Shown: one piece after another, positions 1-34,943 of the stretch
How positions within the stretch are numbered: position 1 is the stretch's first letter
How the letters are laid out: each line of letters begins with the position of its first letter
NCBI GenBank assembly: GCA_007693785.1
Contig: RECY01000031.1
Span: forward strand, 1-34,943
DNA from: Phycisphaerales bacterium
GTDB taxonomy: Bacteria > Planctomycetota > Phycisphaerae > Phycisphaerales > UBA1924
Length of the DNA stretch: 34,943 nt
Reading direction: 5' to 3'
Made by a program: the position numbers and the translations under genes
The notes under the pieces: model-generated
Databases searched by the model: none
What the model was told of the DNA's origin: nothing
What the model saw: only the letters and a program-made list of their open reading frames with translations

Positions 1-582
1 GCTCGCCTTCCTCAGACGATATCTTGCCCTCATCGATCCGTCAGACACGCCCTAGGTGAAACACTCGAGACAGTTCTCGGCAAAGATCAAGCGGAAATAG
101 CGTCGAAAATCCTCTCTGATAACCAAAATGACATCAAACAGCGAGTTGCCGCTGCCATAGCGGCGCATAAGAAAGTATTTCAAGCGAAGAACTCGATCGA
201 GCAGGCAGCGGTCCAAAAAATCGCCGCTGATGAAGGCGACAAACTATCGCATCATGGTCACCATCGAGTGCAGTGCCCTTCATGCAAGTCTACTGGTTTG
301 CTTCAAGGTGAGACGTTTGGCACCCCGCGTGTCTCTGATATAGACGGCCAAATCGTGGTAAAGCAATCGGTCGCACCGACGTCTTTCGCCTGCTCGGCTT
401 GTGGACTCAAGCTCAGTGGGTACTCAGAACTCGCTGCCGCAATGCTTTCCGGACATTACACACGCACAACGACGTACTCACCAGAGGACTACTACGGGCT
501 GGTTGACCCCGACACCCTCGATTACGAGGAATTGGCCATGAAATGGTTTCGTGAGCAGGAATCGGGATACGACAACGAGTGA
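1..582 (+). CDS. Zinc-ribbon hypothetical protein, 5' end outside window
   Basis: The reading frame is open from base 1 to the TGA at 580-582 with no stop, so this is the last 193 codons of a longer gene; an internal GTG at 268 could be mistaken for its start. The visible protein begins with a charged, Ala/Lys-rich helical stretch, then a His-rich patch (HHGHH), then a two-knuckle zinc ribbon: CPSC, about 40 residues, then CSAC followed by GLKL. The C-terminal part is acidic and Tyr-rich (YSPEDYY). I do not recognise the family; the ribbon suggests nucleic-acid or protein binding. Base composition is clearly more AT-rich than pyrC and gap downstream, which suggests acquired DNA. Next on the right is a tRNA gene, a common boundary for such DNA. 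Confidence 0.7.
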   Translation, partial: ARLPQTISCPHRSVRHALGETLETVLGKDQAEIASKILSDNQNDIKQRVAAAIAAHKKVFQAKNSIEQAAVQKIAADEGDKLSHHGHHRVQCPSCKSTGLLQGETFGTPRVSDIDGQIVVKQSVAPTSFACSACGLKLSGYSELAAAMLSGHYTRTTTYSPEDYYGLVDPDTLDYEELAMKWFREQESGYDNE

Positions 583-640
583 GGCTCGTGCGTGGATAAA
601 GTGATATCGGCACCTGCCCAGGTCACTGAATCTACTCAAA

Positions 641-715
641 TCGGGGTGAGAGGATTCGAACCTCCGACCTTCTGACCCCCAGTCAGACGCGCTAACCAAG
701 CTGCGCTACACCCCG
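641..715 (-). tRNA. tRNA-Pro (anticodon GGG)
   Basis: Read on the minus strand this is a 75-nt cloverleaf. The 7-bp acceptor stem CGGGGTG/CACCCCG is followed by discriminator A. The D-arm is GCGC/GCGC, the anticodon stem is TCTGA/TCAGA with loop CTGGGGG (anticodon GGG), and the T-arm carries TTCGAAT. The outermost T-stem pair is G-U. CCA is not encoded. The bases TACCCT lie 8 nt upstream on the minus strand and could be a -10 element, but this is weak. Confidence 0.95.
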
Positions 716-966
716 TAGCCCGGTAGGGTAGGCCGGTTCCGGGGGTTTGGCGAGGGGGGCGGGGCAGGCACCGGGAGCCAGGCACCGGGCACCGGGGGAG
801 GGGAGGGGGGAGAGGGGGGAGCACGGGTTGGATCGGAATCCAAGCCGTGGCACCGGAGGGGGGGAGGCGGAGGGGGAGCCCGAGTCGGCGTGTTTCTGCG
901 TCTGGTGCCTGGTCCCCGGCCCCTGATGCCTGCCGAAGGCCCCCGCGGGCGGATACCGTGCCCGCT
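716..966. other. G-run-rich spacer between tRNA-Pro and pyrC
   Basis: No gene is supported here. The plus strand holds two dense clusters of guanine runs, about 794-820 (runs of 5, 4, 6 and 6 G separated by 1-3 bases) and about 857-878, plus a shorter one near 753-766. The motif GGCACCGGG recurs around 769-796, and its approximate complement (GGTGCCTGGTCCCCGG) appears near 903-920, giving weak inverted symmetry. The first cluster meets the usual pattern for a four-tract G-quadruplex. A GGATACC box at 951-957, 9 nt before the pyrC start, might be a -10 element; I see no Shine-Dalgarno sequence. Confidence 0.6.
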
Positions 967-2337
967 ATGGAGCGCATCCTCATCACGGGCGGGCGGGTCA
1001 TTGACCCGGCGAGCGGGCTGGACGGCGTGGCGGACGTCGCGATCGCGGGCGGGCGCGTCGCGGCGGTCGGGCGCGGGCTGGACCGGTCGGCGGCGGGGCG
1101 GGTGATCGAGGCCGAGGGGCGGATCGTGTGCCCGGGGCTGATCGATCCGCACGTGCACCTGCGCGAGCCGGGGCAGACGCACAAGGAAGACATCGCGAGC
1201 GGGACTCGGGCGGCGATCGCGGGCGGGTTCACGACGGTCTGCTGCATGCCGAACACGAACCCGGCGATCGATACGCCGGAGATGGTGCTGCTGCTGCAGC
1301 ACGCGATCGCGCGGACGGCGCGGAGCCGCGTGTTCGTCGTGGGAGCCGCGACGCAGGGGCGACAGGGTGAACGTCTGGCGGAGATCGGTCTGCTGGCGCA
1401 GGCCGGGGCGGTGGCGATCTCGGACGATGGGGACGCGGTGCCGACGTCGGGGGTGATGAACCGAGCCCTGGCGGCGTGCTCGGCGGCCGGCTTGGTCTTC
1501 ATGCAGCACTGCCAGGACGCGACGCTGACCGGCTCGGCCCCGATGCACGCGGGGGAGGTGGCCCAGCGGCTCGGCGTGGCGGGTTGGGCGAGGGAAGCCG
1601 AGGAGATCATCGCGGAGCGCGACGTGCGACTCGTGCGCAAGCACGCCGGGGCGCGGTACCACGTGCAGCATATTTCGAGCGCGGGGACGATCGAGATCAT
1701 CCGTCGTGCACGGGCCGACGGGCTGGCGGTGACGGGTGAGGCCTCCCCCCACCACCTGATCCTGACCCACGAGGCGTGTGCCGCCCACAGCCCGGACGGC
1801 GGCGGATGGTTCGGCGACCCGATGGCGAAGATGAACCCGCCGCTGCGGGAGCGGGCGGACGTCGAGGCCCTCCGCGACGGCGTCGCGGACGGGACGATCA
1901 CGATCCTCGCGACCGACCACGCGCCGCACGCGGGCGACGAGAAGGGGCTGCCCTTTGAGGAAGCGCCGTTCGGGATCATCGGGCTGGAGACAGCGCTGGC
2001 GCTCTACGCCGAGGCGCTGGTGGGGAGCGGGCGGATCGGGTGGGGGCGGCTGATTGAGCTGATGACGGCAGAGCCGGCGAGGCTGTGCGGGCTGGACCGC
2101 CTCGGCCTCGGCTCGCTGGCGGTCGGCTCGGCGGGGGACGTGACGATCATCGACCCGGAGCTGTCGTGGACGGTGTCGGCAGCGGATTTGAAGGGTAAGA
2201 GCCGGAACACGCCGTTCCTGGGGCGGGCGATGATCGGAAAGCCTGTGGGGACGATCGTGGGCGGGCGGGTGATGCTGGACCCGGCGTCGGGGGAACTCGC
2301 GGATGAGGCGGCGCTGGCGGGGGTGGTCGCGGTCTGA
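967..2337 (+). CDS. pyrC: Dihydroorotase (class I)
   Basis: Catalyses the reversible ring closure of carbamoyl-aspartate to dihydroorotate, the third step of pyrimidine synthesis, in the cytoplasm. The 456-residue length fits class I amidohydrolase-type dihydroorotases. Visible metal and active-site residues are the HVH pair H62/H64 in DPHVHLREPG, D153 in ISDDGD, H181 in MQHCQD, H235 in HVQHIS and D317 in ATDHAPH. Substrate-binding motifs GGFTTVCCMPNTNP and EAPFGIIGLE are intact. The start was set at ATG 967 (MERILITGG) because it matches the family N-terminus; the frame is open further upstream but runs through low-complexity spacer. No Shine-Dalgarno is visible. No other pyr gene is nearby. 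The symbol could equally be given as pyrC-like or pyrX, but the intact metal ligands argue for an active enzyme. Confidence 0.93.
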   Translation: MERILITGGRVIDPASGLDGVADVAIAGGRVAAVGRGLDRSAAGRVIEAEGRIVCPGLIDPHVHLREPGQTHKEDIASGTRAAIAGGFTTVCCMPNTNPAIDTPEMVLLLQHAIARTARSRVFVVGAATQGRQGERLAEIGLLAQAGAVAISDDGDAVPTSGVMNRALAACSAAGLVFMQHCQDATLTGSAPMHAGEVAQRLGVAGWAREAEEIIAERDVRLVRKHAGARYHVQHISSAGTIEIIRRARADGLAVTGEASPHHLILTHEACAAHSPDGGGWFGDPMAKMNPPLRERADVEALRDGVADGTITILATDHAPHAGDEKGLPFEEAPFGIIGLETALALYAEALVGSGRIGWGRLIELMTAEPARLCGLDRLGLGSLAVGSAGDVTIIDPELSWTVSAADLKGKSRNTPFLGRAMIGKPVGTIVGGRVMLDPASGELADEAALAGVVAV

Positions 2338-2407
2338 AAGACGTTGTGGCACCGGAGTGTGAGGGACCGCTCCCTGACGGTCGCGGCTCGTGGGGAGGGG
2401 TGACCCC

Positions 2408-2452
2408 TAGAATCGGCTTCTCACCGGCTCGCACATTTCTGTTGAAAGGGAG
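2408..2452 (+). promoter_or_regulatory. Probable gap promoter -10 box and ribosome binding site
   Basis: A TAGAAT -10-like hexamer at 2408-2413 lies 45 nt before the gap start, and AAAGGGAG at 2445-2452 is a good Shine-Dalgarno sequence 6 nt before ATG 2459. No convincing -35 hexamer is seen at 16-18 bp spacing. The same TAGAAT box occurs before uvrB and the mntA-like gene. Confidence 0.45.
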
Positions 2453-2458
2453 ACACGG

Positions 2459-3499
2459 ATGGCTATCCGCATCGGGATCAACGGCTTCGGACGCATCGGG
2501 CGGCTCTTCTACCGGATCGCCACCCAGCACGGCGGGTTCGAGATCGTGGGCGTCAACGACCTCGTCCCGGCCGACAACCTGGCGTACCTGCTCAAGTATG
2601 ACACCATGCACGGGCGCTTCCGCGTCGATTGCAAACCGGCCGAGGTGAGCGCGACCGAGGACAGCTTCACGGTCAACGGGTTCACGACCAAGACCATGGC
2701 GGTGCGCGATCCGGCGGAACTGCCCTGGAAGAGCATGGGCGTGGACTACGTGCTCGAGTCGACCGGCCTGTTCACCGGGGGCGAGGACGCGAAGAAGCAC
2801 ATCGCCGGCGGCGGGGCGAAGCGGGTGCTCATCAGCGCCCCGACCAAGACGCCCGAGAGCGTCAAGACGCTCGCCTACAAGGTCAACCACGAGCAGTACG
2901 ACCCGAAGACCGACACCGTGATCAGCAACGCGAGCTGCACGACCAACTGCCTCGCGCCGGTCGCGAAGGTCATCAACGACGAGTTCGGGCTGGAAGAGGG
3001 GCTGATGACGACCGTCCACGCGGCGACGGCGACGCAGCCGACGCAGGACGGGCCGAGCAAGAAGGACTGGCGCGGCGGGCGCAACGCCTACCAGAACATC
3101 ATCCCGGCGAGCACGGGCGCCGCGAAGGCCGTCACGCTCTGCATCCCGGACCTGAAGGGCAAGCTGACGGGCATGGCGTTCCGCGTGCCGACGGCCGACG
3201 TGTCGTGCGTCGACCTCACCTTCCGCACGAGCAAGGCGACGAGCCTGGACGCGATCCACGGCGCGATGAAGGCGGCGGCCGAGGGCCCGATGAAGGGTGT
3301 GCTGGCGTACACCGAGGAAGAGGTCGTTTCGAGCGATTTCATCGGCGACCCGCACAGCTCGATCTACGACGCCAAAGCGTGCATCGGGCTGAACGACCGG
3401 TTCTTCAAGGTGGTGAGCTGGTACGACAACGAGGCCGGGTACGCCGCCCGTTGCGTGGACATGCTCGCGATGATGGCCGAGAAGGACGGCGTGAAGTAA
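2459..3499 (+). CDS. gap: Type I glyceraldehyde-3-phosphate dehydrogenase
   Basis: Converts glyceraldehyde 3-phosphate, NAD+ and phosphate to 1,3-bisphosphoglycerate in glycolysis, and the reverse in gluconeogenesis. The 346-residue protein has the N-terminal Rossmann motif INGFGRIGR, and NDL after the second strand in place of a longer NADP-type pattern, consistent with NAD. The catalytic motif [12 protein letters not shown] contains the nucleophile C160, and the following TTVHAAT supplies the histidine region. The C-terminal signature [16 protein letters not shown] is complete. The ATG has a strong Shine-Dalgarno sequence. The gene stands alone, with its own apparent promoter and a strong terminator, consistent with a highly expressed glycolytic gene. 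Codon usage is strongly biased to GC-ending codons. Confidence 0.97.
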
Positions 3500-3549
3500 G
3501 CGGCGGCGATCACGCGGCGATCCGCCTCTGTCCGTATGTGTCCAAACGA

Positions 3550-3590
3550 CACGCCCGCCGCGTTGCACAGCAACGCGGCGGGCGTGTTTT
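3550..3590 (+). terminator. Rho-independent terminator of gap
   Basis: A perfect 16-bp stem (arms 3550-3565 and 3571-3586) with a 5-nt loop CACAG is followed directly by TTTT. It lies 50 nt after the gap stop and just before the convergent amylase gene. The opposite strand lacks a following T-run, so it should act on the plus strand only. Confidence 0.93.
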
Positions 3591-3617
3591 CATGCGGCTT
3601 GGGGGCTTGTGCGGGGC

Positions 3618-6467
3618 TCAGTCGCAGTCGAGCCAGAGCCCGATGAAGTAGTTGAGGTCCGCGGTCGTGACGAGCCCGTCGGGCACGCCGTCGAGCGCCG
3701 GCCCGGTCAGGTCGGCCGCGGGATCGTTGTCGATCCAGAGGCCGATGTAGTAGTTGAGGTCCGCGGTCGTGACGAGCCCGTCGGGGAGGCCGTCGAGCGC
3801 GGGGCCGGTGACGTCGGCCGGGCAGACCTGGTAATAGACCTTGTACTCGTGGACGCCGGGCGTGCCGTTCTCTTCGAACGCGACAAGCGTGAGGCGGTTC
3901 TCCCCGGGCTGCCAGCCGGCGAGGTTGGTGCGGAAGAGCTTGCGATCGCGCTGGAGGGTGATGTTCAGCCCGCTCGCGGCGGTCACCGGGTCGGCCGCCT
4001 CGGGCAGGTTAACCAGCATGTGGACGCGGCGCACCGTGCGATCCTCGGCTTCTGCAAAGAACTGCGCGATCGGCGCGGTGATGATCTGGTTGTCGCCCCC
4101 GACCAGGCTGACCTCCGGCGGGAGGCGATCGATGTAGACCACTTGACGCAGCTCCCGGAAGAGCGGGTCGTCCCCAGCGTTCCGCTGCTTCAGGACGGCA
4201 ACGGTGATGTAGTTCAGGCCCTCGTCGAGGCGGGTCGCGTCGATCTCCTGCACGTAGAGCCCCGCGCCGCCGCCGGCGAGCGGATCGTTCACGGTCGTGA
4301 AGGTATCGAAGCCCTGCAGCGTTTCGCCCCAGGCGTAGTCGGCCTGCCCGCTGCCGTTCCAGTCCTCGAACCCCGCGTTGATGCGGAACGCGGCGTCGAC
4401 GTCGATGCTGCTCGCGTCGGTCGCGAGGCCCTGGGCCGTTTCGACCCGGATCTCGAACGTGTCGCTCGAGATGACCGGGATCGAGGTGAGACGGTTGGTC
4501 GCGGGGTTGGCGCTCGGATTGGTCACGAGCCCACCGGGGATGCTGCCGGTAACTTCGGTCAGCGTGAGCGTCGCCTCGGGGAGCGCCTCGCCGTAGACGA
4601 GGTAGCCGCGGTGGTGCTCGCCGCCGGCGTTCGTGTTGTTGGGCACGACCAACTGCACCTGCCCGCCCGGGCCGACCTGGATCTGCTGCGGGATGGTGCC
4701 GCCGGGGTTGACCTGCGGATCGGCGGCGTTGCCGGTGAGCTCGACGAGTCGCGTGCCGGCGGGGTAGCCGGTGTTGACGTTGAGCGTCACCTGCCCGGGG
4801 TCGTAGCGGTCGTTGACCGCGACGAGGACGTTCGCCCGCCCGTTGCCTGGGGTGCGCCGCTCGAAAACGAGCACGTCGCTGACGTTGCCGTTGAGCGGGA
4901 TGAACCAGCCGCGACCGTACTCGTTGCGGAGGCGGACGAGGCTGGTCATGACGTCGTCGGGCTCGCCGGTGTTCGGGTTCCAGCCGAGCGCGGTCGAGGT
5001 GCCCTCTCGCGGGAAGAAGCCGAAGGACCGAGCGGCCCCGCGCGCGTTGTGATAGACGATCGTCTCACCCGTGCGCATGAGCAGGTAGGCGTGGACGAAG
5101 TAGCCCATCTGCTTTTCGGTGGGGAGCGGTGGCATGCTGTTGCCGTCGCCGACGGTGCCGTTGTCGTGGCTGAAGGCATGGAAGACGCCGAGCGAGCCGT
5201 TGTTGAACCCGTCGTCGATGAGGTCGATGTGCCCGCCGCCGGCGTTGTAGAGCGCGTCGGCCCAAGTGCCGAAGCCGTTGGCGTTGATCAGGTTTCGCAG
5301 GGCGCCCGCGCCGGCGAGGTCGAGGGTGTCGCGGTTGCCGAAGCTGTCGCCCGGGCGGTTCTGCCCGGTGACGCGACGGACATAGTTATCGAACACTTCC
5401 TGGTTGCCGGCCGTGCTCTCGCCGAAGCTGAAGGGCGTCGCCATCTGCCCGTCCGGGCGCTCCCAACGCATGTAGACGCTGGAATCCCAGATGTTGTCCC
5501 AGAACCAGCTCGGGATGTGCTTGGCGGCGTCGAGGCGGAAGCCGTCGACCTTCTGCACCTCCAGCATCCATCGCGTCCACCGCTCGAGATACCCCGTCGC
5601 GTTCTCCGTGATCGGGTCGCCCTGCATCGGCTCGCCGAGGTTGAAGGGGTGGAAGTTGCTGACGAAGGTCCCGGGGTTGCGGAACGTGCCGGGGTTGACG
5701 ATCTCCTGAGCCGCGAGGTCGAGATCCGGGTAGAAGCGGAAGTTGGCGGGGTTCGGGCGGTTGTAGATCGTGCCGGAGGGGATGTTGTCCGGGTCGCCCG
5801 CTTGGACGGGCTGCCGGACGAAGAAGTTGTTGCTCGCCTGATCGATGTCGATGAGCGCGACGAGGTCGCCTCGCAGCGTGTCGTAACGAGGCCCCCCGGG
5901 GTTTTCTGATTGCAGGAACCCGCCCGCGACGCCGGCGTGGAAGTCGCCCCAGTTCGCGACCGACAGCTTAAAGGGAAGGTTGATCGGGCCCATCCAGAAG
6001 CCGGGGTAGCCCCCCCGCTGCTGGAAGTCGCCGCCGGTCTGGCGCCCGGAGTTATGGTTCATGATGATGTCGACGTAGACCAGCCCGCCCGCGCGCTGGA
6101 GCTCGTCACGAGCGGCGGCCCAGAAGGCCTCGGTGCCGTAGAGCGTCTGCGCATCGGGCGAGCCGAGGTCGAAGCGGTCGAACGGGTCGTAGCCGGGGCT
6201 GGCGGGGTCGAAGGTCTTGGAGATGGGGGGGAGCCAGACAGCGCCGTACCCGCCCATGAAGAAGTCCGGGACCTTGCGTTCCATATCGACCCAGCGTTGC
6301 TCGAACCACTGGAGGATGACGCCGGGGCTCTCTTCCCACTGCGCCGACGCCGGCGTCGCGAGCCCGCCGGAGAGGGCGAGCAAAGCCGCCGCGGCCCAGC
6401 CGCCCGCCGATCGCCCGCGCCTGGTGTGCATCCGCTGAGGGGCCCGCATCGTGTCCGTGATCCGCAT
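3618..6467 (-). CDS. Secreted GH13 alpha-amylase with C-terminal EF-hand/dockerin-like pair
   Basis: Predicted to cut internal alpha-1,4 bonds of starch or glycogen outside the cytoplasm. Residues 1-42 form a signal peptide (basic start, AAAALLALSGG core, cleavage after PASA). The catalytic barrel shows the four conserved GH13 regions: DIIMNH (133-138), GFRLDAAKH with nucleophile D313, FSFGES with acid/base E350, and FSHDNG with D435. A beta-rich middle follows, and the last 68 residues (882-949) hold two tandem EF-hand-like repeats of consensus DGxPDGLVTTADLNYYIGLW. At 949 residues it is about twice the size of a minimal amylase. It is divergent from a secreted GH31 alpha-glucosidase, implying a joint starch-degrading unit. 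Start ATG 6467 gives the longest form; in-frame Met7 and Met13 are alternatives that keep the signal peptide. Confidence 0.92.
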   Translation of the reverse strand: MRITDTMRAPQRMHTRRGRSAGGWAAAALLALSGGLATPASAQWEESPGVILQWFEQRWVDMERKVPDFFMGGYGAVWLPPISKTFDPASPGYDPFDRFDLGSPDAQTLYGTEAFWAAARDELQRAGGLVYVDIIMNHNSGRQTGGDFQQRGGYPGFWMGPINLPFKLSVANWGDFHAGVAGGFLQSENPGGPRYDTLRGDLVALIDIDQASNNFFVRQPVQAGDPDNIPSGTIYNRPNPANFRFYPDLDLAAQEIVNPGTFRNPGTFVSNFHPFNLGEPMQGDPITENATGYLERWTRWMLEVQKVDGFRLDAAKHIPSWFWDNIWDSSVYMRWERPDGQMATPFSFGESTAGNQEVFDNYVRRVTGQNRPGDSFGNRDTLDLAGAGALRNLINANGFGTWADALYNAGGGHIDLIDDGFNNGSLGVFHAFSHDNGTVGDGNSMPPLPTEKQMGYFVHAYLLMRTGETIVYHNARGAARSFGFFPREGTSTALGWNPNTGEPDDVMTSLVRLRNEYGRGWFIPLNGNVSDVLVFERRTPGNGRANVLVAVNDRYDPGQVTLNVNTGYPAGTRLVELTGNAADPQVNPGGTIPQQIQVGPGGQVQLVVPNNTNAGGEHHRGYLVYGEALPEATLTLTEVTGSIPGGLVTNPSANPATNRLTSIPVISSDTFEIRVETAQGLATDASSIDVDAAFRINAGFEDWNGSGQADYAWGETLQGFDTFTTVNDPLAGGGAGLYVQEIDATRLDEGLNYITVAVLKQRNAGDDPLFRELRQVVYIDRLPPEVSLVGGDNQIITAPIAQFFAEAEDRTVRRVHMLVNLPEAADPVTAASGLNITLQRDRKLFRTNLAGWQPGENRLTLVAFEENGTPGVHEYKVYYQVCPADVTGPALDGLPDGLVTTADLNYYIGLWIDNDPAADLTGPALDGVPDGLVTTADLNYFIGLWLDCD
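3648..3785 (-). repeat. 102-bp-period tandem duplication encoding the two EF-hand-like modules
   Basis: A 36-bp block at 3648-3683 recurs exactly at 3750-3785. The period of 102 bp is 34 codons, one EF-hand-like module. The near-identity at DNA level suggests recent tandem duplication or gene conversion inside the amylase 3' end. Confidence 0.85.
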
Positions 6468-6917
6468 GGCTGCTCTTGCTCCGTTTCGTGCTGCCGATCG
6501 CCCGTGCCGCCCCGACTTCGGGCGTCAGCATGGGCCTGCCAGTATGTGATCCCGCCCGGAACGTCAGCGCGGGAGAATCAAGTGTACACCAATTCCCTCA
6601 AAAAGGGCTTCCCAAAACCCTCTGAGGCGTCCGACCTACCGGAGATTTTCGCGCTCAGTATGCCACAATTCCGCCCAAGTTTCGAGCAAGATCTCCCCGG
6701 AACACGTGGATTTTCGCTGGACGGGCCCTGTTCCCGTGATTCTGAGGTGTTTGAGGCCACTGCTGCTTCATTATTCGGGGCCCGGAGGCCGTCGGATCGA
6801 GCCTTGGCGCTTTCTCGGACTTGCAGACGCTCGCTCCAGCCCGAATACTGCCCCCGCCGGGGCGATGTGCCCGTGCCGACCGGAGTGCCCATGACCATGT
6901 TGAACCAGGAGAAGCCG
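6468..6917. other. Divergent intergenic region between amylase and alpha-glucosidase
   Basis: About 450 bp without a supported gene. It is more AT-rich than its flanks between about 6575 and 6780 and should hold both promoters. An 8-bp palindrome GTGTACAC lies at 6582-6589, part of a possible extended -10 (TGTACACT) reading toward the amylase on the minus strand. I could not fix a convincing -35/-10 pair for either gene. The long plus-strand frame open through this region is not supported as coding. Confidence 0.5.
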
Positions 6918-9137
6918 ATGCCGGGTCGCCCGAATGCTCGCCGTACCCCCCGCTGCTGTGGGGTGTTTGCCCGTCGCGTGTCGGTCTTGAGCGTGCTTGC
7001 CTTGACGATGGCCTCGGGCTTGGCGGAAGCCCAGGTGGCGCTCCGCCTTGACCGGGGCGTGCAGCGATTCGACCACTCCGCCGAGGCGCGTGAGAACGCG
7101 CTCCCGAGCATCTCCTTCATCGAGCCGGAACGTCGCGAGCGGGGCGAGGCGGTGACCGAAGGCGGGTGGGCGGTGCGCCCGGAATTCTCGACCGACGACG
7201 ACGGGCGCTACGTCGCCCGGATCCCCCTCCAGGCCGGCACGAGTCTCTACGGCACCGGCGAGGTCCCTGGGCAGCTGCTCCGCAACGGACGCGTCACCGA
7301 AACCTGGAACACCGACGCCTACGCGTACAACAACAACTCGCTCAGCCTGTACCAGTCGCACCCCTACGTGCTCGCGGTGCGGGCCGACGGCACCGCGTTC
7401 GGCGTTATCGCCGACACGACCTACCGATGCCGAATCGAGACGCGGGACGACGCGATCGTCTTCGCGGCCGAGGGGCGCGCGTTCCCCCTGATCGTCATCG
7501 ACGGCGCGACGCCGCAGGAAGTCACGAGCAAGCTCGCGGAGCTCACCGGCTATATGCCGATGCCGCCCAAGTGGGCGATCGGCTACCACCAGTGCCGGTA
7601 CAGCTACTACCCGGAGTCGGTCGTGCGCGAGCTGGCCGAGGGCTTCCGCAAGCGGAACATCCCGTGCGACGTGATCTGGATGGACATCGACTACATGGAC
7701 GGCTTCCGCACGTTCACGTTCTCGGATGAGCACTTCCCGGATCCCAAGGGCCTCAACGACTGGCTGCTGAGCAAGGGCTTCCACAACGTCTGGATGATCA
7801 ACCCGGGCGTGAAGGACGAGGAGGGCTACTTCGTCCGCGATCAGCTCGTCGAGGGCGACCACGCGGTGAAGCGAGCCGACGGAAGCACGTTCCGCGGCGA
7901 GGTCTGGCCTGGCCCCTGCCTCTTCCCGGACTTCACGCGCCGCGAGACGCGCGAGTGGTGGGCGACGCTCTACCAGGATTTCATCGCGCAGAACGTCACC
8001 GGCGTCTGGAACGACATGAACGAGCCGGCGATCTTCAACGTCGAGAGCAAGACGATGCCGGAGGACAACGTCCACCGCGCCGACGAAGCGCTCGGTGGCG
8101 AGGGCAACCACCAGCGGTATCACAACATCTACGGGATGCAGATGGTGAGCGCGTCGCGCGACGGCATCCAGGCGGCCGCGCCCGACCGGCGCGTCTTCGT
8201 TCTGAGCCGGGCCAACTTCCTCGGCGGGCACCGGTACGCCGCGACGTGGTCGGGGGACAACGTCGCCGACTGGGACCATCTGGAGTGGTCGGTCTCGATG
8301 ACGCTGAACCTGGGGCTGAGCGGGCAGCCGTTCAACGGGCCGGACATCGGCGGGTTCGCGGGCAACGGGACGGCGGAGATGTTCCGCCGCTGGATGGCGG
8401 TCGGCGCCATGATGCCGTTCGCGCGCGGGCACACGGGCAAGGGGAACATCGACAAGGAGCCGTGGTCGTTCGGGGCGGAGGTCGAGGCAACGAGCCGGCG
8501 TGCGCTCGAGCGCCGGTACGTCATGCTGCCCTACTTCTACACGCTCTTCCGCGAGGCGGCGACGACGGGGCTGCCGGTGATGCGCCCGGTCTTCTTTGCG
8601 GATCCCGCGGATCCGGCGCTGCGCTCCGAGGACGACGCGTTCCTGCTCGGCTCGGGCGTGCTGGTGGTGCCGTTCATGACGCCGGAGGCCGACCGCGTCT
8701 TCGCGTTGCCCAAGGGTGACTGGCGACGGTTCGATTTCGCCCACAAGATCGACGGCGACTCGGAGGACGAGTATCTGCCGGAGATGTACCTGAAAGCCGG
8801 CTCGATCCTGCCGACGGGCCCGGTGAAGCAGTACGTCGGGGAGAGGCCGCTGGACGAGTTGACGCTAATCGTGGCCCTCGACAACAACGGGCGGGCCTCC
8901 GGGACGCTCTATGAGGACGACGGCGACGGGCACGCGTACCGCGAGGGCGGGTTCCGCCTGACCGAGTTCCGCGCCAGCCTCGTCGGCGACATCGTGACCG
9001 TCACCAGCCGCGTCGCCGAGGGCGACTGGGCCCCGGCCGAGCGGCGCGTCCACGTGCGCATCATCCACGAGGACGGGCGGGTGACGACGGGCACGGAGCG
9101 CAGCAACCGACCGATCCGGATCGAGCTCCGCGACTGA
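6918..9137 (+). CDS. Secreted GH31 alpha-glucosidase
   Basis: Predicted exo-acting retaining glycosidase releasing glucose (or a related hexose) from the non-reducing end of alpha-glucans. A basic N-terminus and the hydrophobic core SVLSVLALTMASG ending in LAEA form a signal peptide. The GH31 barrel begins near MPPKWAIGYHQCRYSYY. The nucleophile is D366 in WNDMNEP and the acid/base is D447 in TWSGDN; both match the family. The C-terminus has the usual beta domain (TLYEDDGDGHAY). Length is 739 residues from ATG 6918, chosen for AGGAG at 6907-6911 with 6-nt spacing; ATG 6891, preceded by GGAG, would add nine residues. Unlike the divergent amylase it carries no EF-hand pair. Together they would convert starch to maltodextrin and then glucose. 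Confidence 0.92.
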   Translation: MPGRPNARRTPRCCGVFARRVSVLSVLALTMASGLAEAQVALRLDRGVQRFDHSAEARENALPSISFIEPERRERGEAVTEGGWAVRPEFSTDDDGRYVARIPLQAGTSLYGTGEVPGQLLRNGRVTETWNTDAYAYNNNSLSLYQSHPYVLAVRADGTAFGVIADTTYRCRIETRDDAIVFAAEGRAFPLIVIDGATPQEVTSKLAELTGYMPMPPKWAIGYHQCRYSYYPESVVRELAEGFRKRNIPCDVIWMDIDYMDGFRTFTFSDEHFPDPKGLNDWLLSKGFHNVWMINPGVKDEEGYFVRDQLVEGDHAVKRADGSTFRGEVWPGPCLFPDFTRRETREWWATLYQDFIAQNVTGVWNDMNEPAIFNVESKTMPEDNVHRADEALGGEGNHQRYHNIYGMQMVSASRDGIQAAAPDRRVFVLSRANFLGGHRYAATWSGDNVADWDHLEWSVSMTLNLGLSGQPFNGPDIGGFAGNGTAEMFRRWMAVGAMMPFARGHTGKGNIDKEPWSFGAEVEATSRRALERRYVMLPYFYTLFREAATTGLPVMRPVFFADPADPALRSEDDAFLLGSGVLVVPFMTPEADRVFALPKGDWRRFDFAHKIDGDSEDEYLPEMYLKAGSILPTGPVKQYVGERPLDELTLIVALDNNGRASGTLYEDDGDGHAYREGGFRLTEFRASLVGDIVTVTSRVAEGDWAPAERRVHVRIIHEDGRVTTGTERSNRPIRIELRD

Positions 9138-9164
9138 GCCCTGCTCGTCGTGGGCGAGCCCATT

Positions 9165-10421
9165 TTAAGGCATCCGGAAGCACATCGCGTACTGCGTGCC
9201 GTAGAGCGGGTAGACGACCTCGCACCGGTAGATCCGGAAGTCGTCCGGCGCGAGCCCGAGGCGCGCCATCGCCTCCCGCATCATCGCGCCGTAGCGACGG
9301 AGCCTTGGTGCGGGCAGCGCCGCGTCGGCGTGCTCGCCCCGCTGGACGCGGGCCCCGAGTTCGATCCGGTCGGGCGCACGCTCTTCGATCGCCTGCTCGT
9401 CCACCGGGCCGTGCGGCACCGTGCGGAACGTCTCCATCCGGACGTCCGCCCCGCGCCACACGTCGCGGTGTACGAGCACATCGAAGTGCAGGTGCTTCGC
9501 CGGCGTCGCGATGACCGACGAGATCATCGCCAGACGCCCAGCGCCCGGGACCTCCTCAGCCGGATCGGCGTACGCGTCGGCGATGCGCTCGCCGAAGAAG
9601 AACGTGCAGGACGAGCGGAGCGCGACCTCGTGCTCGACCAGGCGGTGGACGTGCCGACGCCCGCTGTGGCTCGCCTCGAAGCTCGGGGTCGGGTGCGAGC
9701 AATACTCGCTAAGCAGCGTGCTCGGCCCGCGTCCCTCGGTCGGCACGCCGTCGAGCGTCCGAGCGAGCGGGGCGCCCCCCGCCGTGCGTCCGTACCCGCT
9801 GGTCATGAACCACGCCCCCGTCCGATGACGCTGCAACCCGTCGAAGCCGGAGACCTGCGCGAGCTCGCAGCGCCCGGGGGTCGGGCTCGGGAACAGGATC
9901 AACGCGGTGAGCATGACCTCTGCCGAGTAGCCGATGAGGTTGGACATCGACTTGTGGACCGACTGCGCGTTCGTGCGCACGACCGAGGCGCGGGCCTCGG
10001 GCGCCAGGTCCCCCACCATCGCGTGCAGCGCATCGCGGCTGATGTTCTCCAGGCGCAGGAACGCCTCGTAGTCCCCGATGCGCCCCAGGCTCCGCTCCAC
10101 CGCCGCCTCGTCCGCCCCCGTTTTCTTCGCCGCCTTGACCAGTTCGCGCAAGCCCGAAGGGCCCGGCAGGAAGTACAGGGTCGACGGGAGGTGGTTCGAC
10201 TCGATCGCGCGCGTCACGCGGGAGCGAAGAGTGGGATTGATCGGCAGAACCGCGCGACCGGAAACCGGACGACCCGCCTCGCGCGCGGGCGCGTCTGAAG
10301 AGCGGGCTTGGTCGCCCTGGGTGACGCGGGGATCCAAAAGCTCTCGCAACGCCTCGCAAAGCGGCTCCACGACCCGCCCGGCGTCGGTCAAAAATCCGGG
10401 TTGCTCCGACGCCTGATGCAT
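9165..10421 (-). CDS. Hypothetical protein, 418 residues
   Basis: I do not recognise this family. The start was set at the Met of MHQASEQPGF (10421) because GAGGGG lies 6 nt upstream; the frame remains open 27 codons further. No signal peptide or membrane helix is evident, so it is probably cytoplasmic. The N-terminal half looks helical and charged (about 90-170, with LRELVKAAKKTG and LGRIGDYEAFLRLENIS). The central part has Gly/Thr-rich strands (WFMTSGYGRTAGG), and the C-terminal half has His-rich and aromatic patches (PAKHLHFDVLVHRDVW, YPLYGTQYAMCF). It is convergent with the GH31 gene, 27 bp apart, and divergent from the HAF-repeat gene. Codon bias matches the surrounding core genes, supporting a real resident gene rather than an insertion. 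Confidence 0.7.
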   Translation of the reverse strand: MHQASEQPGFLTDAGRVVEPLCEALRELLDPRVTQGDQARSSDAPAREAGRPVSGRAVLPINPTLRSRVTRAIESNHLPSTLYFLPGPSGLRELVKAAKKTGADEAAVERSLGRIGDYEAFLRLENISRDALHAMVGDLAPEARASVVRTNAQSVHKSMSNLIGYSAEVMLTALILFPSPTPGRCELAQVSGFDGLQRHRTGAWFMTSGYGRTAGGAPLARTLDGVPTEGRGPSTLLSEYCSHPTPSFEASHSGRRHVHRLVEHEVALRSSCTFFFGERIADAYADPAEEVPGAGRLAMISSVIATPAKHLHFDVLVHRDVWRGADVRMETFRTVPHGPVDEQAIEERAPDRIELGARVQRGEHADAALPAPRLRRYGAMMREAMARLGLAPDDFRIYRCEVVYPLYGTQYAMCFRMP

Positions 10422-10534
10422 ACGAGACCCCTCGCGAACGCTTCCCGCTCGCAAGCCCAAAACCCACCCGCAACACGCCCGCCAAACCCCCAATGTCATC
10501 ACTGTATCAAAGCAGGCAGACGCCGTGAAGAAAA

Positions 10535-10557
10535 TTTCCCGGAAACTTTCCCGGAAA
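10535..10557 (+). promoter_or_regulatory. Two direct copies of TTTCCCGGAAA, candidate activator site
   Basis: TTTCCCGGAAA occurs at 10535-10545 and again at 10547-10557, 12 bp centre to centre, each nearly self-complementary. The second copy ends 2 bp before the proposed -35 box of the HAF-repeat gene, the usual place for an activator. The regulator is unknown. Confidence 0.5.
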
Positions 10558-10559
10558 GC

Positions 10560-10588
10560 TTGGAGCGGGGCTCGGATTCCGGTATGGT
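10560..10588 (+). promoter_or_regulatory. Sigma-70-like promoter for the HAF-repeat gene
   Basis: TTGGAG at 10560-10565 and TATGGT at 10583-10588 are separated by 17 bp, a good housekeeping-sigma match. Transcription would begin near 10595, leaving a leader of about 110 nt before ATG 10708. Confidence 0.5.
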
Positions 10589-10707
10589 GCCCAAGCCGGG
10601 ACGACCGGCGCGGGCGCTAGAACGGGCTCGTCGGCATCGGGTGCCGACCAAGAGAGCTCAAGGCAAGCACCAGTCCGCGCCAGTTCCCATCGGAGAAGGA
10701 AGAGACG

Positions 10708-11853
10708 ATGCAGACACGTCATCAAGTCGTACAGGCGTTGGTCGCGGGCGCAGGGCTGGGCCTCGCGCTCGCGGCGGGATCCGCGATCGCCGCCCCGGCG
10801 TTCATCCCGCTCGGGCACCTCGCGGGCGGAGATTTCAGCGAGGCGACATCGGTGTCCGACGACGGGCGGTTCGTCAGCGGCAACGCGATCGACGCGAGCG
10901 ACAACCTCGTCCCGGTGATCTGGGACGGCACCACCGCGAACCTGCTGGCGGTGCCCGCGGGCTTCGACGGGGCATATGTCAACGCGATCTCGGGCGACGG
11001 GCAGCACGCCGTGGCCCTCGGGCTTGGGCCGGGCGGCTTCCAAGGCATCCGCTGGGACGCCTCGGGCACGCCGACCGTCCTCCCAACCAACCCGATGACC
11101 TTCAGCAGCTTGAACGCGATCAACTACGACGGCACCGTCGCGGGCGGGTTCGTGAATCAGTCGTTCATGGGCGGGTCGGACGCCGTCATCTGGACCGCCG
11201 CCGGCGGGCTCCAGAACATCGGTGTCATGGCGGGCGGGAACGAGGCCAGCTTCACCGACGTGACGAACGACGGCTCGCGCTTTGTCGGCTATGCCCACGA
11301 CCCCGTCCGACGCCCGATCGCGTGGGACGCGACCAACGGCTTCCAGGTGCTCGCCAGCGCCCCCGGGAGCAACGGCGCCGGCATCGCGATCGACATCGCC
11401 GCCGACGGGAGCGCGATCGCGGGCGCCCTGGACTTCGACGGCGTCCCGCGTCCGGCCTTCTGGGACAGCGACGGCACCGCGAACGTGCTGGCGCTCTGGA
11501 GCGGGTACGCCGCCGGCGAGGCGATCGGCGTGATCAACGGCGGCTCGCTCGTCATCGGCAACTGGCGCGAGGACGAGTTCGCCGATAATCTCCGCTCGCT
11601 CGCGTTCGTCTGGGACGCCGATAGCGGCAGCCGCCCGCTGCAGGACGTGCTCATCAACGATTACGGGATCGATCTCACCGGGTGGACGCTGAACACCGTC
11701 TCCCACGTCACGCCCGACGGGCTCACGATCGTCGGCGCTGGGCTCAACCCCTTTGGCGAGCTCGAGGCGTTTAAGGTCGTCATTCCCGCCCCCGCCGGTT
11801 TCGCGGCCTTCACGCTCGCCGGTCTCGGCGCCCTCGCCCGACGCCGTCGCTGA
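10708..11853 (+). CDS. Secreted HAF-repeat protein with PEP-CTERM-like anchor
   Basis: A signal peptide (hydrophobic LVAGAGLGLALAAGSAIA, cleavage near residue 28) is followed by about seven repeats of the form xVxxDGxxxxG, for example SVSDDGRFVSGNA, AISGDGQHAVALG, AINYDGTVAGGFV, DIAADGSAIAGAL and HVTPDGLTIVGAG. These match the extracellular HAF repeat family, which probably folds as a beta-propeller. The last residues are a hydrophobic helix and RRRR, a PEP-CTERM-like sorting tail, so the protein is likely exported and processed at the envelope. GGAGAAGGA at 10692-10700 precedes the ATG by 7 nt. Function is unknown; surface or matrix display is an inference. No exosortase gene is in the window. 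Confidence 0.85.
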   Translation: MQTRHQVVQALVAGAGLGLALAAGSAIAAPAFIPLGHLAGGDFSEATSVSDDGRFVSGNAIDASDNLVPVIWDGTTANLLAVPAGFDGAYVNAISGDGQHAVALGLGPGGFQGIRWDASGTPTVLPTNPMTFSSLNAINYDGTVAGGFVNQSFMGGSDAVIWTAAGGLQNIGVMAGGNEASFTDVTNDGSRFVGYAHDPVRRPIAWDATNGFQVLASAPGSNGAGIAIDIAADGSAIAGALDFDGVPRPAFWDSDGTANVLALWSGYAAGEAIGVINGGSLVIGNWREDEFADNLRSLAFVWDADSGSRPLQDVLINDYGIDLTGWTLNTVSHVTPDGLTIVGAGLNPFGELEAFKVVIPAPAGFAAFTLAGLGALARRRR

Positions 11854-11895
11854 GCGAGATCGGCGTTCGCGTCGCACCCGCCGGACCCATCAGAG

Positions 11896-11936
11896 GCCGC
11901 TGGGACGAGGCTTTTCGCCCGTTCCAGCGGCTTTTT
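11896..11936 (+). terminator. Rho-independent terminator after the HAF-repeat gene
   Basis: A 12-bp stem with one G-U pair (arms 11896-11907 and 11920-11931) is followed by TTTTT at 11932-11936. It lies 43 nt after the HAF gene stop and immediately before the uvrB promoter. Confidence 0.88.
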
Positions 11937-11954
11937 CGCGCGCACCGCCCCGCT

Positions 11955-11960
11955 TAGAAT
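11955..11960 (+). promoter_or_regulatory. -10 box of uvrB, implying a leaderless transcript
   Basis: TAGAAT ends 6 nt before ATG 11967. With the usual 6-7 nt between a -10 box and the transcription start, the mRNA would start at or next to the ATG. There is no Shine-Dalgarno sequence in this gap and no good -35 hexamer. Confidence 0.45.
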
Positions 11961-11966
11961 CACCCG

Positions 11967-14267
11967 ATGCCGATCAAGCCGGACCAGGACGAGATTCGGG
12001 CAACGCCGCTGCCCGCGGAGGTGGCCGCCGCCAACCGGGCGACCGGAGAGGGGCGACGCTTCCAGATCGTCAGCCCCTTCCAGCCGACCGGCGATCAGCC
12101 TCAGGCGATCGAGCAGCTCGTCGAGCGCATCAACGCCCGGCGCGGGGCCTCGGTCCTGCTCGGCGCGACCGGCACGGGCAAGACCTTCACCATGGCGAAC
12201 GTCATCGCCCGCGTGAACAAGCCCACGCTCATCATCAGCCACAACAAGACCCTCGCGGCCCAGCTCTTCGAGGAGCTCCGCGAGTTCTTCCCGCACAACA
12301 GCGTCAACTACTTCGTCAGCTACTACGACTACTACCAGCCCGAGGCGTACATCCCGGGGCGGGACATCTACATCGAAAAGGACGCGAGCCGCAACGACGA
12401 CCTCGACCAGCTGCGTCTGGCCGCGACGAGCAACATCCTCACGCGGCGCGACACCGTCGTCGTCGCGAGCGTGAGCTGCATCTTCGGCCTCGGCTCGCCC
12501 GAGGCGTACGGGCAGAAGGTCATGACCGTCACCCGCGGCTCCAGCATCCAGCGGCGCGATTTCTTCCTCGCCCTTAACGACATGCAGTACGCGCGGGCCG
12601 AAATCGACTTCAAACGCGGCTCCTACCGCGTCCGCGGCGACGCGATCGAGGTCTGGCCCGCGTACGAGAAATTCGCCGTCCGTATTGAACTCTTCGGCGA
12701 CGAGATCGAACGCGTCGACCTGGTCAACCCGACCAGCGGCGAGCTATTGGCCGAGGAAAAGCAGTTCTTTCTGTTCCCGGCGAAGCACTACGTCATGCCC
12801 GAGGACCGGATGCAGACCGCCCTCGACTCGATCAGCAAAGAGCTCGACGACCGCGTGATGCAGCTGCGCTCGGAGGGCAAGCTGCTGGAGGCGCAGCGCC
12901 TGCTGGCGCGCACGAAGCACGATCTGGAGATGATCGAGGAGGTCGGCTTCTGCAGCGGAATCGAGAACTACTCAAGGTTCATGGATGGGCGTGCGCCGGG
13001 TGAGCGTCCGTTTACGCTGATGGACTATTTCGATTACGCGCCGCCGGAGGGGGCCGACGGGATCGGGTTCGTGCGCGCCCCGGAGGAGGGCGACTTCGCG
13101 CGCAACCCCGGCGAAGCGGCGGCCCGCAAGATCCGCGCCAACCACGGGGACTGGCTCCTGCTCATCGACGAGAGCCACGTGACGATGCCGCAGGTCCGCG
13201 CCATGTTCAACGGCGACCGGCAGCGCAAGGAAGTCCTCGTCGAGCACGGCTTCCGCCTGCCCAGCGCGCTCGACAACCGCCCGCTCCGGTTCGAGGAGTT
13301 CGAGAGCATGGTGCCGGAAGTGGTCTACGTCTCCGCGACGCCCGGCCCCTACGAGCTCGAACGCGCCGGCGGCGAGATCGTCGAGCAGGTCATCCGCCCC
13401 ACCGGGCTCATCGACCCGCCGATCGAAATCCGCCCGGCGAAGGGGCAGGTGGCGGACCTCCTGGCGGCCTGCAAGCTACGGGCCGAGCGCGGCGAGCGCG
13501 TGCTCGTCACCGCGCTCACCAAACGCCTCTGCGAAGACCTGACCAACTATCTCGACGAGCAGGGGCTGAAAGTCCGCTACCTGCACTCGGAGATCGAAAC
13601 GCTCGAGCGGCTCGAGATCCTGACCGACCTGCGATCGGGCGCATTCGACGTGCTCGTGGGCGTCAACCTGCTGCGCGAGGGGCTCGACCTGCCCGAGGTC
13701 ACGCTCGTCTGCATCCTCGACGCGGACAAGGAGGGCTTCCTGCGTTCGGCGACGAGCCTGATCCAGCAGATGGGGCGGGCGGCGAGGAACGCCGGGAGCG
13801 TGGTGTACATGTACGCCGACGCGATGACGCCCTCGATGCGGGCCGCGATCGAAGAAACCGAGCGTCGGCGCGCCAAGCAAGTCGCCTACAACGAGCAGCA
13901 CGGCGTCACGCCGACGACGGTCGTCAAGGCGATCCGCAAGGGGATTCAGGCCGAGCTCAGCGCCCGGCGCACGGCCCGCGAAGCGGTGCAGGGCAGCGAG
14001 CCCGTCTTCGACGCGCGGGAGCTGGTCGAGACGCTGACGACGGAGATGCTCGGGGCGGCCGAGGAGATGCAGTTCGAGAAGGCCGCCCTGCTCCGCGACC
14101 AGGTGCAGCACCTGAAGCAGTTGGTGGACGCCGCTGAGCCGGAGACGTCGGTGCTGATCAAGCGGAGCGAACTGGAGGCGGTGCTGAGCGGCAAGGGGCG
14201 GCGTCGGAAGGCCGGGGCGCCGGGGACCAAGGCCGGGAAGAAGCGCCGGAAGCCGGGCGGGCGCTAA
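11967..14267 (+). CDS. uvrB: Excinuclease ABC subunit B
   Basis: Damage-verifying helicase subunit of nucleotide excision repair, loaded by UvrA and partner of UvrC. Walker A GATGTGKT lies at 66-73, the damage-probing tyrosine-rich beta-hairpin (YFVSYYDYYQPEAYIP) at 115-130, the DEAH-like DESH box at 401-404, and the helicase C-terminal motifs GVNLLREGLDLPEV and QQMGRAARN are present. A UVR motif for UvrC/UvrA contact is near the end (EEMQFEKAALLRDQV). At 766 residues it is longer than the usual 660-680, from an extra N-terminal segment of about 35 residues and a C-terminal tail very rich in Lys, Arg and Gly. uvrA follows after a small gene. No LexA-type box could be identified, as the lineage consensus is not known to me. 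Confidence 0.97.
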   Translation: MPIKPDQDEIRATPLPAEVAAANRATGEGRRFQIVSPFQPTGDQPQAIEQLVERINARRGASVLLGATGTGKTFTMANVIARVNKPTLIISHNKTLAAQLFEELREFFPHNSVNYFVSYYDYYQPEAYIPGRDIYIEKDASRNDDLDQLRLAATSNILTRRDTVVVASVSCIFGLGSPEAYGQKVMTVTRGSSIQRRDFFLALNDMQYARAEIDFKRGSYRVRGDAIEVWPAYEKFAVRIELFGDEIERVDLVNPTSGELLAEEKQFFLFPAKHYVMPEDRMQTALDSISKELDDRVMQLRSEGKLLEAQRLLARTKHDLEMIEEVGFCSGIENYSRFMDGRAPGERPFTLMDYFDYAPPEGADGIGFVRAPEEGDFARNPGEAAARKIRANHGDWLLLIDESHVTMPQVRAMFNGDRQRKEVLVEHGFRLPSALDNRPLRFEEFESMVPEVVYVSATPGPYELERAGGEIVEQVIRPTGLIDPPIEIRPAKGQVADLLAACKLRAERGERVLVTALTKRLCEDLTNYLDEQGLKVRYLHSEIETLERLEILTDLRSGAFDVLVGVNLLREGLDLPEVTLVCILDADKEGFLRSATSLIQQMGRAARNAGSVVYMYADAMTPSMRAAIEETERRRAKQVAYNEQHGVTPTTVVKAIRKGIQAELSARRTAREAVQGSEPVFDARELVETLTTEMLGAAEEMQFEKAALLRDQVQHLKQLVDAAEPETSVLIKRSELEAVLSGKGRRRKAGAPGTKAGKKRRKPGGR

Positions 14268-14274
14268 GGTTCCT

Positions 14275-14382
14275 GGTGGCACAGCTCTCCGAGCTGTGTT
14301 GATCCGTATCACAGCTCTCCGGGCGGTGTGGATCTGTTTGTCAGCATGAACCACAGAACACAGCTCGGAGAGCTGTGCCACC
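14275..14382. repeat. Planctomycete-type intergenic palindrome, 26-bp arms plus middle copy
   Basis: Arms 14275-14300 and 14357-14382 are perfect inverted copies over 26 bp. Each arm is itself largely self-complementary around CACAGCTCTCCGAGCTGTG. A third, diverged copy lies at 14310-14332. There is no T-run after it, but the structure directly follows uvrB and could end or stabilise its transcript. Similar GTGGCAC-type repeats follow uvrA. Confidence 0.9.
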
Positions 14383-14624
14383 TCAGATGCTTCGCGACCT
14401 TGGAGCGTGCATTGGCGAACCAACCCCGGATCCCGAGCCAGCCCCCGAGCGAGCGCCGGGCGTTCCTGCGCCGTCTGTCGATCTACCTCTTCGGCGTCGC
14501 GCTCGGGTTCGTCCTGCTCGGGCTCTTCGGGCGGGCCCGTCAAGCGTCCATGCCTCCGCCGCCCCCGGGGCAGGCCCAGCCCGATGGGCAAAACACCCCG
14601 ACGCACCCGAGCGAAGCCCCGTAA
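14328..14624 (+). CDS. Small single-helix membrane protein between uvrB and uvrA
   Basis: The 98-codon frame has one clear transmembrane helix, IYLFGVALGFVLLGLFG, preceded by a basic patch (SERRAFLRRLS) and followed by a Pro/Gln/Gly-rich hydrophilic tail. This suggests a membrane-anchored protein with a basic side and a disordered tail. The start is uncertain: GTG 14328 and ATG 14346 lie within the intergenic repeat, and TTG 14400 or 14412 would place the start outside it; none has a clear Shine-Dalgarno sequence. I do not recognise a family. It could be a conserved small lineage protein; the position between two uvr genes may be chance. The following 160 bp to uvrA hold nothing recognised. 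Confidence 0.5.
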   Translation: MDLFVSMNHRTQLGELCHLRCFATLERALANQPRIPSQPPSERRAFLRRLSIYLFGVALGFVLLGLFGRARQASMPPPPPGQAQPDGQNTPTHPSEAP

Positions 14625-14784
14625 TCACGCTCGGGGCAGGTCCGGCGGAGCGCCTCGCCAAGCGCCGTCTCTTTGCATTTGCCATAAGCCACGGCTCGGA
14701 GGGCCCTGCCACCACGGATACCATTCCCGCTCGCGACGGCGGCAGGGGTGACGCCGAAGGCACGGGGCACGGAGGTCCGGCGGC

Positions 14785-17700
14785 ATGGGCAAGCGGAAAT
14801 CGAAATCAGACGCCTCCAACGGCGTCGCGGTCGCACGGACACCCTCCAAACGCGAGAAGCCGCGAACGCCGATCGAGGTGCCGGTTTCGCCCTCGCCCCG
14901 GAAAGCCGGGCGCGACGCCGACGCGCGGATGATCCGCGTCCGCGGCGCCAAAGAGCACAACCTCAAGAACATCGACGTCGACATCCCGCGCGATCGCCTC
15001 GTCGTCATCACCGGGCTCAGCGGCTCCGGCAAGAGCTCGCTCGCCTTCGACACGATCTTCGCCGAGGGGCAGCGCAAGTACATGGAGTCGCTGTCGGCCT
15101 ACGCCCGCCAGTTCCTCGACCAGCTCAAGAAGCCCGACGTCGAAGAGGTCGAGGGCATCCCGCCGACGATCGCGATCGAGCAGCGTTCGAGTTCGCACAA
15201 CCCGCGTTCGACCGTCGCGACGACGACGGAGATCTACGACTACCTGCGTCTGCTGTTCGCCCGGTGCGGGAAGCCCGTGAGCTGGGCCGTGACGAAGGCG
15301 AAGAAGGACGGGACGGTGCTGGAACGCTCCGGGCGAGCGATCACCGCGAGCAGCGCGAGCCAGATCGTGGACGCCGTGATGCAGTGGGCGGAGGGGACGC
15401 GCCTGATGGTGCTCGCCCCGGTCGTGCGTGGGAAGAAGGGCTTTCACAAGGATGTCATGGAGTCGCTGCATCAGCAGGGCTGGGGGCGGGCGCGCGTCAA
15501 CGGCACGGTGCATGACCTGCGCGACGTGCTCGCCAAAGGGGGCGAGAACCCGCTGGATCTCGGGCGGTATCACAAGCACGACGTGGACGCGGTGATCGAC
15601 CGCGTGGTGCTCAAGCCCGACGCGCGCCAGCGCCTGGCCGAGAGCGTGGAGAGCGCGCTGCGCATGGCCGACGGGGCCGTCGTGCTGAGCGTGAACGACC
15701 CCGACGACACCAGCAAGTGGACGGACCACGCCTTCAGCGAGAAGTTCGCGGACCCGGAGCACCCGGAGATCGCGCTCGCGGAGCTCAGCCCGCGCCTGTT
15801 CAGCTTCAACTCCCCGTTCGGCGCCTGCCCGACGTGCCACGGGCTCGGGTCGATCCTCGAGTTCGACGAGGAACTCGTCGCCCCCGACCCCGAGCGCACG
15901 CTCCACCGCGGCGGCATCGCGCCGTGGAAGAAGAACGGCCCCGGCGGCATGATCTACCCGCGTCTGCTCCGACGCTGGGCGCGCGCGATGGGCGTCGATA
16001 TGCACACCCCCGTCAGCGATCTCGACGAGGAGACCTACCGCATCCTCCTCCACGGCGCGACCCCCGAGGACGGCGTCGCCTGGGACGGCGTTCTCCCCAT
16101 GCTCCAGGCGTGGTTCGACAAAACCGAGTCGACCTGGGCGAAGGACCACCTGCACCAGTTCCAGTCCGAGCGCACCTGCCCCGACTGCTGCGGCGACCGC
16201 CTCCGCGTCGAGGCGTTGCACGTGCTGATCGAGAGCGGGCACAAAGCCGACACCGCCAAGGCGTTCAGCACCAACGTCATCGGGCGTGCGCACACCGACG
16301 GCTCGCAGCTCAACATCAGCGAGCTGAGCCGCCTGAACATCACCGACGCGATCCGCTTCGTCGAAAAGCTCAAGCTCAGCAAGGAACAGCTCGTCATCGC
16401 CGAGCCGATCGTGCGCGAGGTCGGCAACCGCCTCCGCTTCCTCGCCTCGGTGGGGCTCGAGTACCTCAGCCTCGACCGGCGCACCGCGACCCTCTCCGGC
16501 GGCGAGGCCCAGCGCATCCGACTCGCGACCCAGGTCGGCTCCGGGCTCGTCGGCGCGTGCTACGTGCTCGATGAGCCGACGATCGGGCTGCACCAGCGCG
16601 ATAACGACCGGCTCATCGCGACGCTGCGCCACCTGACCGACATCGGCAATACCGTGATCGTCGTCGAGCACGACGAGGACATGATTCGGGCCGCCGACCA
16701 CCTGCTCGACATCGGCCCGGGCCCAGGGGTCCACGGCGGGCGCGTCGTCAGCCAGGGCACCGTCGACCAGGTCACGGCCGACACGAACAGCCTCACCGGC
16801 GACTACCTCTCCCGACGCCGGACGATCGACACGCCCGAAACCCGGCGCGTGCTGAGCGAGAAGCAAGCGATCGTCGTGAAGGGTGCGAAGGCGAACAACC
16901 TCAAGGGCATCGACGCCGCGTTCCCGACCGGCGGGTTCATCTGCGTCACCGGCGTCAGCGGCTCCGGCAAGTCGACGCTCGTGAACGACATCCTGCTCAA
17001 GGCCGTCCGGCGCGAGCTGCTCGGCTCCAAGGACAAGCCCGGCGCGCACACCCGCGTCAACGGCATCACCCGCGTCGACCGCGTCATCGAGGTCGATCAG
17101 TCGCCCATCGGGCGCACGCCGCGGAGCAACCCCGCGACCTACACCAACGTCTTCGACGAGGTCCGCAAGGTCTTCACCGCGACCAAGGAAGCCAAGATCC
17201 GCGGGTACAAGCCCGGGCGGTTCAGCTTCAACGTCACGAGCCAGGCCGGCGGCGGGCGCTGCGAGGCCTGCCAGGGCCAAGGCACCAAACGCATCGAGAT
17301 GCACTTCCTCCCGGACGTCTTCGTCGAGTGCGAGGTCTGCAACGGCGCCCGCTACAACCGCGAGACGCTCGAGGTCACCTACCGCGGCAGGAGCATCGCC
17401 CAGGTCCTAGACATGACCGTCGAGGACGCCTGCGGCTTCTTCGAGAACCACCCCAAGATCCTGCGATTCGTCGAGTGCCTCCGCGACGTCGGGCTCGACT
17501 ACATCACCCTCGGGCAGCCCTCCACCACCCTCTCCGGCGGCGAGGCCCAGCGCATCAAGCTCGCGACCGAGCTCGGCAAGGGCGTCCGCCCCGACGGCAC
17601 CGGCACCGGCGAGCACACCCTCTACATCCTCGACGAGCCCACCACCGGGCTCCACTTCGAGGACATCCGACGCCTGCTCACCGTCCTCCAACGCCTCGTC

Positions 17701-17889
17701 GACGCCGGCAACACCCTCGTCGTCATCGAGCACAACCTCGACGTCATCAAGTGCGCCGACTGGCTCATCGACCTCGGCCCCGAAGGCGGCGACGGCGGCG
17801 GCACGATCGTGGCCAAAGGCACGCCGGAAGACGTCGCGGTGAACAAGGCGAGCCACACGGGGCGGTATTTGAAAGCGATGCTCGGCTAA
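14785..17889 (+). CDS. uvrA: Excinuclease ABC subunit A
   Basis: ABC-type ATPase that finds DNA lesions and delivers UvrB. Two ATPase modules are complete: Walker A GLSGSGKS at 77-84 and GVSGSGKS in the second half, with signatures [14 protein letters not shown] and [14 protein letters not shown] and Walker B segments [10 protein letters not shown] and [10 protein letters not shown]. The second zinc module is intact (CEACQGQG, then CEVC). The first is unusual: the N-terminal pair that is normally C-x2-C reads D323-x2-H326 (ADPEHPE), while the C-terminal pair C348-x2-C351 is kept. Residues 1-48 are an extra basic, Pro/Ser-rich N-terminal extension. GGAGGT lies 8 nt before ATG 14785. Length 1034 residues versus about 940-960 for many bacterial UvrA proteins. 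Confidence 0.97.
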
Positions 17890-17893
17890 CTAC

Positions 17894-17975
17894 ATCCGGC
17901 GTGGCACGGGCGTCCCGCCCGTGCAGACCTTCTGACGTGCTTTCGCACAGGCGGGACGCCCGTGCCACGCCGGAT
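17894..17975. repeat. Intergenic palindrome with perfect 26-bp arms after uvrA
   Basis: Arms 17894-17919 and 17950-17975 are exact inverted copies, extendable by 4 bp after one mismatch. The core GTGGCACGGGCGTCCCGCC is of the same kind as the repeat after uvrB (both share GTGGCAC). It starts 5 nt after the uvrA stop and ends 9 nt before the convergent YCII-like gene stop, so it could act as a bidirectional transcript end, though no T-run follows. Confidence 0.9.
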
Positions 17976-17983
17976 GGCTCGAA

Positions 17984-18691
17984 CTACGCCCCCATTTCCG
18001 CCACCATCTTCGACCCGTACCACCCGTGCACCGTCCACGCCGGCCCTTCGGGCAGCATCTCCCGAGCCGCGGCTTCGGCTTCCGCGTCGAGCCAGATCAG
18101 GAGCAGGTCCGTGCCGTCCGCTCCCGCCCCGTGCAGGCGACCGGCGATCGGGACGCCGGCGGCTCGGCTCGCGGCGCCCCCCGCAGCTTCGTCCCACGGG
18201 GCCGAGGCGAAGTAGTACCTCCGCCCCTCCCACGCGTCCGGCACGTCCGGATCGGCCAGGCGACGGGCCTCGTCTTCCTTCTCCAGGCGCGGCAGGTCCG
18301 TCAGCGGGCGGTCGGTGGTGAAGCGGTGGGCGGTCATCGTGAAGACGCCCATCTCGGCGGCCGGGTCGGTCTCGGCCAGCTTGAGACCCTCGCCGACGTC
18401 TGTCTCGTCGAAGACGAAGATGCCGCGGTGCTTCGGGTCGGACCGCGGATCGACCAGCGGCCCCGCGATCAGCAGTTTCCCGACCTCGGCGAGCCGCTCC
18501 ATATTCGCAAAATGCCCCTGCATGGCTTCCTGAGCCTGCTCCCGCGTCGGCGTGACCGGGCCGGAGGTGATGAAGACGAAGACGTAATCGCGTGATTCCC
18601 CCGCGGGCGAGTCGTCACCCCGGGCGAAAGGCACGAGCATGACGCATACGGCGAACCAGAGCGGAACAACGAGACGGATGTAGCGTGTCAT
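17984..18691 (-). CDS. Secreted YCII-like domain protein
   Basis: The N-terminus (MTRYIRLVVPLWFAVCVMLVP) is a signal peptide, so the protein should leave the cytoplasm. The mature N-terminal half resembles the YCII fold: HFANMERLAEVGKLLIAGPL, then RGIFVFDE and a segment ending PAAEMGVF, the order of helix, strand and loop seen in YciI-type proteins. The second half (RRYYFASAPWD to HGWYGSKM) may be another copy or a lineage-specific extension. YciI-like proteins are small ferredoxin-like folds, mostly cytoplasmic and of unclear role, so an exported version is unusual. It ends convergently with uvrA across the palindrome and starts 68 bp from the divergent mntA-like gene. Confidence 0.7.
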   Translation of the reverse strand: MTRYIRLVVPLWFAVCVMLVPFARGDDSPAGESRDYVFVFITSGPVTPTREQAQEAMQGHFANMERLAEVGKLLIAGPLVDPRSDPKHRGIFVFDETDVGEGLKLAETDPAAEMGVFTMTAHRFTTDRPLTDLPRLEKEDEARRLADPDVPDAWEGRRYYFASAPWDEAAGGAASRAAGVPIAGRLHGAGADGTDLLLIWLDAEAEAAAREMLPEGPAWTVHGWYGSKMVAEMGA

Positions 18692-18748
18692 GCCACACAG
18701 CTTACCAGCAATCCGTAGTGCGCCACAGCGTTTCAGAGCGAAACCGAG

Positions 18749-18754
18749 TAGAAT
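18749..18754 (+). promoter_or_regulatory. -10 box of the mntA-hepT-HIT operon, probably leaderless
   Basis: TAGAAT ends 5 nt before ATG 18760, too close for a ribosome binding site. The mRNA would begin at or next to the start codon, as proposed for uvrB. No convincing -35 is seen. Confidence 0.45.
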
Positions 18755-18759
18755 AGGGT

Positions 18760-19062
18760 ATGGAACGCGACACGGTTCTTGCCAAGCTTGGCAGAGCGAT
18801 GCTGGGGCTGCGGGCCCGCTACGGCGTCGGCTCGCTCGGCCTATTCGGCTCGGTCGCGCGCGGGCAGGATGACCCGGAAGCGGACGTGGACGTGCTCGTG
18901 CGATTCGAGCCCGAAGCGGTTGTGACGCTGGTCACCCTGAGTCGGCTTCGCGACGAACTCCAGTCCCTGCTCGGCGTCGAGGTGGACTTGATCGAGGACC
19001 ACCCGCGTCTGCGCCCGGGCTTCCGGGCCGAGGTTGAGAAGGACCTGATCCTTGTCGCGTGA
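18760..19062 (+). CDS. mntA: MNT-type nucleotidyltransferase antitoxin
   Basis: A minimal nucleotidyltransferase of 100 residues. The catalytic signature is complete: GSVARG at 30-35 (G30, S31), then D42 and D44 in ADVDVLV, and a third carboxylate D76 in VDLIED. In characterised MntA-HepT pairs this enzyme neutralises the HEPN toxin by transferring AMP groups to a tyrosine beside the RX4HXY motif. The downstream gene is such a HEPN protein and overlaps it by 11 nt, so the assignment as antitoxin rests on both sequence and context. The start is fixed by the family N-terminus and the close -10 box. Confidence 0.88.
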   Translation: MERDTVLAKLGRAMLGLRARYGVGSLGLFGSVARGQDDPEADVDVLVRFEPEAVVTLVTLSRLRDELQSLLGVEVDLIEDHPRLRPGFRAEVEKDLILVA

Positions 19063-19423
19063 AGCGGGGCATCAGCGCCTCAAGGCTCGCCGGCGTGTCT
19101 CGCACATGCTGGAAGCGATCGACGCGATCGTCGGCTTCATGCAGGGGCACACACGCGAGAGCTTCGCCGAGGACCTCCGCTCGGTCTACGCGGTCCGAGC
19201 AGCGTTCGCCATGCTCGGCGAGGCGGCGAACAAGGTGCCGGACGCGATCAAACGCACGCGTCCCGAGATCGAGTGGGACGCGATGCGCTCTTTCCGAAAC
19301 TTCGTGGTGCATGTGTACGACCAGGTCGATCCCGGTCGCCTGTACGACACCGGCGAGCAGTACCTCCCGCCGCTGCGCGAGCGTCTCTTGAAGCTGCTCC
19401 AGACGCTCGAGGACCACATATGA
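19052..19423 (+). CDS. hepT: HEPN-domain RNase toxin (HepT-like)
   Basis: A 123-residue mostly helical protein with the complete HEPN active site R82-x4-H87-x-Y89 (RNFVVHVY), as in HepT toxins, which cleave RNA as dimers. Y89 is the position modified by the partner nucleotidyltransferase in the known systems. The helix pair LEAIDAIVGFMQGHT and VRAAFAMLGEAANKVPD is typical of the family (DUF86). The start is probably TTG 19052, overlapping the antitoxin gene by 11 nt, so production would be coupled to antitoxin translation. Its TGA stop overlaps the ATG of the next gene (ATGA at 19420-19423). The gene is intact. Confidence 0.88.
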   Translation: MSREAGHQRLKARRRVSHMLEAIDAIVGFMQGHTRESFAEDLRSVYAVRAAFAMLGEAANKVPDAIKRTRPEIEWDAMRSFRNFVVHVYDQVDPGRLYDTGEQYLPPLRERLLKLLQTLEDHI

Positions 19424-19869
19424 CCACCGGCGCCATCACCGCCCGCGTCGAGCGCCTCCGACGCGGTGAAGACCCGCAGCTGCTCGCCCGCCTGCCCTCG
19501 GGCTGGGCGATCCTCGGCAACCACCAGCCCGACGCGATCACCGGGTGCTGCATGCTGCTGCCGGACCCGGTCGTGGCGAGCGTGAACGAGCTGAGCGGGG
19601 ACGCCCGTGCCGCGTTCATGACCGATTTTGTGCGCCTCGGCGACGCCGTGCTCGAGGCGACCGGCGCCGAGCGGGTGAACTACCTGATCCTGTGCAACCA
19701 GGTGCCCGAACTGCACGGGCACGCGGTCCCGCGGTTCGCGAGCGAGGACGCGGCCCAGCGCAAGCTCGGGCCGTTCGAGGCGTACGACTTCCCGAACGCG
19801 AGGCGGGCCGACGCGGGCGGGACGGATTGTGAGCTGATCGAACGACTGCGGGCCGCCCTCCGCGGCTAG
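19420..19869 (+). CDS. HIT-family nucleotide hydrolase/transferase, coupled to hepT
   Basis: A 149-residue HIT-superfamily protein. The catalytic segment is PELHGHAVPRF, with H99 at the nucleophile position and H101 following; the first His of the HxHxH triad is Glu97, and in some LHAH-type HIT relatives this position also varies. Upstream motifs (GWAILGNHQPDAITGCCMLLPDPV and RVNYLILCNQ) fit the nucleotide-binding half. HIT enzymes hydrolyse AMP from lysine, adenylates, dinucleoside polyphosphates or nucleotidylated intermediates. The ATG overlaps the hepT stop in ATGA, so the three genes are one translationally coupled unit. A role in removing AMP from HepT, or in clearing nucleotides made by MntA, is my inference. 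Confidence 0.85.
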   Translation: MTTGAITARVERLRRGEDPQLLARLPSGWAILGNHQPDAITGCCMLLPDPVVASVNELSGDARAAFMTDFVRLGDAVLEATGAERVNYLILCNQVPELHGHAVPRFASEDAAQRKLGPFEAYDFPNARRADAGGTDCELIERLRAALRG

Positions 19870-20660
19870 CCCTGTCCTTTGGGTGGGATGACCAGCCCGA
19901 ACGCCTCAGGGCGCTCCAGGTCCGCCTCGGTCAGCACCTCCGCCAAGTCATCCACGCGTTTGGCGCGATCGATGGTGAACATCCCCACACGCGTGCGGCG
20001 CAGCCCGGCCAGCACGCCGCCGGTGCCGAGCGATTCGCCGAGATCACGCGCCAGGCTGCGGATATAGGTCCCCTTGCCGCAGTCGATTTCAAGGCGAGCG
20101 ATCGGCCACGCGTACTCGGTCAGCTCGCACCGATCGATGCGCACGGGTCGCGCAGCGAGCTGCGGGCCCTGCCCGCTGCGGGCGAGCTTGTAGGCGCGGG
20201 TGCCGTCGATGCGCATCGCCGAGTGCGCCGGCGGGCGCTGCTGGATCTCGCCGACAAACCGTGCGCACGCCGCCCGCACGTCCGCCTCGCTCGGCGGGCT
20301 CGGCACATCGATCACCGTCGTTTCGCCCTCCAGATCATCCGTCGGCGAGACGCAGGACAGGTCCACGCTCGCTTCGTAGGTCTTCGCACCGCCCATCACC
20401 TGCGCGCTGCACCGCGTCGCCTTGCCGATGAGCACGACGAGGACGCCGGAGGCGAGCGGGTCGAGCGTGCCGCCGTGCCCGACCTTGACGCGCTTGGGCG
20501 CGCCGCCGCGGCGCAGTCGCCGCTTGATGTTGTTGCAGACCGAGGCCGAGGTGTGCCCGAGGGTTTTATCGATCAGGAGCACCCCGGTCGGCCCGGGCGT
20601 CGGGGGGGTCACTGACGCTCTCTCCGGTCGCGTCTGGTCGTGCTCGCTCATGTCGCTCAT
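19866..20660 (-). CDS. truB: tRNA pseudouridine-55 synthase
   Basis: Makes pseudouridine 55 in the T-loop of tRNAs. The catalytic aspartate is D67 in GHGGTLDPLASGVL; KTYEASV and CGKGTYIRSLARDLG are further family motifs. The start at ATG 20660 gives 264 residues and overlaps the upstream glycosyltransferase stop in ATGA; the frame is open further upstream only as a shadow of that gene, and Met 20651 is an alternative. The protein is shorter than E. coli TruB and seems to lack a full C-terminal PUA domain. Residues 1-25 are a Pro/Thr-rich hydrophilic lead. Its stop codon lies in the same CTAG as the convergent HIT gene stop. Confidence 0.95.
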   Translation of the reverse strand: MSDMSEHDQTRPERASVTPPTPGPTGVLLIDKTLGHTSASVCNNIKRRLRRGGAPKRVKVGHGGTLDPLASGVLVVLIGKATRCSAQVMGGAKTYEASVDLSCVSPTDDLEGETTVIDVPSPPSEADVRAACARFVGEIQQRPPAHSAMRIDGTRAYKLARSGQGPQLAARPVRIDRCELTEYAWPIARLEIDCGKGTYIRSLARDLGESLGTGGVLAGLRRTRVGMFTIDRAKRVDDLAEVLTEADLERPEAFGLVIPPKGQG

Positions 20661-22528
20661 GGGCGATCCGTCAGCACGGCGAGCGATTCGCGCCGCCCGC
20701 GGGAGTAGTTGAACCCGGTCGCGCCGCCGAAGCGAGTCATGCCGTCGGCGACGAGCGCGGGGGCCAGGCGTTCGGGAACGATGAGCACGCCGTCGCGATG
20801 CGCCCGGCGCCACTGGGCGACGTCGGGCTCGTTGAGGCGCACCAATCGGCCGCGGGTCGCGAACACGAGGCTGTCCTCGTGATACTGCACGCTCGCGACG
20901 GGGCGCACGCCCGCCGGGTCGGCCTGCGTGATCACACCCTCCAGGCGATCCGTCAGACGCACCACGCCCGGCACACCCGCGACCGTCACCGTCACCGCAA
21001 AGATCAGGCCCGCGAGGAGCCCCACGCCTTGGGTGCGCACAAACCGTCCGTCGTCGGCGTCATCGATCGTGCGCCAGAGCGCGTACGCCGCCCCCGCGCA
21101 CGCCGCGGCGGCCGCAACGCCCGCGAGCGCTTGCAGGCCGCCGAGCCGCACGCTCCAGATCGCCCCCACCGCCGCCATACCCAGCAGCACCCACCCGAGC
21201 ACGACCCAGAGCCGATACCCGAGGCGCGCCGGCTTCCCGAACGCGCTCGCGATGGACCCCGCCTGCGCCGCGAGCAGCCCGCGAGCCGTCAGCAGCGCCA
21301 CCGCGGGGTACAGCGGCATCGTGTAGTGCGGCAGCTTGGTGCTCACCAGTTCGAACACCACCCAGCTCGGCACGAGCCACGCGAGGCAGAACAGCTCGCC
21401 CTTTCGACCCGCAAGGCGGCGACGCCAGCGATACCAGACGCCGCGCAGACGGCTCACCACCCCGAGCCCCCCCGCGACCCGCGGCGTGCGCACGCCCCGG
21501 CGCACCGCACGAACCAGCCCCAGCCCCGTCACGATCACGCCCGGCCAGAACAACGCCATCAGCAGTACGAAGTGATACCCGGGCGGGCCCCAGTGCCCCT
21601 CCTTCGGCGCGGCGCTCCGACCCAGCACCTCGTCGAACACGATCTCGAAGTAGTTCCCAAAGCCGACCTGAGCGGCTACCGCCAATACCCACGGCAGCAC
21701 CATCGCACCCAGGATCACGAGCCCCATCAACGGGCGCAAACGCGCGATCCACGCCCACGATCGCGTCAGCACACCGATCGCGACCACCGCCAGCACAACC
21801 ACCATCGGCGCGATCGGGCCCTTTGCCAAGACGCCGAGCCCTATCGCGACCCACAGCGTTCCCAATGCAAGCATCGGCACGCGCTCGCCCCGTGACGACC
21901 GACGCCACACAACCCACAGCGCCGCCATCGCGACCGTCGTGCACGCCAGCAGCAACTGATCCGCCCGCGCCTGGCGGCTGTCCCACACCACCATCGGCGC
22001 CACCGCCAGCATCGCCGCACCCAACGCACCGGCACGCGGATCGAACACACGAACGCCCAGCCACCACGTCGCCAGCACCGCGACCATCGCCCCCAGCACC
22101 GACGGCACGCGGTACATCCAGATCGCGTCGCGCGCCGGATCGCCCCGGGTCCATATCGCGGCCGAGCCCGCCTGCAACCAGTACACCAGTGGCGGCTTGT
22201 TCAGCCGGTCCCGCTCGCCGATCATCGGCACGACCAGTCCGCCCCGGTGCAACGCCTCCACACGCTGATCAGACGGGAGCGCGACCGACTCGAACATCTG
22301 GCGGCTCGCCTGCGCGAACCGCGCCTCGTCCCGATCGATCACCGGCAGCGCCGACAGCCCGGGCAGATAGATCACCAGGCACCAGAGCAGCAGCAAGCCG
22401 CCGGCCGCGGGGTTCCGCCACCACGCGGCCCCACCCCGGAAACAGAACCGATCGCGGATCGAGCCGAGCCGAGCGTGCAATCCCACCTCCGGGGGGCAAT
22501 GATCCGACCGAGCGCTTGCCCACAACAC
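20657..22528 (-). CDS. ArnT/PMT-like integral membrane glycosyltransferase
   Basis: A 623-residue protein with about ten hydrophobic helices, probably a GT-C fold transferase using a polyprenyl-phosphate sugar donor. Family-like motifs are IDRDEARFAQASRQM in the first outer loop (the DE pair fits the catalytic acid region of ArnT-type enzymes) and RLNKPPLVYWLQ. The hydrophobic segments start at GGLLLLWCLVIYLPGL. The acceptor (lipid A-like, glycan or protein) cannot be told from sequence. GTG 22528 is the longest start; TTG 22480, preceded by GGAGG with 5-nt spacing, is a good alternative giving MHARLG. It is translationally coupled to truB downstream, which looks like packing rather than a shared pathway. 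Confidence 0.85.
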   Translation of the reverse strand: MLWASARSDHCPPEVGLHARLGSIRDRFCFRGGAAWWRNPAAGGLLLLWCLVIYLPGLSALPVIDRDEARFAQASRQMFESVALPSDQRVEALHRGGLVVPMIGERDRLNKPPLVYWLQAGSAAIWTRGDPARDAIWMYRVPSVLGAMVAVLATWWLGVRVFDPRAGALGAAMLAVAPMVVWDSRQARADQLLLACTTVAMAALWVVWRRSSRGERVPMLALGTLWVAIGLGVLAKGPIAPMVVVLAVVAIGVLTRSWAWIARLRPLMGLVILGAMVLPWVLAVAAQVGFGNYFEIVFDEVLGRSAAPKEGHWGPPGYHFVLLMALFWPGVIVTGLGLVRAVRRGVRTPRVAGGLGVVSRLRGVWYRWRRRLAGRKGELFCLAWLVPSWVVFELVSTKLPHYTMPLYPAVALLTARGLLAAQAGSIASAFGKPARLGYRLWVVLGWVLLGMAAVGAIWSVRLGGLQALAGVAAAAACAGAAYALWRTIDDADDGRFVRTQGVGLLAGLIFAVTVTVAGVPGVVRLTDRLEGVITQADPAGVRPVASVQYHEDSLVFATRGRLVRLNEPDVAQWRRAHRDGVLIVPERLAPALVADGMTRFGGATGFNYSRGRRESLAVLTDRP

Positions 22529-22564
22529 ACATCATGCCATGACAGACCACACGCAAGGAGCCCG

Positions 22565-23428
22565 ATGCCAACGCGCCCGAGCACGCCGAGCCCGTGGAAA
22601 GCCGCCCGCGACTATAACCGGGGCCTGACGCCCCCGGTGCGGTGGCTCCACGCGATCGCCGCCGCCCTGCGCACGGCGCTCGCGCCCGCCCTCGGCTGGC
22701 TCAACACCCCCGGTCAACGCTTCTGGCGATGGCCGATCCTGCTCGGGACGCTCGGCGTGCTCATCCTCTGGCAATACGACGCTGCCGTCGCCGAGTGGGC
22801 GAGAAACCTCCGCCTCGGCGGCGATTTCCGGCGAGAGCTCGAAGCCCTCCAACAGTTCGGCGGCCTCGGCTCGCTCGTGCTCGTCGCCGTCCTGGTCTGG
22901 ACGCTCACCCCCGCCAACCGGCGACGCCTCGCCGACCTCGCCGCCGCCGCCGCCGCGACCGGGCTCGCGACCTACATCGGCAAGATCCTAATCGGGCGCC
23001 CGCGCCCGAGGATGCACGAAACCTATGACGCCGGCGTCATCCTCGCCCCCACCGGCGTCCACCCCTTCCCCCCGCCCCTCGGCCCTCGCCACGCCTGGGA
23101 GTTTTGGCAACCCATCGGCAGTGACTTCTGGTCATTCCCCAGCAGCCATACCTCCGCAGCGGTCGCCCTCGCGGTCTTCCTCGCCGTCCTCTACCCCCGG
23201 GCCCGATGGGTCTGGATCACGCTGGTCGCGGTCGTCGCGCTGGCTCGCGTCCTCTTCGGCGCCCACTACCCGAGCGACGTCGTCGCCGGGGCGGCCCTCG
23301 GCGTCATCGTCGCGGTTCCGATCGTGACAAGCCGAGTTGCCAGCCGACGCTTCCCGGGGCGGCCCCCGCCGAATCGCCCTGACAACCGCGAGCCAAGGGG
23401 TCGTCACCCCGAGACACCGACGCTATGA
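22565..23428 (+). CDS. PAP2-family membrane phosphatase
   Basis: A 287-residue membrane protein of the PAP2/undecaprenyl-pyrophosphate phosphatase superfamily. The three phosphatase motifs are present: KILIGRPRPR, FPSSHTSAA, and ARVLFGAHYPSD (catalytic His in GAHYPSD). These enzymes release phosphate from lipid phosphates such as phosphatidic acid or undecaprenyl pyrophosphate at the outer face of the inner membrane. AAGGAG lies 4 nt before ATG 22565, which fixes the start. The gene is divergent from the ArnT-like glycosyltransferase, which would also use a polyprenyl lipid, so a link through lipid carrier recycling is possible. The tail of about 35 residues is Pro/Arg-rich and hydrophilic. 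Confidence 0.9.
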   Translation: MPTRPSTPSPWKAARDYNRGLTPPVRWLHAIAAALRTALAPALGWLNTPGQRFWRWPILLGTLGVLILWQYDAAVAEWARNLRLGGDFRRELEALQQFGGLGSLVLVAVLVWTLTPANRRRLADLAAAAAATGLATYIGKILIGRPRPRMHETYDAGVILAPTGVHPFPPPLGPRHAWEFWQPIGSDFWSFPSSHTSAAVALAVFLAVLYPRARWVWITLVAVVALARVLFGAHYPSDVVAGAALGVIVAVPIVTSRVASRRFPGRPPPNRPDNREPRGRHPETPTL

Positions 23429-23429
23429 T
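23401..23429 (+). promoter_or_regulatory. Promoter of tRNA-Ser
   Basis: TCGTCA at 23401-23406 and TATGAT at 23424-23429 are separated by exactly 17 bp and lie 38 nt before the tRNA-Ser gene, inside the 3' end of the PAP2 gene. Confidence 0.5.
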
Positions 23430-23467
23430 GCGGCAACCCGCAGCCACCCGGCTGCACCGACACGCTT

Positions 23468-23554
23468 GGAGAGGTGGCAGAGCGGTTGAACGCGCCGGTT
23501 TCGAAAACCGGTTGGGCCTTCGGGTCCACGGGGGTTCGAATCCCCCCCTCTCCG
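23468..23554 (+). tRNA. tRNA-Ser (anticodon CGA)
   Basis: An 87-nt class II tRNA. The acceptor stem is GGAGAGG/CCTCTCC with discriminator G; the anticodon stem CCGGT/ACCGG encloses loop TTCGAAA (anticodon CGA). A long variable arm precedes the T-arm GGGGG-TTCGAAT-CCCCC. CCA is not encoded. The CGA anticodon reads UCG codons, frequent in this GC-rich genome. Confidence 0.96.
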
Positions 23555-23891
23555 CTTGCGCGGGAGACTCTCTTTGTTAGGGTCTTCCGTTTTTTTGTTT
23601 CGGGCGTTTTTCTCGCGATTTCTCGCGATTTTCGCGGGTCACCGGGGGTTCGAATCCGAACATGCCGTCCGGAGAGCGTCCGGTGTCGCGAGGATCCCGC
23701 GAGCGTCTCTCGGGGCCCATTTCGGTGGTGTGGAATTTCGGGGTCGGCGGCGTTCCCGGGCCGGACACCGAGAAAGCCCGAAACGACATCGACCGCTCCC
23801 GCCCGGCCGCGATGCGTTGGTCCTCACGCGGCATCGATGTGCGGATGGTGTCTTTGCGAATGAGCAGGTGCGAATGAGCAGGCCCCGCGAT
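23555..23891. other. Non-coding stretch between tRNA-Ser and the recombinase
   Basis: No gene is supported. It holds a T-run at 23590-23596 after the tRNA (possible transcript end), a tandem 10-bp repeat TCTCGCGATT at 23611-23630, the tRNA T-arm copy at 23635-23657, and a near-duplicate octamer GAGCAGGTGC/GAGCAGG around 23862-23882. The rest shows nothing recognisable. Confidence 0.6.
23635..23657 (+). repeat. Partial duplicate of the tRNA-Ser T-arm, candidate attachment-site scar
   Basis: These 23 bases match tRNA-Ser positions 23521-23543 except for two adjacent bases (CA replaced by AC). The match covers the variable-arm end and T-arm and stops at the T-stem, 114 bp downstream of the original. 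Such copies of tRNA 3' segments are typical of integration sites. Confidence 0.75.
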
Positions 23892-25739
23892 TCAGACGCC
23901 GAGGGCTTGGGCCTGGCGTGACCACTCGAGGTCCCGGGCGGTGCGCTGGAGATCGGCGAGTGTCGTGCTCGAACTGAGCGTGCCGGTGAAGACGGCGCGG
24001 AGGACCGCGGGACTGAGTTGCGTCAGAGGGAGCATCGCGTGGAGGCGCGAGGGCGCGACGCCGGCGCGCTGCGCGACCGCGTCGATGGTGGCGCCGGGCT
24101 CGAGCAGGTCGCGTCGCCACGCGTACGCGAGACCGATCGCGCGGACGAGGTGGTCCTGAGGCATCGGGCGACCGTCGGGCGCGAGCATGGTCAGTAGGTC
24201 GTGGCCGTCGGGGCTCAGGAGCACGCGGCGGCCGTCGTGGCGTTTGATCTGGACGCGGAGGGTCAGGACCAATCGCGGGCCGCGGTCGTCGAGCTCGGGC
24301 GTGAAGGGGCACACGGGGACCTGAGCTGTCGCGCCGCGTGCCCGCGTGCTGGGATTGGAACTAGAACTGGGGCTGGGGCTGGGGCTGGACCCCGACGCTG
24401 TCTCGCGCACCGCTTCGATGCACGCGGCGATCCGGTCGCGGGCCAGCTCGATGCTGATCTGGTCGGGCGCGATGACGACGCGGTGGATCACCTCGCGGAC
24501 CCAGCGGTCGCGGGCTTGGGGCTCCTGGCTGTGCAGGTCGGCGCTGTGCTCGCGGTGCAGATGCCCGAGCACCACCGCCCGGACCAGCTCGTCGATCTGC
24601 GCCGCGCTGATCGATTTGATCGGGCAGGTCTTGTACCCCTGCTTCACGGCTTTCTGGCTGACGTAGTAGCGGACGATGCGGCGGGCGTCCTCGCCGAGGG
24701 CGCGACACACGTCCGCCCGCTTCGAGACTGGGCGCTGGACCGAGCCCGGGCTCATGGCGTGCCCCTCCAAGGTGCGGAGCTTGCCCTTGAGCAGGTGCGT
24801 GTGCGTCCAGACCCGGCGGGATGCGCGCTCGGCCGTGCGCATCTCGGCGTGCACTCGGTCCCAGGTCGCCCGGTCGATGATCGGCTCGTGGCGGCCCTCG
24901 TGGACCTCGGTCTGCTTGGGTACGCCGCGGATGTTTCGGCCGCGGGTGTGGGCGATCTTGCCGATGTAGACCGGGTTGGTCAGGACGCGGTGGATGAAGG
25001 CGGCGTTGAGCGGGCGCCCGCCGTGCGTAACGCCGCGGCTGCTGGTCCATTTCTTGGTCGTGCGGCCCTCGGCGTTGAGCCGGGCCGCCAGCTCGACCGG
25101 GGAGGCGCGTTCGAGGTAGCCGCGGAAGATCGCGCGGACCAGCTCGGCCTCGGGCTCGATGACGCGGAGGACGCGGTCGCCCGTCGAAAAGCCCGGGTCG
25201 CCCTCGCGCGGGAGGCGGTAGCCCAGGGGTGGCTGGCCGCAGACCCAGACGCCCTTTCGCTTGGTGGCGGCGATCTTGTCGCGGATGCGCTCGCCGGTGA
25301 CCTCGCGCTCGAACTGGGCGAAGGAGAGGAGCATGTTGAGCGTGAGGCGGCCCATGGAGGTCGTGGTGTTGAACTGCTGGGTGACCGAGACGAACGAGAC
25401 GCCGCGCTCGTCGAAGGTCTGCATGAGCCGGGCGAAGTCGGCCAGCGACCGCGAGAGGCGGTCGACCTTGTAGACGACCACCACGTCGACGCGGCGTTTG
25501 CTGATGTCGGCGAGCAGCCGCTGGAGCCCGGGGCGGTCGGTCGAGCCGCCGGAGTACCCGCCGTCGTCGTAGGGCGTGGTGATGGCGGTCCAGCCCTGGT
25601 GCTTCTGGCTTTTGATGTAGTCGAGGCCGGCCTCGCGCTGGGCGTCGAGGGAGTTGAAGGCCTGGTCGAGGCCTTCCTCGCTGGACTTGCGCGTGTAGAC
25701 GGCGCAGCGGAGGGTTGGTGTGGGGGTCGGCGTGGTCAT
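23892..25739 (-). CDS. Large serine recombinase
   Basis: A 615-residue site-specific recombinase. The N-terminal resolvase domain has catalytic S19 in VYTRKSSEEG, the YKVDRLSRSLADFARL arginine segment and the EREVTGERIRDKI helix leading to the recombinase domain (PPLGYRLP, NAAFIHRVLTNPVYIGK). The usual zinc-ribbon position reads LLKGKLRTLEGHAMSPG and lacks the C-x2-C knuckle, as in some planctomycete and alphaproteobacterial relatives. A Ser/Pro linker follows (about residues 460-480, encoded partly by a GGGGCT hexamer repeat), then a C-terminal helix-turn-helix-like part (ATIDAVAQRAGVAPSRLHAML). The start at ATG 25739 overlaps the DUF2924 stop in ATGA. It probably drives integration and excision of the surrounding element. 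Confidence 0.93.
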   Translation of the reverse strand: MTTPTPTPTLRCAVYTRKSSEEGLDQAFNSLDAQREAGLDYIKSQKHQGWTAITTPYDDGGYSGGSTDRPGLQRLLADISKRRVDVVVVYKVDRLSRSLADFARLMQTFDERGVSFVSVTQQFNTTTSMGRLTLNMLLSFAQFEREVTGERIRDKIAATKRKGVWVCGQPPLGYRLPREGDPGFSTGDRVLRVIEPEAELVRAIFRGYLERASPVELAARLNAEGRTTKKWTSSRGVTHGGRPLNAAFIHRVLTNPVYIGKIAHTRGRNIRGVPKQTEVHEGRHEPIIDRATWDRVHAEMRTAERASRRVWTHTHLLKGKLRTLEGHAMSPGSVQRPVSKRADVCRALGEDARRIVRYYVSQKAVKQGYKTCPIKSISAAQIDELVRAVVLGHLHREHSADLHSQEPQARDRWVREVIHRVVIAPDQISIELARDRIAACIEAVRETASGSSPSPSPSSSSNPSTRARGATAQVPVCPFTPELDDRGPRLVLTLRVQIKRHDGRRVLLSPDGHDLLTMLAPDGRPMPQDHLVRAIGLAYAWRRDLLEPGATIDAVAQRAGVAPSRLHAMLPLTQLSPAVLRAVFTGTLSSSTTLADLQRTARDLEWSRQAQALGV

Positions 25740-26365
25740 GCGCGATCCGAGGTGTTCTTCGAGGGCGTGCGGACGGTGAGGCCGAAGAAGCGCGGGCCGG
25801 ACCAGCGTGTGCCGGTGATCTCTCGGGCGATCTCGCTGAGTGTGGCGTAGGTGCGGTCGCGGTAGGCGAAGCCGCGGCCGGGCCCGAGGGCGTGGACCTC
25901 GTGGCGCTGGCCGTGCCATGTGCGGGTGAGCCGGGCGCCGGGCGGGAGATCGGGGCCCGGGACGCGGTTGGTGGACGCGGTGCCGCGGGGGCGGCGTTTG
26001 GGTGTTGGGGGTGCTGAGGATGCGGGTGGCGTCGAGGCGTGTTGATCGCCGTCGTCGAGGCTGCGGACCACGCTCTTGCTCGCGGCACGGATCGCGCGAT
26101 GGAGTTGGCGGCGTATCTGGGCGTCGAGGCCGCCATGGCGGCGCTCCTGCGTGCGCCAGGCGAGTTCGCGGATCAGCAGGCGCTTGGCGGCGGGCGCCGC
26201 GGCACGGCCCATGTGCGCCGACCAGAGCGCGCGGAGGTCCGCGATCGGCATTACGGGGAGTGTGTCGAGGGAAACGGGGATCGGTGGGCGCGAGCCGCGG
26301 AGTGGCGGGATCGGGGCTGGGGCTGGGGGCGTGATGGCGGATGGTGTGGTGGGCGCTGGATCCAT
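25736..26365 (-). CDS. DUF2924 protein, recombinase companion
   Basis: A 209-residue protein ending in the DUF2924 signature: GARLTRTWHGQRHEVHAL, then YRDRTYATLSEIAREITG and TRWSGPRFFGL. The middle part LRALWSAHMGRAAAPAAKRLLIRELAWRTQE is the conserved N-terminal helix region. The first 40 residues are Pro/Ala/Thr-rich and partly encoded by GGGGCT repeats. Start ATG 26365 has AGGAG upstream. It overlaps the recombinase gene by 4 nt (ATGA), so the two are translationally coupled. DUF2924 genes commonly sit beside serine recombinases; a role as recombination directionality factor or DNA-binding accessory is plausible but unproven. Confidence 0.9.
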   Translation of the reverse strand: MDPAPTTPSAITPPAPAPIPPLRGSRPPIPVSLDTLPVMPIADLRALWSAHMGRAAAPAAKRLLIRELAWRTQERRHGGLDAQIRRQLHRAIRAASKSVVRSLDDGDQHASTPPASSAPPTPKRRPRGTASTNRVPGPDLPPGARLTRTWHGQRHEVHALGPGRGFAYRDRTYATLSEIAREITGTRWSGPRFFGLTVRTPSKNTSDRA

Positions 26366-26506
26366 GATCGGGTGCTCCTGGTCAGAGTGGCGGCGAGCGC
26401 ACGCACACTGAGCCATGAAACGGCGAACGGATCCAGCGGAATCTCGGAAAACAACCGGGTTTCTCGAGCGGTTTCGGCGTATGCACGCGGTGCGCCGCCG
26501 TGGTTT

Positions 26507-26522
26507 CAAGGACATGTCCTTG
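26507..26522. promoter_or_regulatory. Perfect 16-bp palindrome in the divergent control region
   Basis: CAAGGACATGTCCTTG is an exact palindrome, lying in the 295-bp gap between the divergent DUF2924-recombinase and DUF6900-HARE genes. This is the position and size of a dimeric repressor operator. The binder is unknown. Confidence 0.55.
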
Positions 26523-26660
26523 GTATGCCGCGGAGTCTCGAAAACATCTGGAATTCAAGGCGGAATCGGCTTCCCTTGGGCGCGGTGTCATGGCTGAATA
26601 CGTGACACGCGGGGCGGATCCTCCCGGCCCCGTCCAACGCCAACCAGTACGGAGTCGCCC

Positions 26661-26906
26661 ATGAGCACCACCCCCACCACACGCGAGAACACGATCAATC
26701 GCATCGCCCGGGAAGCGCTCGGCATCAAGACGCTGGAGACCCGCCACAGCGACGGCCTCGACTTCCACGACATCGCGGTCTGGACGATGAAGGACGCGCT
26801 CGAGCGGGCGTACGAGGCGGGCCGCAAGGCCGCGCCACCCAGCCGAACCAAGTGCCCGACCTGCCACCGGGACATCGAGATCCGACCCATCCCGCCCCTG
26901 ACCTGA
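26661..26906 (+). CDS. DUF6900 small protein
   Basis: An 81-residue protein with the DUF6900-like pattern IAREALGIKTLETRHSDGLD followed by FHDIAVWTMKDALERAYEAG, then a C-terminal CPTC knuckle (only one pair of cysteines in the protein). GGAG lies 8 nt before ATG 26661. DUF6900 proteins are small and of unknown function; they occur on plasmids and mobile elements. It is divergent from the recombinase operon and upstream of the HARE-HTH gene, with a hairpin between them. Confidence 0.8.
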   Translation: MSTTPTTRENTINRIAREALGIKTLETRHSDGLDFHDIAVWTMKDALERAYEAGRKAAPPSRTKCPTCHRDIEIRPIPPLT

Positions 26907-26934
26907 AGCCCGCTCGTTGCGGGCTTCGCTGTTT
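26905..26934 (+). terminator. Hairpin with T-run after the DUF6900 gene
   Basis: A perfect 9-bp stem (26905-26913 and 26919-26927), loop of 5 nt, then GCTGTTTT. It overlaps the DUF6900 stop codon. It may attenuate transcription into the HARE-HTH gene, whose start is 24 nt further on. Confidence 0.6.
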
Positions 26935-26957
26935 TCAGAACCCAAAGGAGTACCGAC

Positions 26958-27554
26958 ATGACCAAGAAGACCACGAAGAAGACGACCACCAAGAAGACCA
27001 GCAGCAAGACGGCCGCGAAGAAGGCCCCGGCCAAGACCACGCGGGCGGTCGCGAAGACCAACGCCAGCGTCGACGCCAACCTCAAGGCGATCGCTGCGGC
27101 CGACCAGGAGAACGCGAAGCAGCGCGACCAGCGGGCCGCCAGCAAAGATGGCATGACCGCGAGCGAGCGGGCGATGGCCGAGTCCGAAGCGGACGCCGCC
27201 AAGATGCTCGAGGCGATCCGAAGCGGCAACCTGGCCGAGGGGATCACGATCCCGCGGTCGACACAGCGCAAGACCAAGAGCGACGCGGCTGGCGGTAAGC
27301 GCCCGAGCGGGCTCGACCTCGCCGCGAAGGTCCTCGCCGAGGCGAACGAGCCGCTGGCCGCCAAGGCGATCGCCGAGCGCGCCGTTGCCGCGGGCTGGAA
27401 GACGAGCGGCCAGACGCCGCACGCCACGCTCTACGCCGCGATGATCCGCGAGATCGCCAAGAAGGGCGACGAGGCACGCTTCAAGAAGGCCGACCGGGGG
27501 ATGTTTGTCGCGGCGGGGTCGAACAGGTCAGGCTCAACGACAGGAACCGCATGA
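26958..27554 (+). CDS. HARE-HTH protein with histone-like lysine tail
   Basis: A 198-residue protein in two parts. Residues 1-35 are almost only Lys, Thr, Ala and Ser (TKKTTKKTTTKKTSSK), like the basic tails of bacterial histone H1-like proteins. Residues about 115-185 match the HARE-HTH winged-helix fold (LDLAAKVLAEANEPLAAKAI, then HATLYAAMIREIAKKGDEAR and FKKADRGMFVA). HARE-HTH occurs in RNA polymerase delta, restriction enzymes and chromatin proteins and is thought to sense or bind modified or distorted DNA. AAAGGAG lies 7 nt before the ATG. It probably binds the element's DNA; regulation or packaging is inferred. Confidence 0.82.
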   Translation: MTKKTTKKTTTKKTSSKTAAKKAPAKTTRAVAKTNASVDANLKAIAAADQENAKQRDQRAASKDGMTASERAMAESEADAAKMLEAIRSGNLAEGITIPRSTQRKTKSDAAGGKRPSGLDLAAKVLAEANEPLAAKAIAERAVAAGWKTSGQTPHATLYAAMIREIAKKGDEARFKKADRGMFVAAGSNRSGSTTGTA

Positions 27555-27710
27555 GACTGCGGGCGGAGCATCGCGCCCATGCCGGGGCGTCGGGGTTCGT
27601 CTTGAATACAGCACACCGGCGATGAGGCACCTCGGACTCGGGGACCTTCTACGAGCCCCGCGACGCCGAGGCCGCCGACGCACCGGGGCCTCTCTCGGTG
27701 CGAGTCCTGG

Positions 27711-27902
27711 AGCACGTTCCCGTCGGTGTTGGCCAGCGCGATCACGTCCGCACGCCAGTTCTGGAGCACGTACACCCGCTCGTCGAGCGTCCCGCTGGCG
27801 GTGGTGTCCCGTTCACGCATGAGCACCTGATCAATGTAGCTCGAACCGCCCCGCCCGCCAAGCCCGGCCGTGTGGTGCAGCCACTGCTCGATCGGGTCGT
27901 CC
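27711..27902 (-). pseudogene. Detached fragment of the RHS core (duplicate of 30465-30655)
   Basis: About 190 bp match 30465-30654 with only eight differences by my count, roughly 96 percent identity. In frame on the minus strand it still encodes EQWLHHTAGLGGRGGSSYID through NWRADVIALANTDGNVL, and then leaves the RHS sequence abruptly. The frame stays open another hundred codons with no recognisable protein. It has the same orientation as the RHS gene and lies beyond its tip and the downstream gene. The flanks (27555-27710 and 27903-27953) hold nothing else recognised. Confidence 0.88.
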
Positions 27903-27953
27903 CTCATTGATGGACGACTGGCCCCACAGCGAACGGTCATGCGTATAGATCAT

Positions 27954-29234
27954 TTACTTACATTGACATCGCACCCAGCCGTCAAACACCTGATTTCTGA
28001 TATGACCAGAGATATCTGCCGAATCCGGGCCTGCTGCGGGCAGGCGAATCACGATCGGAACGAACTGACCGTTCTGAACCATTGGCGCTGTCTGGATATC
28101 GAATCTCTTATCAAAATTGGATAATATTGGCGTGATAGAGACATAGCCAAACAACATGTCAGCAGTCGGCGACGACCACATAGTCTCCGGGCTCATGCCG
28201 CGGGTTTGAGCGCTGACACGGCTCACCCTTGCGTTCCACTCCCCCTGCCCGTCTTCCCGGATGAGCACCTTCAAAAGTCTCGAACTCTTTGACGCTGGCA
28301 CGGCATAAAAGCCGACGACCGCGTCCTCTGGCATCTGCTCGGATGTGAGCAGACCCACCGGGCGTCCCCAACGCTGCCTGACACTGATCGGCTTTCCCGT
28401 CTCAGTATCGAGAATCGCGCCGTTCTCCACAATGGCATACCGCCCACACGTTGACCAGACCGCACGTCTGATGGGCTCCCAGCTCCGCCAAGGCTCGCTA
28501 ATCCAATGCTCGCGGAAGTTGAGCTGGACACGAAACGCGACGTCCTGCCTATCCGCCTCCCAGTCAATCCGGCCGCCGACGACATCTTTGGTGCGTGTGT
28601 CCCACCCGACCCAAGCGCCATTGGGTCCGAGTGAGATCTGAATGATCTCCGGACTGAACTCCGTGATCTGCTCACGGTAAACGTTCATCGCCGACCACGC
28701 GCCACGACCGGTGTTTTGCGGCTGCAAGACGGCCACGTGCTCTCTTGACCCACGGTTCGGCACGAAGTGACGCGGCAACTCCGTCTCGTACACGGGGGGC
28801 ACAACGCTGCCCCGCGGGGCAGCGATCAGCGGCCAAACCGCGAGATGCCTGACGCTAAACTCCCTTCCAGAACCGTCTTCCAATGGCGTGAATATTGTAA
28901 CACTAACATATAAATATGTCCCACTTGAATCCACTCTAAGCCCGAGCCCTCGCACGCCGTTTAACTGAGGGGCAGACCGCACCTCCTCGGCCACATCCTC
29001 TTTCCCAAACTCAAGAAGCTTGCCGGCCGCCCAGGCGCGCACCGAGCCGGAAACCCACTGAAGGGAAGGGCAGCCTACCACGTCCGCGTTTCTATTCAGG
29101 AACCCCGTGCCACAGCGAACCGGCTCGGTATCAGCTCCTGCGAACGCCTTTGTGGCGGATGCCATGATCACAAGCACACAGAATATACCGAAAAAATTGT
29201 ACAACACTATTCTCCTACTATTCCACAATCCCAT
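27954..29234 (-). CDS. Secreted hypothetical protein directly after the RHS tip
   Basis: A 426-residue protein with a signal peptide (LYNFFGIFCVLVIMASATKAFA). The mature part is rich in beta-strand and aromatic residues, with no motif I recognise; patterns such as VGWDTRTKDVVGG, STCGRYAIVENGAILDTETG and MWSSPTADMLFGYV suggest a beta-propeller or similar repeat fold. It overlaps the RHS 3' end by 28 nt from ATG 29234; GTG 29207 or TTG 29204, preceded by AGGAG, are good alternative starts. AT content is higher than in the RHS core and similar to the RHS tip, so the two seem to have arrived together. Position and export would fit an immunity protein for a toxic tip acting outside the cytoplasm, but this is only inference. 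Confidence 0.75.
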   Translation of the reverse strand: MGLWNSRRIVLYNFFGIFCVLVIMASATKAFAGADTEPVRCGTGFLNRNADVVGCPSLQWVSGSVRAWAAGKLLEFGKEDVAEEVRSAPQLNGVRGLGLRVDSSGTYLYVSVTIFTPLEDGSGREFSVRHLAVWPLIAAPRGSVVPPVYETELPRHFVPNRGSREHVAVLQPQNTGRGAWSAMNVYREQITEFSPEIIQISLGPNGAWVGWDTRTKDVVGGRIDWEADRQDVAFRVQLNFREHWISEPWRSWEPIRRAVWSTCGRYAIVENGAILDTETGKPISVRQRWGRPVGLLTSEQMPEDAVVGFYAVPASKSSRLLKVLIREDGQGEWNARVSRVSAQTRGMSPETMWSSPTADMLFGYVSITPILSNFDKRFDIQTAPMVQNGQFVPIVIRLPAAGPDSADISGHIRNQVFDGWVRCQCK

Positions 29235-32200
29235 TCCTTATTTTCCCATCCAACAGGGCCAAGACCTGTCCTAGGGGGCGTAATTACTTGATTGGGAAAG
29301 CAACACCGAGACGCATTGGAAATCACGGTATTGGAATTCGGACCGAACAACCGGTAACGTTCGATACAGTCGAACCGTCTCGTCATATCCTGAATGCAAC
29401 TCCAAGCCGAGCAATCCGAACTCACCAGAACAGCACGGGGATCGTTGTCCAAGTCAAACTCTACATTCGGATCTCGCTGATCGGGCGACTTCAAGTATTC
29501 ATTGCATTGCGTACGAATCGGGTTCGACTCTCCACGTTCCTTAGGCGTCCGCCCATCCGGGCAGTGCGGCGACGGAGGATCTCCCGGGCGGTCCCCGCCG
29601 CTCGAAGAAGAACTCGAAACTGGTATGCCCGATGATCTCGAGATGCCACTCGAACTCGAGCTACTTGAACTTGAACTACTTGAACTGCTGCTTCCAGACT
29701 TTCCCCTGTGAGGTCCGCCTCGGCATATCTGCCAATTTTCCCGATCAGATCCCGACTGCCGAAGCAGGTAACAATGCTGGGCACCGGTACGCGGGATTGG
29801 ATCACAGATCAACCAAATCCGGCAGATATCCGGCTCAACACCTCCGCCATCTCCGCACGCTGACGAGATCCCTCGATCGCAGATCCCACCTATGCAGCCT
29901 GGGCGGCACTCCGGGTTGACACCGTTGTCATCGGAACCCGGCAAACCCGCTCCTCCCCTGCGTGAGGGCCCTTGCGGGCAAGACATGCCCTGACAGATGA
30001 GGCCCGATGGATCAACGGCCGTGAGCGGGCCGCCGCGAACATATTGGTACAGATTCTGCCCATCCACATACCCCAGCGGATCTTTCCGTGTCCACCGCCC
30101 CAGGTCCGGGTCGTAGACGCGGTGCCGCACGTGGTAGCGGCCGATCACCGGGTCCCACACGTACCCCGCGTAGCCCAGCACGCTGCCGAGCTGGCTCAGC
30201 GTGCCGCGCCCGCCCGGCGTCGCGTTGTTGTAAAGGGCCAGGTAATGGTTCAGGTCGGCCGTGCCCACCACCCCGTCCGGCCAGCCGTCGAGCCCAGGGC
30301 CCGTGACGTCGGCGCGCGGGTCGTTCACATCCCACCACGCCAAGAACAGGTTGAGATCGGACGTGCTCACCACCCCGTCCGGGATCGCGTTGCCGCTCGG
30401 GCCGGTCAGGTCGGCCGGGTCGATCCGGAAGGGCTGCCCGTAGGCGTCGTAGCGGACCCGCTCCAGCACGTTCCCGTCGGTGTTGGTCAGCGCGATCACG
30501 TCCGCACGCCAGTTCTGCAGGATGTACACCCGCTCGTCGAGCGTCCCGCTGGCGGTGGTGTCCCGTTCACGCATGATCACCTGATCAATGTAACTCGAAC
30601 CGCCCCGCCCGCCAAGCCCGGCCGCGTGGTGCAGCCACTGCTCGGTCGGGTCGTCGTCGCCCTCCGCGTACGACGCCACCAGACGCCAGCGTTCGTCGTA
30701 GACGTAGAACGTCCAAGGGTCGTCACCGTCCACCTCGCCATCGAGGTTGACGTCCACGTGGGCCCCGATCCGGTGCCCCAGGGCGTTGTAGCGGTACGCC
30801 GCGATCAGGTTGTTGTTTGTTCGGTTGCGGACCTCGGCCAAGCGCCCGAAGGCGTCGTAGACCAGGATGTGCGCCTTGCCGTCGTCGGTCATGTTCCCCA
30901 CCGGGTCGTAGGCGAGGATGACGTCGTCGGTGCTGTTGTTGTCGAGGTCCCGGGCCACGAGCTGGTTGGCCGCGTTGTGGGTCCGGGCGTCCTCACGCCC
31001 GTCGAAGCTGGCCTCGTGCAGCAGCCAGTTGCCCAGGTGGTCCAGCGTCCAGTCCTCGGTCTGCTGACCGCTCGTGATCGCCGAGCCCGACCAGACGCCG
31101 CGCTCGCTGGAGGTCAGGCGGTCCAGGTCGTCGTGCGTGTAGGCGACGTCCCAGCCGGCCATGAGGGGCGTGGACTCGACCGTGCGGCCGACGGTGCCGG
31201 TGCGGCCGTAGGTGACGGCGACGTCGTACACCGGGTAGTCCGTGATCGGCAGGTCTTTGAACCAGCTCGAGCTGGTGATGCGCCCGAAGCGGTCGAGCCC
31301 GTCGTAGACGCCGGTACCCCCGCCGTTGACGGCCGAGTAGAGCTCCGGCTGCGGCAGGTCGGTGCGGACCACGCTCGCCACGCCGAGGTATTGGTAGCTC
31401 GCCAGGGGGATGGCGCCGACGCCGGTGGTCCCGACGCTGGTGACGCGGGCGAGATCGTCGTCAAAGCGACCGCCGGCGTCGCTGTAGGCGAAGGCGTAGG
31501 TCTGCCCGCCGGGGAGCGTGAGCGAGGTGCGGCGGATCGTGCGCCACGACGCGGCGGCGTGATGCGCGTGCGTGTACGCGATGCTGTACGCGTCGGCGTC
31601 GATCGCCGAGTTGTGGTCCTGCTCGAACAGGGCGAGGTTGCCCCAGTCATCGTAGGTGTACGCGACTTGGTCGGTCACGCTCCCGCTGGTCGCCGCGTCG
31701 TACTGCGTGACGGTCGAGACCATCCCGCGGTCGTCGAAGCCGGTCTCGATCCGGCGGACGTCGCCGTTGAACCCGCTCGCCAGCGTAGCGACGGCCTGCG
31801 CTACCGCGCGACCGCGCACGTCGTAGGACGTCGCGATGACGTTCCCAGCCTGGTCCTGGACACGGATCGTCTCGCCCAGCGCGTTGTACGCGTAGCTCAC
31901 CAGGTCCGCATCGTCGGTGTCGACGTCGGCCATCGTGACCGCGGTGCTGGCCGAGCCGGGGTAGCGCACGGCCCGCAGCATGTGACCCGAAGCCACCTGC
32001 GAGTCGCCCCCGGTGGTGGTCCCGTAGATGTACTGCGTGACCTGATCGTCGGTGTCCTGCACGCCGTCGCCGTTCAAGTCGACCCAGACCTGCGTCTGCA
32101 GCCCGTACTCGTAGACAAAACGCGTGTAGAGGTCGTCATCGCCGGTCGGGCCGCTCGGCGTGCCGTTGACGTAGTTGCGGATCGTGGCGACGGCGCGACG

Positions 32201-34943
32201 GGCGTCGTCGTACAGCGTGCGGCTCTCTCGCCCGAGCGGATCGATCGTGGACCGCAGCGTGCCGTCGGCGTTGTACACACGCGTGGTGCGGAGCGCGTCG
32301 TCGGACCGGGCCGGGACCGCGAGCCCGTCGCGGTCAAAGTCGGCTCCGCCGTGGGTGCCGAAGGCGACCGACTCCACCAGCCGATCGAGCTCGTCGTACC
32401 ACATCGACCGGATCTCGAACCGCCCCGCGACGTCCGCGGCCGTCACCATCCATGCGTCGTTGTCGGCGTTGGTGTCCAGCGGCCCGGTCGTCTCACCCGA
32501 GCCAAAGTCGTCCTCGTGCCGGTGGATCACGATCGTCATCAGCGCGTTGCCGGTCTCGTCCTCGAACAGCGTCTGACGCTCGGTCAGCACGATGTCGCCC
32601 GCCACGCTCGCGGCGTCGTCGTTGGTCGCGTCGTCGGTCCGGGCGATCGTGAAGGCGTGCGTCGCCCGGCCGAGCCGGTCGTACCGGGTCTTGGAGATAC
32701 TCCCCCCGTGCTGCTTGATCGCGCGGCCCATGTGGTCGTACCACGTCTCGCTCACCAGCGTTTCGCCGGCTTTCGAGCCGTCGCCCTGGTCGATCTCGAA
32801 TTGCTCGGTCTTGAAGACCCGCCCGCGGTCGTCGTAGTACGTCTTGCTCAGGCTGAGCCGGTCGTCGGCTGTGGCGTCGGGTGTGCTGGTGCCAATCGTG
32901 ATACCCGCGACGTCGCTGTAGCTCGCCGATTCGATCACCCGCCCGAGATTGTCCAGGCGCACAAACGTGTGCGGCCCGTTCGGGTAGACCGTCAGCACCC
33001 GGCGGTCCCGGCCGTCGTACCCGTACGAGGTCACACGCTGGTCACCCGTGGTGCCCCAGTTCCCGTCCGCGTCCAGCGTCACGCTCGCGACACGGCCGGC
33101 CGCGTCGTACGCCGTCACGCTCGTCTTGACCATGTCGTCCGTGCCGGAGGTCGACCCGCCCGGGAACGATTGATCGTTCGTGCCGATCCAGCTCTCGGTC
33201 GGACGCCCGACACCGTCGTACACCGTCCGGCTGATCGTCCCGCTCGGCGCCGCCACCCGCGCGCGGCGGCCGCCGTTGTCGTACCCGTATGTGGTGGCGT
33301 CGTAGTGCGTGCCCGCGGTGCCCGGCAGGCTCGACGGAATGCTGAAGTAGCTCCGCGATTCCAGCACACGCCCGCCCGCCGTGTCGTGCACGCTCGTGCC
33401 CACGCCGCTCAGCGTCGCCCCGGAGAGCACCAGCGCCTCGATCGGGTCCGCCTCGGTGTGATCGATCCAGCCCCCGATCCCCGCAGTGGTCGAGCCGCCC
33501 GGCAGCACGATCGTCGCCCGGAACTCGACCGCGCCCGCGTGGCTCCGCACCGTGTAGCTCACCGGACCCTCGAACGCCCCGCTGCCGCTCACGTACCGCG
33601 GCACCGAGAGCACGGCTTCACGCCCGTCGGCCAACGCCGTCCGGTGCGTCCGCGTCACGCGCCCGTTCGGCAACGCGACGTGCGTCACCCGGCCGAGCTC
33701 GTCGTGCGCATACGTGGTCACGAGATGCACCGCGTCGCCGGCGCTCGCAAAATCGTGCCCACCCACGTTCGGGATCGTCACGCCCTCGAAGACCTCCCCG
33801 CTGCCGCTCCTCGTCGTGTCCGCGTCGCGCACCCGCGCCGTCACGAGCCCCGTCGCCGCGTCGTACGCCGTGTACGAGATCCGCCCCTCCGCATCACGGG
33901 TGAACGTGGTGCGCCCCTGCAGCGTCATCGCCCGCTTGCTGATCGCGTCGCCCGTCAGGCCGTTCTGCCCGGACGGCACCGACGGCAGCGTCTGCACCGT
34001 CACTTCCGGGATCGACGTCCCGGTATGCACGATGTGATCGACCGCCGTGACGGGGATGCCCGCATCACGCGCATCGCCGGGTGCCGTTTCGTCGCGGTAG
34101 GTGTAGCCCGAGCCCCCGAGCACACGCGTCAACGCGACCGGGCCGAGGTCCAGCTGCTGGGTCTCATAATCCGGCGAGGACAGCAGATACGGCGAGCCGC
34201 CCGTGCCGACCTGCCAGGTCACCAGGTCCATCATCCCACGCGTCAGCCCCGTGGCCCGCTCGATGGTCGTCACGAGGCCATCGGTGGCGCTCCGCGTGAA
34301 AGCCGAGGTCGTGGGGTCGTAGGCGGTCACGTTCGACGGCGCATGGATGACCGAAACAAACCCCTCCTCGTCACGCTCGACGTACGTCGCCAGCACCATC
34401 GACGGGCTCGCGTCCGGTGCCGCATCGGTTACGACGCGCGACAGCGGCTGCCCGACCTCGTCGAGGTACTGCGTGATAAACCCGTCGCCCGGCGTCTGCA
34501 CCACCACCCGGCGGTGCCACTCCGGGTCGTACCCGCTCGTGGCCGGGTGGGCGCCGTTCACCGCCGAGTACGTGAACACGTACTCCCCGTCCAGACCGCC
34601 CGCGCACCCGCACTCCCCGTTGTGCCAAACCGTGGTCACACGCCGATCGGTGTCGTACTGCCAGAAGCTGCTCGCGTACGGCTTCAGATCGCCCTCGCTC
34701 GCCGTGAGGAAGCTCTTATTTGACAGGTTCTGATCCAGCCAGTCGTACTGACGGCACCCCTCCGCGTCCACCCACAGCCGGAGCTGGTGCGGATAGCCCG
34801 GGTTCGTCGTCGCGTGATACGAGCCCGTGTAGTACCGGAAATGCTGCTCCCGACGCACCGAGACCCCGGGCGCGTTCGTGGGCAGCACTGACCTGCCCCC
34901 ACGGTTTAGTCCACCGACAGAGTTAGTGTATCGGCTTCTCCGC
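29207..34943 (-). CDS. Giant RHS/YD-repeat protein, 5' end outside window
   Basis: The frame runs from the TAG at 29207 to the window edge without a stop, so at least 1,911 residues are present and the N-terminus is missing; GTG 34888 is only an internal codon. Many YD repeats are visible, such as YGYDNGGRRARV, TAYDAAGRVASV, YYDDRGRVFKTE and YDAFGRLAEVRN, which in known RHS proteins wind into a large shell. The core ends with the RHS signature DPLGYVDGQNLYQYVRGGPLTAVDPSGL-type motif near 30000-30075. Two Ca-loop-like DxNxDG segments and an inserted EF-hand pair lie in the last third. The final ~260 residues form a Cys- and Ser-rich tip of lower GC. The tip matches no toxin I know. RHS proteins can deliver toxins or act in adhesion. 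Confidence 0.9.
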   Translation of the reverse strand, partial: RRSRYTNSVGGLNRGGRSVLPTNAPGVSVRREQHFRYYTGSYHATTNPGYPHQLRLWVDAEGCRQYDWLDQNLSNKSFLTASEGDLKPYASSFWQYDTDRRVTTVWHNGECGCAGGLDGEYVFTYSAVNGAHPATSGYDPEWHRRVVVQTPGDGFITQYLDEVGQPLSRVVTDAAPDASPSMVLATYVERDEEGFVSVIHAPSNVTAYDPTTSAFTRSATDGLVTTIERATGLTRGMMDLVTWQVGTGGSPYLLSSPDYETQQLDLGPVALTRVLGGSGYTYRDETAPGDARDAGIPVTAVDHIVHTGTSIPEVTVQTLPSVPSGQNGLTGDAISKRAMTLQGRTTFTRDAEGRISYTAYDAATGLVTARVRDADTTRSGSGEVFEGVTIPNVGGHDFASAGDAVHLVTTYAHDELGRVTHVALPNGRVTRTHRTALADGREAVLSVPRYVSGSGAFEGPVSYTVRSHAGAVEFRATIVLPGGSTTAGIGGWIDHTEADPIEALVLSGATLSGVGTSVHDTAGGRVLESRSYFSIPSSLPGTAGTHYDATTYGYDNGGRRARVAAPSGTISRTVYDGVGRPTESWIGTNDQSFPGGSTSGTDDMVKTSVTAYDAAGRVASVTLDADGNWGTTGDQRVTSYGYDGRDRRVLTVYPNGPHTFVRLDNLGRVIESASYSDVAGITIGTSTPDATADDRLSLSKTYYDDRGRVFKTEQFEIDQGDGSKAGETLVSETWYDHMGRAIKQHGGSISKTRYDRLGRATHAFTIARTDDATNDDAASVAGDIVLTERQTLFEDETGNALMTIVIHRHEDDFGSGETTGPLDTNADNDAWMVTAADVAGRFEIRSMWYDELDRLVESVAFGTHGGADFDRDGLAVPARSDDALRTTRVYNADGTLRSTIDPLGRESRTLYDDARRAVATIRNYVNGTPSGPTGDDDLYTRFVYEYGLQTQVWVDLNGDGVQDTDDQVTQYIYGTTTGGDSQVASGHMLRAVRYPGSASTAVTMADVDTDDADLVSYAYNALGETIRVQDQAGNVIATSYDVRGRAVAQAVATLASGFNGDVRRIETGFDDRGMVSTVTQYDAATSGSVTDQVAYTYDDWGNLALFEQDHNSAIDADAYSIAYTHAHHAAASWRTIRRTSLTLPGGQTYAFAYSDAGGRFDDDLARVTSVGTTGVGAIPLASYQYLGVASVVRTDLPQPELYSAVNGGGTGVYDGLDRFGRITSSSWFKDLPITDYPVYDVAVTYGRTGTVGRTVESTPLMAGWDVAYTHDDLDRLTSSERGVWSGSAITSGQQTEDWTLDHLGNWLLHEASFDGREDARTHNAANQLVARDLDNNSTDDVILAYDPVGNMTDDGKAHILVYDAFGRLAEVRNRTNNNLIAAYRYNALGHRIGAHVDVNLDGEVDGDDPWTFYVYDERWRLVASYAEGDDDPTEQWLHHAAGLGGRGGSSYIDQVIMRERDTTASGTLDERVYILQNWRADVIALTNTDGNVLERVRYDAYGQPFRIDPADLTGPSGNAIPDGVVSTSDLNLFLAWWDVNDPRADVTGPGLDGWPDGVVGTADLNHYLALYNNATPGGRGTLSQLGSVLGYAGYVWDPVIGRYHVRHRVYDPDLGRWTRKDPLGYVDGQNLYQYVRGGPLTAVDPSGLICQGMSCPQGPSRRGGAGLPGSDDNGVNPECRPGCIGGICDRGISSACGDGGGVEPDICRIWLICDPIPRTGAQHCYLLRQSGSDRENWQICRGGPHRGKSGSSSSSSSSSSSSSSSGISRSSGIPVSSSSSSGGDRPGDPPSPHCPDGRTPKERGESNPIRTQCNEYLKSPDQRDPNVEFDLDNDPRAVLVSSDCSAWSCIQDMTRRFDCIERYRLFGPNSNTVISNASRCCFPNQVITPPRTGLGPVGWENKEWDCGIVGE
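29598..29695 (-). other. Polyserine segments in the RHS tip
   Basis: Two serine tracts, of about 15 and 6 residues, flank a short Gly/Ile/Pro linker. The codons are mixed (AGT, TCA, AGC, TCG) with a loose AGTTCA hexamer rhythm, so the tract is not a simple trinucleotide run. It divides the tip into an N-terminal Cys-rich part and a C-terminal part with further cysteines. Confidence 0.85.
30222..30422 (-). other. EF-hand/dockerin-like pair inserted in the RHS core
   Basis: Within the RHS frame, between YDAYGQPFR and LGYAGYVWDP, lie two modules of pattern DGVVSTSDLNLFLAWW and DGVVGTADLNHYLALY. They match the C-terminal pair of the amylase. In related RHS proteins this place usually holds a short variable loop, so the pair is an insertion or replacement. 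Confidence 0.8.

What the first reader, a model, noticed from the sequence alone, without database searches (positions are those of the whole stretch)
27711..30655. RHS tip and partner gene bracketed by direct repeats of RHS core
A 190-bp piece of the core (30465-30654) recurs at 27711-27900 in the same orientation at about 96 percent identity. Between the copies lie the end of the core, the tip, and the secreted downstream gene. Recombination between the copies would remove the tip and its partner and join the core to new sequence. This is the arrangement expected of an exchangeable tip cassette or the remains of a past exchange, as known for orphan rhs tips in Enterobacteria, but I know of no such description for Phycisphaerae.
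Basis: partly seen in the sequence, partly recalled or inferred. Interest (0 to 1): 0.65.

Follow-up and report, generated by a model that had tools for sequence, protein, structure and literature searches.

The report
Fossil of swapped Rhs toxin tip
A bacterium's large toxin-like gene (rhs) has a 191-base scrap of itself lying downstream, most likely left over from an old event in which a new tip pushed out the previous one; related bacteria show the same process with the old tips still attached.

Summary
27711-27901 repeats 30465-30655 in the same orientation (183 of 191 bases, no gaps, sharp ends); the genome holds only these two copies. Between them lie the rest of the rhs core, a low-GC tip and a secreted-looking gene. 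The downstream copy is core residues 1430-1493 only: it stops before the conserved core end and has no tip. Crossover between the copies would delete the tip without supplying another, so this is not a working exchange cassette.

Relatives explain it. Of 35 rhs frames with at least 2 kb downstream, 13 (window included) are followed on the same strand by at least 100 bp of their own gene; none of 24 has one upstream. Many pieces carry unrelated tips; others, like this one, do not. Genes with 78-91% identical cores end in unrelated tips, and tip types attached in one genome are detached in another. This is the C-terminal displacement anatomy described in Enterobacteria (Jackson 2009), tipless fragments included. 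The window copy is best read as the eroded remnant of such an event. This is inferred from relatives: no other genome of the genus was offered. New member of a known kind.

The parts
29207..34942 (-). rhs gene (P0001, 1911 aa shown), 5' end cut by the contig end; YD repeats and RHS core, then tip
   Evidence: TIGR03696 at residues 1585-1648 and TIGR01643; PF05593
30465..30655 (-). repeat copy A, inside the core of the rhs gene (residues 1430-1493)
30224..30418 (-). GC-type dockerin-like insert inside the core (residues 1509-1573)
   Evidence: NF041540 E 2e-16
29999..30190 (-). conserved core end (Rhs_assc_core, residues 1585-1648); absent behind the downstream copy
29210..29995 (-). variable tip, 262 aa, Cys-rich with a Ser run; GC 55.5% (GC3 53.1) against core 69.0% (GC3 91.2)
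   Evidence: no Pfam family; weak likeness to one other rhs tip (L058, E 0.017)
27954..29234 (-). partner gene, 426 aa, overlaps the rhs end by 28 nt, signal-like N-terminus (by eye), GC 57.4%; candidate immunity gene
   Evidence: no family; no clear relative
27711..27901 (-). repeat copy B, tipless remnant of core, 95.8% identical to copy A
27431..27940 (-). open frame through copy B (P0003, 169 aa); after the core piece it reads 93 codons of unrelated sequence, partly over the convergent gene; not judged a real gene

Best explanation
Copy B is the eroded remnant of an older rhs tip module. A DNA molecule carrying a stretch of rhs core, a new tip and its partner gene recombined with the core of the resident rhs gene. 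The new tip became attached, and the previous core fragment and tip were pushed downstream on the same strand. Later deletion removed the old core end, tip and partner, leaving 191 bp of core between the new partner gene and the convergent HARE-HTH gene. Shown: the repeat, its position and orientation, the low-GC tip plus partner between the copies, and the same layout with tips still attached in relatives. Inferred: the insertion, any circular intermediate (from Jackson 2009), the later deletion, and that tip and partner are a toxin/immunity pair.
For: Repeat exact and found at only two places. GC: core 69.0, tip 55.5, partner 57.4, copy B 67.5; in 38 of 39 frames closed at the 3' end the last 450 nt are lower in GC than the core. 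13 of 35 rhs frames with at least 2 kb downstream carry at least 100 bp of their own gene downstream on the same strand (12 of the 27 with a full 8 kb), and 0 of 24 with at least 2 kb upstream carry any there. 22 of 22 such pieces of at least 100 bp match a gene of their own genome best; for the 21 with a match elsewhere the means are 88% and 76%. Among 62 tips compared, none resembles another of its own locus at E 0.05. Tip types attached in one genome are detached in others (L051 vs L053 and L070; L042 and L038 vs L072; L050 vs L076). In 8 of 8 pairs picked for close cores (78-91% DNA identity; the pairs share members), DNA identity stops 14-27 residues before the tip and no tip pair matches below E 0.09. 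Differences between pieces and parent genes fall on codon positions 233:173:610, like intact genes of different genomes, 1401:1025:3522. The same genome holds a detached core end with its own low-GC tip on contig C29. Jackson 2009 reports the same anatomy, including a downstream core fragment without obvious tip (passages read).
Against: The window copy carries no tip, so the key sign of a displaced module is missing here. Its 8 differences fall 4:1:3 on codon positions: too few to judge, but without the third-position bias of the pooled set. One search offered no genome of the same genus, so there is no before/after comparison at this site. 22 of 35 frames have no downstream repeat of at least 100 bp. 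The codon-position argument is only moderate: a freely decaying copy compared with a constrained parent would also show some third-position excess. Toxicity and immunity are untested, and tip and partner match no known family.
Confidence: 0.75

Rival explanations
1. A local duplication of part of the core (slippage or ectopic copying), never attached to a tip, now decaying neutrally.
For: No core end or tip follows copy B; its 8 differences fall 4:1:3 by codon position, with 5 of 7 changed codons non-synonymous.
Against: It lies where relatives carry core pieces, some with tips, on the same strand downstream and in no case upstream; a plain duplication does not explain the low-GC tip and partner lying between the copies.
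Confidence: 0.13
2. A live, reversible cassette: the two copies recombine today, excising or re-inserting tip and partner.
For: 191 bp at 96% identity can serve homologous recombination in many bacteria (general knowledge, no call).
Against: Excision would join the core to 93 unrelated codons without core end or tip. The one other core end with a tip in this assembly (C29) has 43% protein identity and no DNA match to this rhs region, so it could not serve as a homologous donor.
Confidence: 0.05
3. Copy B is an edge of a neighbouring mobile element (serine recombinase and HARE-HTH gene at 23892-27554) that captured a piece of rhs.
For: A serine recombinase and a HARE-HTH gene lie beside copy B; some relatives have such genes near rhs.
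Against: Only 4 of 60 relative loci hold a recombinase match and 4 others a HARE match, so most core pieces lack such neighbours in the stretch held; in 20000-34943 no inverted repeat of 40 nt or more was found that could mark element ends.
Confidence: 0.07

Closest known systems
C-terminal displacement arrays of Enterobacterial rhs loci (Jackson et al. 2009, PMC2935791; passages read)
   Same: GC-rich core with low-GC tip; downstream same-strand core fragments of varying length highly similar to the adjacent gene; unrelated tips within a locus; tips seen attached in one genome and detached in another; occasional tipless core fragments.
   Different: Host group is Phycisphaerae-like planctomycetes; the core holds a dockerin-like insert near its end; the window locus has a single, tipless piece.
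Polymorphic toxin systems with standalone toxin cassettes (Zhang et al. 2012, PMC3482391; passages read)
   Same: Constant body with variable C-terminal domain, adjacent candidate immunity gene, solo cassettes nearby; planctomycetes are listed for several toxin and immunity domains.
   Different: The window tip and partner match no Pfam or NCBIfam family.
mafB loci of Neisseria (as described in Jackson 2009)
   Same: Full gene followed by C-terminal fragments of lower GC.
   Different: Unrelated protein, according to that paper; not compared here.

Membership tests
Rhs protein family | YD/RHS repeats and conserved Rhs-associated core end | tested here: met
   PF05593 E 3e-11; TIGR03696 E 1.2e-18 at 1585-1648
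Rhs C-terminal displacement locus | Core fragment downstream, same strand, near-identical to the upstream core | tested here: met
   183 of 191
Rhs C-terminal displacement locus | Tip (and downstream gene) of lower GC than core | tested here: met
   55.5 and 57.4 against 69.0
Rhs C-terminal displacement locus | Downstream core fragment bears a different tip | tested here: not met
   window copy B ends before the core end and has no tip; met in relatives such as L055, L065, L073. Jackson 2009 also reports tipless fragments, so this lowers but does not bar membership
Rhs C-terminal displacement locus | Alternative tips after the same core in close strains | tested here: inconclusive
   no same-genus genome offered; seen in 8 of 8 related pairs elsewhere
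Polymorphic toxin system | Recognised toxin domain in the tip | tested here: not met
   no Pfam hit, no NCBIfam hit in the tip; this does not exclude an undescribed toxin domain
Polymorphic toxin system | Immunity gene directly after the tip, neutralising it | not testable with these tools
   a gene is present and overlaps; function untested
Polymorphic toxin system | Known export route | not tested
   the 5' end of the gene is missing from the contig

The most novel reading that the evidence does not exclude
Phycisphaerae rhs loci form an order-wide tip-displacement system, separate from the Enterobacterial one, with dockerin-bearing cores and tips drawn from a shared pool of cysteine-rich domains (some with HExxH-like motifs), in which detached pieces still serve as tip reservoirs.
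Probability: 0.3. Interest if true: 0.5.

Novelty: new member of a known kind. Interest (0 to 1): 0.38.

Why it matters
It extends tip displacement, worked out in Enterobacteria, to a little-studied planctomycete group, and offers a simple sequence check (codon-position signature of detached core pieces) for import against local duplication. The loci supply many unnamed tip and partner pairs to assay.

Tried and rejected
AlphaFold2 models of the tip (3-row alignment, mean pLDDT 36) and of the partner gene (single sequence, mean pLDDT 33) were useless, so no fold search was made. Searches for relatives of the tip (392 genomes; 14 besides the window's own at E 0.0003-0.008) and of the partner (61 and 392 genomes; 2 besides its own at E 0.001-0.005) gave only marginal scores, not followed up. 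A preferred breakpoint for core pieces was looked for (81 repeat pairs, several per locus, not independent, one of them a dockerin-like repeat outside rhs): starts are spread along the core, so a site-specific mechanism was set aside. Plasmid records gave one irrelevant record, best match 37 bases. Rfam: 0 matches in 27000-31000 at gathering scores. A difference in codon signature between tip-bearing and tipless pieces was looked for and not found (63% and 64% at third positions, 6 and 7 of the 22 pieces, sorted by hand). A likeness of the tip to papain-like enzymes was considered by eye and recall only and is not claimed.

Limits of the counts: the loci were chosen by best core matches, not at random (35 of 61 genomes matched, own included; 7 further regions picked). 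Repeats were sought within 8 kb at E 1e-6. L038 and L039 were left out of the 42-frame tally by oversight; both have downstream repeats. L050 (1.9 kb downstream) has a repeat but falls under the 2-kb limit; L106 has only a 70-bp repeat and is not among the 13. L103 and L112 frames end early, so for them the 'tip' GC is not that of a real tip. The split into 9 and 13 repeats is crude, since some repeats are pieces of one longer copy.

Full report
What is there. The window is the whole of one 34,943-base contig of a 3.06-Mb assembly in 45 contigs. The rhs gene runs on the minus strand from the contig end to 29207 (1911 residues shown; its start is missing). Residues 1430-1493 (30465-30655) recur at 27711-27901 in the same orientation with 183 of 191 bases identical, no gaps and sharp ends. 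No third copy was found in the assembly. Between the copies lie the rest of the core with a GC-type dockerin-like insert (NF041540, residues 1509-1573) and the Rhs_assc_core end (1585-1648), the tip, and a 426-residue gene that overlaps the rhs end by 28 nt.

The downstream copy is a stump. Its match ends at residue 1493, before the core end, and the open frame then reads 93 codons of unrelated sequence, partly over the convergent HARE-HTH gene at 26958-27554. A crossover between the copies would give a rhs gene with neither core end nor tip. This removes the reading of a working exchange cassette.

Composition. Core 69.0% GC (GC3 91.2), tip 55.5% (53.1), partner 57.4% (65.6), copy B 67.5%, the stretch beyond it 71.8%. 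Tip and partner look imported as a block; copy B looks like core.

Elsewhere in the same assembly. Besides copy B, one search listed 26 weaker places; 25 match the dockerin-like segment or its surroundings, and one (C29:66728-67045) matches the core end. Read, it is a 281-codon frame with a dockerin-like piece, a core end and about 140 further residues, at 52.9% GC in a 66.7% GC stretch. No other rhs match lies in the 19 kb held around it. It is a detached core end with its own tip, but of another core type: 43% protein identity and no DNA match to the window's rhs region.

Relatives. A 600-residue core query matched 35 of 61 genomes, own included. Forty-two rhs frames of at least 1200 residues were found in the loci examined. 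Of 35 with at least 2 kb downstream, 13 have at least 100 bp of their own gene downstream on the same strand; of the 27 with a full 8 kb, 12 do; of 24 with at least 2 kb upstream, none has any there. Less upstream sequence was scanned (107 kb against 259 kb). The only opposite-strand repeats belong to one inverted pair of whole genes (L057). Of 22 downstream repeats of at least 80 bp, 9 run well past the place where the window copy stops, towards the tip junction, and 13 stop earlier (a crude split).

Tips. Sixty-two tips longer than 60 residues were compared. None resembles another of its own locus at E 0.05. Related tips occur attached in one genome and detached in another: L051 with L053 and L070, L042 and L038 with L072, L050 with L076, L060 with L078; L055 and L065 share an 80-residue stretch. 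In 8 pairs of genes picked for close cores (78-91% DNA identity; members shared between pairs, one pair within a single genome), identity stops 14-27 residues before the tip, and no tip pair matches below E 0.09. Pfam knew 2 of 10 tips scanned, both as families of unknown function, and not the window tip.

Origin of the pieces. 22 of 22 core pieces of at least 100 bp match a gene of their own genome better than any of another; one of them had no other-genome match. Differences fall 233:173:610 on codon positions, against 1401:1025:3522 for intact genes of 8 between-genome pairs. That is what differences built up in working genes look like, and it favours imported alleles over local copies decaying freely. 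The argument is moderate: overlapping repeats were counted more than once, half of any difference belongs to the constrained parent gene, and tipless pieces do not differ from tip-bearing ones. The window pair has only 8 differences, 4:1:3, and decides nothing by itself.

Known work. Jackson et al. 2009 (PMC2935791, passages read) describe this anatomy in Enterobacteria, name it C-terminal displacement, propose recombination with a circular intermediate, and note two strains with a downstream core fragment without obvious tip. Zhang et al. 2012 (PMC3482391, passages read) describe standalone toxin cassettes across bacteria and list planctomycetes for several toxin and immunity domains. In the held library no paper has both Phycisphaerae and Rhs, and none has dockerin, RHS repeat and Planctomycet-. 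Searches listed three papers in all, of which only PMC3482391 was opened; the other two were seen in the listing only. The library lacks most subscription papers, so this does not show that nothing is in print.

Verdict. Copy B is most likely the fossil of a displaced tip module. The kind is known; no description for this host group was met in the searches named. Displacement at this very site is inferred from relatives, since no close strain was offered.

Noticed in passing
L144 8642-9487 (own genome, contig C29): A detached rhs core end with a dockerin-like piece and its own low-GC tip (52.9% in a 66.7% stretch), of a different core type from the window's rhs (43% protein identity, no DNA match).
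   Followed up: partly
L057 (2130-9245 + and 12731-19666 -): Two convergent rhs genes, 99.3% identical over 2085 residues with 3.8 kb of identical DNA, end in unrelated tips; inversion between them could exchange tips.
   Followed up: partly
window 30224-30418; L065, L049, L051, L113: A GC-type dockerin-like segment sits inside the rhs core just before its conserved end: above NCBIfam's cut-off in the window and L065, below it in three more of 10 relatives scanned; a blastp with the window segment found it in 2 of 42 frames, the window's own included.
   Followed up: partly
window 23892-25919 and 26958-27554: A large serine recombinase and a HARE-HTH gene lie next to the rhs locus; recombinase matches occur in 4 and HARE matches in 4 other of 60 relative loci.
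   Followed up: partly
L071 near 14070 and L072 near 9564 (minus strand): Detached core pieces run straight into what looks, by eye and recall, like an IS5-type transposase frame.
   Followed up: no
L038, L042, L061, L064, L072 tips: Several cysteine-rich tips hold an HExxH-like motif (by eye), suggesting metalloprotease-like tips.
   Followed up: no
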